Source: a virus
Length of the DNA stretch: 64,000 bases
Virus record (IMG/VR): IMGVR_UViG_3300036766_000988
Coordinates: 186,001 to 250,000 of that record
Reading direction: 5' to 3' (one strand)
Positions 1-64,000 of the stretch are shown piece by piece (the first letter of the stretch is position 1; every line of letters begins with the position of its first letter). The notes beneath the pieces were generated by a model. It was not told the origin of the DNA, did no database searches, and saw only the letters and a list, made by a program, of their open reading frames with translations. The position numbers were made by a program, and so were the translations under genes.

Positions 1-1691
1 GTACCATAGAGTTTCAGGAGCTTCGAGGCCATTTTCGGGCCGAAGCCGGGGACACCGGGGATGTTGTCAGACGTATCACCGTCGATGGCTCGGAAATGGA
101 CCATCCTGTCCGGCGTCGTCCCGTATTCCTTCTCGACCAGTGCGGCGTTGTAGAGCTTCTCTTTGCCCGCCCCCACGGCAGGAACCCACACCTGATCTGT
201 GGCTGAAACGAGCTGCAAAAAGTCCCGATCTGTCGAGATAACGACGTTTTGCTGACCTCGGTACGCCCCTCGGACGAGCGTCGCCACGACGTCATCGGCC
301 TCTTCCTCGACGTTCCACGCCTGCTTGATCCCGAGCAAGGGGAGGGTTTCGCGAAGCCAGTGGAACTGATCCCACTCGTCGTGAGCTGGGTAGAACGTCC
401 GCCCCCGAAGACGATTCGCCTTATAGGACGTAAACATTCGGGTCCGCCGCTGGCTCGACCCGTCCCATACGACGGTGATCTTTCCCCCTGGGAAGCGTTT
501 GAGGAACGAGCCGAGGCTCCGGAGAAAGCCGACGATGGCCCCCGTAGGACGGCCCTTCGAGTCCTTGAGCGTATCCAATCCAGGGCTCATGGAGCATCGA
601 ACTGCGAGGTTGTGGCCGTCGATGATGATGTTGTCGGTCATGGTCTTTCCCAAAAGGGTCCTCTCGATGGCCTCTACTTCATCATTCAGCACGGCAACTT
701 TGCCGAGCATCTCCTCAAACCACATCCACTTGAGGTACTGCGCTTCGATCGTCGCAAGCCTGTAGGAGGGCGGCGTGAAGAGAGGCAGGATTCCCAGTAG
801 ACGGTCTGCCCACCGGTGAAGCACCTCGAAGGATCGGAAGTTTTCTCGTATCGGGGTGGGGTCGAGCTGCTTTTCGGCAGCCTTCACCATCCCCACCAAT
901 TGGGTACCTCGCTGGTACCATCCGTGAAGCTTGTGCGCTGCTACGAAGGCACGAGCCACGGGGCGTGCATCCAAAGGTTCCCGCTCGACCACCTGTAGCT
1001 CGGCTTGCAACCCCAGCTCTTTGGCGATCCACCCGTCAAACTGATCCACGATCTGGAACCGTTGTCGGATCGGAACGATGCGGGCGTCGTCGAAGAGCAC
1101 GAAGGGCTTGACCTTCTTGAGCCAATCCCGGAGCGCCGCCAGCCTGGGCAGGAAGCTCGTTCGAGGAGCCTTCTCGACGAGCCGTAGGAATGACCTCGGT
1201 AGGGTGACGATCGACTCCTTGGAACGGAGTTTCACGTGGATCTGAACGCTTAGGTTCTCGGGGATGTCCTCGATGACCACCGCTCGGATTTGACGGTAGG
1301 GCCCGCTGGTGACTAGCACCGTATCGCCGACGTCAATTCCTTGGTCTTCCTTGTCGTGGATCTGGGACTTGAACCGGTCGATATCGGCATCGGTCGCGCA
1401 CGCAAGCTTCCTGACGGCACGGTAGCCTGAGCGGTCGATCTTGGTGATGACCGATTGCACGTAGCGGGAGCCTTCGAGCTTGTAGTACTTCTCGTCCGGC
1501 TGGGCGCGCTTGATGAAGGCGTACCCATCCACGAGGTAGTTGATCAGCCGATCCTCTCCCACGTTGGTCACCGACACGGGGAGGTAGATCTCGGCGTCCC
1601 GTATCTGATGCCGAATCGAGGCCCGAATGAAGTCGGGATCTTCGCCCTCAGCCTTCGGACTCAGCTCAAGAACAACCCATTCGTTCGCCAC
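1..1691 (-). CDS. NusG-like domain fused to 5'-3' exonuclease (C-terminus outside window)
   Basis: One reading frame without a stop runs from a GTG at 1691 to the left edge (563 codons seen). Residues 1-85 resemble a NusG NGN domain (WVVLEL at 5-10, IYLPV, DGYAFI). Residues 119-171 resemble a KOW domain (GDTVLVTSGPY). A helical linker follows to about residue 350. Residues 351-563 are a PIN/FLAP 5'-3' exonuclease (DNIIIDGHN, VVWDGS, EEEADD, STDRDF) with the start of its helix-3-turn-helix (GDTSDNIPGVPGFGP). The family removes RNA primers and 5' flaps. GTG 1691 has a G-rich Shine-Dalgarno and lies just after the dnaX stop. An internal ATG at 641 could give a free exonuclease. The fusion is odd; each domain call is strong. 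Confidence 0.85.
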   Translation of the reverse strand, partial: MANEWVVLELSPKAEGEDPDFIRASIRHQIRDAEIYLPVSVTNVGEDRLINYLVDGYAFIKRAQPDEKYYKLEGSRYVQSVITKIDRSGYRAVRKLACATDADIDRFKSQIHDKEDQGIDVGDTVLVTSGPYRQIRAVVIEDIPENLSVQIHVKLRSKESIVTLPRSFLRLVEKAPRTSFLPRLAALRDWLKKVKPFVLFDDARIVPIRQRFQIVDQFDGWIAKELGLQAELQVVEREPLDARPVARAFVAAHKLHGWYQRGTQLVGMVKAAEKQLDPTPIRENFRSFEVLHRWADRLLGILPLFTPPSYRLATIEAQYLKWMWFEEMLGKVAVLNDEVEAIERTLLGKTMTDNIIIDGHNLAVRCSMSPGLDTLKDSKGRPTGAIVGFLRSLGSFLKRFPGGKITVVWDGSSQRRTRMFTSYKANRLRGRTFYPAHDEWDQFHWLRETLPLLGIKQAWNVEEEADDVVATLVRGAYRGQQNVVISTDRDFLQLVSATDQVWVPAVGAGKEKLYNAALVEKEYGTTPDRMVHFRAIDGDTSDNIPGVPGFGPKMASKLLKLYG

Positions 1692-1692
1692 G

Positions 1693-3219
1693 TTACCCCC
1701 GTCCTGGCCAGGTACGCTCGAACTCCCGACGCCATTCGTCTGGCATGAGTACCCTGAGATCTGCATCTTGGTTTGGATCCGAGGTGAAGATCACCTGGGT
1801 CGGCTGATTGCTTCGTCCCCGAGCCTTCTCCAACGGGACGGTCTTGTGGTCAAGTTCTGTGAGCGCTTCGACATCACTGGACCCGAGAGAACCAATGCCG
1901 TCGGGGCGCAAACCCCGTCCAACGGGCTTCGGAGGCTGAACCGGTGCAGCCGTTACCACGGGGGGAGTAGCAGGAGCAGAGGCCACAGGAGCAGTTTGCA
2001 CGACGGGGCCCGTAGAAGTCCCCCCAGGGGCGGTCGTGACCCCTTCCGTCGGAGCTGGGCCGGATACCATGGGTCCAGCGGGTTCGCTTGTCACCACGGC
2101 TTCAGAAGGCGGCCCAGACACGATTGTCTGGGCCGGAGGCGACATGGGGCCTGCCACCTGGATGATCACGGAAGAGGCCTGGGGACTAGGAATACCGCCA
2201 GCGAGATTCAAGACATCGCAGATGAGGCTCACTTTGGTCGCATATCGAGTTCGCAGGAAGTATTCCGCGAGCTTGATGCACCCGACACCGTAGCGTTCCC
2301 AAAGTTGCTGTCCGAGAGCCCGGTCGACGTAGACGAACTCCGCGAACATGCCGTTGGCGAGTCGAAAGCTGTTCATGGCAGCTTCGGCCAACCCCGCCGA
2401 CACTTCCTCGGCACTCACCCGCTCGATAGCCTGTTCAATGAGGCTAATGGCTCGCTTGGAATCCCCCAGTGCGAGTAGGATTTCGTAGTAGGTCGCCACG
2501 ACATTGAGGTGCAGGTACTCCCGCACGCTCTTGAGGGTGACGTCTCCTGCTTGCGCGATCATCTCCAGCCGGTTGACCACATCACGCACGTGGCCGCCCG
2601 AGTAGTCGATGACCGTCAAGACAGCATCGTCTTCGTGGTAGACTTCCTCGGCGTTGAGGATCTTCTTCATCCGCACCAGCACGTCTTCTCGTGTGATCTT
2701 GCGGATTGCGTATTCCTCGCACCTGGAACGAATCGGGCCTCGGATCTTCTCCGGCTCTGTCGTACAGAAGATCCCCACCATCTTCTTGTCTTCGAGGGGC
2801 TTGAGCAAGACGTCTTGCGCGTCTTTGGACATCCTGTGCGCTTCGTCGAAGACGTAGACTCGCTTCGGTGCGTTGAAGACCGCGAAAGGTAGGTCGTCCA
2901 CGATGGCGCGAACGTGCTCTATGGTCCCTCGGCTAGCGGCGTCCTGTTCGACGTACGCTCCGGAGGTCTCGGCAAGGACGTCGCGACAGTTCTCACACTC
3001 GTTGCAAGGTTCGGGGTTGGCCTTGTTGAGATTCATGCAGAGCATCGCTCGTGCAAGGATCCTGGCAAGGGTTGTCTTCCCTTGCCCATGCCCACCTGAG
3101 AACACGTAGTTCGTGTCCAAAGCGGTATCCTTCGCGAGACGTGCCTTGAGTAGAAGGACGGCGCCCTCCTGCCCAAGCACGTCTCCGAAGGTCATAGGCC
3201 TATATTTGGTGTCCCACAC
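1693..3219 (-). CDS. dnaX: DNA polymerase III gamma/tau clamp-loader subunit
   Basis: AAA+ ATPase that opens and loads the sliding clamp. Seen: N-terminal WDTKYRP, Walker A GGHGQGKTT near residue 45, a Cys-rich zinc module (CNECENC), Walker B region VYVFDEAH, and the SRC arginine-finger motif (IRSRC). The C-terminal third is a Pro/Ala/Thr-rich linker and acidic tail. The start is GTG 3219, with GGAGG about 7 bases upstream and conserved residues beginning at once; longer frames add unconserved sequence. 508 residues fits a gamma/tau protein. I saw no obvious slippery site for a gamma frameshift. It follows the preceding gene by 2 bases and sits in a replisome cluster with the primase, clamp, delta and delta-prime genes. 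Confidence 0.93.
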   Translation of the reverse strand: MWDTKYRPMTFGDVLGQEGAVLLLKARLAKDTALDTNYVFSGGHGQGKTTLARILARAMLCMNLNKANPEPCNECENCRDVLAETSGAYVEQDAASRGTIEHVRAIVDDLPFAVFNAPKRVYVFDEAHRMSKDAQDVLLKPLEDKKMVGIFCTTEPEKIRGPIRSRCEEYAIRKITREDVLVRMKKILNAEEVYHEDDAVLTVIDYSGGHVRDVVNRLEMIAQAGDVTLKSVREYLHLNVVATYYEILLALGDSKRAISLIEQAIERVSAEEVSAGLAEAAMNSFRLANGMFAEFVYVDRALGQQLWERYGVGCIKLAEYFLRTRYATKVSLICDVLNLAGGIPSPQASSVIIQVAGPMSPPAQTIVSGPPSEAVVTSEPAGPMVSGPAPTEGVTTAPGGTSTGPVVQTAPVASAPATPPVVTAAPVQPPKPVGRGLRPDGIGSLGSSDVEALTELDHKTVPLEKARGRSNQPTQVIFTSDPNQDADLRVLMPDEWRREFERTWPGRG

Positions 3220-3221
3220 GA

Positions 3222-3635
3222 TTAGGCCTCCGAGCGCCGCTGCTTTATTTCGTAGAAAGTACGTGCATCGTCCGTGTCTTTCCACTCTTGGTCAGGGATG
3301 CACCGGATCCAGGAGCTGAAGAACTCTCCGGCTTCTACGAGGAGCTTGTCTCCCGCGCACTCGATTTCGACCAGACCGGGATAGCCACGGATGTTCTCGT
3401 TGACGGAGCTGAATCCGCCTCTTTCCCGAGCTGCCAAGATCTCCGTCACATAAGACACGGTGCCCGGTTGACAGAACTTGATGATCCGTGGGTGCTTGGA
3501 GGCCTCCACGTTCTCTTGTTCGGTAGGCGGCCGGACCCGAACCCACAGGTTTCCCTTCTTCATCGACGAGCGTCGAGAATTGTGGGCCTGTACGAACTTG
3601 CGGACATCCTCCGCAAAAGCGTGTTCAGGAGGCAC
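3222..3635 (-). CDS. hypothetical protein between metallopeptidase-like gene and dnaX
   Basis: I do not recognise this 137-residue protein. It has a basic middle (KGNLWVRVRPP) and otherwise a mixed alpha/beta composition, with no signal peptide or membrane segment. The start is a GTG at 3635 without a clear Shine-Dalgarno. It ends 2 bases before the dnaX start, so the two are probably cotranscribed and translationally coupled. Confidence 0.6.
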   Translation of the reverse strand: MPPEHAFAEDVRKFVQAHNSRRSSMKKGNLWVRVRPPTEQENVEASKHPRIIKFCQPGTVSYVTEILAARERGGFSSVNENIRGYPGLVEIECAGDKLLVEAGEFFSSWIRCIPDQEWKDTDDARTFYEIKQRRSEA

Positions 3636-3640
3636 GGGGA

Positions 3641-4120
3641 TCAGGTCTGCCGCTGGGTGACTTCCTCGGTGACTTCGGCCGCGATCTCTTCGATGTTGAT
3701 CTGCTTGGCGACGGAGGCGAAAGCAGTGAGGTCATTGTTCCATGCCCCGTGTCGGCGAAGGATCGTGGCGAACTCCTGGACGTCGGGCTCGCGCATGGTC
3801 CACTTCATGGAGCTGTCTTCCTCGTTCTCTTCTCCCGTGCAGCGTTCGAGGAGATGGTCGACGAGAGCCGAGCGCTGTTGCTCGCTCATGTCGTTCCACT
3901 GATCCATACCGACTTCGAGCATGAAGTCGGAGTCGAGTAGAAACTCCAGAACGCCGGAAACCTTGCGAACCTTCCCAGGGACCGGCTTGCCATTCTTGAT
4001 GGAGGCCTTGTCCACGAACACGTACTTCACCCGAGCCGTCGCCAGCTCGGGGTGGTACATGGGGATGAGGTTCTTGGCAATGGCCTCGACAGACTCCGCG
4101 CTACCGTAGACTTTGGGCAT
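3641..4120 (-). CDS. phage metallopeptidase-like protein
   Basis: 159 residues from ATG 4120, with GGAG 8 bases upstream; it overlaps the primase gene end by 20 bases. The middle and C-terminal parts (LVDHLLERC, then EPDVQEFATILRRHGAW) recall the family annotated as putative phage metallopeptidase. There an HExxH-type helix is followed by a conserved D-x-x-E-F-x-x-I-x-R-x-G-x-W block. Here the metal motif is degenerate (H-L-L-E-R), so activity is doubtful. Family assignment is from memory of the motif and moderate at best. Confidence 0.5.
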   Translation of the reverse strand: MPKVYGSAESVEAIAKNLIPMYHPELATARVKYVFVDKASIKNGKPVPGKVRKVSGVLEFLLDSDFMLEVGMDQWNDMSEQQRSALVDHLLERCTGEENEEDSSMKWTMREPDVQEFATILRRHGAWNNDLTAFASVAKQINIEEIAAEVTEEVTQRQT

Positions 4121-4838
4121 TATGGGTCTCCATGTCGTCCGAACCCAATTGAGTTCGGAGGTACTCCTGGAACCGAACATCCCCCCAAGTTTCCCAGAGG
4201 TCTCCTGGGTCCTTGGTGAGCTTGTCGGTCCCGATCATCGGGACAGTGGGATACGAGATAGTCCGTATACCAAATTCGTGACCGTGACTCTCCCTAAAAC
4301 GCTTCGAGACTCTCCGGCCGGTCTCATCCGCATCATATCCGAGCCAAATCCGCTCTACAAGACGTCGTAGGATGCGGAGGAAAGGTTCGGTCACCCTTGC
4401 CGTGAGCGTTGCGACGACTCCAGGGAAGACGCGCTGCACCGGGAAGAGGTCGAAACCGCCTTCGACGAGATACACCGAGCGTGTTGCCCAGACGTGGGGC
4501 ATCGCTTGAGCGAGCCCGAAAAGGACCGCCTCGTCCTTCCCCTCGATAAAGTCCATGTAGCCCGCGCGGTCTCTGGACACGTACCTGAACTGCACCCCAC
4601 GGATGGTGCCGATCGTGTTCGTCAGAGGCAGGACCAGAACATCGTCGAGCTTGGCCCCTCCATCCGACCACTTGAGGAAGGCCTGGGGGTAGTCCGCATC
4701 GGGCAGCTCTTTGTTGAGGTACCCGAGACCGTACGTAGCGATCTGCTGTTCGGACACGCCTCTAGCAGAGAGGGCGTCGAGAACTCTTTCGTTCAGGCGT
4801 CCGCAAGCGCCTGTCGTCAGATCATCGAGCCACGTCAT
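4101..4838 (-). CDS. DnaG-type primase core with Toprim domain, no zinc finger
   Basis: Makes RNA primers for replication forks. The 245-residue protein starts with the RNA-polymerase-domain helix typical of DnaG (LNERVLDALSARGVS). It then has a Toprim fold: EGGFD supplies the catalytic Glu and IWLGYDADETG the Asp-x-Asp pair. The usual N-terminal zinc-binding domain is absent, and the C-terminal helicase-interaction domain is short. No separate zinc-finger gene is obvious next to it. ATG 4838 overlaps the preceding gene by 17 bases. Confidence 0.85.
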   Translation of the reverse strand: MTWLDDLTTGACGRLNERVLDALSARGVSEQQIATYGLGYLNKELPDADYPQAFLKWSDGGAKLDDVLVLPLTNTIGTIRGVQFRYVSRDRAGYMDFIEGKDEAVLFGLAQAMPHVWATRSVYLVEGGFDLFPVQRVFPGVVATLTARVTEPFLRILRRLVERIWLGYDADETGRRVSKRFRESHGHEFGIRTISYPTVPMIGTDKLTKDPGDLWETWGDVRFQEYLRTQLGSDDMETHNAQSLR

Positions 4839-5403
4839 CGACCACCACCATGTTTTGGTCGATGCGTTGGAACAGCAGACCCAGATGGTCTTCGACGCGG
4901 GTGTAGATCCCGAGACGATCGGAACCCACGGTCACCAACGCCGCCCCCTTGGGTAGGTCTGACACGAGTACCTTCATCCCGTTCACCACTCCGGCAAACC
5001 CTTCTGGTACTGGCTCGCTCTTCCCTATCATCGCTGGGGCGTCGATCGCGGAGACGACGATCACCTTCGCTTCTAGGCCGAGACTTCGAAACCGGTCTAC
5101 GGCTGTCTGGATACCACTACACCGCAGCGGCCACTTCTGCTGCGTCCAAAGCCACTCGTAGAGACGGCGGAGCAGCCGGGGCTCTTCTTCGAAGGAACAC
5201 GGGGAGAAACCGAAGCGAGCGACCCCTGTACGGCTGGTGCTGGTGGGCAGGAAAACACCGCGAGCGTTGGTCGCCAACAGGGGGTCTTGGCCTTGATGGA
5301 GATCAACTTCTCCTAGGAGAGGGGCCTTGAAGTCTCCTCTCCGACCCTTGGGAGGAAGGAACCGCTCGGCCCTCAGCATGTGTTGGAACACAGAGGCGGG
5401 CAT
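4822..5403 (-). CDS. hypothetical protein upstream of primase
   Basis: 193 residues, unrecognised. ATG 5403 overlaps the previous stop as TGATG. The N-terminal half is basic and loop-rich. The C-terminal half is a compact alpha/beta stretch (AKVIVVSAIDAP, MKVLVSDLPKG, ALVTVGSDRLGIY). Its place in the replication operon suggests a fork-associated role, which is inference only. Confidence 0.65.
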   Translation of the reverse strand: MPASVFQHMLRAERFLPPKGRRGDFKAPLLGEVDLHQGQDPLLATNARGVFLPTSTSRTGVARFGFSPCSFEEEPRLLRRLYEWLWTQQKWPLRCSGIQTAVDRFRSLGLEAKVIVVSAIDAPAMIGKSEPVPEGFAGVVNGMKVLVSDLPKGAALVTVGSDRLGIYTRVEDHLGLLFQRIDQNMVVVDDVAR

Positions 5404-5948
5404 CACGTGTCCTTCGGAGCTTCGAGGAGCTTGGCGATGTCGTAGCTCGGTTGTACCGGCTCGACCCGGATTCGAAGCATCCGATACCAAAGACGCTTCC
5501 ACCATGGGATCCGCACCTTGCTGACCTCTGTATCGAGCGCCCAAAAGAGACCGTACATCTCAGGCATGTGGCTGGACACCCACTCCACGTTCTCGACATC
5601 TCGCCGGAAATTCTCTTCGAGGGTCTCTTTGGTTTGGGTCGGCGTGAAGTAGGGGCACCTCTGTGCATCGATGGGGTCTTCGCAGATGTTGCCCTGCCAC
5701 TGATCGGGATGCTCAGCTCCCAACATGCAGAGCCCCATTGTCTGCACTACAGGAAGCCCCCGGGAATCAGCGACTCGGTTGAAGCTGTCGTTGGGAGATC
5801 CTTCCACCAATTTCCGTGTGTCGAGGGGTTGTTGGTGGTTGTGCGTGCAGAGATGAGGGAGACGACGAGATGCCTCGTCCACACGTCGATCTAGCTCCTG
5901 AACGAGCAGGAACCGGATACGATCTGTGATCTGGCTCTGGGTTTTCAT
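5403..5948 (-). CDS. hypothetical Cys/His-containing protein
   Basis: 181 residues from ATG 5948, which overlaps the SbcC C-half stop as ATGA. Cys and His residues cluster between residues 35 and 100 (CTHNHQQP, then CMLGAEH, NICEDP and RCPYF), enough for one zinc or Fe-S site. A basic Trp-rich patch (WWKRLWYRMLRIR) lies near the C-terminus. Family not recognised. Confidence 0.65.
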   Translation of the reverse strand: MKTQSQITDRIRFLLVQELDRRVDEASRRLPHLCTHNHQQPLDTRKLVEGSPNDSFNRVADSRGLPVVQTMGLCMLGAEHPDQWQGNICEDPIDAQRCPYFTPTQTKETLEENFRRDVENVEWVSSHMPEMYGLFWALDTEVSKVRIPWWKRLWYRMLRIRVEPVQPSYDIAKLLEAPKDT

Positions 5949-6640
5949 CGTGCGCCTCGCATTCGACGAAGACCGAGACTCCAAGAGCCGTTGGTCTCCT
6001 CAGTGACACTGTGACCCTGGTACGCTAGATCCGCGTGATCGAGAAAAGCTTGCTTCTGAGAGACGTATAGGATGTGGATCCCTGTCGTCGCAGCGAGCTT
6101 CTTCAAGAACTGTCCGGCCGCGTCGATGTATTCGTCGCCGTTGATCGCCCCCAAGGTCTCATCGAGGAACAGAACAGGGGCACGTTTCAGACGAAGGATC
6201 GCAAGGAGTCGCAGCACCAAAGACGCAATGCTGGACGGGCCCCCTCCGAACGATTCCAGAGGGTGCCCTCGAACCGCCATCGTCTCACTCCCCTGGCGGA
6301 AGAAAAAGTCGATGGCGACCTTGTTGTACTTCTGCGAGATCTCGGCTTCGAACGTGAGTTGCTGGTCGAAGAAAATCGCCCGTAGCCCTTCGGTGACGAT
6401 CCCCTCGATCGTCCGTACCTGATCGGTGACGAGCTTGTCCATCAGGACCCGGAGAAGTTCTCCGACTTTGGTGAGACGTTCGATCTGACGCGATAGGGCT
6501 TCGACCTCCCGCTGCTTACCCTCCAGGTCACCCACGATCTGATCGCGGATGGCCTGGATTCGAGCTGCGTTTCGGTTGAGGGTCTGGACCCGTCGGCGCC
6601 AGGTCAGTCCTTGCTGGGCATGAAGCGCGTCACCCGGCAC
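5945..6640 (-). CDS. C-terminal half of an SbcC/Rad50-like ATPase
   Basis: The protein (up to 231 residues) begins with a coiled coil. It then carries the ABC signature region (SFGGGPSSIASL), Walker B VLFLDETLG and the downstream switch, as at the C-terminus of SbcC/Rad50/gp46 proteins. It has no Walker A. That is supplied by the N-terminal half-gene at 10560-11918, so the two ATPase lobes are separate polypeptides. The first start is a GTG at 6640, overlapping the clamp gene by 37 bases; a later start is possible. It should form a nuclease complex with the SbcD-like protein at 9567-10547. Confidence 0.85.
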   Translation of the reverse strand: MPGDALHAQQGLTWRRRVQTLNRNAARIQAIRDQIVGDLEGKQREVEALSRQIERLTKVGELLRVLMDKLVTDQVRTIEGIVTEGLRAIFFDQQLTFEAEISQKYNKVAIDFFFRQGSETMAVRGHPLESFGGGPSSIASLVLRLLAILRLKRAPVLFLDETLGAINGDEYIDAAGQFLKKLAATTGIHILYVSQKQAFLDHADLAYQGHSVTEETNGSWSLGLRRMRGAR

Positions 6641-7905
6641 TTGCTACCACCTTCCGGACGCTTCTCGTTGCCAGCCTCGTCCTTCTCGGTGGAGGAGCCC
6701 CCGATGACCTTCCCTTCGTTGTTCATCCAGAACTCGTCGATCGTGCGGAACATCGCCGCACCTTTCGGACGCCTGTCATCCGGCGGCACCGTGAGCACGC
6801 GGAACAAGACCTCGTGTCCCTTCAAGTCACCGATCAGCTCGATGAGCTGTGTGATGTTGAGGTTGTACTGGAAGTCCTTCTCCTCCGCGAGCTGGACCTC
6901 GACCGGTACCGGGAAGGCTCCGGTCTTGGATCCCCCATCACTGGCGGTGAAGTAGAGCTTCTTCTCCGACGCCTTGTATTGAATGTGGATCTTGTCGCGG
7001 TTCGTTTCGAGCCCTGAACGCGTGAAGTTGAGAGCGTTCATGAGCGTGACCTTGGCCATACGGAAGACGTACTGGTCGTGCTTGAGCGGCAGGTAGGAGT
7101 ACTTCGAATGCGTCTTCGAGTGAAAGGCCCAACCGAAGACCTGCTCGCCCTCGACATTCCCTTCCTTGTTCTTGATCTCGTTGGCAGCGAACATCATGTG
7201 CTTGCCGTGGCGGATCTCGACCGGCCCCTCGCATTTGCTGAGGAAGGCCCCCAGCCGATCGAGGTGGGCGCCGTGAATGGCAACCCCGTCGTTCTTGAAG
7301 GCCTCCGAATAGAACCAGAAGGCCTTGGTACCATTCGTCGCGTACATGTTGCCGTTGCCCTTGGCCCATGCCTCGTTCGTCTCGTCGAAGATCTGCACCG
7401 TTTTGAGGTGGTCTTCGGCGCGGGTGTCCTTCGCATCGGCGATGAATTTCTTCGAGAGGCTGATCGCCTCACGTAGGATCCCCGCAGCGAACGTCTTCTT
7501 CTGCCCCGCGGCCTCGAAGTCGTCGTCGATTGGCGAGATGAACCTCGGGTCGAACGACATCATCTCCTTGTGAGCTTCGCTCGTCGACTTGAACTGCACT
7601 GCGTAGTCGGGGCCTTCCGTCTTCACGTCGAAGTCGATCTCGTCGTCAGGGATGTACTGGATCCCGGCGAGAAGCATGGGGGGTGCGATGAACGACCCCT
7701 CGCCATCGAGTTCGAGGAGCTTGATGTCCGCCCTGGCGACCTCGGTCTGGTCCCGTGAGTAGACGTGGCATCGGGGAAGCCCATCCTTCAAGTACGCCTT
7801 GAAGAGATAGCCTGCACCCCCTTGAGTCGTAACCGGACTCGGAGTGACGTTGCCGACGATGTTGAGAGCCCTGATGAGATCGGCAGCCTTGAGCTTGAAG
7901 CGCAT
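6604..7905 (-). CDS. dnaN: DNA polymerase III beta-like sliding clamp
   Basis: 433 residues. The N-terminus MRFKLKAADLIRALNIVG matches the first beta-clamp domain. Three repeated alpha/beta modules can be followed, and the C-terminus (CRVTRFMP) resembles the clamp end YxVMPxR. The clamp tethers the polymerase and recruits ligase and repair factors. ATG 7905 is chosen because GAGG lies 6 bases upstream; two further in-frame ATGs exist at 7917 and 7911. It is slightly longer than usual because of acidic insertions near the C-terminus. It sits between the two SbcC half-genes. Confidence 0.88.
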   Translation of the reverse strand: MRFKLKAADLIRALNIVGNVTPSPVTTQGGAGYLFKAYLKDGLPRCHVYSRDQTEVARADIKLLELDGEGSFIAPPMLLAGIQYIPDDEIDFDVKTEGPDYAVQFKSTSEAHKEMMSFDPRFISPIDDDFEAAGQKKTFAAGILREAISLSKKFIADAKDTRAEDHLKTVQIFDETNEAWAKGNGNMYATNGTKAFWFYSEAFKNDGVAIHGAHLDRLGAFLSKCEGPVEIRHGKHMMFAANEIKNKEGNVEGEQVFGWAFHSKTHSKYSYLPLKHDQYVFRMAKVTLMNALNFTRSGLETNRDKIHIQYKASEKKLYFTASDGGSKTGAFPVPVEVQLAEEKDFQYNLNITQLIELIGDLKGHEVLFRVLTVPPDDRRPKGAAMFRTIDEFWMNNEGKVIGGSSTEKDEAGNEKRPEGGSKCRVTRFMPSKD

Positions 7906-7913
7906 GTTCATCC

Positions 7914-8186
7914 TCATTTCTTGTCGAATGCGGCGATGGCCTGCTCGGCAGCCACGAGGTCTTTCTCGTACGCGACCACCATCGTATTCAGGTTCTGTTC
8001 GGCCTTGTCTCGTTCAGAGGCAAGGTTCTTGGGGTCATGCCCTGCTGCGCGGATCTCTTTGATCAAGACCGCCAGCTCTTCCTTTTTGGCTTCGAGTTGA
8101 CCTCCCACTCCGGCCTTCTTCTTGTTGAAGGCATCCGTGCGGCGGATCAAATCCTCGACCTTTTTCTTTAGTTCTTCGGGAGCCAT
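7914..8186 (-). CDS. small coiled-coil protein
   Basis: 90 residues, almost entirely charged heptad-like helix (EELKKKVEDLI, QLEAKKEELAVLIKEI, then SERDKAEQNLNTM). No Cys and no membrane segment. Its stop is just upstream of the clamp start. It could be a coiled-coil partner of the split SbcC ATPase that lies on both sides, but nothing in the sequence proves this. Confidence 0.65.
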   Translation of the reverse strand: MAPEELKKKVEDLIRRTDAFNKKKAGVGGQLEAKKEELAVLIKEIRAAGHDPKNLASERDKAEQNLNTMVVAYEKDLVAAEQAIAAFDKK

Positions 8187-8230
8187 CGATTCTCCTAACC
8201 GTTAGTCTCGACTTTGAGCGCTGGGGCTTC

Positions 8231-9133
8231 TCAAAAACCCACGTCTTCTACACCTGCGCCGTCAGGAATGGGGGCCCGAATGCTGCCAAAATACGTTCCC
8301 TCGGGGCAGATGGGCTTGAACGCGCAGAGACGGCACCGATCGCCGGGACTCACCGGGAACAGCTCTTGAAGGGCGGCGGTCTGATTCGCCCCTTGGAAGG
8401 TCGCTAGCCGTGTCTTGGCCTCTTCGATCCGCTTCATGGAGTCGAGGACGCCGTTCTGTAGCTCCAAGAGGTCCGCTTCAGTGAACGGGACCCAGTCGAG
8501 CGCCTGCTCAGCCTCAAATCGCCAGAAAACGAACCCGATCTTGTCTGGCATGAAGCCGTGCCGCAGCCGATGGAGCATCGCGTACCACCGGAGCTGGCTG
8601 GGATCGACATACTTGTCCCGCCATTTGGAACCCTTGCCGTCCAGTAGGATCAGATCGTTGTGCGGGGGGATCCGCTTGATGAGAAAGTCAGCCCGCCCAC
8701 CGATGGTATGCCCTTCGATGGTGTGGTCGAGCTTCACTTCGGCTTCGGACTGAGTCGGGCCGAGGAGCTTGTGGTGCCGAATAATCGAGAGCCCCCTGGG
8801 GATGGCCGATCGCACGTCATCGAGGAGTGCCTCGGGAGTTTCGTAGTTGGCCTTCTCGTCGTCGGGCTTCCAACGGATTGCCCCGTCACGGGATTCCTTG
8901 ACGAGCGCTCTTCGATAGTGAGCGGGTACGAGACCGAGGAGCGTTTGCTCGATACCGGACTGCCGCCAGATGCGCTCACTGTAGAACGTCTCGAATAGCC
9001 CTCCGACGATGGTGCCGAAGAGAGAGTTGACCCGATTGTCGGGCACATCCAACCGCGTTTTGTTGACGTACTGGTGCCAGTAGATACGAGGGCAGGACGA
9101 GAACGATTTGTGACCTGTGTAGGAGAGGTACAT
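8231..9133 (-). CDS. RecB/Cas4-like PD-(D/E)XK nuclease with probable Fe-S cluster
   Basis: 300 residues. N-terminal SYTGHKSFSSCPRIYWHQYV holds the first Cys. GGRADFLI and LILLDGKGSK give the nuclease core (Asp, then Asp-x-Lys). The C-terminal CRLCAFKPIC provides three more Cys, so a 4Fe-4S staple as in AddB/Cas4 nucleases is likely. It probably resects DNA ends together with SbcCD. ATG 9133 overlaps the previous stop as TGATG. Confidence 0.85.
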   Translation of the reverse strand: MYLSYTGHKSFSSCPRIYWHQYVNKTRLDVPDNRVNSLFGTIVGGLFETFYSERIWRQSGIEQTLLGLVPAHYRRALVKESRDGAIRWKPDDEKANYETPEALLDDVRSAIPRGLSIIRHHKLLGPTQSEAEVKLDHTIEGHTIGGRADFLIKRIPPHNDLILLDGKGSKWRDKYVDPSQLRWYAMLHRLRHGFMPDKIGFVFWRFEAEQALDWVPFTEADLLELQNGVLDSMKRIEEAKTRLATFQGANQTAALQELFPVSPGDRCRLCAFKPICPEGTYFGSIRAPIPDGAGVEDVGF

Positions 9134-9567
9134 CAGACCGCCTTGATGTCGCCCGGACGCTCGCCGGGGTAGTCGTTGAAGATGCCAAGCGCCTGACGCT
9201 TATGCCCAGTCTTCGTAGAGTGCTTCTCGTTTGCCTGCGTCATGCGTTGGATTTGGAAATCAACCTGGAGGTCGGACTGTTTCGACAACCACATCGAGAT
9301 GGTCGTACACATCAGAGACCAAAGGGGATTGACCCACCCGTCTGCCCGCTTGAAGAGACGGTCGTAGTTTGCATCTTCCATGATGAAGCGAACGTCTACG
9401 TCCCTAAAGTCACGTCGTGTGAGGGACGAGCCGACGAGGTAACATCCGTACTCACCGAGCGCCTGGTTGACGATCACACAGGCTTGGTTGAGATTGTACG
9501 AGTTCGTTGCTGGTAGGTAGTCCGCCCGCCACTTCACCGGCTCTGGGGCCTTCTCTTCGTCGATCAT
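9133..9567 (-). CDS. minimal nucleotidyltransferase-fold protein
   Basis: 144 residues. The motif LVGSSLTRRDFRDVDVRFIM is the G-S-x(n)-D-x-D core of polymerase-beta-like nucleotidyltransferases; the third carboxylate is in LQVDFQIQ. ATG 9567 is preceded by GGAGGTGG and overlaps the sbcD stop by one base. Substrate unknown. Family members include MNT antitoxins and RNA or antibiotic nucleotidyltransferases. A second such protein lies at 51213. Confidence 0.75.
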   Translation of the reverse strand: MIDEEKAPEPVKWRADYLPATNSYNLNQACVIVNQALGEYGCYLVGSSLTRRDFRDVDVRFIMEDANYDRLFKRADGWVNPLWSLMCTTISMWLSKQSDLQVDFQIQRMTQANEKHSTKTGHKRQALGIFNDYPGERPGDIKAV

Positions 9568-10547
9568 CAACCCACCTCCGCTCGTGCGCGTTCCAGATAG
9601 TCCTTGGCGAGGTCGCGTACATCGGTTGCGAAGTCGAGCGCCGCTAGGTTGTCTTCGATCGACTTGGTTGCATCGAAGGTGGTGCTCGCTTGCAACGCCC
9701 CGATGAACTGGTCAATGTTCGTGTCCTCTTTCTCTTGCCGCTCTTTGCGTTCTAGGTCGAAGACATCCTCGGCAGGCGCAACGATGAGAGGGAGAGGGAC
9801 GACCCGAATCCCTGACGGGTCGGCTTCGATGTACGCGACCTTGGGCGTTCGATGGAGGTTCTCACGTACGAGAGCCCCTCGTGAGACAGCCCCGAGGTTG
9901 ACGAACTGCTGCGTACCAATCTCGACGATCCCTTGATCTTTGTGCCAGTGTCCGAAGCACCAGACATCCGGACCATCCTCCGACACGAGATCGGCGTAGT
10001 CGAAAACAGGTTCCCCAAAGAAGTCCTCGACACTTGCGGGAGGGCTATCCCCAGCGAGCGCATGAACGACTGCTACCAAGAACGTGTCCCCCGGTTTCTT
10101 CTTGATCGCCCGCAAATCCGCCAGCGTGCGGAAGGGGCTGTAGGGCATCCCCACCACACGAACTTGGAGCTGCCCATCCGAAAAGACGTGTTCCGTCATC
10201 TGAATGAACACCTCGGATGCGAGCAGAACTCCAAGGGGCTGGCGTTCTAGCGTCTCAAGGTTGTTGTACGAGATATCATGGTTGCCTGGGACCGTGAGGG
10301 TCGGGCAACGGTAGCCTCGATGGATTTTGGCGCTCTGCACGACGAGCGAATGAGGATTCCTACTGGCGCTCTTGATGTGGAAGTAGTCCCCTCCGTCCAG
10401 TACCGCGTCCGCATCGTACTCCTTGGCGTACTTGCCGATCTGAATGAGGTTGTCCCAAATCTCGGCTGCGTAGTCGCCTTTCCACGACGCTGGATTCCGA
10501 TCACAGACGTGCGTGTCGGTACGGTAGATGAACGATAGACGAGGCAT
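9567..10547 (-). CDS. sbcD: SbcD/Mre11-like metallophosphoesterase nuclease
   Basis: 326 residues with the full set of metallophosphoesterase motifs: TDTHV, GGDYFH, GNHD, VVHA and FGHWH. This is the nuclease subunit of Mre11-Rad50 type complexes, which trim blocked DNA ends and hairpins. It lies 12 bases downstream of the N-terminal SbcC half-gene. The C-terminal 60 residues are helical and acidic, as expected for Rad50 coiled-coil binding. Confidence 0.9.
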   Translation of the reverse strand: MPRLSFIYRTDTHVCDRNPASWKGDYAAEIWDNLIQIGKYAKEYDADAVLDGGDYFHIKSASRNPHSLVVQSAKIHRGYRCPTLTVPGNHDISYNNLETLERQPLGVLLASEVFIQMTEHVFSDGQLQVRVVGMPYSPFRTLADLRAIKKKPGDTFLVAVVHALAGDSPPASVEDFFGEPVFDYADLVSEDGPDVWCFGHWHKDQGIVEIGTQQFVNLGAVSRGALVRENLHRTPKVAYIEADPSGIRVVPLPLIVAPAEDVFDLERKERQEKEDTNIDQFIGALQASTTFDATKSIEDNLAALDFATDVRDLAKDYLERARAEVG

Positions 10548-10559
10548 TTTCAGGGCCCA

Positions 10560-11918
10560 CTACACCCGCTGCTCGTGTCCCCCGGCATGAAAAGGCTGGG
10601 TACACGTTGGGCAAACTCCGAGGGCATCCCACTCGGCCTGGATGGCAACTCCATCGGTCTCGATCCCACGGTATTGATCCGTGAGAGTCGCCACTAGGGT
10701 GGTGAGTGCTTGATATCTTCTAGCAAGCCCCTCCAGACCTTCGAATGTTCTCGATGTCTCCGAGAGCTTCTCTGGCAACAGGGCGGACCCATTTGCTTCG
10801 ATCACCTCGTACAACTCGGTAAGAGCTGTCATCAAGCGTGTCACAGCTTGGTACCGCACTGCTAGTCGTTCGAGGCTTTCGTAGGACTCCAAGGATTCGG
10901 AGAGCTTTCCCGGTGCCAGCTCGGGGGAGGCATCGAGGGCCTTCGTACGCTCCAACCACGCCTTGAAGATACGAAGCTTGGCGATCCACCCCTCCAATGC
11001 CTCGAAGGTGGCTGCATGCGAACGCAGGGAATCTGGTTCGGGGGCAGAAACCGTCTCGATGGCTTGCAAAGCTTGAACGGCGGTCACGCGCTCGGTCCAC
11101 TGGGTGAGAAACCGAATCATCTGCGCGTGATTCTTCGACACGTCCGCAAGGGGGTTTGAATCAGGAGCTTGAAGGGCCATCACCGCTTCGAGGGCTGCCA
11201 CATGCTGCCCAAGAGCCGCCGCCCGTTCTAGGAACTTCTCGATGTTGAGGAGCTTCGTTTCTGCTGCCTCAACACTATCGAGCTGATCCTCAATATCCCG
11301 TACATTGGCTAGCGCCGTGTCCAGCCCATCGAAAAGGACAACCCTCCTGGTGAGGTCTGCGATGTCTTGTTCCCGCACTTTACGGGTCGAGGAGGCCTCT
11401 TTACGATCCTTCTCGGAGAGCCGGGTCGCGATGTTCACCCGATCCAGGTGGGCCACATCCGAGAGTACGTCAGCGACAACCCCGCCCGTCTGGTTCAAGA
11501 GGAAGATGGGATCGAACTGGTCCGCTACCTGTAGTAGTTCCTTGTCTTCGCCGATCTTCACCAAGGAGTAGATCGGCTGCAAGAAATCTGGGGTTCCACG
11601 TTCGGCCTTATCGTAGACCTTGCCATTGAACGTGTAACGGTTGATGGCGTCGCCCTTCTCCCAGAGGAGATCGAACGTCTCCGATCGGAGATGCACGGAG
11701 CAAAAGCACTTGCAGGTCTTGGCGCTCTTGACCTTCCTCGGACAGTCGGGAGAGTGGCGAACAAAAGAGGTCGAAGGCGCTCCCGTGAGGGCAGCTTTCA
11801 CTGCCCTCACGACCGCCGACTTACCGATGTTGCTACGCCCCACCAGGGCGGTGAAGCCCTGGATTTGAATTGCAGCGTGCTCAATCGACTGGAAGTTTCG
11901 AACCTCTACGTCGATCAC
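10560..11918 (-). CDS. N-terminal half of an SbcC/Rad50-like ATPase ending at a zinc hook
   Basis: 452 residues. The N-terminus has Walker A (GRSNIGKSAV) and the Rad50 N-lobe. Residues about 150-430 are a long coiled coil with repeated ESLERLAVRYQA-like blocks, and the protein stops soon after CPTC, the zinc-hook motif. The returning coil and C-lobe are missing here but are encoded at 5945-6640. An extra Cys cluster (CPRK...TCKCFC) is inserted at about residues 60-76. The start is GTG 11918, overlapping the recA stop as GTGA. Confidence 0.88.
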   Translation of the reverse strand: MIDVEVRNFQSIEHAAIQIQGFTALVGRSNIGKSAVVRAVKAALTGAPSTSFVRHSPDCPRKVKSAKTCKCFCSVHLRSETFDLLWEKGDAINRYTFNGKVYDKAERGTPDFLQPIYSLVKIGEDKELLQVADQFDPIFLLNQTGGVVADVLSDVAHLDRVNIATRLSEKDRKEASSTRKVREQDIADLTRRVVLFDGLDTALANVRDIEDQLDSVEAAETKLLNIEKFLERAAALGQHVAALEAVMALQAPDSNPLADVSKNHAQMIRFLTQWTERVTAVQALQAIETVSAPEPDSLRSHAATFEALEGWIAKLRIFKAWLERTKALDASPELAPGKLSESLESYESLERLAVRYQAVTRLMTALTELYEVIEANGSALLPEKLSETSRTFEGLEGLARRYQALTTLVATLTDQYRGIETDGVAIQAEWDALGVCPTCTQPFHAGGHEQRV

Positions 11919-13486
11919 CCCGCATCCCCGTCCCCATCTCCATCGAGAGCGCTGAGATCGGCCGCATCTTCCGCGTCGATCACCGTCTCGGAGGGCTTGG
12001 CCTCTGTCCCTTCCTCGTCGTCACCGAAGGCATCAGACAGATCTTCGAGGATCGCGTCCTCTGCGGACAGCTCCTCATCCGAGATGGCAGTCGGAGCTTG
12101 CGCGATGAGGGCTTCGGAAACCTGGGCCTTCACCTCTTCGAAGACTGCGGTATTGGAGAGCAGGTACGCGCGGAACTTGTCTCGGCTCTGGATGCGTTCG
12201 TTGCCGTACGAGTAGTACGCCCCATCCCGCTTGACGACTCCCGTGGCGACCCCCGACTCGATGACCGAATAGATGTCGTCCACACCGTAGCCATAGCGAA
12301 TGAAGATGTTCGCCGAGTGCCCTTGCTTTGCGTCGGCCTTCGACTTCACCATCTTGATCGCAGTGACGTTGCCATAGGGGAACTTCTTCTTCTTGCCTGT
12401 GGCCATGTCCTTGCGCTCGATCATCTCCGACGAGATACGAGCGAGCCGCAGACGAACGTAGGCGAAGTACTTGAGAGCCTTGCCGCCCGCCGTGTTGGGC
12501 TCGGGGGCACCGTGACCACCGCCCGTCGAAATCGTAGCGCGTTCCTGATTGAGGAAGATGAGGGCCGTGCCCTTGGCGTCCTTGCGGGGCTTCTTGTTCT
12601 CGCCCGTCCCTTCCATCGGGTGCTTCATGAGCCAGAGAGCGAACTTGGGTAGGGTCTCGCTCATCTTCTTTGCGACGGCGCCGATCTTGGCCACATCGTC
12701 GATCTTCTTCTCCAGCTCGTCCTTCGGGACCATGGCGGCGATGGAGTCGACGATGATGAGATCGACTCCAGATGCGATGCCGACGAACATCGCCTTGAAG
12801 CCCTCTTCCATCGTATCGGGAGCAGCGAGCGTCCACGTGTCGTCGAATTTGACCCCGATCTGCTTTGCGTACCCGTGGTGGATGGCGTGCTCGAAGTCGA
12901 GGTACAGAACGGAACCTCCACGGCGCTGCACATCGGCCGCAGCCGCAAGAGCCACCGTGGTCTTACCGCTCGACTCAGGTCCGTAGATCTCGGTGATCTT
13001 CCGACGCGGGTAACCCGGGCATACAGAGCCCTTGCCGTCTTGGGTCTTCGATCCTCCGATGAGGTTGTTGATGATGATCGACCCCGACGGTACGTGGGCC
13101 ATCGTGCTCATTGCCGTCTCGACCGGCTTGATACCGATCTTGTTGAGCATCGAACGCATGAGCGAAGCGGTCTGAGAACCCTGCGATGCAGAAGTCTTGA
13201 CGGTCTTCGCTGCGGGTTTGGCTGCGGGCTTGGCAACCGCAGGAGGCGCCGCCACAGGTTTGGCTGCCACAGGCGTGGCAACAGCGGTCTTGGCCGCCAC
13301 GGGCTTGGGAGGAAGCTCCTTCAGAGCTTCGGGCTTTGCCGCACTGGTCTTCTTCGCGTAGCAGGCTTCACACTCAAGCCGTAGCCCATCTTTGGCTCTC
13401 TTGTCTGGGCCGAACGGCCCAGAGCCCCCACATGCTGTGCAGGTCTTCGTTGCAGTGCTGTCCGTGTTCTTGGGATCGATAGTCAT
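11915..13486 (-). CDS. recA: RecA recombinase with N-terminal zinc-ribbon extension
   Basis: 523 residues. The RecA core has Walker A GPESSGKTT, Walker B LIIVDSIAAMVP, the L2-region FLNQ and TAGGKALKYFAYVRLRL. Before it are about 95 extra residues: a Cys4 module (CTACGG and CEACY) and a long Ala/Pro/Lys linker. The tail is very acidic (GDGDGDAG), as in RecA and SSB tails. It catalyses strand exchange. ATG 13486 overlaps the ruvC stop as ATGA. Longer upstream frame excluded because it lies inside ruvC. Confidence 0.93.
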   Translation of the reverse strand: MTIDPKNTDSTATKTCTACGGSGPFGPDKRAKDGLRLECEACYAKKTSAAKPEALKELPPKPVAAKTAVATPVAAKPVAAPPAVAKPAAKPAAKTVKTSASQGSQTASLMRSMLNKIGIKPVETAMSTMAHVPSGSIIINNLIGGSKTQDGKGSVCPGYPRRKITEIYGPESSGKTTVALAAAADVQRRGGSVLYLDFEHAIHHGYAKQIGVKFDDTWTLAAPDTMEEGFKAMFVGIASGVDLIIVDSIAAMVPKDELEKKIDDVAKIGAVAKKMSETLPKFALWLMKHPMEGTGENKKPRKDAKGTALIFLNQERATISTGGGHGAPEPNTAGGKALKYFAYVRLRLARISSEMIERKDMATGKKKKFPYGNVTAIKMVKSKADAKQGHSANIFIRYGYGVDDIYSVIESGVATGVVKRDGAYYSYGNERIQSRDKFRAYLLSNTAVFEEVKAQVSEALIAQAPTAISDEELSAEDAILEDLSDAFGDDEEGTEAKPSETVIDAEDAADLSALDGDGDGDAG

Positions 13487-14139
13487 GAGGTACCATCCAT
13501 CAATTTGGAAAACCGATAGAATCGAGAGTTCTCTTTGAAGATCGCCCCACAATACACCGTCTCGCCTGCCCGTTCCCCTCTCTTGAGAGTGCGTACCTTC
13601 GCGAATGCTCGATACTCGGACGGTGTGAGGTCGTCGTTGGTGATCTTCTCGTCGAGGCGTAGGAAGAACCGCGCAGCAAACCTCGCCACGTGGTAAGCGT
13701 CCGCCTCATTGTGGTTGAACCGGCCCGTGATACCCGTATCGACTTTCGCTGCCGCTACCATGTCGGCTTTGAACATCTTGCCTTTACGGGCCTTCGGATC
13801 GAGCTTCGCTAGCATCTTCACAGTGCCGGGGTCGAAGTACACGACATCCTTGCGGTGCGTGTAGACCACCTCGTTTGTGTAGACGAAAAGCGCGTAGGCA
13901 CCGGGCGACCATTGCTCGCCGTAAACCGGGGATTCGATGCCTATACACTCGACTTCAGGATGATCCGCGAGGAGCTTCGTCAGCATGTCGCGAAAGTCCA
14001 TGTACCGTTTGACGAAGACCGTTTTGGCCGACGTCGAGAACAGGCCTTTCGCTAGAATGCGTGCGGGTCCCTCGGCCTCCGAATCATGAATGCACCAGCC
14101 GTAGCCAGTGATCGATGGGTCGAATCCAAGTGAGATCAT
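13483..14139 (-). CDS. ruvC: RuvC-like Holliday junction resolvase
   Basis: 218 residues with an RNase H fold. FDPSITGYGW holds the first catalytic Asp, IGIESPVYG the Glu, and HNEADAYHVARF the C-terminal acidic pair. It resolves recombination or branched replication intermediates and fits with the recA and sbcCD neighbours. The C-terminal 40 residues are a basic extension (VRTLKRGERAG) not usual in RuvC. Confidence 0.9.
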   Translation of the reverse strand: MISLGFDPSITGYGWCIHDSEAEGPARILAKGLFSTSAKTVFVKRYMDFRDMLTKLLADHPEVECIGIESPVYGEQWSPGAYALFVYTNEVVYTHRKDVVYFDPGTVKMLAKLDPKARKGKMFKADMVAAAKVDTGITGRFNHNEADAYHVARFAARFFLRLDEKITNDDLTPSEYRAFAKVRTLKRGERAGETVYCGAIFKENSRFYRFSKLMDGTS

Positions 14140-14147
14140 GGCGTGAG

Positions 14148-14179
14148 AAAGGCGGGCCCAGCTACCCGAGCCCGCCTTT
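14148..14179 (-). terminator. hairpin terminator between ssb-like gene and ruvC
   Basis: A perfect 10-bp stem (AAAGGCGGGC at 14148-14157 with its complement at 14170-14179) encloses a 12-base loop. Read on the minus strand, the 3' arm ends in TTT followed by CTC, so the U tract is short. It lies 16 bases beyond the stop of the gene at 14195. Confidence 0.65.
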
Positions 14180-14194
14180 CTTGGCCTCTACGGC

Positions 14195-15088
14195 TCAGAC
14201 CTGATCGAGGAGGTCGGTGAAGTCCCCGCCCGACGCTGCATCAGCGCCGACCGACGAGACAGCCGAACCACCCATGCCGAGCTTCGCTCGAAGCTGATCG
14301 GTCGTCATCTCGCGGAACGGGATGAGCTTGTCGTAGAAGGGCATCGCCTTCGCGAGCACCATGTTGCGGAACTTCTCGTGCTTCTGCCAGATGGCCGCGC
14401 CGACGAACGACACGTCGATGTTCTGGTACTGGGCATCCTTGCATTCGAGCTTGATGTCCTGCGAGTGGATCCCCATGCCGTTGCTCTTGAGCCCGGCATT
14501 GAGCTTCCAGATGTTCTCGTAGGTCTTCTTGCCGAAGCGCCACGGCATGATCCGCCAGTCGGTCGTGAGACGCGGCTTCTCGTTCTCCGTGATGTCCCCA
14601 CGAGCATCCGTCGGGTAGAGGATGAGGAGCGTCGTGAAGTAGAGCTTCGGCTCCGCGATCTTCTTCCAGACCGCATCGGCCTCGGGCCCATCTTTGCCGA
14701 GCCGGTTGACGACGAAGCCCAGGCCTGCCTGGTACGAACCCCAGAGCTTCTTCATCTTGACCTCACTGAGGTCGAGACGATCCATCTCCGTGAGCTGATC
14801 GACGGCCTTGACCGGCGTGAGCTGCGCTGCCCGCTCTTCGAGCACCTTGCGAGCGATGCCCCGGATGACCTCCGGCGTGAGCTTCTCGCTCTTCTTCGCA
14901 GCCTCGGCCATCACCTTCGTGACGGCGTTCTTGTCGATCGTGTGGAAGTACACGAAGGCGCCCCGTAGGCACTGGCCCTTCGTCATCTTCAGCCACTCCT
15001 GACGCGGCTGTAGGAACTGCTTCCCGTCCTCGTCGAGCCCCACATCGGACTCGTCCATCGTGTATTCGGTGCTGAAAGGATCACTCAT
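14195..15088 (-). CDS. probable single-stranded DNA-binding protein
   Basis: 297 residues from ATG 15088, with AGGAG 8 bases upstream. The C-terminus ends in an acidic-hydrophobic tip (GGDFTDLLDQV), like the tails through which SSB and phage gp2.5/gp32 proteins recruit partners. The body has aromatic-rich beta segments (DWRIMPWRFGKKTYENIW). I do not recognise a specific OB-fold family. The call rests on the tail and on the replication/recombination neighbours. An own leader with strong hairpins and an own terminator suggest high, separately controlled expression. Confidence 0.5.
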   Translation of the reverse strand: MSDPFSTEYTMDESDVGLDEDGKQFLQPRQEWLKMTKGQCLRGAFVYFHTIDKNAVTKVMAEAAKKSEKLTPEVIRGIARKVLEERAAQLTPVKAVDQLTEMDRLDLSEVKMKKLWGSYQAGLGFVVNRLGKDGPEADAVWKKIAEPKLYFTTLLILYPTDARGDITENEKPRLTTDWRIMPWRFGKKTYENIWKLNAGLKSNGMGIHSQDIKLECKDAQYQNIDVSFVGAAIWQKHEKFRNMVLAKAMPFYDKLIPFREMTTDQLRAKLGMGGSAVSSVGADAASGGDFTDLLDQV

Positions 15089-15149
15089 GACTTCTTCTCC
15101 TGGGGCTTCCCGAGACACACAGTTCCATTTATGGGGGTGGCCGGGTTTA

Positions 15150-15239
15150 GCCGTTGATGCGTACAACGGCAGGCCCACCTTTGCGTAGTCTACGGACTGG
15201 GGGGGCCAAGTCCTTCGACGAATGCTGGTGGGCCTGCCG
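15150..15239 (-). promoter_or_regulatory. structured leader upstream of the ssb-like gene
   Basis: Two inverted repeats lie 60-150 bases before the start at 15088. One is a 7-bp hairpin with a 7-base loop (arms 15150-15156 and 15164-15170). The other is a perfect 13-bp stem (CGGCAGGCCCACC at 15167-15179 with its complement at 15227-15239), with a smaller GGACT/AGTCC stem inside. The two stems share four bases and may compete. A GGTGTAG element lies just upstream at 15247-15253. This could be an autoregulatory mRNA leader or an origin-like structure. Confidence 0.5.
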
Positions 15240-15270
15240 AGCGCGCACTACACCGAGGTATCGAAAGAAA

Positions 15271-16098
15271 TCAGAGATTGTCGAAGACGTCGTTGAAATC
15301 TTCCGTCGAGGGGTGTCCGGAGGGCGTATCAAGGAAATCGCGCACTTTAGCGTCGTCGTCGGCCTCTTGGGTCGCTTCCGCTTCAGGCTGCGAGGGGATT
15401 TCTTGAACGGGCTCGGGAGTAGGCTCTGGGGTGGATTCTGGGGAGGCTTCCTGGATGGCCTCAGAAGGAAGCTCTGGCGGGTCTTGGGCCTGTAGCTCTT
15501 GTGCCGTTTGCTCAGTTTCGAGCATGGCTGCGATCTCGTCTTCATTGACGTCATCGCCATCGAGCCCGAGAGGCCCCTTACCACTGCCGTTCGACTGCCT
15601 TTCGTGCCCAAACTGCCGCTCGTCGCCGTACATGGCACCGGAATCGATCTCGTCCCGGATAAGGGACCGTTGGAGCTTGATCTCGCTCATGGTCGAGGTC
15701 AGTTCCTTGTGCCGGTGCCGGACTGCCTTCTCGACGTACTCCAGGTCTTGTAGCTCGGCCTTGAGAGCAGTGATGGCGTTCAGGCTATCGCGTAGGATGA
15801 CGTTTGCCGTCGCCTTACGGTCCTCGATAGAGGGTAGGCGCCGGACCCGTTCGTCGTTGGCTAGAATCTCGACGAACGAGACTTCATGAGACGCTTCCTG
15901 GGCTCGCAACGCCCTCGATACGTCTTGCTTCTCTCGGTGGACTTCGATCTGAATGCGGCTCACCGCATTCAGAAAATTGCGGCATTCCGCGATGGTGTTC
16001 TGTAGGTACAGCGGCCCTAGTGAACGAGGGTCGGCTGCTAACCGGATCTCGTACTGCGTGATCTCGGTATAGATCTCTTTGACCCTCTCGATTTTCAC
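15271..16098 (-). CDS. coiled-coil protein with acidic Pro/Glu-rich tail
   Basis: 275 residues. Residues 1-150 are mostly charged helix (ELQDLEYVEKAVRHRHKEL). The C-terminal 110 residues are acidic and rich in Pro, Glu and Gln, ending DFNDVFDNL, an acidic-hydrophobic tip like that of the adjacent ssb-like protein. It may be an ssDNA or recombinase partner (UvsY-like role is a guess). ATG 16098 overlaps the preceding stop as ATGA. Confidence 0.6.
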   Translation of the reverse strand: MKIERVKEIYTEITQYEIRLAADPRSLGPLYLQNTIAECRNFLNAVSRIQIEVHREKQDVSRALRAQEASHEVSFVEILANDERVRRLPSIEDRKATANVILRDSLNAITALKAELQDLEYVEKAVRHRHKELTSTMSEIKLQRSLIRDEIDSGAMYGDERQFGHERQSNGSGKGPLGLDGDDVNEDEIAAMLETEQTAQELQAQDPPELPSEAIQEASPESTPEPTPEPVQEIPSQPEAEATQEADDDAKVRDFLDTPSGHPSTEDFNDVFDNL

Positions 16099-16535
16099 TT
16101 GGCCTCACCCTCGCCGTTGCCGTTCCCATTGGAGCCGTTGTCCTGAAGCATCCGTGCGATGCCGTCGTCGTACGAGCCAAGGATCGCCCGCATCTCCTCA
16201 AGGGCCACCGCCTTCGGGGTGATTCCTCGCCGCATGACGTCTTCGTAGGTCGCCGCAACGACGTGCTTCGCGAGCAGGCTACGGATGAGCTTTACGTCTC
16301 TGGGAGCGAACCCGAGCGACTGCTTTTCCTCACCCATCGTCGGGATCTCAGCTCCCGTTCCACGGGACGCCGTGACCGAGTAGAACGCCGACTTCTTCCG
16401 ACCCGCAGGGTCACGATCCTCTATCGAGAAGGACACCGTGAGCTTGTCGAATTGGATGCTATCTTGGAGCTTCTTCAACCGCTCCGACTGTTCCGGCGTG
16501 AGGTTGCTCAGGGGGCTCTTTTTCTGCTCGTTCAT
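16095..16535 (-). CDS. hypothetical protein downstream of recD2-like gene
   Basis: 146 residues, unrecognised. Helical N-terminus, a central beta-rich part (KLTVSFSIEDRDPAGRKKS) and a Gly/Asn-rich tail. ATG 16535 lies 77 bases inside the end of the helicase gene, a long overlap. A GGTGTA element is found 11 bases before this start. Confidence 0.6.
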   Translation of the reverse strand: MNEQKKSPLSNLTPEQSERLKKLQDSIQFDKLTVSFSIEDRDPAGRKKSAFYSVTASRGTGAEIPTMGEEKQSLGFAPRDVKLIRSLLAKHVVAATYEDVMRRGITPKAVALEEMRAILGSYDDGIARMLQDNGSNGNGNGEGEAK

Positions 16536-18744
16536 GGCTCTTCAATACACCGGAAGTTGCTTGAATTGCTTCTGAAACGGCACGTCCGAAGGCCGTGTTT
16601 CGCTGCACTACCTTGTCGTTTGCAATAGCGGCTTGAACCGATGCGGGGTCGCCTAAAAGCCAGCACTTCTTCTTCGCACGGGTGACGGCAGTGTAGAAGA
16701 GGTTACGCTGCCGCATCCTTCCGTACGCCCTAACGAGTGGAAAGATGATCGTGTCGAACTCGGACCCTTGGCTCTTGTGTACGGTGATCGCATACGCAAG
16801 CCGGACCGTCTCGATGGCTTTGCTTTTGGGGATTCGGACGGGCATGTCCACCCCATCGAAACCGTGGATGCCGATCACGAGATCTTCACGGCCAATCGCT
16901 CGTATTTTCCCCATGTCGCCGTTGTAGACGTTCAGCTCGTAATCGTTCTTGGTGATCATCACTCGATCCCCAAGTCGGAAGTGGATCTTTCCGGCCTTCC
17001 ATTCGGCACTCCCTACATCGGGGTTGAGAGCCTCCCGCAACCGGTTGTTGAGGTTCGTGACCCCCACCACCCCATCGTACTTCGGGGAGAGCACTTGGAA
17101 GTTGGCGTCTCGGCTCTTGAGCTTTTCGGCCATCTTCACGATGAGGTCGCAAAGCATGCTTTCATCGGGGCAGTTGATGAACTGGAAATCCGATGTAGAG
17201 GGGCGAGCCTCAAGCGAGAGAGCTTCACCTCGGTTGATCCGGTGGCTCACCTGGACGATTTCGCTCTGCAACGCTTGCCGGAAGATCTGCGTGAGTCGAA
17301 CATGGGGAACCGTGTCACACGCGATGAGTTCCCGAAGTACGTTACCAGGGCCCACGGAGGGGAGCTGCGCATCGTCTCCGACGAGCACCAACATGGTGCT
17401 TGGATGTAGAGCATCGAGGAGCCGGTAGAACAGCTCCTGATCGACCATTGACATCTCGTCTACGATGACGGCCCCAACGGGGAACTTGTTGTAGCTGTTG
17501 AAGCCCCACCGGTCGCCCGTGTACCCCAGGGTTCGGTGGATGGTGGCCGCGTCCGAGCCCGTGACGGCCGCTAGACGCTTGGCAGCGATGCCTGTGGGGG
17601 CCATGAGGAGGTGGGTGACCCCTGTGGCCTTGAAGAGGCGTACGAACGTCTTCACGAGGGTGGTTTTGCCGGTCCCAGGAAGGCCGGTGAGAACCAGGAC
17701 CCGGTTGTCCACCAACAGCCGAACGCCGTCCCGTTGGGCATCCGATAGCTCGATGGCATGACCCTTCTCGTACTCCGCTAGAAATACAGCGAGATCGATG
17801 TCGAGCTTTGAAGGCTTCACGAAGCTGGCCAGCTTGGTCGCCCCATCACGCTCGAAACGGTAGAACTCGGGGAGGTAGACCCCTGCCTCCATGTCGAGCA
17901 CAAGAGCCTTGCTTGCGACGAGCCTATCGACAGCGTCCATGAGCGCCTTGAACATGTCATCTTGTTCGAAGGGCTCGATGTCTTCTTGCTGCATCATCTC
18001 GTCGAGTAGGGTCGGTAGATCCCCACGCCGGATGTAGAGGTGCCCTTGTTGGGCCTCTTGGCGAAGGATCCAGAGCACCGCTCCCTCGATGCGTCGAACG
18101 TCATTGGGAAGAATGCCGATCCGATGGGCTACTCTGTCTGCCCTGGCGAACGTGAATCCCTCGACCGCGATGAGGCGGTACGGGTTCTGTCCGATGATGT
18201 TGGTAGCTTCGAGCCCGAACGCCGCGAAGATCACTTTCACGATGTTCGAGTTGATGTCGTAATCCTGGAGGAAGACCGAGAGCGCGGAGAGGGAACACGC
18301 CGACTGCCATCCCATGATCGCTCGGTCCAACGTCATCCGCTTCGGATCTTCATCCGTGAAAAGACGCCGCAACTCGTCGGGGGCGTTCGATAGCTTGTCG
18401 TAGGCATCGAGCCCATAGAGGGTCACGAGGAGCTTCACCATCTCGGGATCCTCGAATCCCGATAGACAGTACGAGAGGAACCGCTCGACATCCGGCACTG
18501 TTTTCGCGTAGGGCTTCCATCCGAACGGCCGTACCTGTTTGCCGTACTTCGGATGCTCAACCCATTCCCCCACGATCCCTAGCGGGACACCCGACTTCAC
18601 TTGCACGAGTCCACTCAGGGAACCAGAGACCATGACTGTCTTCGAACGTGTCGCGGGCTCCGCTGCTTCGACACTCATTTCGAAGACTGCGAACCCTTCG
18701 TTCTGATGACGAATGTTCAGAACACGTCCGAAGAAGGTAGCCAC
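16459..18744 (-). CDS. recD2: RecD2-like SF1B DNA helicase
   Basis: 761 residues. An N-terminal OB-like and helix-hairpin region is followed by two helicase domains: Walker A GLPGTGKTT near residue 350, Walker B VDEMSMVD, motif III GDDAQLPSVGPG, motif IV QIFRQ, motif V VHKSQGSEFD and motif VI YTAVTRAKK. RecD2 enzymes move 5'-3' and act at stalled forks. The start is GTG 18744, one base after the preceding stop. The last 30 residues overlap the next gene. Confidence 0.92.
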   Translation of the reverse strand: MATFFGRVLNIRHQNEGFAVFEMSVEAAEPATRSKTVMVSGSLSGLVQVKSGVPLGIVGEWVEHPKYGKQVRPFGWKPYAKTVPDVERFLSYCLSGFEDPEMVKLLVTLYGLDAYDKLSNAPDELRRLFTDEDPKRMTLDRAIMGWQSACSLSALSVFLQDYDINSNIVKVIFAAFGLEATNIIGQNPYRLIAVEGFTFARADRVAHRIGILPNDVRRIEGAVLWILRQEAQQGHLYIRRGDLPTLLDEMMQQEDIEPFEQDDMFKALMDAVDRLVASKALVLDMEAGVYLPEFYRFERDGATKLASFVKPSKLDIDLAVFLAEYEKGHAIELSDAQRDGVRLLVDNRVLVLTGLPGTGKTTLVKTFVRLFKATGVTHLLMAPTGIAAKRLAAVTGSDAATIHRTLGYTGDRWGFNSYNKFPVGAVIVDEMSMVDQELFYRLLDALHPSTMLVLVGDDAQLPSVGPGNVLRELIACDTVPHVRLTQIFRQALQSEIVQVSHRINRGEALSLEARPSTSDFQFINCPDESMLCDLIVKMAEKLKSRDANFQVLSPKYDGVVGVTNLNNRLREALNPDVGSAEWKAGKIHFRLGDRVMITKNDYELNVYNGDMGKIRAIGREDLVIGIHGFDGVDMPVRIPKSKAIETVRLAYAITVHKSQGSEFDTIIFPLVRAYGRMRQRNLFYTAVTRAKKKCWLLGDPASVQAAIANDKVVQRNTAFGRAVSEAIQATSGVLKSHERAEKEPPEQPHAGTVGAVEEAPR

Positions 18745-18745
18745 G

Positions 18746-19024
18746 TCAGACCTCGCTCAAGTTGTCGGCACGGAACTCATCGATCGAGTGTCCGCCCATC
18801 TGCCAGAGAGCACCCTGGATAAAGCAGAGCCAGCGCACCGCCTTGTCGGGGTTCGCCACTGCGTTGTTCTTCGCTTCGATGACCATCCAGTAGAGATGCC
18901 CTAGGCTTTCGGCCTGAGAGGGATTGCGGCCATCGACCGGGAATCGAAACGGTCGGACCCCAGGCCTGAGTTCGAAGATAGCCGCGTAGCGATTGAGTGC
19001 TTTGATGATTTGGTCTGCGGTCAT
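18746..19024 (-). CDS. conserved phage protein of unknown function
   Basis: 92 residues from ATG 19024, overlapping the ligase stop as ATGA. The pattern AESLGHLYWM...KAVRWLCFIQGALWQMG...SIDEFRADN matches a small protein I recall as frequent in tailed phages without known function. The frame extends upstream inside the ligase gene but that part is a shadow. Confidence 0.75.
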   Translation of the reverse strand: MTADQIIKALNRYAAIFELRPGVRPFRFPVDGRNPSQAESLGHLYWMVIEAKNNAVANPDKAVRWLCFIQGALWQMGGHSIDEFRADNLSEV

Positions 19025-20943
19025 GACTCCACCATCTTGAGGAGATCGTCCTCGGTGATGCACTTCGTCCCGTTCTTGGCCGCTGCTTTGGCCTTCGTCG
19101 ATCCCGATGCGGGGTCCGCCATCACGAGGTACGTAAGCCCCTTGCCTACGCTGGTCTTCACGATCCCGCCGTGCTCGGCAACGATGGCTTCGAGGTCGCT
19201 TCGCTTCCGCACACTCTTGCCGGTAAAACAGAACGAAAAGCCAGTCAGGTTGCCCTGGATCGGGGCCTTGATCTTGACCCCGGCTTTGAGCATCCCCGGC
19301 ACGACAGTCCTGCCAACCTCTTCGACCCATTTCCAGAGGGCCTTCGCCTTGATCGGCCCGAGCCCAGGAACGGTCTCGAATTGCTGCTCGGAACAGCCTT
19401 GGATCTTCTCCCACGTGTCGTATCCAGCATCCATGACCATGCGGATTGTCGATGACGCGCAGAGCGGGATGGAGAGCGCCCCCAGAAGGGTTTCGAGCGG
19501 CAGCTCGTTCTTTTCCCAGAGGAGCCCGAGGAGCTTGTCTGCCAAAGTCTCGGTGATACGCTCGACTTCCGAGAGACTCGGGATGTTGAGCTGGTAGAGA
19601 TCGGCGGGGGTTTTGACCTTCCCGCTGGTCACCAAGCGCTCGATGAGGGTCTCCCCCCACTCCTTTACGTCAAGGGCCGCGATGTACCGCTGGATGCGCC
19701 CCATAGCCTGAGCAGGGCACCCGGCTGTGTTGGGACAGACGAGGTACTCCCCGTCGACCGTGAGGGCGGCTTTGCACGAAGGGCACTCTTCGGGAAAGTC
19801 GTAGTCCCCATCCGCTTCCTCGATCACCTGCGTGACCCTGGGGATGACATCGTTGGCCCGTGCCACCAGGATCCGGGATCCCACCAAGATCCCCAGGTCT
19901 TGGATGTACTTCATGTTGTAGAGGCTTGCGTTCGTGACCTCTGCTCCTACGAGCTGCACAGGATCGAACACAGCAACCGGCGTGATCCGACCCGAGCCCC
20001 CCACCTGCCAGAGGATGTCACGCAGGATCGTCTCACGAGCGACCGCAGCAAACTTGAACGCCACAGCCCCCTTGGGCCGCCCATCCTTCTCCCCGAGCGC
20101 GAGCTGCCGTTCGAAACTGTTGACGGAGAACACGAGCCCGTCGATGTCGTAGTTGAGCGTTTCGCGCATCCCCTCTTGGTAGTCCAATCGGATCGTCTCG
20201 GGAGTCGCCCCACCGGATTGCATCACGGTGACACATGAATTGGGGAGCTTGAACCCCTGGTGAGCAAGCCACTCGAATTGCTGCGCCTCGGTCGAGAAAT
20301 CCTTCCCGTCGGCTACTCGATAGAAGAGCACCGTCAAGTGCTCGCATCCCTTGCCGTCGTACCGCTTCGAGGTACCGGCAGCAGTGTTCCGTGTGTTGGC
20401 CTTGTCAGGGAAGTGCGCCGCATGATCCTGCTTCGTCAGGATGATCTCCCCACGAAGGCTTCCGGTGAACTTCTCGGGAAGCTGGGCCAGCACCCCCTTC
20501 ATCTTGGCGACGTTGGGGGTGATGTCCTCGCCCGTTGTCCCATCGCCACGCGTGATGGCTTGGGTGAAGACGCCGTTCACGTACCTGGCGTGGATCGAGA
20601 TCCCATCGAGCTTCTCGCTCATGAAGAGGGCCTCGATGTCGGAGATGCCGTTGCCCACAGCCCAAACCCCCAGCTCCTCGGGGGTGTTCACCTTGTCGAG
20701 AGAGCCCATCGGGATGCCATGCCGGACCTTCGGCCACTCCGAGGTGGCGGGTACGGGGGCGCCGATGGCCGTGACGGCAGGGGCATCTGCTTGCAGCTCG
20801 CGAAGCTCGTCCACCCAGGCATCGAACACTTCGTCGGTGGTCGTCGGGACCCCGTTGAAATAGTCGAGCCGAGCTTGGTTGATCTGGGCTTGGAGCTTTT
20901 GGATCCGAGCGTCGTTTGCCGCTGCCATCATCTCTTCGAGCAC
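19021..20943 (-). CDS. ligA: NAD-dependent DNA ligase
   Basis: 640 residues. The adenylation motif EKLDG gives the nucleotidyl lysine at about residue 111. It is followed by an OB domain, a Cys4 zinc finger (CPSC and CPNTAGC), helix-hairpin-helix repeats (VPGLGPIKAKALW) and a C-terminal BRCT domain (FSFCFTGKSVRKRSDLE). It seals Okazaki fragments using NAD+. The start is GTG 20943, with GGAGG 7 bases upstream. It has its own bipartite promoter element at 20965-20990. Confidence 0.95.
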   Translation of the reverse strand: MLEEMMAAANDARIQKLQAQINQARLDYFNGVPTTTDEVFDAWVDELRELQADAPAVTAIGAPVPATSEWPKVRHGIPMGSLDKVNTPEELGVWAVGNGISDIEALFMSEKLDGISIHARYVNGVFTQAITRGDGTTGEDITPNVAKMKGVLAQLPEKFTGSLRGEIILTKQDHAAHFPDKANTRNTAAGTSKRYDGKGCEHLTVLFYRVADGKDFSTEAQQFEWLAHQGFKLPNSCVTVMQSGGATPETIRLDYQEGMRETLNYDIDGLVFSVNSFERQLALGEKDGRPKGAVAFKFAAVARETILRDILWQVGGSGRITPVAVFDPVQLVGAEVTNASLYNMKYIQDLGILVGSRILVARANDVIPRVTQVIEEADGDYDFPEECPSCKAALTVDGEYLVCPNTAGCPAQAMGRIQRYIAALDVKEWGETLIERLVTSGKVKTPADLYQLNIPSLSEVERITETLADKLLGLLWEKNELPLETLLGALSIPLCASSTIRMVMDAGYDTWEKIQGCSEQQFETVPGLGPIKAKALWKWVEEVGRTVVPGMLKAGVKIKAPIQGNLTGFSFCFTGKSVRKRSDLEAIVAEHGGIVKTSVGKGLTYLVMADPASGSTKAKAAAKNGTKCITEDDLLKMVES

Positions 20944-20964
20944 GCGTGACCTCCGCTCCCTCTC

Positions 20965-20990
20965 CTACACCGGGGAGCGGAGGTGTTCAG
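20965..20990 (-). promoter_or_regulatory. bipartite ECF-like promoter element upstream of ligA
   Basis: Read on the minus strand: CTGAAC, 13 bases, GGTGTAG, ending 21 bases before the ligA GTG. The TGA within CTGAAC is also the stop codon of the gene at 20987. One of eight strong copies in the window. Confidence 0.6.
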
Positions 20991-21244
20991 CCTGCCTTGG
21001 GAGCCTGACTCGCGGAAATCTGTCCACTTTCGACCATCTGAGCCACCTTGTTGATGGTGGCAAAGGGCACGAGGATGACGCGCACCTCTTCGTTCTGGTA
21101 GCGTTCGAGCGCGGCCTGAACATCGAAGTACTCGAAGGTGCCATCTTGCTGAGCGCAGCGGAGCACCATGCGTCCTGTCATGGGGTCGATCTCCACAACC
21201 CCTTCCTTCACGTGTCCGAGATCCAGTTGGTCATCCGTAGGCAT
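20987..21244 (-). CDS. small hypothetical protein
   Basis: 85 residues from ATG 21244, with AAGGGGG upstream. Mixed alpha/beta, no Cys after residue 30, no membrane segment (GRMVLRCAQQDGTFEYFDVQ, VRVILVPFATINK). Function unknown. Its stop codon is embedded in the promoter-like element of ligA. Confidence 0.65.
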   Translation of the reverse strand: MPTDDQLDLGHVKEGVVEIDPMTGRMVLRCAQQDGTFEYFDVQAALERYQNEEVRVILVPFATINKVAQMVESGQISASQAPKAG

Positions 21245-21277
21245 GGCGCCCCCTTCGTTCTGAGAGATCAGAAGCTG

Positions 21278-23584
21278 TCAGACGATGCTACAGGCCCCTC
21301 CGGCACACGCCACCTCGCTCTTGAGGTCGGTGTCGTCGGTGTCCTCCAACATCGTCGTGTAATCAACAGGCTGGTAGTCTTCGAGGATGGCGTTCCATCG
21401 AGCCTCGTCGACCGGGGTGACCACCGCTTCGTTGGGCGCGAAGGCGTAGTCTTTGTCTCCTGTGCTGGCGAGAAGCGAGACCCCTGTGAAGAACTCCCGG
21501 TTCTCCCAAAGGTAGTCCGCCACCTTGTCCCACTCTTCGGGCCGCACCGTCACGGTGTTGGAGACGTTGTGGCTGAGGCCTGGCGAGTACTGGCTGTCTG
21601 CGGTGCCTGCAAGCACCCAGTTCTCTTGTGTGGACTTCACCATATCGAGGAACGGGATGGCTGTGATGTCGTCCTTGATGGTTGCTCCCGGAGGAGCTTC
21701 GACCGGAAACTCGATCACGTACTTCCCATCCGGCTTGCGGACGCACATGTGGGGGTTGACCACCTTGAAGGCCTGGAAGACCTGCTCCAATTCATCCGCC
21801 GTCACACGACGGATGTACCGACGAGCATGGTGAGCGTGGTGTCCCGAGCCGACGCAGCCGAGTTCGAGAGACGTGGTCCCTGATGGCTTTACACAGGTGG
21901 TGCGAGCCGCAGGCTTGACCCCGATACGCGCTGCGTATTCGGCATTCCACTGCTTGATCAACCCAGCAACCTCTCGCTGGTACTCCGGGTTGCAGGCGAT
22001 GGCGGGAGCATCGAGCATCCCTGTCATACCGATCCCCAAGAGAGCCTCACGTTCGGCGATTGTCTCTGAGATCGCTCCGAGGTAGGGCATCTTCGTGTAC
22101 CCCGCTTGGAGCGTACCGATGATCGCTGCTGCCCTGGCTGCCTCTTTGAAGTCCTGTAGGGACGTCAGTTTGGCTGCGTTGATCTCACAGAGGTTGCAGA
22201 AGGCCCAACCCGTGTAAGTCTGACCGACCGCTGTCTCGACGCCTTTCGCCGCGAGTTTCGCCTGAGCTTCGGCGTCGATTTCGAGCTTGGGGTTCAAGCC
22301 AATCTCACAGCACGGGTTCGTGCCGTAGTCGTAGTCGTTCGTGAAGTAGAACCCAGGCTCTCCCCACTGACGAGTCATTCCGAAGATGCGCTTGAACTGC
22401 TTTTTCTTCACCTCGTCCCGTTTGAGGACGACGCTGTTGTTGGAGTTCGCCAGCCAGGGCTCTGTGGAATACCAGTTCCCTGTCTTGAGGTGCATCATCT
22501 CGCTGTCATCGAGCGAGAAGAGGCAGATCATGGCCGACCGACGAATGCCCCCCGAAAGGACGGCATCGGCTGCATGACAGAGGATTCGGTGGCACTCGAC
22601 CGGGCGGAGCTTACGCCCCATGGCGGCATTCAGAACGCCTCGGATGCGTTCCAAAGAGTCCTTGAGCTTGAGGTGCCCAGGAGCCCGCCCCCCCGACGTA
22701 CGGAGGGGCGTGCCTGCATCCCGGATTTGGTGGAAGGCGAACTCCAAGTTCACACCATCGAGAAAGCTCTGGACCAGCGCCTTGAGGGCGTCTGCCCACC
22801 CCTCGATGGTATCCTCGACGACGTGATGGCGAACCTTCTTCACGTCTACGTAGGAGATCGACGGAAGCTTCTCGATGTGGTCGAACTGAACCGAATACCC
22901 CACGCCGCAACCCGATAGGAGCAGGTAGAGAGCCTCCGAGAAGATTTCGGGACGATCGACGAGTGAAAACGAGCAGTTGTAGATGCGGTTGTTGTTGGCG
23001 AGAATGGCCTTGCCACCGAACTGCATGGATCGCATGGACGGTAGAACGCGCTTGTCTCGTACGAGATCGAAGGCCCAACGGATCTCCTCTTCCATCTCGG
23101 GATACACGTCGAGGTGCATCCCCTCGATGCGGGCGACGGTCTCGGCGAAGACCTCGCGACGCTTCTTGGCGGGTAGGTAGCGGGCGTACTTCCCCGCGTG
23201 GATGTAATCGGAGATGGCCTTGGGATCAGGCGACTTCGGAGTACGCGCTTGACGAGCCTCTGTCCGTTGATGCCGATATAGAATGAACGCCTTGGCAACC
23301 CCAAACTGGCTGTGTCGCATGAGGGCGGTCTCGACGGCATCCTGCACGTTCTCGACGCAGACGGTCTCTTCCGTCAGAGCGTCCATCACCGTGTTGATGA
23401 CCTTGTTCAGAGCCCGTTCATCGACGAGACCCTTCGACTCGATCCATGCCCGACTGAGGGCTCTACGGATCTTGGACACATCGAAGAGTTGAAGTGTCTG
23501 CCCATCCCGTTTACGAATGTGCTGTAGGGTTCTCACTACCGTGAGGTTCGGTTCGAGAGCACTCTGTACGCTAGGGGCCATCAT
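21278..23584 (-). CDS. nrdJ: class II (adenosylcobalamin-dependent) ribonucleotide reductase
   Basis: 768 residues. An N-terminal ATP-cone (HIRKRDGQTLQLFDVSKI) is followed by the 10-stranded barrel: GGKAILANNNRIYNCSF, GCGVGYSVQF, active-site region NPCCEIGL, NLCEIN and VKPSGTTSLE. The C-terminus has the redox Cys pair in CAGGACS. No small radical-carrying subunit (NrdB) is nearby, and the finger-loop sequence fits the B12-dependent class. It makes deoxyribonucleotides for phage DNA synthesis and requires host cobalamin. Confidence 0.9.
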   Translation of the reverse strand: MMAPSVQSALEPNLTVVRTLQHIRKRDGQTLQLFDVSKIRRALSRAWIESKGLVDERALNKVINTVMDALTEETVCVENVQDAVETALMRHSQFGVAKAFILYRHQRTEARQARTPKSPDPKAISDYIHAGKYARYLPAKKRREVFAETVARIEGMHLDVYPEMEEEIRWAFDLVRDKRVLPSMRSMQFGGKAILANNNRIYNCSFSLVDRPEIFSEALYLLLSGCGVGYSVQFDHIEKLPSISYVDVKKVRHHVVEDTIEGWADALKALVQSFLDGVNLEFAFHQIRDAGTPLRTSGGRAPGHLKLKDSLERIRGVLNAAMGRKLRPVECHRILCHAADAVLSGGIRRSAMICLFSLDDSEMMHLKTGNWYSTEPWLANSNNSVVLKRDEVKKKQFKRIFGMTRQWGEPGFYFTNDYDYGTNPCCEIGLNPKLEIDAEAQAKLAAKGVETAVGQTYTGWAFCNLCEINAAKLTSLQDFKEAARAAAIIGTLQAGYTKMPYLGAISETIAEREALLGIGMTGMLDAPAIACNPEYQREVAGLIKQWNAEYAARIGVKPAARTTCVKPSGTTSLELGCVGSGHHAHHARRYIRRVTADELEQVFQAFKVVNPHMCVRKPDGKYVIEFPVEAPPGATIKDDITAIPFLDMVKSTQENWVLAGTADSQYSPGLSHNVSNTVTVRPEEWDKVADYLWENREFFTGVSLLASTGDKDYAFAPNEAVVTPVDEARWNAILEDYQPVDYTTMLEDTDDTDLKSEVACAGGACSIV

Positions 23585-23597
23585 GTATTCGATCCTT

Positions 23598-24566
23598 CTA
23601 CCCGGCGACTGAAAGCACAGCCAACTCGACGTGTGTACGCGGCGAGCTGGATTGACCCTTTACATTTGCATCTAATCGGCACAACCGGCCCATGCTTCGA
23701 ATAAGATCCCTCAGTAGGTGCTTACGCGCTTGAAGGAGAAGAGAGTTCTTGAATTTGAATGGGTGCATCCCAATCGAGGCTGCGATGTCGTCCTCGGATA
23801 TCCCGCGATCGAGTAACGAGCGAACAACGATAAGCTGCTCGACCCTTTTCATGAGAGCGTAGGCGATGGGCACATCCGCATCGTCCCCCATGTTTTTGTA
23901 GACCGTGGACAACCAGTTCATCGCTTGCCGTGGGTTTTTGTCGGCTGCCGCTTCAGCTACTTGGTAAGGGGTGGCTGTCTGCGCTGGAGAGATGACGAGC
24001 TTCAAGTGCTCCATCGTCGCCTTCTCTTTGCCTACCAGGATGGAGAGCTTCTGTAGTTCACTTGCAATGCGGTATAGATTACTCCCGAGAAGGAAGAAGA
24101 AAGCATCGGCAACACCCTTGTCGAGGGTGATCCCAATACGTCGAGCCTCGGTCTCGACCCACTTCACAACCTCGTTGTTGTTGTCCCAAGTCTTCAACTT
24201 CTTGTGCTCAAGAAGTTTGCCCTTCTTGGCAGCTTGAGCCCAAACGGCAGGGCACTTCTCGGAGCGGATGATCGCGACCAACACCGTCGTATCGTCCTTG
24301 GGGTTCTTCTCGTCGATGTACTGCTTCAGGGCCTTATCGCCCTTGATTTTGTTGGCCTCGTCCACAATGACGACACGAAGGGTGTCGTCCATCGAGCGGG
24401 TCTCGCAAATCCCAACGAGTTCCACGTCTGTGAGGTCATCCCCATCAACAAGCACGACTGTACGGCCGTCCCACTTGCGGGCACGCTCTAGATCTCGATC
24501 GAGGAAGAGAGGCTCAACCCCAAACGAAATGACAAAAGGGACGCTGGTTGTGGCTTTTGCAGCCAT
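23598..24566 (-). CDS. holA: DNA polymerase III delta subunit (clamp loader)
   Basis: 322 residues with the HolA layout. It has an AAA+-like fold without a P-loop (FLDRDLERARKWDGRTVVLVDG, VVIVDEANKIKG), a helical lid (FFLLGSNLYRIASELQKLSI) and a C-terminal collar (YALMKRVEQLIVVRSLLD). It opens the sliding clamp. ATG 24566 overlaps the delta-prime stop as TGATG, so the two loader subunits are coupled. Confidence 0.82.
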   Translation of the reverse strand: MAAKATTSVPFVISFGVEPLFLDRDLERARKWDGRTVVLVDGDDLTDVELVGICETRSMDDTLRVVIVDEANKIKGDKALKQYIDEKNPKDDTTVLVAIIRSEKCPAVWAQAAKKGKLLEHKKLKTWDNNNEVVKWVETEARRIGITLDKGVADAFFFLLGSNLYRIASELQKLSILVGKEKATMEHLKLVISPAQTATPYQVAEAAADKNPRQAMNWLSTVYKNMGDDADVPIAYALMKRVEQLIVVRSLLDRGISEDDIAASIGMHPFKFKNSLLLQARKHLLRDLIRSMGRLCRLDANVKGQSSSPRTHVELAVLSVAG

Positions 24567-25525
24567 CAGGACACCACGAAGGACTGGGCGAGAAGAGCTT
24601 TGACGTGGAACGTCAAGAAGAGCTTGGTCGAACGGGACTGCTCACGAAGTCCTCGAACCGCAGCCCCCAGTTGGTGCCACATCGCGTTGGTGTTTCGTGT
24701 GCTCATCTGCGCGATGTCGTCACTCAGATCGAGGTTGATGATGCGGGTAGGGTCGGTAGAGAAGAGGAGCAGATCATGCAAGAGCTGCGATAGGAAACGA
24801 AGGACTTGCGGGAGTTCTTTTTCCACCGAATCGATCGCTGAAAAGAGCCCTGCGAGATCTCTCTCCAAGGAGAGTCGTATTAACGAAAACGTCTTGTCCC
24901 GGAGCACGAGACGACCCGAACCCCAGTATCGAACAGCACGGCCAACCGAGCCTTCGCTCAACCTTGCATAGACAAGAGCTTTAGTGTGGTCTGGTTCGAA
25001 CCGTTGAAGCACTGATAGGACCATTGGCTCCGAAAGTGCGTGGTACGAAACGAGACCACACCGTGATCGAATCGTTGGGATCACGCGAGCTTGCGACTCA
25101 GCAAGCAGAAAAAACCGTGTTATATGAGGCGGTTCTTCCAGGGTTTTGAGAATCGCGTTAGCTGCCGCACTGGTAAGGCGATCAGCACCGTCGATCATGA
25201 GAATCTTGAACGGAGCTGTCGTCGGGCATGTCGTTGCCGATGGAATGAGCGCACGAATTGCATCGACCCCAATTTCCTTATCGCCGTCCGGAGAGAGCAT
25301 AAAGAAATCGGGATGGATTCCCTGATCGAGCTGAACGCAATGAAAGCACGGACACTTGTCCTCGTGCGTACCAGTACAGAACATCTCCTTCGTCGCTTGC
25401 ATGACGGAGAAGCGCCGACCAACGCCTTCTTCCCCTACAAGGAGTAGAGGAGACGAGAAGCGTTGCTCAACCACTCGACGGAGGAAATGAACTCCCTCCT
25501 CTTGTTCACGAACGTCGCTCAGCAT
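24566..25525 (-). CDS. holB: DNA polymerase III delta-prime subunit (clamp loader)
   Basis: 319 residues. AAA+ fold with a degenerate P-loop (GEEGVGRRF), a zinc module (CPCFHC), FKILMIDGADRLT and the arginine-finger SRC motif (IRSRC), which together indicate the stator delta-prime rather than gamma. ATG 25525 is preceded by a weak purine tract and lies 20 bases inside the upstream gene. Further upstream codons to 25540 are possible. Confidence 0.85.
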   Translation of the reverse strand: MLSDVREQEEGVHFLRRVVEQRFSSPLLLVGEEGVGRRFSVMQATKEMFCTGTHEDKCPCFHCVQLDQGIHPDFFMLSPDGDKEIGVDAIRALIPSATTCPTTAPFKILMIDGADRLTSAAANAILKTLEEPPHITRFFLLAESQARVIPTIRSRCGLVSYHALSEPMVLSVLQRFEPDHTKALVYARLSEGSVGRAVRYWGSGRLVLRDKTFSLIRLSLERDLAGLFSAIDSVEKELPQVLRFLSQLLHDLLLFSTDPTRIINLDLSDDIAQMSTRNTNAMWHQLGAAVRGLREQSRSTKLFLTFHVKALLAQSFVVS

Positions 25526-25712
25526 TCTCGCCGCTTCCAAGCTGGGCCGAGCGGCGTAGGGGCTCCACTGGAACGAGCTGCATCACCAGATGAAAGTTCT
25601 GGCCGCAATTCGAACAGATGAAACGATGGGGCTCCTGTCCACTCGGCGAGAGTTGACTGCGGCACGTGCTACACCGCATGAGCGATTCAGGAGATGTCGA
25701 TTCTTCGGGCAT
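25506..25712 (-). CDS. small zinc-ribbon protein
   Basis: 68 residues with two CxxC knuckles 20 residues apart (CSTC and CSNC), a classic zinc ribbon. Overlaps both neighbours. A similar protein is immediately upstream. It may bind nucleic acid or a replisome partner. No further assignment. Confidence 0.7.
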   Translation of the reverse strand: MPEESTSPESLMRCSTCRSQLSPSGQEPHRFICSNCGQNFHLVMQLVPVEPLRRSAQLGSGENAERRS

Positions 25713-25924
25713 CAGAGGTCAAAAACGCCGCCAGTTGCGAGCCCCCAGGTTGTGTTGCACTTGGCGCACCGGTAGAGGTGCCGACCTTGCGAGTTCGGGG
25801 GGGTCATCTCGATTGCGAGAATGCTCTCACACCCAGGCCGCTTGCACTTGATGTGGACGGTCTTGGGCTCCTCGGGAACGGGAGCAGCAAGACCCGGCTT
25901 GGTTCCGGCAGGATCGATCGGCAT
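25712..25924 (-). CDS. small zinc-ribbon protein
   Basis: 70 residues. Cys pairs in CKRPGC and CAKC form a zinc ribbon, with the aromatic-rich sequence HLYRCAKCNTTWGL typical of such knuckles. ATG 25924 has AGGAG 8 bases upstream. Its stop overlaps the next start as TGATG. Confidence 0.72.
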   Translation of the reverse strand: MPIDPAGTKPGLAAPVPEEPKTVHIKCKRPGCESILAIEMTPPNSQGRHLYRCAKCNTTWGLATGGVFDL

Positions 25925-25968
25925 CTACTTCTCCTAGGCTCAGCTTGCAGGGCGCTGAACTGTCCTCG

Positions 25969-26379
25969 TTACAGGTTCGATGTGGGGTACGAATCGGGGA
26001 ACAACGCACGCAGTTGCCCGTAGACGCGGGAGAAGAACACCGGATCCCACTGGTCGATCGTAGAAAGATCGGGGTTGATGAGCGGATTTCCCGTGTTGAC
26101 GAAGTGCGGGGGCGGGTATTGCCTCGGATCGAACGTCCCATCCTGGATGAAGGGTAGGATTTTCGCGAAATCCGTGGCCAGTACTAGACACACGAACCCC
26201 TTCGCCTTGAAACGGTAGTAGGCGACTTGCTTCGCGAAAACCCGTTCGGCCTGTACGATCTTGCGTTCGTAGCCGACGATCGCCGCCGCTACGTCGTGTA
26301 GGTCTTCTTGCCGAAGACGGGACAGACGTCGACCGTCAACGAATTGCAGCCGGGCGTCCACGATGAGGAGGCTCGACAA
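25969..26379 (-). CDS. hypothetical protein
   Basis: Up to 136 residues, unrecognised, Pro/Phe-rich towards the C-terminus (PRQYPPPHFVNTGNPLINPD). The upstream limit is a TTG at 26379 without Shine-Dalgarno. A GTG at 26361 is an alternative, so the start is uncertain. It is the first gene after the structured noncoding region. Confidence 0.5.
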   Translation of the reverse strand: MSSLLIVDARLQFVDGRRLSRLRQEDLHDVAAAIVGYERKIVQAERVFAKQVAYYRFKAKGFVCLVLATDFAKILPFIQDGTFDPRQYPPPHFVNTGNPLINPDLSTIDQWDPVFFSRVYGQLRALFPDSYPTSNL

Positions 26380-26383
26380 GTAG

Positions 26384-26480
26384 AAAAAACTCAGCCCCTC
26401 AAATCGCCCGCCCCGCCCCTTCGGTCCAGCGCTGTTCAGACGCTTAGACCGTCAGTTGAACACAGGAATCGGGCGGTTTG
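26384..26480 (-). terminator. possible terminator after the tRNA-like domain
   Basis: Read on the minus strand, an arm at 26480-26470 pairs with 26410-26400 over 10 of 11 positions. Ten bases later comes a run of six T (26389-26384). The 59-base loop is long, so this is only a tentative rho-independent terminator. Confidence 0.3.
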
Positions 26481-26496
26481 AAGGGCCGAGAAACTT

Positions 26497-26576
26497 TGGT
26501 GGACACGATCGGGGTTGAACCGACAACCAGGGCTTTGGAGGCCCCAGCTCTACCCGTCTTGACAAGCGGCGCCGCC
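26497..26576 (-). tRNA. tRNA-Trp-like domain, 5' side degenerate
   Basis: The 3' part is textbook tRNA. It has GGTAGAGC of a D-arm, an anticodon arm with a 5-bp stem and loop CTCCAAA (anticodon CCA, U33 and A37 present), a T-arm with loop TTCAACC and a 5-bp stem, then CGTGTCC, discriminator A and an encoded CCA. The 5' side does not fit. The expected GGACACG strand is replaced by GGCGGCG (two mismatches and one wobble), U8 is missing and the D-loop is 13 bases. A GC-rich inverted repeat (26558-26563 with 26578-26583) covers that side. It may be a decayed tRNA, a tRNA-like end of a longer RNA, or the tRNA part of an attachment site. Confidence 0.5.
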
Positions 26577-26897
26577 GGTCAAGACCTTGAGTCTTACGTG
26601 CCCGTGAACTGAGAAGCTCGTTCGCTCCCGTGGAGGGGCTGGCTACTCTCCAGCGTGTCGCAGGCGTATACGTTCATGACGCGCATCGTGTCTGCGAGCA
26701 AGAGGGTTGATCTCACGGCCGTAAGACCAACACCCTGGCTTTCGGCAGGCCCTCGCGGGCTCACCATCAAGCTGCCCTCCCGGCAACGAACGAACTGAAC
26801 CACAAGCAGGCGTAGATATGACCCACGCACTTCCAGCCTACACGGCGACTCCCTGGCAAGGGGGCGGTCTCCTTGATCCTACTGCTTGTGGTTCGTA
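26577..26897 (-). ncRNA. candidate structured noncoding RNA preceding the tRNA-like domain
   Basis: About 320 bases without a convincing protein gene, just downstream of a promoter element. Perfect helices can be drawn: a 13-bp stem (26882-26894 with 26797-26809) enclosing a multibranch region, and GGCAG/CTGCC (26744-26748 with 26772-26776) enclosing a GCCC-GCGA-GGGC hairpin with a GNRA loop at 26749-26760. A bulged hairpin of about 14 bp lies at 26703-26736. Two further 5-bp stems follow towards the tRNA-like part. A 78-residue frame (26594-26830) crosses it but has no Shine-Dalgarno and no recognisable fold. No known RNA family was matched. Confidence 0.5.
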
Positions 26898-26903
26898 GTT
26901 TTA

Positions 26904-26929
26904 CTACACCGCTCGACCCCCAAGTTCAA
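26904..26929 (-). promoter_or_regulatory. bipartite ECF-like promoter element for the structured RNA
   Basis: Minus strand: TTGAAC, 13 bases, GGTGTAG. The first half overlaps the stop codon of the HNH gene at 26926. There is no protein gene within the next 500 bases downstream, so it most likely drives the noncoding RNA. Confidence 0.62.
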
Positions 26930-27231
26930 CCTTGCTTCGATACCAAGACCGCTTTCTCGTATGAGGAGCCGATCTTCGCGTACAGCTCGGCCGGAGAGAA
27001 CCCTGGCTCAGGGACCTCCCCTCGATGGGACGCTTCGGCCTTTTGGTGGCAGGGGTCACAGAGCGAGATGCCGTTCTCGGCGACGTAGCCACCGTTGGGC
27101 ATCTCAGTCCGATCGGTGATGTGGTGAGCATCAAGCGGTTGAGGAGCTGAGCAAACGCGACAGGCGTTCCGGTCCCTCTTGAAGACGGCCTCCCTAAACG
27201 CCTGTCGCACCTGCTTCTTGGTGTCACCCAC
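26926..27231 (-). CDS. HNH endonuclease
   Basis: 101 residues. Basic N-terminal helix, then CRVC, LDAHHIT (the catalytic His pair), NGISLCDPCH (Asn and the second zinc knuckle). It is a nicking or double-strand nuclease of the HNH superfamily, possibly a free-standing homing enzyme next to the RNA ligase. GTG 27231 overlaps the ligase end by 8 bases and has GAAGG upstream. Longer frames lie inside the ligase gene. Confidence 0.85.
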   Translation of the reverse strand: MGDTKKQVRQAFREAVFKRDRNACRVCSAPQPLDAHHITDRTEMPNGGYVAENGISLCDPCHQKAEASHRGEVPEPGFSPAELYAKIGSSYEKAVLVSKQG

Positions 27232-27886
27232 CTTCGATCCTGTTCCGAACGGGCTTTCGGTCCTTCCAGTGCTCGTCCGTTTGAACGTGATCTTCGCGAA
27301 CCCACTTGGCCACGTAGTGGGGGAACATGGAGTCGGGCATGTCGCACTGGCGTCGAACCACCACCCCTTCACGAGTTTCGCCAACGTGGCTTGCCCCGAG
27401 GGCATGCCGCTCGACGAGCTTCTGAAGCTCCTTGTCGCTGTAAACGATCACGTTCCGTTCCAGAACGGGTACCGTGGGACACCCCACCAGATCGGCCCAC
27501 TGCTCGACCTCGGCCCAGCTAGCCCACAGGCACTTTCGGAGGTCGCAGACCCCAAAGACCATGAAGTAGGCGGGCAGCCGGTTGTAGCTGATTGTGTGCT
27601 GAGCCCAGAGCCACTCGCCGAAGATCTGCACCCCAGCCGGGATGCGGCTCCTGATGCACGCGTGCATGGCCTTGAGAGCGCTGAAACTTTGGTGGCGGGG
27701 TCGGCCAGCATGGGTGCGGGCGAAGACCGCCTCGTTCTCCAGGCAGACGTTCGAGCCGTCCATCTTCTCGGTCACCATGATGGGGGAGAAGAGCAGGAAG
27801 TCCGTGGACTCGATTCGCTTGTCATCCTTCGTGCAGCCGGGGCTGAACAAGAAATGACCTGTTCGGGGGTACTTGGGGGAGTCCAT
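27224..27886 (-). CDS. RNA ligase, Rnl2-like
   Basis: 220 residues with covalent nucleotidyltransferase motifs: motif I TEKMDGSNVCL (nucleotidyl Lys), motif III region FGEWLWAQHTI, motif IV EGVVVRR and motif V VAKWVR. It joins RNA 3'-OH and 5'-phosphate ends, as in repair of nicked RNA. ATG 27886 has GAGG upstream and a bipartite promoter element 19 bases before the start. With RtcB at 31848 the window holds two chemically distinct RNA ligases. Confidence 0.87.
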   Translation of the reverse strand: MDSPKYPRTGHFLFSPGCTKDDKRIESTDFLLFSPIMVTEKMDGSNVCLENEAVFARTHAGRPRHQSFSALKAMHACIRSRIPAGVQIFGEWLWAQHTISYNRLPAYFMVFGVCDLRKCLWASWAEVEQWADLVGCPTVPVLERNVIVYSDKELQKLVERHALGASHVGETREGVVVRRQCDMPDSMFPHYVAKWVREDHVQTDEHWKDRKPVRNRIEGG

Positions 27887-27905
27887 GACATGCCTCGTGC
27901 GGCTA

Positions 27906-27931
27906 CTACGCCACGGGTCCCCCAAGTTCAG
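27906..27931 (-). promoter_or_regulatory. bipartite ECF-like promoter element upstream of RNA ligase
   Basis: Minus strand: CTGAAC, 13 bases, GGCGTAG. Located between the groEL stop and the RNA ligase start. Confidence 0.6.
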
Positions 27932-27934
27932 CCC

Positions 27935-29988
<2,054 letters not shown>

Positions 29989-30018
29989 CGCGGCATGATA
30001 GCCACGTCTGGTCTGATG

Positions 30019-30564
30019 TCAGCCGACTTTGGCTCCGTCGTCCCCAGAGCAGTATAGGAGAACCGTACCCGAGGGCCCCGACGTGGCGAGGATCATCCCT
30101 TCCGACTCGATGCCCATGATCTTGCGAGCTGCCAGGTTGAGAACCGCGACAACCTTCACGCCGATGAGAGCTTCGGGTGCGTAGGACTTCGCCAGCGTTG
30201 CGACGATTGGACGATTCCCCCCAGGCCCAAACGAGACCAACAGCTTCAGGAGCTTGTCGCTCTTCGGGATCCTCTCGGCTGTCTTGATGGTACCCACCCG
30301 CATGTCGACCTTGAGGAAGTCATCGAAGGAGATCTTTCCTCCCGAGAGAATCCTCGACATGGCTTCTGGAGACAGCCCTTGAGGATTGCTGACACCCTTC
30401 ATCTCCGCAGGCTTCGCTGCTCCCGAATCCGCCATCTCCTGCATGGTGGGCCGGTCGGGGCTCTCGAAAGCTTTCTTGTAGGCCTCCCGTGTCCCCTCGG
30501 TGATTTCCACCTTGAGACTCGAAATGGGGACTTCTGCGTGTAGGTCGATCTTGTGGTCAGTCAT
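30019..30564 (-). CDS. tRNA-binding OB-fold protein (EMAPII / MetRS C-domain / CsaA type)
   Basis: 181 residues. An N-terminal extension with a Pro/Ala-rich stretch precedes residues 75-175, a tRNA-binding domain: FDDFLKVDMRVGTIKTAER, SDKLLKLLVSFG, RPIVATLAKSY, VVAVLNLAARKIMGIESEGM. The fold binds the tRNA elbow and acts as a docking module or chaperone. Together with two RNA ligases it suggests tRNA maintenance. ATG 30564. Confidence 0.85.
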   Translation of the reverse strand: MTDHKIDLHAEVPISSLKVEITEGTREAYKKAFESPDRPTMQEMADSGAAKPAEMKGVSNPQGLSPEAMSRILSGGKISFDDFLKVDMRVGTIKTAERIPKSDKLLKLLVSFGPGGNRPIVATLAKSYAPEALIGVKVVAVLNLAARKIMGIESEGMILATSGPSGTVLLYCSGDDGAKVG

Positions 30565-30923
30565 GGTGCCTTCTTGTCGATGAGCGCGAGATGCGCGTCA
30601 ATGTCTTGTTGCTCGAATTCCGCAGCAAAGCCCAGCGAATGACAGCACCAACATCCGGTGCCCCAATGGCCGTTGCATGCGGGGTTGCAGCAGCCGAGTC
30701 CGTGCTGCTCCGCGATCTTACAACGTCGTTCACCAGCCTGATGAGGCCGCTGTTTACTGAGGATGCTCTCGTAGAAGCGAATGCGCTTCTGGAGTTCTTC
30801 GACGTACGGATTGCACTTGGGGCACGGAGTGCAGTAGGCGGGCCATTGGGCTTGGCGTTCCGAGTCGAGAGCGCGATGCCACCCGGCCGGATAGGGATGC
30901 CGATGCTCACAGGTGGGGATCAT
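30561..30923 (-). CDS. Cys-rich hypothetical protein
   Basis: 120 residues with about 12 Cys in CTPCPKC, CKIAEQHGLGCC, NPACNGHWGTGCWCCH; several zinc sites are possible. The C-terminus is acidic helix. ATGA overlap with the downstream OB-fold gene supports reality and cotranscription. Family not recognised. Confidence 0.68.
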   Translation of the reverse strand: MIPTCEHRHPYPAGWHRALDSERQAQWPAYCTPCPKCNPYVEELQKRIRFYESILSKQRPHQAGERRCKIAEQHGLGCCNPACNGHWGTGCWCCHSLGFAAEFEQQDIDAHLALIDKKAP

Positions 30924-31330
30924 GGTTGGGACTCCTCAGCCTCAGCAACGATTTGAGGAAGGATTGGTGCGTAGAAGTTTCTGAATGCCGATTGGGCCAG
31001 AAAGTCCTCGACGCTCTTCCAAGCTACGGGACATCCTTCCTCCATCTCACGTGGCCCTCCTACAGCTTCCACCAGGAAGAGGCACACGATAGACGCCCGT
31101 CCTGGCTTGTGGGGAAGGCCGTGCGGCCCTTCGTGGACAAGCCGAGCACTTACCGTGAGTACTCCCGTCTCTTCCCCCAGCTCACGCCGCTGAGCAGCTT
31201 CGGGGGTCTCTCCGTCTTCGACCATACCGCCAGGCAAAGCCCAACTTTGGTAGCGGGGATTCCACACGCACAGTACATCGCCATCGCTGACGACCACCGA
31301 CACGGCTGCTTTTCGTTCTTCGCTAGGCAT
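30920..31330 (-). CDS. NUDIX hydrolase
   Basis: 136 residues with a complete NUDIX box (GGMVEDGETPEAAQRRE followed by LGEETGV), which binds the catalytic metals. The family hydrolyses nucleoside diphosphates linked to other groups, including damaged dNTPs, ADP-ribose, NAD and RNA caps; the substrate cannot be read from sequence. Start codon at 1330 of the third 10 kb block (31330), ATGA-type coupling downstream. Confidence 0.88.
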   Translation of the reverse strand: MPSEERKAAVSVVVSDGDVLCVWNPRYQSWALPGGMVEDGETPEAAQRRELGEETGVLTVSARLVHEGPHGLPHKPGRASIVCLFLVEAVGGPREMEEGCPVAWKSVEDFLAQSAFRNFYAPILPQIVAEAEESQP

Positions 31331-31349
31331 GCTTCACCCTTGCTGATGC

Positions 31350-31742
31350 CTAGCGGGGCTCCGGTACCAACACGAAGCCCAATGAGGTACCATCGTCCCG
31401 ATAGATCTCAATATCACGTGAAGGCCCTTCTCCTGGTACCTGAAAGGAGTCCCGATAGGAGATCCGGAAGGTGGCGTTGGCTTTGGCGTTACAGGCTTCA
31501 TCGGAGACAACCGTCGAGATTTTAGCCTCGGTGGGGAAGGGGATCTCCGTTGCAAGCAACTCCAGATCGTTCGAATAGTTGGTATCGACGACCCTAACCG
31601 GTAGGGGGTTATCTTCACCTTCGGGCTGAACGAGCCCATCAGCTCCGGCACCATCCCGATGCCGGAGCGTATACAAGGTCAAGGTTCCTGGATTGTGCGC
31701 AAAGCTAAACCAGAACCCGTCGCCTGTCAGATCGATCAGCAT
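31350..31742 (-). CDS. hypothetical protein
   Basis: 130 residues, beta-rich composition (TLTLYTLRHRDG, ATFRISYRDSF, GTSLGFVLVPEPR). Not recognised. ATG 31742 with GAGA upstream. It ends 19 bases before the NUDIX gene. Confidence 0.6.
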   Translation of the reverse strand: MLIDLTGDGFWFSFAHNPGTLTLYTLRHRDGAGADGLVQPEGEDNPLPVRVVDTNYSNDLELLATEIPFPTEAKISTVVSDEACNAKANATFRISYRDSFQVPGEGPSRDIEIYRDDGTSLGFVLVPEPR

Positions 31743-31847
31743 GACATTTCTCGGGGAAGACGTGCCCACCTCTGATGATGAGCAATACCCCAGACGGCGG
31801 ACTTCGATACATCGAACATGTAAAAAATAGCCCGCCCTCTTCTGGGA

Positions 31848-33251
31848 TCAGTCTGCCCCCTTGATGTTGGCCACGGGGTACAACCGGTGGGCGACCCTAG
31901 CGATCTCCTCGGCTTCCAGAACCCCCAAGACCGAGTCGAGATCTTTGTAAACGTGAGCGCATTCGTCGAGCGGGATGTGGCGGTGGTTGCTCATGATGCC
32001 TTCGATGGCCACGCCGTTGAACGTACGCTTGACGTTGGCCATCTCGTCATCGATCCGCTGCTGCTTGTGTTCGAGGTCCCGCTTGGCCTTGCCCCGCGCC
32101 ATGATGCGGCCGGATCCGTGGTTGACCGAGCACGCCGTCCTGTAGGCATTCCGCTGCGGAAACAGGACTGCGGCACCCTCGTACATCGAACCGGGGATGA
32201 GGCAAGGGTGGCCGGTGGCCTCCCACGGGGTTCCCACCAGATCGGGATGTCCCGCCGGAAACGCGCGAGTGGCCCCCTTGCGGTGAACGAAGCCCTTCTT
32301 GGTCGTCCCATCGGGAAGGACGAGCGTCTCCTGCTGGACCAGGTTGTGGCTGATCTCGTAGTAGACCTGGACGTCCGATCCGAAGACTTCTTGCGTGGCC
32401 TCTCGAACTCCGTTGACGATGATGTGTCGGTTCGCGACAGCGAAGTTCGCAGCCGAGTTGTGGTGAGCCCAGTACTCCTTGCCGAGGGGCTCGTCCGCAC
32501 GGAGCCACGACTCCTCGCGCCGGTTGGCCGGGAGGTTGCGGACCTTCGCGCCTTCGTAGAAGAAGTGGTTGGCCGTCTGCCAGCCGTATCCGCGCGAGCC
32601 GCAGTGAACCATGATGAAGACCTCGCCCGAGTCGCGGTCGCACTGCATCTCGACGAAGTGGTTACCGCCGCCGACACTGCCGAGCTGGCCGATGACGCTG
32701 CCGTACGCCTTCTCGATCTTCGTGAGATCGGCGGTCTCGTCGACCGGGATGTACTGCCGCTCGCAGAGCCCAGCATCGACCCCGAGGGCCTTCGCTCCGT
32801 AGCGGAGGATCTCGTCGACCTGTTGCTTCTTGAACTTGGGCATCAGCTCCGGCCGGTTGTGTCCCTTGCCGGTTGCGATACGACGCTCGACCTCGGTGAC
32901 CCACTGGCGCCGACGTTCCTTGCTCTTCACGGAACCCGCGTTGAGGTTCGCCTTCATGTAGAGCACGCCGCACGAGATGTCGTAGCCCGAGCCGCCCTGG
33001 ATGATCGTGTTGTCCGTCACGATGACCGAGCCAACCGGAACGCCGTAGCCGACGTGGCAGTCCGGCATCAGGTACGCCCCGATCACCCCTTCGTAGGAAG
33101 CGCCGTCCGCGATCTGCTGCCAACAGCCTTCTTCGGAGGACTCGTAGAGAGCTTCCGAAAGGAAAGCGTGGGCATCTACCCGCATCTTGCCAACCTTCGG
33201 CAGGACGTAGTGGTTGTCGCGGACCTTCTGAACGGCGTACTTGAACGACAT
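31848..33251 (-). CDS. rtcB: RtcB RNA-splicing ligase
   Basis: 467 residues. The metal and guanylate motifs of RtcB are present: GYDISCGVLY, VGGGNHFVE, HCGSRG, HRKGATRAF and SVNHGSGR with the guanylylated His. RtcB joins 2',3'-cyclic phosphate or 3'-phosphate ends to 5'-OH ends using GTP, the end chemistry left by tRNA anticodon nucleases. ATG 33251 lies only 8 bases after a bipartite promoter element and has no Shine-Dalgarno, so a leaderless mRNA is possible. Confidence 0.95.
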   Translation of the reverse strand: MSFKYAVQKVRDNHYVLPKVGKMRVDAHAFLSEALYESSEEGCWQQIADGASYEGVIGAYLMPDCHVGYGVPVGSVIVTDNTIIQGGSGYDISCGVLYMKANLNAGSVKSKERRRQWVTEVERRIATGKGHNRPELMPKFKKQQVDEILRYGAKALGVDAGLCERQYIPVDETADLTKIEKAYGSVIGQLGSVGGGNHFVEMQCDRDSGEVFIMVHCGSRGYGWQTANHFFYEGAKVRNLPANRREESWLRADEPLGKEYWAHHNSAANFAVANRHIIVNGVREATQEVFGSDVQVYYEISHNLVQQETLVLPDGTTKKGFVHRKGATRAFPAGHPDLVGTPWEATGHPCLIPGSMYEGAAVLFPQRNAYRTACSVNHGSGRIMARGKAKRDLEHKQQRIDDEMANVKRTFNGVAIEGIMSNHRHIPLDECAHVYKDLDSVLGVLEAEEIARVAHRLYPVANIKGAD

Positions 33252-33259
33252 GGGATCTA

Positions 33260-33285
33260 CTACACCAACCGGGGCTCTTGTTCAG
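33260..33285 (-). promoter_or_regulatory. bipartite ECF-like promoter element upstream of rtcB
   Basis: Minus strand: CTGAAC, 13 bases, GGTGTAG, then 8 bases to the rtcB ATG. The TGA in CTGAAC is the stop codon of the upstream gene at 33282. Confidence 0.6.
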
Positions 33286-33863
33286 CCAGGCTCTTGGGGG
33301 GGATCGGGTCGACGAAGGAGACCTCGGCTGAACTCGATCATCTGATGAACCACCGCTTCGAGGTTCCGCCGCTGGATTTCCTCGCGGAATTTGTCCTCTT
33401 CGGTGGCTCCCTCACGGCTCGCCCGTTCTTGGGCTTGTTCGTAGGCGATGTCAGCTCGACCGCATCGTTGCAACAGGGCCTCCATCACCCCAAAGTGCAT
33501 GAGGCGCTCTTCCATGCCCTTGCGCTTGAGCGCCATGGCGGTCCAGAACTCTTCGGCCGCATCGTCTGCCGTGACCCCTTCGCCAAGCGTGACCTTTCCG
33601 TTCGGATCGATCTGGACGATGACCCGGCCGGTTTGGGTGGCGAACGTGAGGGTACCCGGATGGGGGGCTCCCAGCTCACGGATGAGCCGGTTCTCGACCG
33701 ACTCGGGCCTTGGCCCCAGAACGGCATCCCAGTAGCCTCTCAGCCCCTCCTGGTCCTCCCCGGCCCCGGCGTTGGGGGCTTCGGAGTGGTCTTTTTCAGT
33801 GGAGGCCTCTTGAGGGGCTTCTCCTGGGGTGCCTTCTGAACGGTCTTTTTGATCGTTGGGCAT
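33282..33863 (-). CDS. hypothetical protein overlapping a membrane-protein gene
   Basis: 193 residues. Acidic disordered N-terminus of about 40 residues. A short beta segment then a helix (RVIVQIDPNGKVTLGEGVTADDAAEEFW) recalls a module common in small phage proteins, followed by helices. ATG 33863 has a strong GAAGGAGG Shine-Dalgarno although it lies 124 bases inside the upstream gene. Function unknown. Confidence 0.68.
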   Translation of the reverse strand: MPNDQKDRSEGTPGEAPQEASTEKDHSEAPNAGAGEDQEGLRGYWDAVLGPRPESVENRLIRELGAPHPGTLTFATQTGRVIVQIDPNGKVTLGEGVTADDAAEEFWTAMALKRKGMEERLMHFGVMEALLQRCGRADIAYEQAQERASREGATEEDKFREEIQRRNLEAVVHQMIEFSRGLLRRPDPPQEPG

Positions 33864-34378
33864 GGCGTGCCCTCCTTCTCATCTGGGTCGTCGCGTAGGA
33901 TACGTTCCCACGCGGTCAGGATTTGGGTTCGGTCGACTTTCGGCTCCTCGACCTTGGGCTCGCGCCGACGTGTTCTACGGGTGCGGACGGGTTCTTCGCG
34001 ATACGGACCCTGGGGGGTTCCTCCAACGAAGGCCTGTCGGAGGGCCTCAGCGTTGAAGGCTCCTGTTTCGAAGCCCCCTACGGAGAGATTCTGGTGAACT
34101 TCCAGGCGTTCCGCTTCAAGCTGGAGTTCGCTGGTGGCTCGCTGCATCTCCGCGTTGGCTTGCCGGATCTCTTCCTGCGTTCGTTCGGCTCGTCCTTGTC
34201 TGGCCCTAAACTCCCTGACCCTTCGTTCGACGAGCCAGCGGAAGGCGTACTTCCACGCCTGCGCCGACCACACGATCAGAAGAAAGCCAACCGCTATCCC
34301 GAAAGCGTAGCGACCCGAGGGGCTCAACCAGCTCCACAAACCGGTGAACCAACCGGTGACATCTCCGACCGTGACCAT
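33740..34378 (-). CDS. single-pass membrane protein with coiled coil
   Basis: 212 residues. A hydrophobic segment at about residues 24-41 (AFGIAVGFLLIVWSAQAW) is followed by a charged coiled coil (residues 50-95) and a basic Pro/Lys-rich tail. N-terminus out, C-terminus cytoplasmic is a guess. The layout recalls i-spanins but there is no partner lipoprotein, so no lysis role is claimed. ATG 34378 lies 8 bases after a GGTGTAG element. The last 41 codons overlap the next gene. Confidence 0.68.
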   Translation of the reverse strand: MVTVGDVTGWFTGLWSWLSPSGRYAFGIAVGFLLIVWSAQAWKYAFRWLVERRVREFRARQGRAERTQEEIRQANAEMQRATSELQLEAERLEVHQNLSVGGFETGAFNAEALRQAFVGGTPQGPYREEPVRTRRTRRREPKVEEPKVDRTQILTAWERILRDDPDEKEGTPCPTIKKTVQKAPQEKPLKRPPLKKTTPKPPTPGPGRTRRG

Positions 34379-34646
34379 GGCCTACCCTACACCTCCTGAG
34401 CTTTCGAGGGCTGAAGAAAAAACGCAACAACCGACCCCTCTCAGGCCCATTACCAGTAGGGGGTTCGACACACCTCCCTTCGACGCTGCGAAGTATTTTC
34501 GACTGCCGCGAAGGATTTTGGCGCTTCCTCCACATAGGAGCGCTCGAAGTTGTCCCGAGAGCCTACGACCTGTCCCGTAAAGAACGGGGTTGTCGTCTTT
34601 CTTCGCTCCGACGTGAACGAAGTGGATCACAGGGGAGCATAACCCG
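34379..34646. other. strand-switch region, divergent promoter territory
   Basis: 268 bases between the last gene of the minus block and the first plus gene. A GGTGTAG element faces left at 34386-34392. A minus-strand frame of 82 residues (34382-34630, GTG start) spans the region without a Shine-Dalgarno; I could not support it as a gene, though its first 55 codons look similar to local codon use. No tRNA or strong terminator found. Confidence 0.4.
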
Positions 34647-35033
34647 ATGGAGGATCAGATGAGAGCGTTCTACGTGAAGATCGATGAGGCTACCCAGGCG
34701 AAGACTCCAGCAGAGGCTATCGGGAAGTTGACGGAGGCCTACTCGCTCGGGCAGCCGCTCATCAAGCGGGCCCGAGCCCGGTGCGAGTTCAGGACGGTGG
34801 CGAATCTCTCGGATATCCTCCGGTGGGCCGCCTTCACTTGCGCAGCGAAGCTTGTCGGTGGCGACCGAGCCCCTTGGGCCCTTTTTCCTTACGATGGCAG
34901 CTCCTCGCCGACGCTCAGGGGAGAGTCGTCAAGCCTCGACTGGCGGTGGCGTAAGGAGCAGGAGTGGGCCGAGACGTGGCTTCCGAGTGTCCCCCTCTGG
35001 ACCCGAGGCCCTGACTCGAAGATGAGCTTATAG
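34647..35033 (+). CDS. hypothetical protein
   Basis: Up to 128 residues, helical N-terminal half with RARARCEFRTVANLSDILRW, then a Trp-rich C-terminal part. Two starts are possible: ATG 34647, or ATG 34659, which has GGAGG 5 bases upstream and is preferred on that ground. Not recognised. Confidence 0.55.
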   Translation: MEDQMRAFYVKIDEATQAKTPAEAIGKLTEAYSLGQPLIKRARARCEFRTVANLSDILRWAAFTCAAKLVGGDRAPWALFPYDGSSSPTLRGESSSLDWRWRKEQEWAETWLPSVPLWTRGPDSKMSL

Positions 35034-35045
35034 GCCTGGAAAGCT

Positions 35046-35414
35046 ATGGAGAGTCTCACCCAGCGGGTTGTGCGTCGATTCCTGGCAGCTCAACCTCGGT
35101 TCCAAGACGTCCGCCAGATGCTGCTCGAAGGGCTCAAGCGGGAGGGGTGGGAAGTTCGCGAGGGCCTCATGGTGCCGCACGCGACCTCGCCGGATCACAA
35201 GACCCGCCTGTGGTTCAAGGCCCGTGCGGTCTACATGAATGACCTGGGCACGGATCCCCGTGACTATAAGAACACCCACAGCTTGTCATCCGACATCCGT
35301 GAGTACGTCGATCTCCGAGGGCTCTTGAACGACATCGCTATCATGCGGCGAATCCAACATGGATCCAAGCCGGACCCCGCAGGAAACCCGGGATCACCCG
35401 AATTTCGCGCCTAG
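35046..35414 (+). CDS. hypothetical protein
   Basis: 122 residues. N-terminal amphipathic basic helix (LTQRVVRRFLAAQ), then mixed alpha/beta. Converges with the next minus-strand gene, overlapping it by 4 bases. Function unknown. Confidence 0.58.
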   Translation: MESLTQRVVRRFLAAQPRFQDVRQMLLEGLKREGWEVREGLMVPHATSPDHKTRLWFKARAVYMNDLGTDPRDYKNTHSLSSDIREYVDLRGLLNDIAIMRRIQHGSKPDPAGNPGSPEFRA

Positions 35415-36313
35415 GTCTCGTCTTCTTCGTCCGCCTCTTCGCCGTTCTCGGCCTCTTCGGCTTCCCTTGCGGCCTTGGCGATCTCCGCCACACGGTCTGC
35501 GAACCCTTCGTGGAGATCCCAATTGATGTCTTGGGAACCCTTCCCAGGCGGGGGTCTCCAGGCTCGCCGAAGTCCATATAGCACTTGGTTGACGTGAGCG
35601 ACGTCTCCGATCTCGCGGAAGATGTTGAGCGCGGTTTCCGGTGTGATCGTTCCGTCGGTCATCCCTTGCATCAGAAGGGTGCGGTAGAAACTGAAGCTTG
35701 GTCCTGCCTCACCTGGTATGAAGATCGACGAGAAAAACGACGTCCGCTCTTGGAAGTGGTTCTCAGTTTTGAAACAGTCTCGCAGTTCCTTGGCTGGGTT
35801 CTCTACAAGATACTGCACGAGGGCTGCGGCATCCTGGTGAGCCTTTCGTCGAGACGACTCTCCCCAGAAAGGCTCGAACTTGAGCCCCAGGAGGTAGTCC
35901 CACACGTCTTCACGAATGAGCACCTGACCCACCGGTTCGAACTTTCGGTAGCCCTTTCGTTGAACCCAGCCCCGTTCGATGGGCTCGAAGAACTTCTCGT
36001 AGTCGTAGACGACCGGCAGAGGAGCTTCCGGTTTCTCGAACCGATCGTCTCGCCAGGTCATCGGACTATCCCCAAGCAGATCCTTGGTCACGTCCCAGTG
36101 GATGGGCTGCGGTTCGAAATTGAGCGTGCCTCGGTCATCGTTGTACGTCCCCCGGAACGGCAAGCAGAGCGGACTCCACAGCCCTACCGGGTAGCAGAAG
36201 CCGCTTCGTCCATCGTCGATGCTCGTGCCTGGTCTGAGCAGGAAGAGCAAGGCCTTCGTTCCTGGTGGGAGAGGAAGGCCGGAGAGCCCACAGGTTTCGT
36301 ACCAACATCCCAT
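35411..36313 (-). CDS. conserved hypothetical protein (MGCWYETCGLSGLPL N-terminus)
   Basis: 300 residues. The start MGCWYETCGLSGLPLPPG is a pattern I recall from uncharacterised proteins of phages and bacteria (two Cys, then a Leu-Pro turn). The middle is aromatic-rich alpha/beta and the last 40 residues are acidic Glu/Ala helix. No catalytic motif seen. It is a lone minus-strand gene between plus-strand genes. Confidence 0.7.
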   Translation of the reverse strand: MGCWYETCGLSGLPLPPGTKALLFLLRPGTSIDDGRSGFCYPVGLWSPLCLPFRGTYNDDRGTLNFEPQPIHWDVTKDLLGDSPMTWRDDRFEKPEAPLPVVYDYEKFFEPIERGWVQRKGYRKFEPVGQVLIREDVWDYLLGLKFEPFWGESSRRKAHQDAAALVQYLVENPAKELRDCFKTENHFQERTSFFSSIFIPGEAGPSFSFYRTLLMQGMTDGTITPETALNIFREIGDVAHVNQVLYGLRRAWRPPPGKGSQDINWDLHEGFADRVAEIAKAAREAEEAENGEEADEEDET

Positions 36314-36381
36314 AGTCCAGCTCGTGTTTCAGTTCGATGCGTTGGGCGTTCGTTGGTGTAAGGCGGGTCGAGGGTCATTCG

Positions 36382-36798
36382 ATGGCAGACGACAAGCGCA
36401 AGCACGAGGGAGTCATCTACCAGGTGGGGGAGCCCGAGCGGGTCGGGAGATATCCGGTTCGCACCGAGCTAACGGTGTTGCCCGCCGCCGATGATCCGAA
36501 GGTCGGCTGGACCGTCGGGCATGTGTACTCGGGAGAAGAGGTCTTCAAAGCAGGGGCTCCCGATGTCTCCTTGACGCGGAGAGAGGATCTTCAAGAAGGC
36601 ATGGAGATCATCGTGGCTACCCTCGTCGGGGGCTATCGCATGATCGTCAAGAGAGATGACGACGGAGAACTCTACGCTGAAACTGCGAACGGGTTGACGG
36701 GGGCGTTCCTCGACTTCGATACGGATGATCGGCACTGCTGGACTTCTGCGATGGCGTACAACCGGCGTGCCCTCAAGAGCTTGGAGACGTCGGGCTAG
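36382..36798 (+). CDS. hypothetical protein
   Basis: 138 residues from ATG 36382, which follows a GGTGTAA element at 36355. Beta-rich composition (EGMEIIVATLVGGYRMIVKRDDDG). Converges with the 36795 gene, overlapping its end by 4 bases. Not recognised. Confidence 0.6.
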   Translation: MADDKRKHEGVIYQVGEPERVGRYPVRTELTVLPAADDPKVGWTVGHVYSGEEVFKAGAPDVSLTRREDLQEGMEIIVATLVGGYRMIVKRDDDGELYAETANGLTGAFLDFDTDDRHCWTSAMAYNRRALKSLETSG

Positions 36799-38114
36799 CT
36801 GGCGAGCTTCTGTTCGATGGCGTTGAGCGCTGTCTCGATCGAAGCCACCCCGCCCTTGTCTCCGAAGACGTAGGGGACGTGATTGGTCTTACAGGCATCG
36901 GTGATCTTGTTGCTGGTCTTGTGCCCGATGAGCCCTTCGAGAAGGATGATGGCGCACACGCCGCCGGTACGAATCCGATGCGCCATTGATTCGACCGACT
37001 TCATGGAATCGCTGTCGGTCTCATGCCATTCGACCTTGACCCCGAAGCGATTTGCGCAGAGTTCGATCTTCTCGTTGACGACGAGGCCTCCGACGATGAA
37101 GAGGGGTTTCTTCTGCATCGCAGCCCGGAGCGAAGGAAGCTTCGGCCACGAGTGCAGGATCGAGGTCTTCTCGGCTTCAACCTTCGGTTTTGGGGTGGCT
37201 TTGACCGGCCCCTGCGAGGCCACGAAGGCGGTGTCGCGATCGAACTGCGCAACCTTACGACGGCCTTCCGAGGCGATCTTCTCCCACTCTCCGTAGGAGC
37301 CGAAGGCCAGGCCTTTGATGTAGTCCGAGATGCCGCTCTCGGCCTTCATGCCCCCCAAGACAGGCATGAGCTGCCCGATGCGTTCGTACAGGAAGTGATC
37401 CTCGGGCAGACGATCTTGGAGACCCCGACCTTCGGCTACCAGCGCCTGAAGCAGGGGATAGAGCCGGGTTGGATGGTTGTCTTGCACCTTGCCGCTGAGA
37501 GCTTCGATTTCAGCGACGAGTCTCTTCGCTTTCTCGACATCCGTGGAGAGAAGCTTTCGTTTTGCGGACGGCTTCACCTCCGACTTCGCGAGTAGATGGG
37601 CGAACGTCTCGGGTTTTTCTTCCGCCGCCGGTGCCGTCGTCTTGAGAGACAACGAGGTGTCCACAACATGGACGTCAACGACCGACGACGGACCCACTAA
37701 AGGGAGGACACCTCCCACGAGTTCGCATACTTCGAGCAGCGCAGTGCGAAGAGCCGTGCGACTGGTCTCTGCTCCCTCGACATCGGGCATGGGTTCTTGC
37801 CCGAGTGCGGTCAGAACCGAGTTCAAAACACGTCGTTCCGCTTCTTGTCGAGCGACCGTCTCGTACGTGTCGAGATGAGTCTTGAGCCGCGCCATCTTCT
37901 CGGCCACGGGCTTCATCTCGGTGTCGACCTTCTTGAGCGCAGCGGTCTGTATCGTGTCGGGTAACTTGGACGCGACAGGGGCAGCAGCAACCATCGGGGG
38001 CTCCTCCGTAGGTACAGGGTTGGGTTTTTTCGGGCGCGGCTTGATCGCCCAGGGCTCGACTTCACGCGCCACAGCCTTCAAATAGCCGGAGATGGACGGG
38101 CCGTAGTGGGGCAT
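36795..38114 (-). CDS. protein with C-terminal DUF2325-like domain
   Basis: 439 residues. A Pro/Ala-rich N-terminus is followed by helical and coiled-coil parts. The last 105 residues form a Rossmann-like domain (PLFIVGGLVVNEKIEL, MAHRIRTGGVCAIILLEG, IGHKTSNKITDACK) that resembles DUF2325, a small domain often found in phage and mobile-element proteins. Function unknown. ATG 38114 is 13 bases after a GGTGTA element that is part of a divergent pair with 38146. Confidence 0.65.
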   Translation of the reverse strand: MPHYGPSISGYLKAVAREVEPWAIKPRPKKPNPVPTEEPPMVAAAPVASKLPDTIQTAALKKVDTEMKPVAEKMARLKTHLDTYETVARQEAERRVLNSVLTALGQEPMPDVEGAETSRTALRTALLEVCELVGGVLPLVGPSSVVDVHVVDTSLSLKTTAPAAEEKPETFAHLLAKSEVKPSAKRKLLSTDVEKAKRLVAEIEALSGKVQDNHPTRLYPLLQALVAEGRGLQDRLPEDHFLYERIGQLMPVLGGMKAESGISDYIKGLAFGSYGEWEKIASEGRRKVAQFDRDTAFVASQGPVKATPKPKVEAEKTSILHSWPKLPSLRAAMQKKPLFIVGGLVVNEKIELCANRFGVKVEWHETDSDSMKSVESMAHRIRTGGVCAIILLEGLIGHKTSNKITDACKTNHVPYVFGDKGGVASIETALNAIEQKLAS

Positions 38115-38126
38115 GTGCCTCTCTTA

Positions 38127-38152
38127 CTGATACACCGCCCCGAACGGTGTAG
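38127..38152 (+). promoter_or_regulatory. divergent promoter-like element with palindromic core
   Basis: Plus strand: CTGATA, 13 bases, GGTGTAG, a weaker copy of the bipartite element. Its spacer contains TACACCG, so TACACCG-7 bases-CGGTGTA forms an inverted repeat between the divergent genes at 38114 and 38167. Confidence 0.5.
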
Positions 38153-38166
38153 CGTAGCCACGTGAC

Positions 38167-38628
38167 ATGGTGCTGACCGAGATCCGCCCTCCGCTCGACG
38201 GGCCCGGTGGGAAAGACGTGACCGAGAACGACCTCGAAGAGTGGTGGGCTGACATCCTGCCCCCACCGTTGAATCCCCCACACTACCCCGTGACGGGTCT
38301 TGTGTTCGGGCACCTGTGGATGGGTCTGCTTTACGGAGAACGTGAACTCACCGACGCGAACTACCAGCGTCAGCGAGTCGTCATCCCATCGGGATCCACG
38401 ATGGAATTTCGAGCCGAGTTTCCACAAGGCATCGCAGGGGATGTCACGGCCGCCGCTCTGTACCTACGGGAGCGAGGGGGAGAGCTTCTCTGGAAGAAGG
38501 AGTACCCTATCCTCTGTCTTTCCCCTGGGGTTCAGCTCAGCATTTCGCTGGTCCTACAAGACGTAGAGGGTGACGCAGGACAGTTCGTGGGCTTCCGAAA
38601 GATCCTCAAACTACACGGTGTTCTGTGA
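38167..38628 (+). CDS. hypothetical protein
   Basis: 153 residues. Pro-rich start (DILPPPLNPPHYPVTG) then a predicted beta-sandwich-like region (SGSTMEFRAEFP, GVQLSISLVLQDVEG), which could be a virion or carbohydrate-type fold, unproven. First gene of a four-gene overlapping run. Confidence 0.58.
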   Translation: MVLTEIRPPLDGPGGKDVTENDLEEWWADILPPPLNPPHYPVTGLVFGHLWMGLLYGERELTDANYQRQRVVIPSGSTMEFRAEFPQGIAGDVTAAALYLRERGGELLWKKEYPILCLSPGVQLSISLVLQDVEGDAGQFVGFRKILKLHGVL

Positions 38629-38903
38629 TCGGACGAATCGAGATCGACGAGAAGTTTTTGGAATTGTTCGGAACCGGGACGCTGCTTGGGACCCTCTTGG
38701 ATCTCTACGGCAAGGCCCCGGAGAAGGTCGTGTTGGTCTTTCCGAGAACCACAACCGCTTGGCGGGAGAAGTTTGGGGGTCCGCACCAGTACATCGTGAA
38801 CGAGTACACGATTGCTTGCTTGTTGGAGGATGTCTTGCGGCTTCGTGCGCAAGGCATCGAAGTCAGCATCGAGTACGAGACCAAGGATTGGGGCCGTGGG
38901 TGA
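38625..38903 (+). CDS. hypothetical protein
   Basis: 92 residues, GTG 38625 overlapping the previous stop as GTGA. Alpha/beta pattern (KVVLVFPRTTTAW, IEVSIEYETKDWG). Not recognised. Confidence 0.6.
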   Translation: MIGRIEIDEKFLELFGTGTLLGTLLDLYGKAPEKVVLVFPRTTTAWREKFGGPHQYIVNEYTIACLLEDVLRLRAQGIEVSIEYETKDWGRG

Positions 38904-39126
38904 GAGGCACGCAGCTCGTGTTCTTCTACGGCGCTTTGGCCCGCGTGCTCTTTTGGCGAAGAGCGCCGGACGTTGGTCTGTCATCATCATGCACCAAGCC
39001 AACTACGGCTCAGGGGTGACGATCACTGATCAGTGCTGTACGGTTAGCCGTGCCGTGTCCCAGGCAATCCAGTACGCCATTGCAGAGAGGGTCGGAATTG
39101 ACCCCGTATTTGGGGAATCCTCATGA
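38896..39126 (+). CDS. hypothetical protein
   Basis: 76 residues from GTG 38896, 8 bases inside the previous gene. Basic N-terminus, then SVIIMHQANYGSGVTITDQ and CCTVSRAVSQAIQYAI. The frame is open further upstream but that lies wholly inside the neighbour. Function unknown. Confidence 0.55.
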   Translation: MGERHAARVLLRRFGPRALLAKSAGRWSVIIMHQANYGSGVTITDQCCTVSRAVSQAIQYAIAERVGIDPVFGESS

Positions 39127-39752
39127 GTCTATCGGACGCGATCTCCAGTCTCAAAATCACCCTAGGGCACTGGCAGGCACCTTCGGCTTGGGATCGGGTG
39201 AAGCAGGATGAACCCCGGGATCCTGTCGAGGGTGAATTCTTACCCGCAACAGGATCCAATGCCACCCTGACGACCCTTACCATTACGACGCAAACAATCG
39301 GGTCGACGACTCTTCCCACGACCTTGTCCACGGACACGACTTCCTCCGTGACGTACATCACGGAGGCCATTGAGCGTGTCCGTTATCAGATGGATGGGTG
39401 GGCAGGAAACAACTTCGATCAGGGGACTGGGACGAGCGTTGACGGCAACCAACCCTCGGGTCCAACGACAGGTCCCACCCGAGCCCAAGGGATGCGTACC
39501 CAGTTCGATATTGCGTACGGCAGAAGTCGCACGCGAGTAGTGCCGCCCCAACAGGAGTACCCCTATGCGCGAAATGGCAAAGAACGCAAGATTCTAGCGT
39601 CCATTCGGAAGCGGCTTCCTGAGCTGATCCAGAAGTTCACGAGCATCTTCGGAGCACCTGATGGCTCTTACGAATGGAACGCTCGTTTCTTTGAGTTCGT
39701 CAATCGGGCACGAGAACGAAACGCGGCCGTTTCTCACCGTCGGGCCAGATGA
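39123..39752 (+). CDS. hypothetical Thr-rich protein
   Basis: 209 residues. Residues 45-80 are very Thr/Ser-rich (TLTTLTITTQTIGSTTLPTT), the C-terminal third is basic helix. ATGA overlap with the previous gene. Its end overlaps the convergent DUF1653 remnant by about 50 bases. Possibly virion-associated, not shown. Confidence 0.55.
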   Translation: MSLSDAISSLKITLGHWQAPSAWDRVKQDEPRDPVEGEFLPATGSNATLTTLTITTQTIGSTTLPTTLSTDTTSSVTYITEAIERVRYQMDGWAGNNFDQGTGTSVDGNQPSGPTTGPTRAQGMRTQFDIAYGRSRTRVVPPQQEYPYARNGKERKILASIRKRLPELIQKFTSIFGAPDGSYEWNARFFEFVNRARERNAAVSHRRAR

Positions 39753-40075
39753 CCTCTTCCTCGAACATCGAGACAGGGCGAGCCCACCAATCCGATGACG
39801 CCGAGTACTCCACGGGGATGTCCCCCCACATGGTAAACAGCCATCGGTTCTTGGGTTTCGGAGTGCTTTGCGATGAGAAGGGGGTTCCCCTGGGACTTTG
39901 AAGTTGAGCGGATCCCCCAATCGAGGGACTCGAAAGAGAGGTGTCCCACGTTGCGGAGCTGTGGGCGTGGGGCCTTGTGGTAGACCGCCATCAGCTCCCC
40001 CGTCTCCGAGTGTTTCGCGACGAGAAGAACACAATACAACGTGCCCTTGGAATGACGGTAGTTCCCGAGGATCAT
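39700..40075 (-). pseudogene. frameshifted DUF1653-like gene with internal duplication
   Basis: From ATG 40075 the frame encodes NYRHSKGTLYCVLLVAKHSET as in DUF1653 proteins, then a second AKHSETQEPMAVYH. After this the intact frame runs into unrelated sequence and stops at 39734. The true C-terminal part (WWARPVSMFEEEVIWPDG and RPRFVLVP) continues in another frame to 39700. Removing one base from the six-C run at 39822-39827 restores it. Either a natural frameshift, a sequencing indel or programmed slippage. The double AKHSET suggests fusion of two tandem copies. Confidence 0.65.
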
Positions 40076-40302
40076 GATCGGGCGCTCTTCGTCGAATCCG
40101 GCATGAGAATGAAGCGTGGCCGAGTCTCTCCATCGGGCCAGAGGACTTCTTCCTCGAACATCGCGATGGAACACACCAGGTACTGACCGTCCCCCTTCGT
40201 ATAGACGACGACCGGTTCTTGGGTCACGGCATCCTTTGCACGAACGACTGCGATGTAAATAGTCCCCTCGAAATGCTGGTAATCCCCGCCGATTTGGATC
40301 AT
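40072..40302 (-). CDS. DUF1653-domain protein
   Basis: 76 residues. GDYQHFEGTIYIAVVRAKDA, EPVVVY and MFEEEVLWPDGETRPRFIL follow the DUF1653 pattern (small domain, function unknown, common in phages and bacteria). ATG 40302 overlaps the methyltransferase stop as ATGA, and its own stop overlaps the start of the frameshifted paralogue. Confidence 0.78.
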   Translation of the reverse strand: MIQIGGDYQHFEGTIYIAVVRAKDAVTQEPVVVYTKGDGQYLVCSIAMFEEEVLWPDGETRPRFILMPDSTKSARS

Positions 40303-41036
40303 GACTTTTTCCTCGCAACAATGAAGTAGCTGTGGTTGTGTCGAGAATGTTGTTGCTTCACCATCCTGGAGACGCCGGGCTTGTTGGTCGCGACGATGAC
40401 GAACAAATCCTCGATGATGAAGTTGTGGGCTTCGTAGAAGTTGACTAGCTCGACGTGAGTGAGACGCTGCCGATGCGCGCACACTTCGTCTTGGCACTTC
40501 ACGATGTAGATGCCCTTGGGTCGTAGGACGCGGTGCGCTTCATGAGCGGCTTCGTAATAGAGCTGCAACACAGCATCATGCCACTTTTTGGTTTCCCCCT
40601 CGGGCACTACGACATCGTTGTTTCGATAGCACTCGTCGAATCCAGGCATCGACTTGTAAACTGAACCCCCGCTGTGCATGTACGGCGGATCGAACACGAC
40701 AGCATCGAAGCTCTGATCCCTGTAGGGGAGTTTTCGGACATCCCATCTGGTGACCAAATCTTCATGCTCGGGCCGGGGGTTGAGATCCGAGAAGAAGGTC
40801 TCATATAGATCTACGGGGACGTTGCGCCAGAAGGCCCCTTTTCCGTAGGTGACGTCGGCGACCTGCGCTTTGGGGGCTACGTAGAGGTGTAGGATGCTAG
40901 GGAAAACGTCTCCGTTGTTCCCCACCTTGGCCGAGTAGATGAGGGGCTGCCCTCCGTTTAGAAGTTCCTTGGCTCCTTCAGGTCGAGTAACTATCGCGTC
41001 GAAGAAAGAAACGGGATCATCGTCGTCGGGGTTCAC
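40299..41036 (-). CDS. DNA methyltransferase (N6-adenine or N4-cytosine type)
   Basis: 245 residues. AdoMet-binding motif I region (VADVTYGKGAFW) precedes catalytic motif IV DPPY near residue 118, then VLRPKGIYIVKCQDE. DPPY allows N6-A or N4-C methylation. The order motif I then IV excludes the beta class. The start is GTG 41036, 77 bases from a divergent gene with a nuclease-like core, which suggests a restriction-modification pair. Could instead be an orphan protective methylase. Confidence 0.82.
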   Translation of the reverse strand: MNPDDDDPVSFFDAIVTRPEGAKELLNGGQPLIYSAKVGNNGDVFPSILHLYVAPKAQVADVTYGKGAFWRNVPVDLYETFFSDLNPRPEHEDLVTRWDVRKLPYRDQSFDAVVFDPPYMHSGGSVYKSMPGFDECYRNNDVVVPEGETKKWHDAVLQLYYEAAHEAHRVLRPKGIYIVKCQDEVCAHRQRLTHVELVNFYEAHNFIIEDLFVIVATNKPGVSRMVKQQHSRHNHSYFIVARKKS

Positions 41037-41113
41037 GGGCCCTCATACACCGCTGCTCGAACGCAGTGGAGCGCGAGACGTACGAAATTCTCTTCGGTGG
41101 TGTAGGACAGGGC

Positions 41114-42127
41114 ATGCCCGACAGCCAAGAGGACGACGGTGATGCTCTCGCATGGCTCGAAGAGAACGTCGCAGATTTTCGAACTAGGCCCGAACCCGTC
41201 CCGAATTTGGAAGCCGTCGAAACGGACAACCCGTTGGAAACGTTCTTCCCGCCCCCTCCCGTCGTTCTAGCGCCTGTTCTACCATCGCTTGCGGCCTTCA
41301 TCGAGCCGTGCTCTCTCGGGAACGTTGTAGGAGAGGCCGTACGAGCCGTTCTTCAGATGGTTCCTACGCTGTCATTCGAAAACGCTTGGGTCCTTCTCTG
41401 GCGGCTTCTACTACAGATCGAGCCTCGAACCGGCTTACCGGCCATCATCGACGGCAATGATATGCAGCAGGGGAAGCCCTACTACGAGAGGGCTCGTAGA
41501 GTTCAAGCGTTTTTTGCACAGGTGCTGGCCGTGTCCATCGAGGAGCTTCCAAACAGGATCAGTCTCCTTGTCCGAGCTGGGGTGGACGACGGAGATGAGG
41601 CCGAGCGCCTCCAGAACAACAGGAACACGACCGGCACAGGTTTCGAGGTAGTGTTGCGATGTCTTCTCGAAACTCTCAGCGGGATCCCCTCGAATCGGAT
41701 CCTTGCCAACCGTTTTCTGAACACGGTCCCTTGTTTCAGGCCATCCGAGACTTTGGATCGAAAACCCGACCTACTCGTTGTCGACCGAGATGGGAACGTG
41801 ACCCTGATGCTCACCGTGAAGTGGAGTCTTCGAGGAGACAGGAAGGATGGTCTTGTAGAAGATGCTCGCTCGTGTCGGCAAAGGATCACGACTCCGAACT
41901 TGCGGTGCGGGGTAGTCACCAACGATTTCAATCCAGGACGATTGCGTAAGTTGCTCGTAGCCCATCCCGATAGGGATCCCGAGCACCCCATCTTCGATGT
42001 CATTTATCACGTGGCGCCACACCTTCTGGCAGTTGCCCATGACATGCCCCGTGTCTTGGGGGACTTCGTGGATGAGGGGCGTCTGCGGAGCGTCGCCGAC
42101 CTTTTCAGGGAGTCGAGAGTGTTGTAG
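41114..42127 (+). CDS. predicted PD-(D/E)XK restriction endonuclease
   Basis: 337 residues. Residues 200-300 hold FEVVLRCLLE, then RKPDLLVVDRDGNVTLMLTVKWSLRGDR: an Asp followed by a beta strand with x-V-K, the layout of type II restriction nuclease cores, with the K-W-S-x-R-G-D-R signature I associate with such enzymes. CGVVTNDFNP follows. ATG 41114 has AGGACAGGG upstream; GTG 41066 is an alternative. Divergent from a DNA methyltransferase. Recognition site unknown. Confidence 0.6.
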   Translation: MPDSQEDDGDALAWLEENVADFRTRPEPVPNLEAVETDNPLETFFPPPPVVLAPVLPSLAAFIEPCSLGNVVGEAVRAVLQMVPTLSFENAWVLLWRLLLQIEPRTGLPAIIDGNDMQQGKPYYERARRVQAFFAQVLAVSIEELPNRISLLVRAGVDDGDEAERLQNNRNTTGTGFEVVLRCLLETLSGIPSNRILANRFLNTVPCFRPSETLDRKPDLLVVDRDGNVTLMLTVKWSLRGDRKDGLVEDARSCRQRITTPNLRCGVVTNDFNPGRLRKLLVAHPDRDPEHPIFDVIYHVAPHLLAVAHDMPRVLGDFVDEGRLRSVADLFRESRVL

Positions 42128-42129
42128 CT

Positions 42130-42161
42130 CGGGCCCCGTCAGTGGTCCCCGGCGGGGCCCG
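42130..42161. terminator. bidirectional hairpin between convergent genes
   Basis: Perfect 9-bp GC stem (CGGGCCCCG at 42130-42138 with 42153-42161), 14-base loop, no T run. It lies just after the nuclease stop and overlaps the end of the minus gene at 42139. Confidence 0.45.
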
Positions 42162-42426
42162 CACGGTACCCAGAGGCGGTCACCCGAAGGAGGCCTGAAC
42201 CCTCCCATGTGAACTCCGGCACGATGGCGGTGAAGAAGATGACAGCTTCGCGGATCACCCGCGTGGCACCGGACGTGGCAGCGGCTGTACCAGGGTTCTC
42301 GATCCCGAGCGCCTTGGCTGCCGCCCTGGGGTCGAGGATGCGATCGATGGGTTCCCGCCAGTCTTTGGGGTTGCAGACCAGGTCGAAGGCCTTCTGGTAG
42401 GCAGCGCGGTCGGTTTCGTAGCTCAT
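42139..42426 (-). CDS. small hypothetical phage protein
   Basis: 95 residues from ATG 42426. N-terminus MSYETDRAAYQKAFDLVCNP and WREPIDRIL look like a small phage family with no known function. The ATG is 7 bases after a bipartite promoter element, with no Shine-Dalgarno. Confidence 0.62.
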   Translation of the reverse strand: MSYETDRAAYQKAFDLVCNPKDWREPIDRILDPRAAAKALGIENPGTAAATSGATRVIREAVIFFTAIVPEFTWEGSGLLRVTASGYRAGPAGDH

Positions 42427-42433
42427 GGGCCTG

Positions 42434-42459
42434 CTACGCCCGTCAAGGGACAAATTCAG
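42434..42459 (-). promoter_or_regulatory. bipartite ECF-like promoter element, leftward
   Basis: Minus strand: CTGAAT, 13 bases, GGCGTAG, 7 bases before the ATG at 42426. It is back-to-back with a rightward copy at 42474. Confidence 0.6.
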
Positions 42460-42473
42460 CCGAAATTTAGATG

Positions 42474-42499
42474 CTGAACGTCCGGTTTCCAGGGCGTAG
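42474..42499 (+). promoter_or_regulatory. bipartite ECF-like promoter element, rightward
   Basis: Plus strand: CTGAAC, 13 bases, GGCGTAG, 7 bases before the ATG at 42507. With the copy at 42434 it forms a divergent promoter pair only 14 bases apart. Confidence 0.62.
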
Positions 42500-42506
42500 T
42501 ACGGGC

Positions 42507-42818
42507 ATGGCGACCTCATCCCGAGTCCAGGTTCCCTGCCCCCGCTGCGGTGGTCATGGCGTTCGTCAGAGCTGGCGTCCCGACGCAGGCATCTGTTACC
42601 GCTGTCGCGGCAACAGGGTCGTGACCATCAACGTGGCCCGTCATCAGGCGGCCCTCTGGTTCCTCCGTGCGAAGTACGTCCGCCTTCTGCATGAGGTGCG
42701 GGCGGCAGAGGCGGCGGATCGGGATCCTTCCCTCGCGGCAGAGGCTCTCCAGTACTGCGTTCAGGATGGGCTTCGTGTTCGTGCAGATCTCGAAGCCGCA
42801 GGTGTAGAGGTAAAGTGA
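42507..42818 (+). CDS. zinc-ribbon protein, DnaJ-like CxxCxG repeat
   Basis: 103 residues. CPRCGGHG and CYRCRGN form a DnaJ-type zinc knuckle pair, followed by an alpha-helical region. ATG 42507. Start of a run of small Cys-rich genes. Function unknown. Confidence 0.7.
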   Translation: MATSSRVQVPCPRCGGHGVRQSWRPDAGICYRCRGNRVVTINVARHQAALWFLRAKYVRLLHEVRAAEAADRDPSLAAEALQYCVQDGLRVRADLEAAGVEVK

Positions 42819-43027
42819 TGGGACGCGAGGCGGACAAGGAAGAAGCCCCCTTCGAGACCCTCGTCACGTTGCTGGGGTTGGAGGCTCAGTGTCCTGCCTG
42901 CAAGCGTCCGCCCGATGCGGTGAACCACGTCCCAGGGCACGTGTTCGTTGGTTGGGGGTGTGGGTGGCAACCTTGCCCCCGATGCGGCGGAACCGAGCGC
43001 ATCCCCCGAAAGTCTTCTGATACCTGA
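42818..43027 (+). CDS. small zinc-binding protein
   Basis: 69 residues with CPACKRP, CGW and CPRCGGTE, giving one zinc site. ATG 42818 overlaps the preceding TGA and has GAGG upstream; a GTG one codon earlier is possible. Confidence 0.65.
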   Translation: MGREADKEEAPFETLVTLLGLEAQCPACKRPPDAVNHVPGHVFVGWGCGWQPCPRCGGTERIPRKSSDT

Positions 43028-43041
43028 GAAAAGAGTCCACC

Positions 43042-43314
43042 ATGGAACGCGAAGTTCACACCGTCAGGGGCTACACCGGGGAGTACGAGGACGCACGCGA
43101 CTGGCCGGTTCGTGCCTTCCTGAAGAAGGACCAGGCCGACACGTTGGCGGGCCAGTTGAACGACTGGTGCAAGCAGCACAAGCTGCACACCGACGACGCG
43201 CCCGTTCAATTTGAGGCGCAAGACAGTGCGGGTAAGCCCGCGCTCGACCCCAACTTTCACACGTGCGGGCGCACCGGGGTTCGGTACTTCGTCGAGACGG
43301 TTCCGCTCGGCTGA
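43042..43314 (+). CDS. hypothetical phage protein
   Basis: 90 residues: VHTVRGYTGEYEDARDWPVRAF, then a helix (DQADTLAGQLNDWCKQH) and a Cys-containing C-terminal strand. ATG 43042. Typical of small phage early proteins. No function assigned. Confidence 0.65.
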   Translation: MEREVHTVRGYTGEYEDARDWPVRAFLKKDQADTLAGQLNDWCKQHKLHTDDAPVQFEAQDSAGKPALDPNFHTCGRTGVRYFVETVPLG

Positions 43315-43332
43315 ACGAAAGGGTGGAGATCG

Positions 43333-43587
43333 ATGAGTGTCCTGGCTTGTGGGCGAAAGCAGTGCTCCAACATCATGTGCGAGCGGTTGATCCTTGAGGG
43401 TCAGGCGTACATCTGCCCCCCATGTTGGGAAGAGCTGTTGACGTACAAGGCAACTTGGCCCGAGACGATGTCGGCGGCCGAGGTGCGTGAACGCATCGAA
43501 GACTTCATGCACAAGAGCCCTCCAGGCACGTTCTTGCTTGTGGAGAAGGCGGACATTGACGCTGAATTTGAGCGTCTGACAGGTTAG
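43333..43587 (+). CDS. conserved small phage protein with two Cys pairs
   Basis: 84 residues. CGRKQCSNIMCERL and YICPPCWEELL match a small protein frequent in phages (Cys pairs then an acidic helix). Likely zinc-binding, function unknown. ATG 43333, with GGTGGAG upstream. Confidence 0.7.
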   Translation: MSVLACGRKQCSNIMCERLILEGQAYICPPCWEELLTYKATWPETMSAAEVRERIEDFMHKSPPGTFLLVEKADIDAEFERLTG

Positions 43588-43616
43588 CTGAACGAGACCC
43601 TCACCCCGAGGTTCCC

Positions 43617-43793
43617 ATGTCCTGGCCCATCTCCCGTAGCGAGCGCACGCTCATCAAGGCGTTGCTCAAGGTCGCCCGTACCGCGTTGGTCGAGGTTCAC
43701 GTGCTGGTAAAGTCCCGTACGGCCGAGAGAGACCCTGCTCAACAGGACAGCTTGGAGGAAGCGATCCGCTTGATCGATGAGCTGGTGCCGTAA
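43617..43793 (+). CDS. short helical protein
   Basis: 58 residues, all helix (RTLIKALLKVARTALVEVHV, DSLEEAIRLIDELVP). ATG 43617, 29 bases after the previous stop. Codon use matches neighbours and it fills the gap before the next promoter element, so I call it a gene despite its size. Confidence 0.6.
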   Translation: MSWPISRSERTLIKALLKVARTALVEVHVLVKSRTAERDPAQQDSLEEAIRLIDELVP

Positions 43794-43798
43794 CCTGA

Positions 43799-43824
43799 CT
43801 GAACCAGGCCTTCGGTTGACGTAG
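43799..43824 (+). promoter_or_regulatory. bipartite ECF-like promoter element
   Basis: Plus strand: CTGAAC, 13 bases, GACGTAG, 18 bases before the ATG at 43843. Confidence 0.58.
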
Positions 43825-43842
43825 TGCTTGCCAAGGAACCAT

Positions 43843-44025
43843 ATGGTCAAGAAAGAGAAGATGATCCGGTTGGTGCTGACGCAGAAGCAAGCGGAGCGCC
43901 TGGGCATCGTCCGCTGTGAGTGCGGGCATCCGCCCAACAACCACTTCGATCATGACAAACGCCCGTGCGCGCACTGCAAATGCAAGGAATACCGGCAGGT
44001 CATCAAGCTCCCACCGAAGGACTAG
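43843..44025 (+). CDS. small zinc-binding protein
   Basis: 60 residues. CECGHPPNNHFDH and CAHCKC give a compact Cys/His zinc site after a basic helix. ATG 43843 with AAGGAA upstream, following a promoter element. Confidence 0.68.
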   Translation: MVKKEKMIRLVLTQKQAERLGIVRCECGHPPNNHFDHDKRPCAHCKCKEYRQVIKLPPKD

Positions 44026-44027
44026 CC

Positions 44028-44189
44028 ATGCGGGTCGGAACGAAAGCTCAAGGTCAGAACCAGAACGCGAAGCTCGTGTCGATCCGACACGGCCACGCCC
44101 CCCGACGTTCCTGCAACGCACAGGAGAAGGCGGCCGAGACGAAGGTGCGTCAGGCAGCCCGCAAGGCATGCCGGGAAGAGGATTGCTGA
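44028..44189 (+). CDS. small basic protein, paralogue of next gene
   Basis: 53 residues, MRVGTKAQGQ start and KVRQAARKACREEDC end. The downstream gene has the same start and end pattern, so the two are tandem duplicates. Basic, possibly nucleic-acid-binding. ATG 44028, two bases after the previous stop. Confidence 0.62.
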   Translation: MRVGTKAQGQNQNAKLVSIRHGHAPRRSCNAQEKAAETKVRQAARKACREEDC

Positions 44190-44347
44190 TGCAAGTCGGA
44201 CTTCGAGTTCAGGGGCCCAAGGTGCGGCACAAGATCGCCGTTCCTCGTCATCGGGTGCTCTCGCGACGATCTGCCGATGCTCTCGAACGGGCATTGGAAC
44301 GGAAGGTTCGTCGTGCAGCCCGCAAGGCGTGTCAGGAGCACGAGTGA
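44189..44347 (+). CDS. small basic protein, paralogue of previous gene
   Basis: 52 residues, MQVGLRVQGP at the start and KVRRAARKACQEHE at the end. ATG 44189 overlaps the previous TGA by one base. Function unknown. Confidence 0.62.
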   Translation: MQVGLRVQGPKVRHKIAVPRHRVLSRRSADALERALERKVRRAARKACQEHE

Positions 44348-44544
44348 TGGATCCCGAGGTCGCCAGAATCATCAACGCTTGCGGAGGGTGGCTCAAGTTC
44401 GAAGCCATCGTGCTCGAACATCGGAAGCATGGGATGGACAACGATTTCGCCGCCCGGCAGATCGTCGATGATCTCTACCGGCAAGGCCACGACTTCCAGT
44501 TCCAGCAACATCTCGTCGAAGGGATGGCTGGAAAGGTTCTGTGA
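44347..44544 (+). CDS. small hypothetical protein
   Basis: 65 residues, helical (VARIINACGGWLKFEAIVLE, FAARQIVDDLYRQGHDF). ATG 44347 overlaps the previous TGA. Not recognised. Confidence 0.6.
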   Translation: MDPEVARIINACGGWLKFEAIVLEHRKHGMDNDFAARQIVDDLYRQGHDFQFQQHLVEGMAGKVL

Positions 44545-44556
44545 TGGACTAGGCTG

Positions 44557-44582
44557 TTGAACCGTTGAGGTTCCCGGCGTAG
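44557..44582 (+). promoter_or_regulatory. bipartite ECF-like promoter element
   Basis: Plus strand: TTGAAC, 13 bases, GGCGTAG, 22 bases before the GTG at 44605. Confidence 0.58.
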
Positions 44583-44604
44583 CACTTCAAGAGGACATCA
44601 TCCC

Positions 44605-44814
44605 GTGAACACCATCGTACAGAGTGATCGTGATGGACGACTGTTCGTCGAGGTGGACGACATCCGCTACACGGCCGATGATCTTCCGCCCGAGGGTACG
44701 GACGTCGAGGTCGAGCCCTATACGGGCATCAACGATTGTCGTTACGCCGACGTCACGTGGAGCGCCGAGACCCCGTCCGGCTACTGTGACACGACGGCCG
44801 AAGAGATCTGGTGA
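44605..44814 (+). CDS. small acidic hypothetical protein
   Basis: 69 residues, acidic, beta-rich (GRLFVEVDDIRYTADDLPPE). GTG 44605 with AGAGGA upstream. First gene after a promoter element, leading a run to 47487. Confidence 0.6.
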   Translation: MNTIVQSDRDGRLFVEVDDIRYTADDLPPEGTDVEVEPYTGINDCRYADVTWSAETPSGYCDTTAEEIW

Positions 44815-44818
44815 CCCA

Positions 44819-45052
44819 ATGGCAACTGAGCATCAATGGCACCCTGAGTCGCACCCTGACATCCCTTTCGGGCTGAACGGGGAGAAGCTCGTTGGCTGGG
44901 AGTGTCCGGCATGCACCCTCTTCGTCATGACCCAAGAGGGGACTACTCCGACGGACGCCCCTAGGATCTACGTTTCCTGTGGGTCCTTTGGCCCTACCCT
45001 CTGGCACCGTTGGCCCTGCACCCCAGACAACAAGTACCAGATCAGGGATTGA
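44819..45052 (+). CDS. small hypothetical protein
   Basis: 77 residues. Contains CPAC and another Cys plus several Trp (GWECPACTLFVM). ATG 44819 five bases after the previous stop. Possibly one zinc site. Confidence 0.55.
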   Translation: MATEHQWHPESHPDIPFGLNGEKLVGWECPACTLFVMTQEGTTPTDAPRIYVSCGSFGPTLWHRWPCTPDNKYQIRD

Positions 45053-45054
45053 AC

Positions 45055-45795
45055 ATGAACACGGTATTCAGAGCTGGCCGCTGGGTGATCGGTAAGGTGT
45101 GGGAGAAGATCAACCTCCCGGCCATCTACCGCGAGCTGCGAGGCCTTGGACGCAAACACGGGAAGCGTTTCTTCTGGGCCGCGCTCATTTGGGAGCTGAT
45201 CGAGGACGTGCTGTTTCCGTATCTTTCGTGGCTCGCCGGGATGCCAGAGCTGATCCCTCTCTTCCTCGTGTTGCACTTCGAGCCGATCGTCTACCCGGTC
45301 TTTTTCTGGGCTTTCCGTACGTATGACCGCGCCAAAGGCCGCGAGCCGTGGGAGCCTGATCGCTCCGCGCAGTCGAGCCACTGGCGTTCCGTCGCCAAAG
45401 TCGGGGTCTACAAGATCGCTACGCTCGGATGGTTCGTCGCCATCTTCCTCGTCTGGCACGCTACGCCGAAGATGCTCGTGCTCTACGCCATCCTGATGGC
45501 GCTCTTCGGATTCATTCACGAACGGATCTGGCACGACTCCAACTACGGGATCCTTCCGAACGATCAAGTCGAAGGCCGTCGGATCTTCATGAAGGCCATG
45601 ACCTACCGCATCGTGTCGACGATGATCTTCTATCCCTTCCTTCGCGTCTCCCTCGGGGTTGTGCCCTGGAAGCTCCTGGGGCTCTGTCAGGGGGTTGGGT
45701 TGGTTCTCTACCTCGTGCTCGAATCCGTGTGGGCTCGTTCGATGTGGGGATGCTCTCCCGTACCGCAGCTCAAGGTCAAGGAAGTGCCATGCTGA
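45055..45795 (+). CDS. integral membrane protein
   Basis: 246 residues with about six hydrophobic segments: near residues 38-56, 64-84, 122-140, 143-160, 195-213 and 216-234. The loop between segments 2 and 3 is charged and probably cytoplasmic. No transporter or lysis signature recognised. ATG 45055; the upstream extension of the frame overlaps the neighbour. Located before a radical SAM gene, so membrane-linked modification is possible. Confidence 0.7.
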   Translation: MNTVFRAGRWVIGKVWEKINLPAIYRELRGLGRKHGKRFFWAALIWELIEDVLFPYLSWLAGMPELIPLFLVLHFEPIVYPVFFWAFRTYDRAKGREPWEPDRSAQSSHWRSVAKVGVYKIATLGWFVAIFLVWHATPKMLVLYAILMALFGFIHERIWHDSNYGILPNDQVEGRRIFMKAMTYRIVSTMIFYPFLRVSLGVVPWKLLGLCQGVGLVLYLVLESVWARSMWGCSPVPQLKVKEVPC

Positions 45796-45974
45796 CCGAT
45801 GCAATGAAGCGTGAGATCGTGCAGTACACCCTCACCTACTCGAAAGGTCTCGTCGAGGACGACCAGGCGTGCCCCGAGGTGGTCAAGGCGTTCTATGCGG
45901 ATGCCGTGACGAGTGGAGAGCTGGAAGAGTACGTCGAGAAGTGCAAGGAAACGCTCCTCAAGAATCTCCCGTGA
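45789..45974 (+). CDS. small acidic helical protein
   Basis: 61 residues (MLTDAMKREIVQYTLTYSKG, CPEVVKAFYADAVTSGELEE). ATG 45789 overlaps the membrane-protein gene end, and its stop overlaps the radical SAM start as GTGA. Could be a substrate or partner of the radical SAM enzyme, unproven. Confidence 0.6.
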   Translation: MLTDAMKREIVQYTLTYSKGLVEDDQACPEVVKAFYADAVTSGELEEYVEKCKETLLKNLP

Positions 45975-47011
45975 TCCCCATGAAGATCTCTCTCGATACG
46001 ATTGGTTTCCACACGCTCAGGGACGAGCGAGCGCGAACGTGTAGCACGACATCTCCGATGTCCTTGGCGTGCTTCATCATCACGGGCCGCTGCAATTTTT
46101 CGTGTCCGTATTGTAACGGTCCCGCGTGTAATCGGGACTTCACGGTTGAGCAGGTGCGCGGTCTGTTGACGGATCTGCGAGGCCACCAGCTCCAAGCAGT
46201 CCGCTTTACGGGTGGGGAACCCACGCTTCACAAGGGCCTGCCCGAGATGGTTCGAATCGCCCGAGATCTGGGGATTTCGAAGATCGCCATCTCGACGAAC
46301 GGAGCAGCACGTCCCGAGCTGTACCGAGAGCTGGTTGCTGAAGGGGTCGACAACTTCTCAATCTCGGCCGACTGCCGAGATTTGGAACTGGCTGCCAAAC
46401 TCTCAGGTCGACCGGGGACGTGGAATCGTGTGAAGGAGAACATCAGGATGCTCTCCGGTCTCTGCTACGTGAACACCGGAACGACCATCACGGCCGAGAA
46501 CCTTGACCAGATTCCCGACACGCTCCAATTCCTCGGAGACCTTGGAGTGGCGGATATCAAGCTGTCGACGGCAACCCAGTTCCAGGGAGCGATCCCGCTG
46601 ACGTTGCTCGACAAGATCCCGCAGGCGTTGTTCGACCGCATGCCGATCCTGCGGTACCGCATCGAGCATTACCGGCAGGGACGACCTGTTCGAGGACTTG
46701 TCGAAGGCCGAGACAGCCATCATTGCTGGTGGGTACAGGACGACATCGTGTTGACCCCCGACGGCCACTATCCGTGCATCGTCTATCCCCGCGAGAAGGG
46801 ACGTCCGATCGGACCGCTCAAGACCGTCGCCGAGATGCGAGCGGCCAGGCTCACGTGGGCTCTCAGCCGAGACACCTTCGAGGATCCGATCTGCTCTCCC
46901 TATTGCATGGACATCTTCGCCGAGTGCAACAAGCGGATCGAAGATCTCCAGGGTCTCATCCCCGTCCAAGCTCTCCGCCGCAACAAAGCACGAAGTTTGA
47001 GTATCCTGTGA
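45971..47011 (+). CDS. radical SAM protein
   Basis: 346 residues. CNFSCPYC is the CxxxCxxC motif that binds the catalytic 4Fe-4S cluster, and FTGGEPTL is the AdoMet-binding GGE motif. C-terminal Cys (HHCWW, YPCIVY, CSPYCMD, AECNK) suggest an auxiliary SPASM-like cluster, as in peptide-modifying enzymes. GTG 45971 (GTGA overlap) is preferred; ATG 45980 is possible. Substrate unknown. Confidence 0.85.
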   Translation: MIPMKISLDTIGFHTLRDERARTCSTTSPMSLACFIITGRCNFSCPYCNGPACNRDFTVEQVRGLLTDLRGHQLQAVRFTGGEPTLHKGLPEMVRIARDLGISKIAISTNGAARPELYRELVAEGVDNFSISADCRDLELAAKLSGRPGTWNRVKENIRMLSGLCYVNTGTTITAENLDQIPDTLQFLGDLGVADIKLSTATQFQGAIPLTLLDKIPQALFDRMPILRYRIEHYRQGRPVRGLVEGRDSHHCWWVQDDIVLTPDGHYPCIVYPREKGRPIGPLKTVAEMRAARLTWALSRDTFEDPICSPYCMDIFAECNKRIEDLQGLIPVQALRRNKARSLSIL

Positions 47012-47487
47012 GGATTGTGTTCCTAGACTTCGATGGGGTGCTCAACTCGCATGCTTTCGTGGCGAGAAGACCGATCGAAGAGCATGGAAAACACATAGGT
47101 CTCGATCCCCTAGCAATCGAACGCCTAAACCGACTGCTGCGTGAAGCCTCGGCAGAAGTTGTCGTGTCCAGTACGTGGCGACACCGCCGCGATTGCGCGC
47201 AGCTTCAGACTGTTCTCACGGAGAAGGGTTTTGTTGGGAAGGTGTTGGGGAAGACTCCCCGGTATCTCAAGAACCGTGGTGAAGAGATCCAGGCTTGGTT
47301 GTATGACGCTCCCAATTACGGCATCGAGGTGGAGTCGTTTGTCATCCTCGACGACGACTCGGATATGGCGCACCTCATGGACCGGCTGATTAAGACGACG
47401 TTCGACGATGGGTTGCTCGACGAGCACGTGGATCGCGCTGTCACGATGCTCTGTGAGCCGCAACCGCTTCTGGTACTGCCGCAGTAG
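47008..47487 (+). CDS. HAD-like phosphatase of the RNA-repair (SAK) type
   Basis: 159 residues. VFLDFDGVLNS is HAD motif I with both Asp, SSTWR motif II, TPRYLKNRGEEIQAWL and VILDDDSDM motif IV. The pattern matches HAD domains described from Swiss-army-knife RNA repair proteins, which process RNA ends. A general phosphatase role is the alternative. GTG 47008 overlaps the radical SAM stop as GTGA. Confidence 0.78.
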   Translation: MRIVFLDFDGVLNSHAFVARRPIEEHGKHIGLDPLAIERLNRLLREASAEVVVSSTWRHRRDCAQLQTVLTEKGFVGKVLGKTPRYLKNRGEEIQAWLYDAPNYGIEVESFVILDDDSDMAHLMDRLIKTTFDDGLLDEHVDRAVTMLCEPQPLLVLPQ

Positions 47488-47614
47488 AACTGCTCTGTTT
47501 GACGGAGATCACCTAAACGAGCCTGTTCCCACAGTCTTCCCACAGGGTCTAGAGTGATAAACCGCTTATGGCCCGCGTGCCTACGGACCTACTTTTCTCG
47601 GTGTAATCCGTGGG

Positions 47615-47914
47615 ATGGCGAAGCCTGTGCAGTCCGACCTTCAGGTAACCCGAGCACTGCTCTCGATGGATGTGGGGAAGCTATCCCCAAGTGAAAAGCG
47701 CGCCTTCCAAGGGATGTACGACAACCTCATGGCAGGACAGATCATACGTCTCTCGATGCGGCAGCGAGCGTGGGCCGACGAGGTCTATGACAAGCACAAT
47801 CTCGACAAGGAGCGCCCGGCGGCGAAGAAGATCGCCATTCAGGACAAGTCGCTTCTACCCACGCACCCTCTCGATCAGCTACAGAGGCCGCTCAAGCCAC
47901 CGGGGAGACGGTGA
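47615..47914 (+). CDS. hypothetical phage protein
   Basis: 99 residues. LSPSEKRAFQGMYDNLMAG and LSMRQRAWADEVYDKHNL resemble a small phage family with unknown role. ATG 47615 is preceded by GGTGTAA at 47601. The 127 bases upstream (47488-47614) contain no gene that I can see. Confidence 0.62.
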   Translation: MAKPVQSDLQVTRALLSMDVGKLSPSEKRAFQGMYDNLMAGQIIRLSMRQRAWADEVYDKHNLDKERPAAKKIAIQDKSLLPTHPLDQLQRPLKPPGRR

Positions 47915-48123
47915 TGGCAATGAGCGGCGTCCTCGATGAGCGCCTAGGCACTCGGGTTCCTTCAACGCTCAAGACGAGTGAGCTGATTCGACAGCTTTGC
48001 TCGTTGCAGGATCTCCTGAGAGTGGAGTGGAATCACGAGAACAGGAAGAAGCTACAGACGAGGATCCTGGCTCTGTCTGCCGAGATCGACGTGCGTCTTC
48101 CGGGGCCTCCACCGAGTTATTGA
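47914..48123 (+). CDS. small hypothetical protein
   Basis: 69 residues, helical (SELIRQLCSLQDLLRVEWNH). ATG 47914 overlaps the previous TGA. No family recognised. Confidence 0.58.
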   Translation: MAMSGVLDERLGTRVPSTLKTSELIRQLCSLQDLLRVEWNHENRKKLQTRILALSAEIDVRLPGPPPSY

Positions 48124-48152
48124 ACATAGGGCGCTTGGTGTAAACTCAGAGC

Positions 48153-48365
48153 ATGCCCGAATTCAAAACCTACCTACCCAATCCCAGAACTATTGAGGCG
48201 GCCTACTTCGAGAAAGCGGGCAAGTACGACCTCGAAGGGTATCCCATTGAGATCGATACGGACGATACTTACGTCATCAGGACAGAGGATGGGTATGCAA
48301 CCAGGACTGGGGAGTTCTTCCGGAACGACTGGGTTCCAGGTCCGGGTGGGCCCCTACTTCGATGA
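48153..48365 (+). CDS. small hypothetical protein
   Basis: 70 residues, acidic, with beta pattern (DDTYVIRTEDGYATRTGEFF). ATG 48153 follows TTGAAC at 48123-48128 and GGTGTAA at 48137, a short-spaced variant of the promoter-like element. Confidence 0.58.
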   Translation: MPEFKTYLPNPRTIEAAYFEKAGKYDLEGYPIEIDTDDTYVIRTEDGYATRTGEFFRNDWVPGPGGPLLR

Positions 48366-48466
48366 CGCGTGCCGAGTACGAAGCTTGGAGGAAGCGCCGT
48401 GGGGACGCGCTTACCGCTCTTGAAGAGGATGCTTGGGAGCGGGCGGGCAAACCGGAGCGCCCCTAG
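48362..48466 (+). CDS. very short helical peptide gene
   Basis: 34 residues (MTRAEYEAWRKRRGDALTAL...). ATG 48362 overlaps the previous stop as ATGA and codon use matches neighbours. Ends 3 bases before the convergent gene at 48469. Confidence 0.45.
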   Translation: MTRAEYEAWRKRRGDALTALEEDAWERAGKPERP

Positions 48467-48468
48467 CT

Positions 48469-48738
48469 TCACGTGGGGTTGCAGGAGAGCCACGCCCGTA
48501 TCGCTGTGAGGTTCTCCTCGGGTAGTGGGGAACCCTTCACAACAAGTCGTGGGCCCTGGGGGACATAGGCCTCTCGGGAGAAGCGCACCAATTCACTACG
48601 TAGGTCTGTTGGCAAGTACGCCATGATCTCGTCTACGTTGTCTTGTGTAAGCAAGCGGACGATCATGTCGGCGCGCAGATAGAAGCTGATCTCAACCGCT
48701 AACACGAAGTCCAGCTCTTCTTTTACCGAGGGGGTCAC
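48469..48738 (-). CDS. hypothetical protein
   Basis: 89 residues, mainly helical (FYLRADMIVRLLTQDNVDEI). GTG 48738, six bases after the previous stop on this strand. Last gene of a leftward operon 48469-50724. Confidence 0.55.
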   Translation of the reverse strand: MTPSVKEELDFVLAVEISFYLRADMIVRLLTQDNVDEIMAYLPTDLRSELVRFSREAYVPQGPRLVVKGSPLPEENLTAIRAWLSCNPT

Positions 48739-48744
48739 AACGCG

Positions 48745-49011
48745 TTACCCGAGCCTCTTGGCGAGATCTTCTGCATATCGGGCCAGCCACCCGTTCGAGT
48801 ACAGGTTTGGCTCCTGTGGGCTGCGTTCGTAATTGTCGACCGCTTCGCAGACAAGACGTTCCACGTCCCCCGGTGGGATGTGATCCCGCATCAGGGTATA
48901 GAGGAAGTCGACGAGCTTGCCAGGGATCTGGACGCTGCCACTTCGTAGGCGCAGGTCTGCGTTGCTGGGATGGGGCTTGGATAGACGGGGGCGGGGCTTC
49001 TTCGGCATCAT
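48745..49011 (-). CDS. hypothetical protein
   Basis: 88 residues. Basic Pro-rich N-terminus (PKKPRPRLSKPHPSNADL) then helices. ATG 49011 overlaps the upstream stop as ATGA. Unrecognised. Confidence 0.58.
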   Translation of the reverse strand: MMPKKPRPRLSKPHPSNADLRLRSGSVQIPGKLVDFLYTLMRDHIPPGDVERLVCEAVDNYERSPQEPNLYSNGWLARYAEDLAKRLG

Positions 49012-49214
49012 GCGAGGCCGTCAAGGAAACGCTGGGCGAACGCTTCATTCTGTTTGAGAGTCCGTAGACATCGGTGTTTGACACGCCCTGCTGTCAAATG
49101 AAGAGCAGCGGCGGTCTTGGCGACCGATCGGGTCTCCCATAGACTTCGGACGATGTTGGCGTCCTCGGGCGAAGCCTGTTTGAGAGCCTGGGTCAGTTCT
49201 TGTTCGGTGATCAT
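49008..49214 (-). CDS. small helix-turn-helix protein (sigma region 4-like)
   Basis: 68 residues. SPEDANIVRSLWETRSVAKT followed by AAALHLTAGRVKHRCLRTLK has the spacing of a sigma-70 region 4 / LuxR-type helix-turn-helix. Likely DNA-binding regulator. ATG 49214. Given the ECF-like promoter element in this window it is a candidate, though too short to be a full sigma factor. Confidence 0.6.
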   Translation of the reverse strand: MITEQELTQALKQASPEDANIVRSLWETRSVAKTAAALHLTAGRVKHRCLRTLKQNEAFAQRFLDGLA

Positions 49215-49218
49215 GGGC

Positions 49219-49425
49219 CTAGCCTCCAAACTCGATGAAGAGCGGTCCTACGATAACAACGAGCGTACCCTTGCAATGCTCGATGTGGTAGGGCCATCGC
49301 CATAGATCGTGGCGCCAGCGCCATGTGTAGAAGCCAATCGCTACACTTTGCAGGCTTCCGGGGGCTCCTACGGTTTCAATGACGTGGCGCACGTTGCCGA
49401 GCCAGCTCCGATCATTGAGCTTCAT
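49219..49425 (-). CDS. small hypothetical protein
   Basis: 68 residues, Trp-rich (FYTWRWRHDLWRWPYH), beta-rich. ATG 49425 overlaps the upstream stop as TGATG. Function unknown. Confidence 0.55.
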   Translation of the reverse strand: MKLNDRSWLGNVRHVIETVGAPGSLQSVAIGFYTWRWRHDLWRWPYHIEHCKGTLVVIVGPLFIEFGG

Positions 49426-49751
49426 CACCAACGTTCCTTCTCGACCGTATCGCGGGGCTCAATCCGCACTTGTACCACACGGCCACGGTCTCGCTCTTCT
49501 TCGACCTTCGAGCCGTAGGTGAAGCACATCTCCACGAGCATGCGGCGAGGGAAAATCATACAGAAGGTTTTGTCTTCGGCGTCCCACCAACCCCACTGAT
49601 CCCCGTTTGGATCCAGCGTGACCAACACAGGGGTAACGGGCCCGTCCCCACACATACGGACTGCCGTGGCAGACCCATGCAGGTCGGTGAAACACCCGTC
49701 CCGCACGTGGGCGAACAGATGGCTTCGTGCGTTGGCGGGGACTTCGATCAC
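49425..49751 (-). CDS. hypothetical protein
   Basis: 108 residues, beta-rich (PVTPVLVTLDPNGDQWGWWD, GRVVQVRIEPRD). GTG 49751 with AGGGA upstream and GGTGTAG shortly before it, overlapping the kinase-gene stop. Confidence 0.6.
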   Translation of the reverse strand: MIEVPANARSHLFAHVRDGCFTDLHGSATAVRMCGDGPVTPVLVTLDPNGDQWGWWDAEDKTFCMIFPRRMLVEMCFTYGSKVEEERDRGRVVQVRIEPRDTVEKERW

Positions 49752-49767
49752 AGGAGTTCCCTAGCCG

Positions 49768-50724
49768 CTACACCGCAGGGGGCATCGCGAAGGGCCTGTA
49801 GACAGGCTTGCCGACGAGACGGGTCAGGATTGCATCGAACCTGTCATGGAGGTCCCAGGCATCTCCGTGGCGGCATGCGGGGTCTTCCACCAGACACTCT
49901 TCGAGCAGCTCCCGCACTTGGCGCGGGACTTCGGTCGGCATCTGGTTCGTGAGCGGATGTCCTCCGAGCAGAGCTACGATGCACTTGGCGAGCATGTAGA
50001 GGTCGGTTGCCGGGCTCGGGATCCTCTTTGCCGTGACCTCGGGCGGGTAGTAAAGCCCATACTCGGGCGTGATCGCTTTGATGTGCCCCGGACCTGCGGG
50101 CTCTTCTTCGAGGATGATGTGGGTTTCGTCGTCCTCGTCCATGAGGCGAGCCCATGCAGTAGGCCGTTCGGCGGCCTTTTTCACAGGCTTCGGAGCCTTC
50201 GGGTCTTCCTTGAGCAGAACAGCGTACGACCAGTCGATGATCTTCCCCCCGTGTCCGATCGGATGCACGAGGATGTGGGGCGGGGTGATGTTGCCGTGAA
50301 CGATGTTCTTCTGGTGTACCCACCCGAGGACGACGAGTGCTCGCTTAAACATCCAGGCCATGTCCCGGTAGTCGATCCCCTGCGGATACGCGCGGATCAC
50401 GTCGGCCATCGAGACGTATTCAGCCGAGCCCGTTCGAGCTTCGGTATCGACCGCCTTGGCGAGGATGTTGTACGCCAGTCCTCCGGCCATCGTCCCGCTG
50501 GCGAGAAGCTTCGAGAGATAGCGGTAGAATTTCGTGTCGCTGGCCGTTGGGGGATAGAGCCGACGGAGCATCCTGGTCTCCGTCTGTACGAGGTCGTTGT
50601 CGGCCTTGTTTGCGGCGACCTTCACGATGACCGACGCGCCTTCGTAAGTACCCTCATAGAGGTTGCAAAGGTCGCCTTTCGGCAGCTCACGGGTGATGGT
50701 GACGTTTGGGATGACGGGCGGCAT
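49768..50724 (-). CDS. protein kinase-fold protein, predicted pseudokinase
   Basis: 318 residues with a eukaryotic-type kinase fold. Lys35 in VIVKVA matches the VAIK lysine. The catalytic loop reads HGNITPPHIL instead of HRDxKxxN, and the metal loop IIDWS instead of DFG. Helix F region PATDLYMLAKCIVALLGG and a late Arg (ACRHGDAWDLH) are retained. The catalytic Asp and the loop Asn are both replaced, so phosphotransfer is probably lost or altered. ATG 50724; the upstream extension crosses a divergent promoter. A host-kinase decoy role is inference. Confidence 0.78.
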   Translation of the reverse strand: MPPVIPNVTITRELPKGDLCNLYEGTYEGASVIVKVAANKADNDLVQTETRMLRRLYPPTASDTKFYRYLSKLLASGTMAGGLAYNILAKAVDTEARTGSAEYVSMADVIRAYPQGIDYRDMAWMFKRALVVLGWVHQKNIVHGNITPPHILVHPIGHGGKIIDWSYAVLLKEDPKAPKPVKKAAERPTAWARLMDEDDETHIILEEEPAGPGHIKAITPEYGLYYPPEVTAKRIPSPATDLYMLAKCIVALLGGHPLTNQMPTEVPRQVRELLEECLVEDPACRHGDAWDLHDRFDAILTRLVGKPVYRPFAMPPAV

Positions 50725-50734
50725 GTCTTTATTT

Positions 50735-50754
50735 ACACCGCTTCTCGTGGTGTA
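50735..50754. promoter_or_regulatory. inverted TACACC/GGTGTA pair between divergent genes
   Basis: TACACC, 9 bases, GGTGTA between the kinase-fold gene (left) and the gene at 50765 (right). Same arrangement as at 38131-38151. Each half lies 10-16 bases from the start codon it faces. Confidence 0.5.
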
Positions 50755-50764
50755 GAGATCCCTT

Positions 50765-51220
50765 ATGAAGCTTCCGATCACGTATCCGCTGGTCAAGGCT
50801 CGTCACCCCGAGGCCGTCAAGGACATCTTGACTAAGCTCAAGAAGGGTCGCTCGAAGGAACGCGGATCACGACCCCAAGATCTTACGTGGAATTACACAT
50901 GGGGGGTCCTTTGCGTGGAGGCCCACTTCGGAGAGCTGCCTACGGCCGAAGGTCGTGTTCAGGATATCCTCTCTCGTTGTCGGGTTGGTCTGGCGGCTTC
51001 GAAGGGCCGTTGGTACGAAATGGTGCCACTCGAAGGGGAGGTCCCGCCAGAGGTCCGAGAGATCTACGTGCAGGCCGAAAAGAAGCGGGCTGTGGAAGAG
51101 GCACGTGTCGCTGCGCTCACTCCCCAGGAGCGGGAAGAGGAGTTGCGCAAGCTCTTCGCATCCCTCAGTAAGGACCCTGGTTTCATGGTCATCGAGATTG
51201 GCCGTGAACGGGCTACTTGA
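50765..51220 (+). CDS. hypothetical protein
   Basis: 151 residues. Basic N-terminus, Trp-containing core (LTWNYTWGVLCVEAHFGEL), then a charged helix (EKKRAVEEARVAALTPQERE). ATG 50765. Its end overlaps the convergent nucleotidyltransferase gene by 8 bases. Confidence 0.6.
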   Translation: MKLPITYPLVKARHPEAVKDILTKLKKGRSKERGSRPQDLTWNYTWGVLCVEAHFGELPTAEGRVQDILSRCRVGLAASKGRWYEMVPLEGEVPPEVREIYVQAEKKRAVEEARVAALTPQEREEELRKLFASLSKDPGFMVIEIGRERAT

Positions 51221-51545
51221 GTAGGAACAGGTCGATGCGTTTGTCTTGAAACGACCAGACCTCCACCCACTTGTCATCGCTGCTTCCAAGCCGATGCCAT
51301 TGTTTCAGCACGATTTCCCTCGTGAATAGAGGTGTCATCCCGAAGGCCATGAGCTGTTGGCGCAGGGAGTCGAGGTCGTTTTCGGCCGTTGTGAGGGGGT
51401 ACAACACCAGATCGAGATCTTTGCGGCTCGCACCCTTGGTGAGCACGGAGCCTGTGAGCGCAACGGCGTGCGCGGTCAGGTGCCCTGCCAGCTCTCGGCA
51501 AAGCGTGAGAGCTTCCTCCAAAGTCCAGACGGGCGGGCGCTTCAT
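51213..51545 (-). CDS. nucleotidyltransferase-fold protein
   Basis: 110 residues. LTGSVLTKGASRKDLDLVLY is the G-S-x(n)-D-x-D core, with the third carboxylate in RIDLFLLK. Similar in class to the protein at 9133. ATG 51545 overlaps the upstream stop as ATGA. Substrate unknown. No HEPN toxin partner is seen beside it. Confidence 0.72.
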   Translation of the reverse strand: MKRPPVWTLEEALTLCRELAGHLTAHAVALTGSVLTKGASRKDLDLVLYPLTTAENDLDSLRQQLMAFGMTPLFTREIVLKQWHRLGSSDDKWVEVWSFQDKRIDLFLLK

Positions 51546-51769
51546 CCGTGACGCCTTTGGGCTCTGAGCTTCTCGATGACATCGGCGACCGATTTGCCGG
51601 TGACAATCGTGTGTTGGCCTCGGGTAACGATCCCAAGTTCCTCAGCTTTATCGTAACGCGTGTCGTGCTCCGCGTACTGATGAAGTTGCGCCGAGTACCC
51701 CTCGGGGCCTCGTCGGAGCGTGAGCACCCCGAGCACACCATCGGCGAGGAGAGCTTCGATCTCCTCCAT
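51542..51769 (-). CDS. small hypothetical protein between ACP and nucleotidyltransferase
   Basis: 75 residues, alpha/beta (GVLGVLTLRRGPEGYSAQLH, HTIVTGKSVADVIEKL). ATG 51769 overlaps the ACP stop as TGATG. Not recognised. Confidence 0.58.
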   Translation of the reverse strand: MEEIEALLADGVLGVLTLRRGPEGYSAQLHQYAEHDTRYDKAEELGIVTRGQHTIVTGKSVADVIEKLRAQRRHG

Positions 51770-52014
51770 CAGACGACCGGCTTGAGACGTCCCTCGATGT
51801 AGGTGACGGCTTCCTGGACGGTGCGGATTTTTTCGGTGTCGTCATCGGGGATGTCCAACTCGAACTCCTCCTCGACGCCGAGCAGAATCTCGACCAGAGA
51901 AAGGGAATCGGCCCCGAGATCCTCGATGAGGTCGCTTTCGGGTTTGACATCTGCGTCCTCGACGTCGAGGTTGTCGGTCAAGATGCGTCGAAGCCTGCTG
52001 AACACGTCCGCCAT
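51769..52014 (-). CDS. acpP: acyl carrier protein
   Basis: 81 residues, acidic four-helix protein of normal ACP length. LGADSLSLVEILL contains the Ser37 that carries phosphopantetheine, and FELDIPDDD follows as in AcpP. A phage ACP is unusual. It could feed acyl groups to a modification enzyme or imitate the host ACP that many proteins bind. ATG 52014 follows a GGTGTA element. Confidence 0.92.
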   Translation of the reverse strand: MADVFSRLRRILTDNLDVEDADVKPESDLIEDLGADSLSLVEILLGVEEEFELDIPDDDTEKIRTVQEAVTYIEGRLKPVV

Positions 52015-52156
52015 GTCTGAACGTACACCGGGGAGGGCATCTACGCGAAGGGTCAAGCATCCTTCGCATGTACTAGGGGAAAATTAGGATGATCCCCCCG
52101 AAGTCGGAGCGTAGAAGAACCGGGGTCTCTACATCAACCCCCACCGGAGACTGATC

Positions 52157-52453
52157 ATGTCTGGTCCGAACATCACCAAGGGTACGCGCATCCAGGCCAC
52201 GTGGTTCCAGGCCAAGCCGTTGGGGACCTGGGCGCTCGCGGGAGTCCAGATGAAGGTTACGGGGAGCTTCGTGACCGTGACCGGGGTCTGTCGGCACTTC
52301 CGGGGAGACGATCCGGTAACCCCCACGAAGATCAGGGTCTACATCGACCCCGATCCTGGCACTTGGGGTGGGCCAACCGTGCGCCCCATCGGGTGCTCGT
52401 GCGACCACCCTCATGTTGAGATCAACCCTGATCACATCGTCGCGGTGGTGTAG
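52157..52453 (+). CDS. hypothetical protein with conserved Cys/His end
   Basis: 98 residues, beta-rich. The sequence VTVTGVCRHFRGDDPVTPTK and a C-terminal CSCDHPHVEINPDHIV look like a conserved small family I cannot name. Starts at ATG 52157; its stop is inside a GGTGTAG element that precedes the next gene. Confidence 0.62.
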   Translation: MSGPNITKGTRIQATWFQAKPLGTWALAGVQMKVTGSFVTVTGVCRHFRGDDPVTPTKIRVYIDPDPGTWGGPTVRPIGCSCDHPHVEINPDHIVAVV

Positions 52454-52456
52454 GGT

Positions 52457-53296
52457 ATGATCGTGAAGATTGGTCGCCAAGAAGGCATCCCCTACTCCCT
52501 CTCCCGTTGGACGGACGTCCCAGCGGCGAAATGGGAGTGGATGATGGATGCCTTCAAGCAGCAGAAGATGGTCGCTTTCGATCCCAGGACGGCCATCCCT
52601 TCCGAGTGGTCGCTCAAGCCGGAAGACACGCTCGGGCTCTTGTTCTGGACGAAGGACCCGACGAACCTCATCACCGAAGCCGACCTGATCAAGCGTTACC
52701 GGCACAAGATCCACGTTACGCTGACCGGCTGGGAAGAGGTCGAACGGGGTGCGCCAAACCTCGCGTACGGGACCGCGCTTTTGGTCGATACGGTGGAAGC
52801 CTTCGGTCCCGCGAACGTCACCTGGCGGTTCTCGCCAGTGCCGCTGCTTCATCCTGATGAGATAGCCGTTCGCTTTCAGCACATCGCCTACCGGGCCGGT
52901 CTGGCGGGCCTTCGGTCGGTCTACCTGAGCTTCCTCCAGGCAAACGACCTCATGCCCGAGATGCGGACGCTCGAAGAGCGGCATCAGCTCCTCCGGCGAC
53001 TTGCCGACGTGGGAGCCCCGTATGGGATCCAAATCCGCCTCTGCAACGAGGACCGGCTCCTTGTCGGGGCTTCGACCTACCCGAACCTCGATTCTGATGT
53101 CTGTGCGCCCCCGAAAGACTTCGCTCTGCCGAACCGGGAAGCACCCCCCTCTGAAGGATGCGGTTGTGTCCTGATGGCTGATCCATTCACGGTCAACGAG
53201 ACCTGTACGATGGGGTGTCAGTACTGCTACGCCGCAGACGAGAACCTCTCTCCGAAGAAGCGGAACACGACCCGCAGCCTGCCGGTGATCCGATGA
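52457..53296 (+). CDS. DUF1848-like radical SAM family protein
   Basis: 279 residues. The N-terminus (SLSRWTDVP) and GLLFWTKDP match DUF1848, a TIM-barrel family related to spore photoproduct lyase. The Cys cluster is C-terminal: GCGCVLMAD, ETCTMGCQYCYAADE, where CxxGCxYCYA is the family hallmark. Function not established. ATG 52457. Confidence 0.75.
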   Translation: MIVKIGRQEGIPYSLSRWTDVPAAKWEWMMDAFKQQKMVAFDPRTAIPSEWSLKPEDTLGLLFWTKDPTNLITEADLIKRYRHKIHVTLTGWEEVERGAPNLAYGTALLVDTVEAFGPANVTWRFSPVPLLHPDEIAVRFQHIAYRAGLAGLRSVYLSFLQANDLMPEMRTLEERHQLLRRLADVGAPYGIQIRLCNEDRLLVGASTYPNLDSDVCAPPKDFALPNREAPPSEGCGCVLMADPFTVNETCTMGCQYCYAADENLSPKKRNTTRSLPVIR

Positions 53297-53406
53297 GCGA
53301 TCTGGTTCAAACAGCTATCGCCACCGTGGCAGCCCTGGTTGTGGGCTCCTTGCTCTTCTGGTTGTGGAGGCGGAACTACGAGCGACGTCAGAAGGACTCT
53401 CAGTGA
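53293..53406 (+). CDS. 37-residue single-pass membrane peptide
   Basis: MSDLVQTAIATVAALVVGSL continues into a hydrophobic helix and a basic end (WRRNYERRQKD). ATG 53293 overlaps the previous stop as ATGA, and its stop overlaps the next start as GTGA. Coupled on both sides, so likely real. Confidence 0.6.
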   Translation: MSDLVQTAIATVAALVVGSLLFWLWRRNYERRQKDSQ

Positions 53407-54335
53407 AGCATCCGAACCCACTCATGCTGGTCAGGATCGCGCAGGGTGACGCCTACGGGATGGCGTGCGAGTACATCAAGTTCCCGCGTGACCAAGAAGT
53501 ACACGACCAAGCGCTGCGGTTCGAGCGCTATGGACGGCACCCGATCCACAAGCTCGCCCCTGGTCAGTACACCGACGACACCCAGATGTCGGTAGCGGTC
53601 TCCGAGGTGTTGTTGGAGTTGAACGTCCCCGATCCCCTCGCGCCTGACCGCACCTGGAATCTCCGTGAAGTCGCGGACGCGATGAAGCTCAAGTTCGCTG
53701 AGGCGTTCGTTCGATGTTTCAAGCGGGACCGACGGGATGGGTACGCCAGGCACTTCCAGGCGTTCCTCGAAACTGTGAAGGATGGCCAAGACTTCATCCA
53801 ACGCATCCACCCCGATTCCGACAAGAACGGCGCCTGCATGCGAGCAGTTCCGTTGGGAATACTGCCGACCGAAGCTCAGGTGGAGTTTGCTGCTGGTGAG
53901 CAAGCTCAGCTCACGCACGACACCGAAGGCGGACGGGGCTCGGCGATGATCGTCGCCCTGATGAGTCACTTCGCTCTCTATAGCGAGGAACCGCTCTCAA
54001 AGGTGCCCGACTTCATCCGAAAGTACTTTTGCATCTCCTCTGGAGGGTTGCCCCTTTGGGATGGCAGCCCTGTGGTGGGGCCGGACGTCGGGATGAAGAC
54101 GGCACGGGCGGTTATGACCCTCTTGGCGACTCAATCCTCCCTGTTGGACATCGCCCGCACAACTATCGAGTGGGGAGGGGATACAGACAGTGTGCTTGCC
54201 ATCGCGTGGGGGATCGCCAGTGCTAGAATGCACGAAAAGCTGCCTCCGTTCTTCGACGGTGGCCTTGAGAACGGTCCGTATGGCTACAAGTTCCTCGCTG
54301 ACCTGGGGGCGAAGCTCATGAAGAGGTATCCATGA
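53403..54335 (+). CDS. ADP-ribosylglycohydrolase (DraG family)
   Basis: 310 residues. GQYTDDTQM and WGGDTDSV are the two metal-binding motifs of the family, which removes ADP-ribose from proteins or nucleic acids. An insertion at about residues 110-150 is longer than usual. GTG 53403 (GTGA overlap). With the macro-domain protein at 63100 and the NUDIX prot at 30920 it forms a possible ADP-ribose-handling set against host defence; the link is inference. Confidence 0.88.
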   Translation: MKHPNPLMLVRIAQGDAYGMACEYIKFPRDQEVHDQALRFERYGRHPIHKLAPGQYTDDTQMSVAVSEVLLELNVPDPLAPDRTWNLREVADAMKLKFAEAFVRCFKRDRRDGYARHFQAFLETVKDGQDFIQRIHPDSDKNGACMRAVPLGILPTEAQVEFAAGEQAQLTHDTEGGRGSAMIVALMSHFALYSEEPLSKVPDFIRKYFCISSGGLPLWDGSPVVGPDVGMKTARAVMTLLATQSSLLDIARTTIEWGGDTDSVLAIAWGIASARMHEKLPPFFDGGLENGPYGYKFLADLGAKLMKRYP

Positions 54336-54592
54336 ACCAAGCCCCCGAGGATGACTCCGAAGATCTCACCGACGGCCAGATCGCTCAGGCGGTCGAAACC
54401 ACAGGCTCGAAGGATTTCGGCGAGCGTCAGGCGCGTCTGTCCTGTACTACGTGTGGAGCACGACACGGAACTCTCAGCCATGCGCTCCGTCGTCGGGCAC
54501 CCCATCTCTACTCGCGAACCGAGGCCACCTGCGAAGCAGGACACCAAGAGATGTTCGTTTTCCTCGTGGATTGGCTGAAGGGAACAAGCTGA
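54332..54592 (+). CDS. small Cys/His protein
   Basis: 86 residues. Acidic N-terminus, then CTTCGARH, and TCEAGHQEMF, one likely zinc site. ATG 54332 overlaps the previous stop as ATGA. Confidence 0.6.
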   Translation: MNQAPEDDSEDLTDGQIAQAVETTGSKDFGERQARLSCTTCGARHGTLSHALRRRAPHLYSRTEATCEAGHQEMFVFLVDWLKGTS

Positions 54593-54948
54593 TGAGCTGC
54601 GATGAAACCCCCCGCAAGACGATGTGCGACCGCTACCAGCCGGGTGACAAGAACGTCTGGGTCGAGCGTGGAGACACCCCCGGAAGCGAAAACGCGCCTG
54701 GTATCTGCCTTCTCGACACGATGAGTCGGGAGCAGGTCATCTACTCCATCGAGCGGGATGAGGTCGCCAGGGCGGACCTCTTGAAGGTCACCACCAACCC
54801 GGATCTCATCGAGCTGGCCAACACTGTGACTCGTCTACCAACGGCCGAACTGGTGGATATGGAGCAGACGACCGGCAACCGTCCGCAAGAGGCCGCCGGG
54901 ATCCCCTTCTACGCCATCTTCCGAGGGCAACCCCCGTTCGCTCAGTGA
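54592..54948 (+). CDS. hypothetical protein
   Basis: 118 residues, acidic, few Cys near the start (MSCDETPRKTMCDRYQPG). ATG 54592 overlaps the previous TGA by one base. Not recognised. Confidence 0.58.
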   Translation: MSCDETPRKTMCDRYQPGDKNVWVERGDTPGSENAPGICLLDTMSREQVIYSIERDEVARADLLKVTTNPDLIELANTVTRLPTAELVDMEQTTGNRPQEAAGIPFYAIFRGQPPFAQ

Positions 54949-54962
54949 GGAGATCGTGACCG

Positions 54963-55196
54963 ATGACCGCACGCATGTTCAACGCTCCGCCCGCACCGAA
55001 AGTGCAGGCGCCGAAGTCGCACACCGAGTGGACCAAGCTCATGCGCTTGGTGGTCGAGCGGGCGGAAGCCCTTCAGCATCGGCACCTTCCAGGGCTTCGA
55101 GCATCCCTGGCCAAGGGGAACGCCGAGAAACACCTCCGCACCCTCGGGATCATCAGCCAGGCCGATCTCGACCGGGAGTTCCCGCTCCCGAAGTAG
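54963..55196 (+). CDS. small hypothetical protein
   Basis: 77 residues. Pro/Ala-rich start, then a helix (WTKLMRLVVERAEALQHRHL). ATG 54963 with GGAG upstream. Unrecognised. Confidence 0.58.
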   Translation: MTARMFNAPPAPKVQAPKSHTEWTKLMRLVVERAEALQHRHLPGLRASLAKGNAEKHLRTLGIISQADLDREFPLPK

Positions 55197-55492
55197 ACCC
55201 CACCGAGGCCCTCATCGCAGCATTCGAAGCTGGCGATCCTGTGGTTGCTTTCAAGGCCGCAACCCAGCTCATCGAGGCCTACCGGAGCGTAACCTTGGAG
55301 GCCGCCAAGCTTCGGTTTCAACTCAACTTCGGAACCCCTGGGTGCAACCAATGTGACGGGCTGCATGCCGGGCCGGGGGTTTCCGCAACCTGCTTCCAGA
55401 TGAAGCAGTGCCACTACAGCAACCTCAAGGAGGGTGAAGGGAGTTCCCGGCAACTCAGGGTGCTCAAAACATTGACCGAGATCCCCAAATAG
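55193..55492 (+). CDS. hypothetical Cys-containing protein, start unresolved
   Basis: About 99 residues from the end of the previous gene. Helical start (PTEALIAAFEAGDPVVAFKA), then GCNQCDGLHAGPGVSATC and QCHYSN with four Cys. No ATG or GTG with Shine-Dalgarno is found near 55193; the frame is open back to a GTG at 54956 in a frame overlapping the previous gene, and a GTG exists at 55241. The coding call rests on the Cys pattern. Confidence 0.45.
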   Translation, partial: VDPTEALIAAFEAGDPVVAFKAATQLIEAYRSVTLEAAKLRFQLNFGTPGCNQCDGLHAGPGVSATCFQMKQCHYSNLKEGEGSSRQLRVLKTLTEIPK

Positions 55493-55495
55493 CGC

Positions 55496-55522
55496 TTGAC
55501 GCCCATCCCAAGTTAGTATTCT
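55496..55522 (+). promoter_or_regulatory. sigma70-like promoter for the H1-like gene
   Basis: TTGACG at 55496-55501 and TATTCT at 55517-55522, spacer 15 (16 if CTTGAC is used). The region 55493-55593 is otherwise noncoding. It differs from the bipartite GGTGTAG type, so this gene may use host sigma factor. Confidence 0.45.
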
Positions 55523-55593
55523 TTGGGCTCAGGGTACTCATCCGCTGGGGATAGACCAAAAACCAGACCCGGATGTAGACAGGAGAAATTGAG

Positions 55594-56601
55594 ATGACTG
55601 CGATTCAGACTTTGAAGAGTGGGCGGGCGTCCGCCTTGAAGGATGTCGAGAAGGCCCGCAAGGAGCACAAGAAGCTTCAGACCAAGACCGAGGCCATCGT
55701 CAAGCTGTTCGGCGAGTCCAAGGTGCGTCTCGCACGGGCCGAGGCTGGACTGAATGCCCTCGACGACGCCCTCAAGAACATGGAAGGCGATACCGAGAAG
55801 GCTCCCAAGGCGAAGGCCACCTCGGTGGATGCTGTGAAGATCGACGGCCGAAGCAAGGAGGCAAGGGCCGCCAAGGCTGCGGTGAAGGCCGCTGGCAAGG
55901 CTCCCAAGGCGAAGGCCACCTCGGTGGGTGCCGTGAAGATCGACGGCCGAACCAAGGAGGCAAGGGCGGCCAAGGCTGCGGTGAAGGCCGCTGGCAAGGC
56001 TCCCAAGGCGAAGGCTCCCAAGGCGAAGGCCGTCAAGGCTGCTCCGGCAAAGAAGACCCCCAAGGCTGCGAAGATCTCCGCCAAGAAGACGGGCAAGAAG
56101 GGCGTGAGTCGTCAGGCGGCGGGTCGCCGCGAGGTCGCCGAGGGCAAGCGCCCGACGATCAAGGACGCGATCGTGCAGGTGATGGGCAACAAGGTGATGT
56201 CACGTCACCAGGTCCACGACGGGCTCAAGGCGAAGGGCTGGCTCCCGCGGTCGAACGACACGCTCGGGTACGTCGGGTACCTGCTCTCCGCCACGAAGGC
56301 GAAGGACGGCGGGCACCTCTTCGAGCGCGACGAGGCGAAGGGCCGAGGCTTCTACCGCGTTCGGCAGGACTCTTTGACGAGCCCCGAGACGCCGAAGGTC
56401 GAGAAGGCCAAGAAGTCGGAGAAGGCCGAGACGGCGGCAGCGGAGCCCAAGGCGAAGCGGAAGTACACGAAGAGGGCCAAGCCCGAGGCCGTGGCTGCAC
56501 CGCCGAAGTCCGAGGTCAACGGGACGTCGAAGGAGAAGTCGGCCGACGAGATCCTGGCGGACGCGCATCTCCTCGATACCGCGGCTCCTTTCGGAGGGTG
56601 A
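55594..56601 (+). CDS. histone H1-like protein with winged-helix domain
   Basis: 335 residues. Helical N-terminus (KDVEKARKEHKKLQTKTEAI), then a Lys/Ala/Pro-rich region with two 33-residue repeats (KAPKAKATSV...VKAAG), a putative winged helix at about 185-262 (TIKDAIVQVMGNKVMSRHQV ... GRGFYRVRQ), and another Lys/Ala-rich tail. This recalls bacterial H1-like and HU-extension proteins that coat DNA. Probable nucleoid or virion DNA-binding protein. ATG 55594 has AGGAG upstream. Confidence 0.75.
   Translation: MTAIQTLKSGRASALKDVEKARKEHKKLQTKTEAIVKLFGESKVRLARAEAGLNALDDALKNMEGDTEKAPKAKATSVDAVKIDGRSKEARAAKAAVKAAGKAPKAKATSVGAVKIDGRTKEARAAKAAVKAAGKAPKAKAPKAKAVKAAPAKKTPKAAKISAKKTGKKGVSRQAAGRREVAEGKRPTIKDAIVQVMGNKVMSRHQVHDGLKAKGWLPRSNDTLGYVGYLLSATKAKDGGHLFERDEAKGRGFYRVRQDSLTSPETPKVEKAKKSEKAETAAAEPKAKRKYTKRAKPEAVAAPPKSEVNGTSKEKSADEILADAHLLDTAAPFGG
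55801..55998 (+). repeat. two tandem 99-bp repeats inside the H1-like gene
   Basis: Copies at 55801-55899 and 55900-55998, in frame, differing at few bases. A partial third copy of the first 15 bases follows twice at 55999 onward. Prone to expansion by slippage. Confidence 0.8.
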
Positions 56602-56616
56602 TCCCTCACCATGAGG

Positions 56617-56660
56617 TACGAAAGCGCCGGGAGGTAAGATTCCTCTGCGGCGCTTTCGTA
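56617..56660 (+). terminator. hairpin after the H1-like gene
   Basis: Perfect 13-bp stem (TACGAAAGCGCCG at 56617-56629 with its complement at 56648-56660), 18-base loop, 15 bases after the stop. Little T tract, so it could also be a processing or stability element. Confidence 0.55.
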
Positions 56661-56682
56661 TGTCTGGTGTCTGATCTCTATC

Positions 56683-57030
56683 ATGAACCAACGCGCCCAA
56701 CGCACCGAGCGGGTAGCTCGACGGCTCATCAAGAGCATGGCCCGTAGGCACATTTACGAGGTGAAGTCGGCGGAAACGAACGGGGCAGCCTACGATCGGA
56801 TGCTCATGCTCGAAGCCGCCATTCTGGAAGAGTCCCGTCGCGAATGGCGCGAGACTCTCTCCCTCTGGACATCGGACTTCGATCGGCTCGCCCTTTTGCC
56901 GATTCTCGCGAAGGTGACTCCTGCGGTGTATCGTGAGTGCCGAGAGACCGGCGACGAACTCGGGCCCGTGGCAAGCCACGCGCTCAAGAACTTCTTCGAC
57001 ACGTTCGATCCTCAAGGACTGCTCACATGA
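56683..57030 (+). CDS. hypothetical helical protein
   Basis: 115 residues, highly helical and charged (ERVARRLIKSMARRHIYEVK). ATG 56683. First of a coupled run of genes to 60615. Not recognised. Confidence 0.6.
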   Translation: MNQRAQRTERVARRLIKSMARRHIYEVKSAETNGAAYDRMLMLEAAILEESRREWRETLSLWTSDFDRLALLPILAKVTPAVYRECRETGDELGPVASHALKNFFDTFDPQGLLT

Positions 57031-57551
57031 AGTTAGGCGACCTCGTGATGCACCTCGATCGCCATTGGATCGTGAGTCGGTACGATCCAAAGCGAACCCG
57101 AACCGCGGTGCTTCTCGCGGCTGATGGGACACAGACGGAGATTCCCCACGATCTTGATGCCATCGGCGGGGCTCAGGTCATCGCGAACCCAAGCGAGCAG
57201 TGGCCGTTCGTTGTGGTACCGCCGAAGAACGGTTATGTCATTGCAGGTATCTCGCATGCTGGGGTTGTGATCGAGCCGATTACTGGTTGGGTAGCAAGTG
57301 ATCCTACGCGTACGGGCGGCCCAGTTTTCCTCGCACCCAACCCACGGCTTCGGTACGGCGAGACGCTCCTCGTCCGTCTTCAAGGCATCAAGCGTCGGGA
57401 AATATCGACCAAGCGGGTGGACATTCCACGAGAGTTCGGGACTGTGAAGCAACGGACGGCACGTGCCGAAGCTGCACGTACGAAGCCGGAGGAAAAGGCA
57501 AACGCTTTCTCCCGCTTACTCTCGGATGACCAAATAGGGGATGACGACTGA
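57027..57551 (+). CDS. hypothetical beta-rich protein
   Basis: 174 residues. Starts LGDLVMHLDRHWIVSRYD, with further strands (WPFVVVPPKNGYVIAGISHA) and a basic helical tail. ATG 57027 (ATGA overlap). Function unknown. Confidence 0.62.
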   Translation: MKLGDLVMHLDRHWIVSRYDPKRTRTAVLLAADGTQTEIPHDLDAIGGAQVIANPSEQWPFVVVPPKNGYVIAGISHAGVVIEPITGWVASDPTRTGGPVFLAPNPRLRYGETLLVRLQGIKRREISTKRVDIPREFGTVKQRTARAEAARTKPEEKANAFSRLLSDDQIGDDD

Positions 57552-58150
57552 TGGCTCGAAAGCTCCCCATTTTCACGGAGCGAACGATCGCCGAAACGAA
57601 AGCCGATCAGATCGAGCACGAAAGGGCGTTCTCTGATCAGCTCGGGCCAGTCGTGTGCAAAGAGGGGTGTTCAAATTGCTGCTCTCATGCCGTCCATGTG
57701 ACGCTTCCTGAAGGAATCCTTGCGTACAAGGCCCTCGTCAAGAAAGGTCTCTGGACGCCAAGTCTACGCAAGAAGCTCGAAGAGCATGCAGCTCGCACGT
57801 GGGATCTTTCGGTTGTGGTCTGGCATCTATCGAACATCCCGTGTCCGCTCCTAGAGAAGGAGCGTTGCATCGTTCACGATGCCAGACCCTTCGCATGTCG
57901 GGTAACGTTCGCGCTAAGCGATCCCGCAGGGTGTCACCCTCACCGAGTGAATGACTTCCCCTCGGTGCTACCGAAGCGTGAAGCTCTCGAAGCCTTTAGC
58001 GCCAAGCAAACGCAACTCTTGCGACGCCATGGGATCCCTATGTTTCTGATGTCGCTCTCAAAAGCCATCCTTTTGGGGGAGAAGATTGCTACAGGGAACG
58101 TGGATCTCGAAAACTTCGCTCAACTTTTCGCGAAAGACCCTGTCCCATGA
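57551..58150 (+). CDS. YkgJ-type Cys-cluster protein
   Basis: 199 residues. CKEGCSNCCSH, CPLLEKERCIVHDARPFACR and a later Cys follow the YkgJ/Fli-B-type cluster family, thought to bind zinc or an Fe-S cluster. Function in phage unknown. ATG 57551 overlaps the previous stop by one base. Confidence 0.8.
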   Translation: MARKLPIFTERTIAETKADQIEHERAFSDQLGPVVCKEGCSNCCSHAVHVTLPEGILAYKALVKKGLWTPSLRKKLEEHAARTWDLSVVVWHLSNIPCPLLEKERCIVHDARPFACRVTFALSDPAGCHPHRVNDFPSVLPKREALEAFSAKQTQLLRRHGIPMFLMSLSKAILLGEKIATGNVDLENFAQLFAKDPVP

Positions 58151-58437
58151 AGTGCGGTATCTGTCGTCGCGATAAAAACACCGATGATATGAAGCACATC
58201 GTCCTCACGGATGAGGAACGTGCGTTCGTGAAGCGGATGCAAGGGATCGACGAGACAGAGTACTGGTGCTGCAAGCCCTGTTACGCTGTGCTTTCGGACA
58301 AGCAGCAAGGGGCTCAGCTCATCAAAGGCACCTTGCAGGTGAACCTCACAGCAGCCGGAGTCCGAGATCCCGAGAAGTACGCCAAGAAGGTGTACGACAT
58401 GTTGATCGACAAGTCCGCCAAAAAGCCGGTTTCGTAG
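58147..58437 (+). CDS. zinc-binding hypothetical protein
   Basis: 96 residues. Two CxxC pairs (CGIC and CKPC) about 38 residues apart, then a helical C-terminus. ATGA overlap with the previous gene. Confidence 0.65.
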   Translation: MKCGICRRDKNTDDMKHIVLTDEERAFVKRMQGIDETEYWCCKPCYAVLSDKQQGAQLIKGTLQVNLTAAGVRDPEKYAKKVYDMLIDKSAKKPVS

Positions 58438-58438
58438 G

Positions 58439-58663
58439 ATGATGACGCATGCCGAGTTGGAGGCAGTCGCTCGACGACGAGGGATTGTTCGCTGGTCTCC
58501 CTCCCGTCGTATCGAACGTCTCCGTCTCGGCCGTGATGGAGTCATTCTCGCCCTACGAGCCTTAACGGGAAAAGAGCACCCTCTTTGGCTTCGACGTGCC
58601 GTGTACTGGTGTATTGAGGTCGATCCCAAGCAGCCCGTCCCAGTGGGCGACTTGCTCTGGTAG
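58439..58663 (+). CDS. small basic hypothetical protein
   Basis: 74 residues, Arg-rich (LEAVARRRGIVRWSPSRRIE). ATG 58439 or 58442. One base after the previous stop. Unrecognised. Confidence 0.55.
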   Translation: MMTHAELEAVARRRGIVRWSPSRRIERLRLGRDGVILALRALTGKEHPLWLRRAVYWCIEVDPKQPVPVGDLLW

Positions 58664-58675
58664 GTGAGAACCCTG

Positions 58676-59428
58676 ATGAATACCCAATCGCTCGAAACCG
58701 TTATCACCCAGCTCCAAAAGATCCGTCGGGAGCAGGGTGAAGAGGCGTTCCAACACGCCCTCAAGTATTTCGTGAAAGCGGGTCTTCGGGCAGGAGGTCA
58801 GTCCGAGATCTTTGTCGTGTCTCTCGCCAAGCACTTCCCTTTCGTCGATCTCGACGCTCTACGGGCAGAGATTCAAGCAGGGGTCGTGGATCCCGACATC
58901 CGCCAAGGGCCACCCCCTGAACCAAAACCCTCCGTAGCCGCTTCGGGATCGACCGCCGCAGCCCCAGGAGATGTCTTCGCCGAAGCGCTCAAGCAACAGC
59001 TCCCTGGACTCAAGAATAAAGCGCAGATGAACGCCTTCATGGCGTCCTTCGAGGCTTACCGTGAGGTGATGAACGCGATTCTCGATGGAGACCCCTTGAA
59101 AGAAGGGAAGGCTCGCGAGGCGCTCATGACTTCTTTCGAGGTTGTGCGTAAGGCGACCGAAATCTCGAACATGCTCAAGGATGTACCGGAAGCAGCGGCT
59201 TCGAAGGCGTCCGATGACTTCCGCAGTGAGCCTACCCAGTGGGGCGAGTACGACGTTCAGCGGAAGCTCCTCTCCGAGTTGGAAGGGCTCAAGCAGCTTC
59301 ATGACTTGAACGATTGGTACAAGACCAACCGTAAGCGCATCGACGAGGTTCAGACCGCTACCCTTCGCAACCCGTTGCTCGACGCGATCCGCGAGAAGAA
59401 GATGGCGCTCTCGAAAGACAGCCCGTGA
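58676..59428 (+). CDS. hypothetical helical protein
   Basis: 250 residues. An N-terminal helical domain, a Pro/Ala linker (about residues 85-105) and a long charged helical C-terminal domain. No motif recognised. ATG 58676 has AGGTGAG upstream. Confidence 0.62.
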   Translation: MNTQSLETVITQLQKIRREQGEEAFQHALKYFVKAGLRAGGQSEIFVVSLAKHFPFVDLDALRAEIQAGVVDPDIRQGPPPEPKPSVAASGSTAAAPGDVFAEALKQQLPGLKNKAQMNAFMASFEAYREVMNAILDGDPLKEGKAREALMTSFEVVRKATEISNMLKDVPEAAASKASDDFRSEPTQWGEYDVQRKLLSELEGLKQLHDLNDWYKTNRKRIDEVQTATLRNPLLDAIREKKMALSKDSP

Positions 59429-59826
59429 GCGAGCATCGGACGAAGTACGTCGTCGCGATGTACGGGGATCTCAACCGAGGAGAGCGGATGAACATCGCTG
59501 TCCTGGCGTGGGATACGCTCTTGGGGGCCACGGCGCCTGTAACGGTCCATGTCCTCGAAGACTGGTCTCGTATCCATGCAGCTTTCCCCGCAGGGGGTGA
59601 AGAGCAACAGAGGCTCGTGTCGGTGCGGCTAGAGGGGATCGAAACCTACGCCGAGTACATTCAAATCTGGACTCGTATGGGCCCCTATACGCCTTTCGAG
59701 TTCACAGAAGAACGGGGGTCTCTCGAATCCCCCGAGAAGACTGCCGCCTCGATGGCGGTGTATTTCCTCAGACAAGGACAGGATCCGCTTCGTATGGAGA
59801 AAGCGTTGATCAGCCGTCATTTCTGA
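59425..59826 (+). CDS. hypothetical protein, DUF3037-like start
   Basis: 133 residues. TKYVVAMYGDLNRGERMNIAVLAWD resembles the opening of DUF3037-type proteins, a weak match from memory. GTG 59425 (GTGA overlap). No function known. Confidence 0.55.
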   Translation: MSEHRTKYVVAMYGDLNRGERMNIAVLAWDTLLGATAPVTVHVLEDWSRIHAAFPAGGEEQQRLVSVRLEGIETYAEYIQIWTRMGPYTPFEFTEERGSLESPEKTAASMAVYFLRQGQDPLRMEKALISRHF

Positions 59827-59827
59827 T

Positions 59828-60226
59828 ATGGCAGCCGCATATAAGCCCGAGGCTACAGCGCGATCCACGCTTCAAAGTCGTAAGTGGCGTGCGGCTAACA
59901 AAGAAAGAGCCAGTGAGCTTGCTCGTGAATGGAGAGACAAACATCCCGAGCAAACAAAAGTCACAAACCGCAACAGCAAAATCAAGAAGGCATACGGACT
60001 ATCTCCTGAACAATACGATGCTAAGTTGTTGGAACAGGGTGGTGTTTGTGCAATATGCAGAGAGACGTGCGCAACAGGACACGCTCTATGTGTTGATCAC
60101 AACCACACCACGAATGCAGTCCGAGGGCTTCTCTGCAAGAAGCACAACACGATGATCAGCTACGCCAACGAAGACATCTCTACTTTGGAAGCGGCTATCG
60201 CATACCTAAGGAAGTACGGTGCATGA
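59828..60226 (+). CDS. endonuclease VII-like HNH protein
   Basis: 132 residues. Basic N-terminal helix, then YGLSPEQYDAKLLEQGGVCA, C-x-x-C, LCVDHNHTT (catalytic His) and VRGLLCKKHNTMI (Asn, second zinc Cys). This is the recombination endonuclease VII family (T4 gp49 type), which resolves branched DNA; many relatives are homing nucleases. The AT-richer codons here compared with neighbours hint at transfer. Confidence 0.85.
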   Translation: MAAAYKPEATARSTLQSRKWRAANKERASELAREWRDKHPEQTKVTNRNSKIKKAYGLSPEQYDAKLLEQGGVCAICRETCATGHALCVDHNHTTNAVRGLLCKKHNTMISYANEDISTLEAAIAYLRKYGA

Positions 60227-60615
60227 AAGTTCTTGTGTGTGGGTCTAGGGATTGGACTGATCGTAAGGCGATTGAAAGGGAGTTTAAGAAGCTCCCACCT
60301 GGAACGATCATCGTTCATGGAGCATGCCCAACGGGAGCAGACGCTCTAGCAGATGCCGCAGCGATGAAGTTCGGATTCCAGATCAGGCGCTACCCTGCGG
60401 ACTGGGATGGCGAGCTGGCGGCTACGGGATCGGCCAAGGCAGCCGGGCCGAAGCGGAACTCGAAGATGATCCGTGAGGAACACCCGGACAAGGATGGCGT
60501 GCCGATCCACATGGGCCTTGCCTTTACGCTCGACCTCTCTCGCTCCCGAGGAACCAAGGACTGTACGGAGCGTGCCCGCAAGGCAGGCATCAAGGTCGAG
60601 GTCTTCTCGGTGTAG
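60223..60615 (+). CDS. SLOG-superfamily protein (YspA/DUF2493 type)
   Basis: 130 residues. VLVCGSRDWTD, IIVHGACPTGADALAD, RRYPADWDGE and AGPKRNSKMI follow the DprA/LOG-like Rossmann family that binds nucleotide ligands, sometimes in NAD- or ADP-ribose-linked systems. ATG 60223 (ATGA overlap). Precise role unknown. Confidence 0.8.
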   Translation: MKVLVCGSRDWTDRKAIEREFKKLPPGTIIVHGACPTGADALADAAAMKFGFQIRRYPADWDGELAATGSAKAAGPKRNSKMIREEHPDKDGVPIHMGLAFTLDLSRSRGTKDCTERARKAGIKVEVFSV

Positions 60616-60623
60616 TGCTCGCC

Positions 60624-60902
60624 ATGGTGATGGTCGCCCCCAGTCCTACGCACATCCAGGTGGCTCAACGCCTTTACGAAGCCCATCGGGTACCTGGGGA
60701 TCAGAAACCTTGGGAGCACCTATCAGACGACACCCAAGCACGCTGGGTGACGGTGGCCAAGGCTGCTGCGGCCTTGCTCTACGAACAGGCTGCGGATGAA
60801 GTCTGGGGGTTCATGGCCTCGGCGGAGGACTGCGGCAAGCAGGTAGACAAGATGACCATGTCGAGCGCTGTCGTCCACCTGAAGCGTCTATCCAAAGAAT
60901 AG
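60624..60902 (+). CDS. small hypothetical protein
   Basis: 92 residues. QVAQRLYEAHRVPG and WEHLSDDTQARWVTVAKAA resemble a small phage family. ATG 60624; GGTGTAG at 60609 overlaps the previous stop and precedes it. Confidence 0.58.
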   Translation: MVMVAPSPTHIQVAQRLYEAHRVPGDQKPWEHLSDDTQARWVTVAKAAAALLYEQAADEVWGFMASAEDCGKQVDKMTMSSAVVHLKRLSKE

Positions 60903-60910
60903 GGGATCCC

Positions 60911-61411
60911 ATGGTGATGAACTACCTGCTCCCAGGTTTGTTGAATCCTGAGAAGCCCGCGACCGAGCATGTGGTGACGGCGGAGCCTTCCAAGGCGGCG
61001 GAGTCTCGGGATTTGGTTCCTCCCACTGTGACGAGCCCGGTTGCAGACGCGACGGCTGGGCAGGCTTTGCGGGCTGAACTGCACCTCATCGAGCACCAGA
61101 CGACTGGGCTTCCCCTACTAACCGAACAGATCGCTGGGAAGCTTGGGGTGCCCTATCTGGGGATCCTGAAAGATCGAGTCCAAGACTCGTCGATCCTGAA
61201 CTTCCCTTCGGGACTCAATCTTCCGAAGGACAAGCCGTGGCCAGAGAGCCAATTGAATGCCATCGGTAAGGTCGTCGCGCTCTACGCGATCCCTAACTCG
61301 TGGCTTCTGGGTATTCGAGGCGAACACGGTGACCGCTATCTCCGAGTCACCGATATTCAGCGGTACCGTCATATCGCGGTGTTCGAACACCTGACTGGCA
61401 TCACGGTATAG
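60911..61411 (+). CDS. hypothetical protein
   Basis: 166 residues. Pro/Ala/Val-rich N-terminus, then a helical region and an alpha/beta C-terminus (ESQLNAIGKVVALYAIPNSW). ATG 60911. Not recognised. Confidence 0.58.
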   Translation: MVMNYLLPGLLNPEKPATEHVVTAEPSKAAESRDLVPPTVTSPVADATAGQALRAELHLIEHQTTGLPLLTEQIAGKLGVPYLGILKDRVQDSSILNFPSGLNLPKDKPWPESQLNAIGKVVALYAIPNSWLLGIRGEHGDRYLRVTDIQRYRHIAVFEHLTGITV

Positions 61412-61413
61412 GC

Positions 61414-61785
61414 ATGAGTCTCATTCCATTTCTAAAAAGCCTCTTCCAGACAGCTCCGGTCAAGCCGCTGCCCGCTAAAGAGCCGGACACCCGAGGGCCA
61501 TTCACTGTCGAGGCGGGAGCCAGGATCAAATCCCATGGTAATCAGTGGGAGATCCTCAGTGTTGTTGCAGATGGGAGCACGTTCCGATTCAAAGCTCTCG
61601 CAGCGAATCCTCAAGTCGAATCGTATATCGACATCGGAGCGATCTATACATGCCATCGGCACAGCCGTCTCTATGCCAGTATGCCTCTCGTCTACGAAGT
61701 CCCTGAGAATGAGATGAAGCGCTCTACGAGCCAGCTTCTGCTTTTCATCTGGGAGACGGGGCCCGAAATCGAATTAGACTGTTAG
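61414..61785 (+). CDS. hypothetical protein
   Basis: 123 residues, beta-rich after a basic start (GNQWEILSVVADGSTFRFKA). ATG 61414, two bases after the previous stop. Function unknown. Confidence 0.55.
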   Translation: MSLIPFLKSLFQTAPVKPLPAKEPDTRGPFTVEAGARIKSHGNQWEILSVVADGSTFRFKALAANPQVESYIDIGAIYTCHRHSRLYASMPLVYEVPENEMKRSTSQLLLFIWETGPEIELDC

Positions 61786-61801
61786 CGGAGGGGAGAGTGC
61801 A

Positions 61802-62248
61802 ATGCCGGACGATACCAAAAACCTGAACATCCGTGGGAGAGTCGTGGGGCGTGACCACTGGACGCCGGAAGACCACGCCGAGTGGGCCCGAAGATCCAGG
61901 GCCAACGGTGAGGTACACAGGGCACGGCGCCAAGCTCTCGTCGACTTCGGTTGGGAACTCCACGACCGACGTTGCTCTCACCATCACGGCGGCGAATGGG
62001 CTCTGGATCCGCTCGGTGGGGAGCACGTCACTCACGAAGAAGCCTACCGACGTCAGGAAGAACGTCGGCCGGGTTCGATCCCGAGCTGGCCGACGTTCGA
62101 CAACGACTGGAAGCCGCCCTCATCAAACGAGGGGCTGATGACCATCAGCGAGTTGAAGATCCAGCCCCTTCAGGCACCGTCTGGGCTGATCTTCTACCAA
62201 GAATACGGTGAGATGTTCAAGGACAACGCGAAGACAGAGAAGCCATAA
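61802..62248 (+). CDS. hypothetical protein
   Basis: 148 residues, Arg/His/Trp-rich (WTPEDHAEWARRSRANGEVH, CSHHHGGEW). ATG 61802 has a strong GGAGGGGAG Shine-Dalgarno. Two other frames are open across the same stretch, so the exact frame is less certain than for neighbours. Confidence 0.5.
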   Translation: MPDDTKNLNIRGRVVGRDHWTPEDHAEWARRSRANGEVHRARRQALVDFGWELHDRRCSHHHGGEWALDPLGGEHVTHEEAYRRQEERRPGSIPSWPTFDNDWKPPSSNEGLMTISELKIQPLQAPSGLIFYQEYGEMFKDNAKTEKP

Positions 62249-62271
62249 TCTACGCGTTCGTCGCCAGGGCT

Positions 62272-62550
62272 ATGATCGACCTCTTCTTTCACGCGGACTT
62301 GAACGGCATCACGTTTCAGCTCGACATCCCGTTCAAGGATCGCACAGCAAAGAAGCTGCCACGGTTCGTTTTCATGAGCTTGGACGCTCCACCTCTCAAG
62401 CCCCAGGTGATTGGGAAAGATCGCCTCTTCGCGGTCACCAGCATCCTCACTGGGCAGTCGATGCAGGCTGTCGGGCAGGAGGGCATCGGCGTGTATCGCT
62501 ACGTGGGAGACGGGCGTCGATTGATCTGGAAGGTGAAGGAACCATGTTGA
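62272..62550 (+). CDS. hypothetical protein
   Basis: 92 residues, beta-rich (LNGITFQLDIPFKDRTAKKL, GVYRYVGDGRRLIWKVK). ATG 62272. Overlaps the next gene by 7 bases. Confidence 0.57.
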   Translation: MIDLFFHADLNGITFQLDIPFKDRTAKKLPRFVFMSLDAPPLKPQVIGKDRLFAVTSILTGQSMQAVGQEGIGVYRYVGDGRRLIWKVKEPC

Positions 62551-62735
62551 AGCACATGACGGGCAAGCAGATCGCGCATCTTGCTGTAGGGTTGGGACTT
62601 CTTCTGAGCTTCGGCTTCGTTCTGTTGGCCGTCCTCATCCCCGAGGCCCGTTTGGGAGCTGCTTTAGGCGGGGGTCAGATTTTCATGGCCACAGCCGTCG
62701 GGTACGGGAAGTTCCGTCGCGCTGGGCAAGTCTGA
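62544..62735 (+). CDS. small two-helix membrane protein
   Basis: 63 residues with two hydrophobic segments (about 13-33 and 36-54) and basic ends. Size and topology fit a class II holin, but there is no endolysin beside it, so only membrane location is claimed. ATG 62544. Confidence 0.55.
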   Translation: MLKHMTGKQIAHLAVGLGLLLSFGFVLLAVLIPEARLGAALGGGQIFMATAVGYGKFRRAGQV

Positions 62736-62767
62736 CGGTGTAGGGCCACCAAGACCGGGAGGTCCCT

Positions 62768-63103
62768 ATGGCCAAGCACGTCTGGAAGCGGCAGAGAAAC
62801 GACAAAGTCACGGTCCACATCTATGCGTGCAAGGGATGTGGTCGCTCGATGAAGATCCGAGCGGGTTTCGACAACATCGAGACAATGGCCCAGTGGCTCA
62901 AATATCCGGTGGAGTGTCCACGACCGGTGCCGACTCCCAAGGACTTAAAAGCTCTGTGGGAAATCGCTCGCCAATGGGTTACGACCCACCAGGTTCGAGG
63001 GCCGGAATCGGTTGACCAGGTGGATAGCGTGAACTTGGCGTGTCCTGCCCTGGCATCGGATGTTGCAGGTCTGGTCGGCTTCTACGAGGACGACATCGAA
63101 TGA
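62768..63103 (+). CDS. small zinc-site hypothetical protein
   Basis: 111 residues. Contains CKGCGRS and two further Cys. ATG 62768 has GGGAGG 5 bases upstream and a GGTGTAG element at 62739. Coupled to the macro-domain gene by ATGA overlap. Confidence 0.58.
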   Translation: MAKHVWKRQRNDKVTVHIYACKGCGRSMKIRAGFDNIETMAQWLKYPVECPRPVPTPKDLKALWEIARQWVTTHQVRGPESVDQVDSVNLACPALASDVAGLVGFYEDDIE

Positions 63104-63594
63104 TCCAATATCTCAAAGGCGACGCCACAGCTCCCCAGGCCAAGGGGCCCAAGCTCATCGTCCACATCGTCAATACTCTTGGAGGCTGGGGAAGTGGCTT
63201 TGTTCTTGCCATTTCGAAGCGGTGGTCGGAGCCCGAGGCTGCCTACCGGAAATGGTACAAGGACAAGTCCTATGGGAACCCTCCAGTCAAGTTCGAGCTG
63301 GGGGCCATTCAGCTCGTGCAAGTCAAGCTCGACACCACTGTAGTCAACATGGTGGCCCAACAAGGAATCGGGACAGGGAGCAACGGCCCTCCCATTCGAT
63401 ACGATGCTCTGGAGAAGTGCTTGGCAAGCGTAGCTGAGTGGGCCCAAAAGAGCGGTGCCTCTGTGCATGCCCCCAGGATTGGGTGCGCTCTTGCGGGTGG
63501 ACGTTGGAGGGAAGTTGAACCGATCCTTCAACGGACGCTGATCAAGAACGAAGTGTCTGTGACCATCTATGACTTCGGTCCCTTCAACCCCTAG
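63100..63594 (+). CDS. macro-domain protein (ADP-ribose-binding)
   Basis: 164 residues. IQYLKGDATAP, HIVNTLGGWGSGFVLAIS (phosphate-binding loop) and HAPRIGCALAGG are macro-domain landmarks, closest to the Poa1/ALC1-like group that hydrolyses ADP-ribose-1''-phosphate or removes ADP-ribose. The VN-x-LGGWGSG loop in place of N-A-x-N is compatible with that branch. ATG 63100. Confidence 0.83.
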   Translation: MIQYLKGDATAPQAKGPKLIVHIVNTLGGWGSGFVLAISKRWSEPEAAYRKWYKDKSYGNPPVKFELGAIQLVQVKLDTTVVNMVAQQGIGTGSNGPPIRYDALEKCLASVAEWAQKSGASVHAPRIGCALAGGRWREVEPILQRTLIKNEVSVTIYDFGPFNP

Positions 63595-63601
63595 AGAGCA
63601 C

Positions 63602-63868
63602 ATGTCGATTACCATTAGCCCAGGCGACACCTTTTACGACAAGCTGCCTGATGGGCGCTACGAGAAGTGTGTCCTTCAGCAGACGACCAACGACACCCCA
63701 GATCGGCATGCGGCGGCCCGAGGTGGTACTGGTGAGTTCTTCCGAGCCATCCCCAAGGACGAGCTTCGTGCGCTGTTGAGCAACCCGCCACCGTGCCCAC
63801 GTCTGGATGCTGCGGTGATGATCTACGATACGGATGGTCTCTTCGTGCATTTGGAGCCCGTGCTGTGA
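63602..63868 (+). CDS. small hypothetical protein
   Basis: 88 residues, mixed fold (ISPGDTFYDKLPDGRYEKCV, RLDAAVMIYDTDGLFVHLE). ATG 63602, eight bases after the macro-domain stop. Its stop overlaps the next start as GTGA. Confidence 0.55.
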   Translation: MSITISPGDTFYDKLPDGRYEKCVLQQTTNDTPDRHAAARGGTGEFFRAIPKDELRALLSNPPPCPRLDAAVMIYDTDGLFVHLEPVL

Positions 63869-64000
63869 AACCGCATGTCGTAAAAGCGTGGGCATGCAGC
63901 TCCTGCCACAAACCATATCCGCATACCCCGTTCGGCAAGGTTGCTGCGCTGGGATGTTGTGGGTGTCGAGAATGTGGGGGTCGTGGAGAGTACACGGGCA
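63865..64000 (+). CDS. Cys-rich protein, truncated by the window edge
   Basis: 45 residues seen from GTG 63865. CSSCHKPYPH and CCGCRECGG give a dense Cys cluster like a DnaJ-type zinc ribbon. The rest lies beyond 64000. Confidence 0.5.
   Translation, partial: MKPHVVKAWACSSCHKPYPHTPFGKVAALGCCGCRECGGRGEYTG

Follow-up and report, generated by a model that had tools for sequence, protein, structure and literature searches.

Rad50 is taught as a single chain that loops out and back via a coiled coil and carries the zinc hook at the turn. How loop topology, hook and arm length each contribute is a long-standing question, and a conserved Rad50 that is broken at the turn separates these contributions. 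Two-chain heads are represented by the Pyrococcus furiosus Rad50 head crystals (1f2t, 1ii8, 3qkr), in which chain A corresponds to lobe I and chain B to lobe II. These crystals are reportedly laboratory constructs, cut near the head. Among phages, gp46-like SbcC (in our data represented by viral contigs L048 and L051-L055) is an unsplit Rad50 of ~580 aa with a mid-chain CPxC. SbcC and SbcD are described as near-universal in jumbo phages, and no split is mentioned in the passages on them (PMC7824862). A further relative is LmuB of the Lamassu system, which is Rad50-like, small and in many cases equipped with a CPxC hook (PMC10586767); it acts as a single chain together with the effector LmuA and LmuC. 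We found no description of a split Rad50/SbcC in the literature, which is a weak absence since most subscription papers lay outside the search.

The system described here resembles Mre11-Rad50/SbcCD in possessing the head lobes, Walker A and B, the Q-loop, a CPxC hook motif and an SbcD partner at every locus. It differs from it in being divided into two chains broken at the hook, in lacking the Rad50 return coil, in its repeat-built arm, in the replacement of the signature serine by glycine and in the constant presence of a small coiled-coil protein, designated K. It shares the two-chain head with the Pyrococcus crystals, which were among the top or near-top matches, but the cut is natural, lies at the hook and leaves the arm on one chain. 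The N-terminal half from a Bacillus phage matches the PADLOC LmuB model at 1e-14. However, the split system consists of two chains with SbcD as partner, unlike LmuB, and it retains the Walker B glutamate, in which it likewise departs from LmuB (PMC10586767). Subject to the limits of the literature search, the split form with K appears to be a variant of Mre11-Rad50 not previously described, and a machine thought to require a single long chain that loops back can apparently be put together from separate parts.

Gene layout of the split locus

The analysed window comprises 64,000 nucleotides, i.e. positions 186001-250000 of a 252,183-base IMG/VR virus record. The first-pass annotation had described an N-terminal half (Rad50-N) with Walker A, whose chain ends right after CPTC, and a distant C-terminal half (Rad50-C). 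The former description was borne out, the stop following 13 residues after the motif. Between the halves it had placed a clamp, a coiled-coil protein, a RecB-like nuclease, a nucleotidyltransferase and SbcD. All of these could be assigned (Table 1) except the nucleotidyltransferase: the ORF at 9133-9570 yielded no family match in profile searches. Rad50-C starts with a GTG at 6640, inside the 3' end of the clamp gene, and a Shine-Dalgarno-like sequence, GGAAGGTGG, is located ahead of this start at 6655-6647.

Table 1. Split-Rad50 genes, their motifs and neighbouring genes; positions refer to the window.
Feature	Position	Strand	Remarks
Rad50-N, N-terminal half of split Rad50/SbcC	10560..11918	-	452 aa; head lobe I followed by an arm of repeats, zinc-hook motif at the C-terminus
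Walker A GRSNIGKS of Rad50-N, residues 27-34 (G27-S34)	11817..11840	-	
Zinc-hook motif CPTC of Rad50-N, residues 436-439	10602..10613	-	13 residues ahead of stop
SbcD/Mre11-like nuclease (phosphoesterase)	9567..10547	-	PF00149, 3e-11
PD-(D/E)XK (RecB/Cas4-like) nuclease	8231..9133	-	PF12705, 3e-17
K, coiled-coil protein, proposed third chain of split Rad50	7914..8186	-	90 aa
DNA polymerase sliding clamp, encoded between K and Rad50-C	6604..7917	-	phrog_947, E 7e-7
Rad50-C, C-terminal half	5945..6640	-	231 aa; short coil followed by head lobe II, which carries the signature region and Walker B
GGG at ABC signature position of Rad50-C, residues 132-134	6239..6247	-	
Walker B VLFLDE of Rad50-C, residues 156-161	6158..6175	-	

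A full-length SbcC elsewhere in the genome would have refuted the two-chain reading. In the 252,183-base record, which may be incomplete, neither a full-length SbcC nor a second Rad50/SMC-type match was found; the single AAA_23/SMC_N match was the N-half itself, and a single C-half was present. The sliding clamp is a neighbour outside the split-Rad50 core, because compact operons (see below) do without it. The PD-(D/E)XK nuclease is a neighbour in the jumbo-phage layout and is likewise missing from the compact operons.

Relationship of the two halves to Rad50

When the PDB was searched with a profile of 60 N-halves, Rad50 was the best match (3aux, 4e-11), and the C-terminal end of the profile matched the zinc-hook structures 1l8d/6zff (4.5e-6). 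Residues 14-481 of the N-half of an Alkaliphilus plasmid cover positions 7-456 of the NCBIfam Rad50 model (878 positions), so that this half extends through the hook. As expected of Rad50, lobe I is of the Rad50 type and carries Walker A and a Q-loop (Q134). In the AlphaFold model of Rad50-N (mean pLDDT 82, pTM 0.43) lobe I was mostly predicted with pLDDT >90, and helices follow up to the hook at residues 158-195, 199-247, 255-284, 296-329 and 343-432. Foldseek with this model returned P. furiosus Rad50 as best match. A second structure aligner ranked SMC and Rad50 heads together (Z 9-11), and therefore structure alone cannot separate them. The N-chain stops 2-22 residues past the CxxC (60 loci), which leaves no space for the hinge domain expected of an SMC-type protein.

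The zinc-hook motif expected of Rad50 is likewise present. No columns of the N-half alignment other than the two hook cysteines are invariant (60/60), and a terminal CxxC was found in 118 of 122 distinct complete N-halves, at a median of 10 residues from the chain end; one clade, accounting for the remaining 4/122, has lost the hook. The terminal position of the motif is not a matter of chance. Among 1939 other ORFs of at least 250 aa, CPxC occurred within the last 40 aa in only 7 (0.4%) and any CxxC in 128 (6.6%).

For the C-half, the first-pass annotation had reported the returning coil, signature and Walker B, which held true, albeit with a short coil and GGG as signature region. A PDB search with a profile of 60 C-halves placed Pyrococcus Rad50 chain B on top (3qkr_B, 5e-14; 1ii8_B, 2e-13), with SMC proteins and ABC transporters ranking behind. 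The predicted structure of Rad50-C (pLDDT 94) consists of a helix (residues 5-89) followed by lobe II and matches SMC and Rad50 heads. Walker B of lobe II is kept as in Rad50, its D and E being present in 59/60 C-halves with one gap. Two features of Rad50 are missing. Instead of a serine-bearing signature (LSGGE) there is GGG, with Ser aligned to Gly and the first G present in 59/60 C-halves; and the protein is not one continuous chain in which the hook separates the outgoing from the return coil, but is encoded by two genes, the hook being located at the C-terminus of one product. In addition, the H-loop position, which is His in 52/60 C-halves, is Gln in the window's virus (5/60). Because of the exchanges of the signature Ser for Gly and, in the window's virus, of the H-loop His for Gln, catalysis may differ from that of Rad50. 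Only one helix of ~85 residues precedes the first strand of the C-half, and therefore most of the Rad50 return strand is missing.

Spread of the split and its companions SbcD and K

Beyond what had been annotated initially, the split is widespread, the small coil protein is always found with it, and in some loci SbcD and the N-half form one protein. When viral contigs were scanned with N- and C-half, 116 loci were obtained, to which later scans added more. Sixty non-redundant loci from many samples encode the two halves as separate genes. Sequenced isolates with the split are Bacillus phage vB_BboS-125, Microbacterium phage Magritte, Microcystis phage Mvi-JY20 and Tunturiibacter phage Tunturi_5. 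It is also found on large Firmicutes plasmids, two of which carry other AAA_23 proteins too, and in a few bacterial genome contigs. The distance between N- and C-half reaches 108 kb in Tunturi_5, 75 kb in a Jeotgalibacillus plasmid and tens of kb in Magritte. Among 27 whole records (46-485 kb), 25 had one AAA_23 match and two had a weak second one, and every whole record searched for both halves retains one copy of each. Divergence of the N-halves is correlated with that of the C-halves (Mantel r 0.94). Comparison with relatives, as suggested by the first-pass annotation, yielded no unsplit gene belonging to the split family: ORFs in six viral contigs match both half-profiles, yet these are the ordinary gp46-like SbcC proteins introduced above, which are only weakly similar (E ~1e-5) and provide no direct ancestor.

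SbcD/Mre11, the partner expected near a Rad50 gene, was found wherever the halves are separate (142/142 loci). Natural SbcD-Rad50-N fusions occur on a Paenibacillus plasmid (841 aa), on a Geobacillus plasmid (801 aa) and in viral locus L200 (780 aa); K and C remain separate genes in these fusion loci.

K measures 75-108 aa across loci and was identified in 60/60 non-redundant loci, in 49 by profile and in 11 by inspection, the latter comprising ten ORFs adjoining C or the clamp and one found in another reading frame (L120). In 75/75 loci with profile-detected K, its gene is located in the interval that separates N from C and shares their strand. On whole records, the K profile gave one strong match in 27/28 split records and none in the four records with unsplit gp46-like SbcC; in the one split record that was missed (L119) the ORF is present by inspection. 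Conversely, a search starting from K found a C-half in 30/30 loci returned, while a scan with a single K protein returned one locus. Compact operons exist with the order N-SbcD-K-C (L106, L109, L119, L121 and Microcystis phage Mvi-JY20) or SbcD-N-K-C (Alkaliphilus plasmid). These operons lack the clamp and nuclease neighbours, and therefore the association of K with the split does not derive from a replication cluster.

The first-pass annotation had named the coiled coil at 7914 as a possible third chain. We propose that K serves the Rad50 part as a dedicated third chain, a role inferred without contact data. K resembles the coil of the C-half (hhalign E 2e-7, prob 94%), but this likeness may reflect heptad or coil bias. 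The idea that K represents the post-hook segment of unsplit SbcC was not supported by profile comparison (E 0.24). Natural K-C or N-K fusions were looked for among the loci and none were found; long C ORFs look like upstream start extensions rather than fusions, as the extra part matches no other genes.

Arm architecture and the proposed complex

The N-arm, measured from Q-loop to hook, varies from 169 to 365 residues, and its length is correlated neither with that of the C coil (rho 0.14) nor with that of K (rho -0.08). The arm is internally repetitive, with a period of 41-47 residues (summed z at 41, 16.5). In the window's clade the distances from Walker A to the hook are 313, 356-363, 395-403 and 440 residues, i.e. 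they step by about one repeat, and therefore the number of repeats varies by whole units. Judged from these sequence data, the arm does not look like an ordinary antiparallel N:C coil, because the return strand is mostly missing, the lengths are not correlated and there are 41-47-residue repeats. The system might thus constitute a distinct Mre11-Rad50 class of four chains (Rad50-N, Rad50-C, K and SbcD), in which a one-chain arm of 41-47-aa helical repeats replaces the antiparallel coil, the hook sits on a free end and K is a dedicated arm/hook subunit. We regard the odds for and against such a class as evenly balanced. If it is real, arm length could change by whole repeats without the need for a matching return strand.

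On a broader level, we consider it highly probable that the genes encode a naturally split Mre11-Rad50 (SbcD-SbcC) complex, in which N and C would form one ATPase with a terminal hook, K would be a third chain and SbcD would be docked. The first-pass annotation had likewise inferred that two chains make up the ATPase and that one of them ends in the hook, and this remains the best reading, although assembly itself is inferred. It relies on the findings that each half is without parts of the ABC site, that both are retained, that their divergence tracks and that each matches its own half of Rad50. The separate chains A and B of the Pyrococcus Rad50 entries show that a two-chain Rad50 head is possible. 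Rad50-N (lobe I) and Rad50-C (lobe II) would pair non-covalently at the head to yield one ABC ATPase unit, and two such units would form the usual ATP-sandwich dimer. SbcD would dock where the arm leaves the head, two N-chains could join hook to hook via zinc through their free C-terminal CPTC, and K would most likely pack on the arm in place of the return coil that ordinary Rad50 has and this system lacks. The inferred role would be DNA-end processing and tethering in recombination-dependent phage replication. The sequences themselves show both halves with their motifs, the joint occurrence of the halves with SbcD and K, the loss of the return coil and the repeats of the arm; physical assembly, zinc binding, the position of K and ATPase or DNA-end-processing activity are inferred.

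Alternatively, the split could be functionally neutral, N and C rebuilding an ordinary Rad50 while K is a separate protein of the replication operon with its own task. This is compatible with the retention of Walker A, Q-loop and Walker B in the head lobes, with the deposition of Pyrococcus Rad50 heads as two chains (1f2t A, 149 aa; B, 148 aa) and with the jumbo layout, which places K among other replication genes. However, K accompanies the split in all 60 loci, including compact operons and plasmids without replication neighbours, and is absent from the four unsplit-SbcC records; moreover, an ordinary arm is unlikely when most of the return coil of the C-half is missing. We therefore consider a neutral split unlikely. 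Still less probable, to a degree that leaves it only marginal, is that the halves are separate proteins without a joint ATPase, each acting alone or with other partners. The large distances between the genes in Magritte, Tunturi_5 and the Jeotgalibacillus plasmid would fit, but neither half has a complete ABC site, the active-site residues are near-invariant, all whole records in which both were sought have kept one copy of each, and the divergence of the two halves is correlated. Only the different locations of the halves could suggest a frameshift, an assembly error or a pseudogene of full-length SbcC. Other genes lie between the halves, their starts are independent, and the arrangement recurs in sequenced isolates and, across many samples, in 60 non-redundant loci; this conservation makes such an explanation untenable, and we give it virtually no weight.

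If the genes indeed encode a split Mre11-Rad50 complex, a single recombination complex accounts for genes of sequenced phages and plasmids that now bear the labels 'hypothetical', 'exonuclease' or 'ATPase'. Small systems for testing are offered by Bacillus phage vB_BboS-125, Microcystis phage Mvi-JY20 and the Alkaliphilus plasmid pB6464. In PHROGs the two halves carry unrelated names, phrog_16465 being called 'exonuclease' and phrog_15167 'ATPase', and K matches mainly unnamed families.

Fusion of SbcD to the Rad50 N-half

Natural fusions of the nuclease SbcD to the Rad50 N-half, 780–841 aa in size, were detected at three loci, where the coiled-coil protein K and the Rad50 C-half are encoded by separate genes. 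An 813-aa frame of Jeotgalibacillus (CP009417.1, at about 375 kb) likely represents the same fusion, albeit putative.

Natural SbcD-Rad50N fusion genes, coordinates per locus
Locus	Position
L200	434-2776
L234	2962-5487
L238	3121-5526

Variation in the two Rad50 halves

The zinc hook is lost in one clade of N-halves (L004:10839-11891, i.e. Magritte gp155; L181, L191, L193), several of which terminate instead in a similar short helical motif, DEAxxLAxxYxE-like. In two further N-halves (L111:8939-11146 and L166:7038-9245), Walker A is interrupted by an insert with intein features, i.e. CVDC at its start and an HN-type end preceding SGKS, which accounts for their ORF length of 735 aa. The H-loop histidine (window 6056-6058) is replaced by Gln in the C-half of this virus (VSQK); 5 of the 60 aligned C-halves carry Gln.

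Neighboring genes

In Bacillus phage vB_BboS-125, a gene annotated as encoding an AP2-domain protein (L005:10584-11156) separates the N-half from K. AP2-domain genes are mobile in many cases and therefore this copy may be relevant to the origin of the Rad50 split.

The 245-aa primase-like ORF at window 4101-4838 matches phage primases only in their Toprim part; their zinc-binding and helicase parts were not seen in it. A UvsX/RecA-like recombinase (window 11915-13552) carries a cysteine-rich, Lar-like N-terminal extension (weak match, phrog_5558).

Follow-up and report, generated by a model that had tools for sequence, protein, structure and literature searches.

A tRNA-like RNA family with a D-loop hairpin and a predicted alanine-type acceptor in huge phages

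Huge phages carry dozens of tRNAs, the purpose of which is debated, and pseudo-tRNAs are known to have uses outside decoding, such as in cell-wall synthesis. In bacteria, the identity determinants have been tabulated for alanine (A73, G2-C71, G3.U70, G4-C69 and G20) and for tryptophan (G73, A1-U72, G3-C70 and others; table in PMC9976931). One bacterial pseudo-tRNA with such a use, tRNA-Other of Bacillus cereus, is poorly lysylated in vitro (PMC3399842). Here we describe a tRNA-like RNA from the window, a 64,000-nucleotide stretch at positions 186,001 to 250,000 of IMG/VR record IMGVR_UViG_3300036766_000988, the whole record being a 252,183-bp virus (G000 below).

The minus-strand locus and its cloverleaf

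Between the end of an HNH endonuclease gene at 26926 and the start of a 136-residue gene near 26379, about 540 bp on the minus strand contain no convincing gene, as an initial annotation of this DNA had noted. Pfam gives no match for the 78-residue frame at 26594-26830, which scores 0.00 bits per codon in codon usage, versus 0.2-0.3 in most neighbouring genes, although two real neighbouring genes score low as well; being without a family and poor in codon score, it was rejected as a gene. The stretch instead falls into four folded units, and the folds of three of them (domain B, the cloverleaf and the terminator) bear out the proposal of a structured non-coding RNA on the minus strand. The features of the locus, all on the minus strand, are as follows.

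26384-26490, minus strand: intrinsic terminator, a long hairpin (26490-26390) followed by TTTTTT (26389-26384)
26497-26603, minus strand: tRNA-like RNA of 107 nt, a complete cloverleaf, with a three-member cmsearch family and covariation
26603-26597 (GGGCACG) with 26507-26501 (CGTGTCC), then ACCA at 26500-26497, minus strand: acceptor of 7 bp, with CCA encoded
26508-26524, minus strand: T-arm, GTCGG-TTCAACC-CCGAT, three of its five pairs changing on both sides among the copies
26529-26545, minus strand: anticodon arm, with loop CTCCAAA (CCA) in G000 and CGAAA in the homologues
26546-26594, minus strand: D-arm, stem AG(A)CTC (26594-26589) with GAGCT (26550-26546)
26556-26585, minus strand: hairpin inserted in the D-loop, 8 bp, GTCTTGAC / GTCAAGAC, loop CGGCGGCGCCGCTT, core GGYGGCGCCGC
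26615-26796, minus strand: domain B, multibranched, with a 12-bp closing helix, a GNRA hairpin and an 11-bp hairpin
26797-26894, minus strand: domain A, with a 13-bp closing helix (GAACCACAAGCAG/CTGCTTGTGGTTC) and a weakly defined interior
26926-27231, minus strand: HNH endonuclease gene, ending where the RNA region starts; a GTG start at 27231 is possible and is assumed here
27224-27886, minus strand: RNA ligase gene, upstream (PF09414, E 1e-27)

The HNH endonuclease matches PF01844 with 26.3 bits (longer frame 26929-27405). Farther upstream, beyond the RNA ligase and groEL genes, the minus strand at 30022-30564 of the window encodes a protein in which a tRNA-binding domain is recognised (PF01588, E 5e-21). 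The strong promoter that had been placed ahead of the RNA amounts to TTGAAC-17-TAGTAA, with four and three matches out of six; a promoter scan finds none, and the supposed -10 element sits inside a small hairpin, GTAGT-AAA-ACTAC. The promoter is weak and not convincing.

The proposed tRNA-like 3' domain with an encoded CCA is present as the cloverleaf at 26603-26497, which retains GGTA (26554-26551) for the contact between D-loop and T-loop. ARAGORN reports no tRNA in the window and so misses this RNA. With permissive settings, the Rfam tRNA model (RF00005) gives it 24 bits against a gathering cut-off of 29, and this match misplaces the 5' acceptor strand because of the insert.

Homologues, covariation and the inserted hairpin

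True relatives of the virus, on contigs of 24 to 529 kb, were retrieved with its RNR (21281-23584). Several of them keep the gene order groEL ... p136, two zinc-ribbon genes, DNA polymerase III delta', delta and RNR, which in the window is the order downstream of the RNA from the 136-residue gene at 26379 onwards. What lies between groEL and p136 varies among the relatives: the gap is without RNA in one (L170), holds other genes in a second (L017) and contains another GC-rich, structured-looking stretch in a third (L014). This last stretch (L014 5530-6110) spans about 580 nt with many hairpins and no clear gene; its folding z is -2.8, and it has no Rfam match and no similarity elsewhere. It was rejected as a counterpart of the RNA region, to which it has no sequence similarity. 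The RNR gene of the 529-kb relative (L017 10001-13228) carries an apparent intein, which adds about 300 residues between IYNC and CSFS.

This layout bears on whether the RNA could regulate the downstream replication genes as their leader or attenuator, sensing a tRNA or a synthetase in the manner of a T-box or a tRNA-like operator. Only a few bases do separate the terminator from the first downstream frame. However, relatives that keep the downstream gene order lack this RNA at this place, and the tRNA-like RNA is located elsewhere in the two other phages described below, which makes a leader function very unlikely.

A DNA search of the whole records of the relatives found a homologue of the cloverleaf in the 529-kb phage (G004, 122393-122503; 72% identity over 110 nt, E 7.6e-10), at a genomic place different from that in G000. 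The copy lies directly behind a short frame and no structured RNA precedes it, the 300 nt upstream having a z of +1.35. A covariance model (R1) was built from these two copies. When IMG/VR was searched with a pattern of D-loop core plus T-loop, 40 contigs matched, among which, besides G004, one (L255 3005-3111, from phage G023) scores 63 bits with R1, a model that did not contain it. A second pattern (acceptor plus T-loop, without the D-loop core) matches three contigs of 2.9 million, G023 included, and the two patterns cover largely different parts of the RNA. Since the G023 copy was first picked by its loop core, the conservation of its loop is partly due to selection; the core is also common to G000 and G004, neither of which was selected for it. 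The G023 copy belongs to the tRNA array of a 232,937-bp phage, where it is flanked by tRNA-Gln and tRNA-Thr; a tmRNA occurs farther along. Like its neighbours in the array it lacks an encoded CCA (GTGTCC-A-CAA), which G000 and G004 both have, and no RNR relative is detectable in this phage.

Scored with the three-sequence covariance model, the members reach 99-114 bits; nothing else in 38 records exceeds 45 bits, the most that ordinary tRNAs reach with the family models. Homologues, covariation and separation from ordinary tRNAs are all found for a D-loop-hairpin tRNA-like family, with three members. Other searches added none. A phage DNA collection, searched with the whole region and the two homologues, returned only short pieces of ordinary tRNAs; the 136-residue neighbour led to no close relatives; and the RNA ligase led to one relative, in a different neighbourhood where no such RNA occurs. 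A first broad pattern for alanine-type tRNAs with long inserts gave, among the matches listed, ordinary tRNAs and chance hits. Three matches in bacterial and archaeal genomes are archaeal tRNA-like genes with inserts, two with an alanine anticodon, and were not taken as members. An odd tRNA-like sequence in another phage tRNA array (L159 4323-4421, G010) has the same alanine-type acceptor, GGGCACG/CGTGTCC, a long D-stem and a long middle part; it was not counted, as it has neither the D-loop hairpin nor GGTA and its 27.5 bits fall below ordinary tRNAs.

In a structure-guided alignment of the three copies, 95.9% of the cells are paired, a value reached by none of 500 shuffles, and controls in which the structure was slid along the alignment pair at about 40%. 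Twelve of 33 pairs change on both sides, including five of the eight in the inserted D-loop helix. The covariation rests on three sequences, one of them fitted to the model, and accordingly supports the fold strongly but its details weakly. The initial annotation had suggested a covariance check in related phages, and in these three copies the tRNA-like part covaries strongly; judged by sequence comparison, it is a conserved family kept by covariation. Shared by all members are an acceptor GGGCAC(G/T) with (C/A)GTGTCC, in which six of seven pairs (G3.U70 wobble included) and A73 are invariant; T8A9; a covarying D-stem (AGCTC/GAGCT, CGTTT/AAACG, GCTC/GAGC); a D-loop helix of 8-9 bp whose loop contains GGYGGCGCCGC, followed by GGTA; an anticodon-type arm, with the heptaloop CTCCAAA in G000 and a CGAAA pentaloop in G004 and G023; and a normal T-arm with TTCRA. 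The anatomy of the conserved unit, a 107-nt tRNA-like RNA of apparent alanine type with a hairpin in its D-loop, is well supported.

The inserted hairpin could be an intron, spliced out before the neighbouring RNA ligase seals the ends. Its removal would leave D-loops of ordinary length (AAGGGGTA, CATAAGGTA and AGATTTGGTA), the same acceptor pattern matched archaeal tRNA-Ala genes with D-loop inserts, and the ligase gene is near at hand. Yet the spliced product would still have no alanine anticodon, and two of the three would have no 7-nt anticodon loop with U33; the invariant loop would be odd for a discarded intron; and the G023 copy sits in a tRNA array where no ligase was recognised among the adjoining frames, viewed without a profile search. 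No bulge-helix-bulge is apparent, and the bulge-helix-bulge endonuclease is not known from bacterial hosts. We consider an intron quite improbable.

The structured domains upstream of the cloverleaf

Several elements that had been picked out from the sequence alone in the upstream part and at the 3' end are found by folding: the 13-bp closing helix (26894-26882 with 26809-26797), the GNRA hairpin (GCCC-GCGA-GGGC at 26760-26749), the long bulged hairpin (at about 26731-26706) and the possible terminator, a strong hairpin with z -5.55. Domain B has a z of about -5.2 to -5.4 against dinucleotide shuffles, a value that two of 400 windows of 192 nt, drawn at random from this genome, also reach, and most of its base pairs are predicted with a probability close to 1. 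In domain A only the closing helix stands out; the domain is no more stable than shuffles (z -0.9). Taken together as a 287-nt stretch, the two have a z of -3.3, which three of 20 control windows exceed or nearly match. Very stable folds also occur elsewhere in the genome: a fold at 2950-3290 of the window (minus strand), inside the dnaX-like gene, is the strongest of the random windows (z -8.2 to -8.5), and G000:C1:167332-167523 (plus strand; z -8.0) adjoins a transposase-like gene ending at 167374.

The region had been described as matching no known RNA family, and this agrees with Rfam 15, which gives nothing at gathering cut-offs; the permissive search of 26300-27000 yields the 24-bit tRNA match, and at E 10 there is no match to GOLLD, ROOL, OLE, raiA or HEARO, nor to group I or II introns, RNase P or tmRNA. 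DNA similarity over the whole region finds no homologue of domains A and B in the records of the relatives. A single-sequence model of domain B, which finds only itself and can miss distant relatives, detects none in 15 other records.

These results bear on the extent of the RNA, proposed initially as a single molecule of about 400 nt. Domains A and B and the tRNA-like end might act as one ornate RNA comparable to GOLLD: they are contiguous, with an 11-nt linker before the tRNA-like part, share one terminator and have a well-defined fold, and the GOLLD linker sometimes holds phage tRNAs (PMC12286853). Against a composite molecule stand the absence of the upstream domains from both homologues, which have the tRNA-like part alone, and the lack of domain B homologues and of large-RNA matches given above. 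In addition, tRNA 5' ends are standard RNase P sites, and a cut at the 5' end of the cloverleaf would separate it from what precedes. A composite RNA therefore seems unlikely to us. Domains A and B probably form a structured RNA of their own on a common transcript, or a cleavable leader; because both other copies stand alone, a separate upstream RNA is likelier than a private extension.

Acceptor identity, a proposed role and comparison with known systems

The RNA had been likened to tRNA-Trp. Its acceptor conflicts with the bacterial tryptophan determinants, having A73, G1-C72 and G3.U70; the anticodon is not conserved, CCA being private to G000; and G000 encodes elsewhere a normal tRNA-Trp(CCA) with A1-U72 and G73. 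As the CTCCAAA loop occurs in G000 only and CGAAA in both others, tryptophan is not a feature of the family, and we do not retain that identity. Three of the five alanine determinants (A73, G2-C71 and G3.U70) are present in all three copies, whereas G4-C69 and G20 are not (C4-G69; GGTA), and the NGC anticodon of alanine is absent from the loops (CTCCAAA, CGAAA, CGAAA). The tRNA-Ala genes of G000 itself have the same G3.U70 and A73. The acceptor thus fits alanine, not tryptophan, as far as such determinants can be read from sequence. AlaRS reads the acceptor, not the anticodon, and should therefore recognise this RNA. Among possible partner proteins, neither SmpB nor an AlaRS/AlaX-type domain was found in the three phage genomes.

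The loop of the G000 copy could be a working anticodon. CTCCAAA shows the U33/A37/A38 pattern of a functional anticodon loop, and the RF00005 alignment treats its CCA as the anticodon, so that an RNA charged with alanine (or tryptophan) might read UGG in this phage. However, the homologues have no anticodon, a standard tRNA-Trp(CCA) is already present, and the acceptor is at odds with bacterial TrpRS; inserting alanine at UGG would amount to miscoding. We regard a decoding role as highly improbable.

The reading that we prefer, and to which we attach an even chance, is that of a free-standing tRNA-like RNA that would be non-decoding, alanine-accepting and directed by its hairpin. It would be transcribed within a longer precursor, which here would include the structured 5' domains and in G023 probably the neighbouring tRNAs. 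RNase P would cut before G26603, and the 3' end would be finished by trimming or by CCA addition, the CCA presumably being added in G023. The RNA would then adopt the L-shape of a tRNA by way of GGTA and TTCRA and be charged with alanine by the host AlaRS. As the family keeps no anticodon, the RNA would have a task other than reading codons, perhaps that of a dedicated donor of alanyl groups or of a decoy that engages the translation machinery. Through its GGCGCC, which is invariant and self-complementary, the inserted hairpin may be a handle toward a partner or for the pairing of two copies; dimerisation through GGCGCC is something that we purely infer. A tentative extension is that huge phages possess a new class of such alanine-accepting RNAs, in which a D-loop hairpin directs the charged RNA away from codon reading.

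If so, part of the phage tRNA array would serve a non-decoding role, and more such RNAs may hide in these arrays, as both ARAGORN and the Rfam tRNA model miss this one. With a tmRNA and an RNase P RNA of its own, G000 also brings an RNA side of translation that is unusually complete. The tmRNA (G000:C1:67728-68080, minus strand; L006 7728-8080) is canonical, scores 123.8 bits, has the tag ANDNSTALPALLAA* and lies among more than 50 tRNA genes that form an array at about 62.9-88.5 kb of the record. The RNase P RNA is of bacterial class A (G000:C1:80398-80750, minus strand; L007 398-750; 263 bits) and is absent from nine other records searched. A lone tRNA with anticodon CTA (G000:C1:36908-36981, minus strand; L004 16908-16981), called Pyl by ARAGORN, is possibly an amber suppressor.

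Among known systems, bacterial tRNA-Ala shares with this RNA the 7-bp acceptor with G1-C72, G2-C71, G3.U70, A73 and CCA, the T-arm and the GGTA of the D-loop; the phage RNA differs in having no NGC anticodon, a hairpin of about 30 nt inserted in the D-loop and C4-G69, and in being missed by ARAGORN. The resemblance to tmRNA (RF00023) noted initially holds in outline, namely an alanine-type tRNA-like end, phage encoding, a structured RNA and a similar total length. The RNA is not, however, a tmRNA: both acceptor strands (26603-26597 and 26507-26501) lie within the last 107 nt, an anticodon arm (26545-26529) is present, neither a tag frame nor an Rfam match was found here, and G000 has its separate canonical tmRNA. 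GOLLD, ROOL and HEARO are likewise ornate phage RNAs, GOLLD and ROOL occurring near tRNA islands and GOLLD sometimes containing tRNAs, but the RNA described here is shorter, matches none of their covariance models and shares no homologues with them. Archaeal tRNAs with D-loop introns also have an insert in the D-loop of an alanine-type tRNA, although the two best examples keep the alanine anticodon (CGC) and score 35 bits, like ordinary tRNAs. The Bacillus cereus pseudo-tRNA tRNA-Other is cellular, part of its published account mentions no D-loop hairpin, and its CCA anticodon is not conserved in the phage family; with it, the phage RNA would share a place outside translation and, in the G000 copy, that same CCA (PMC3399842).
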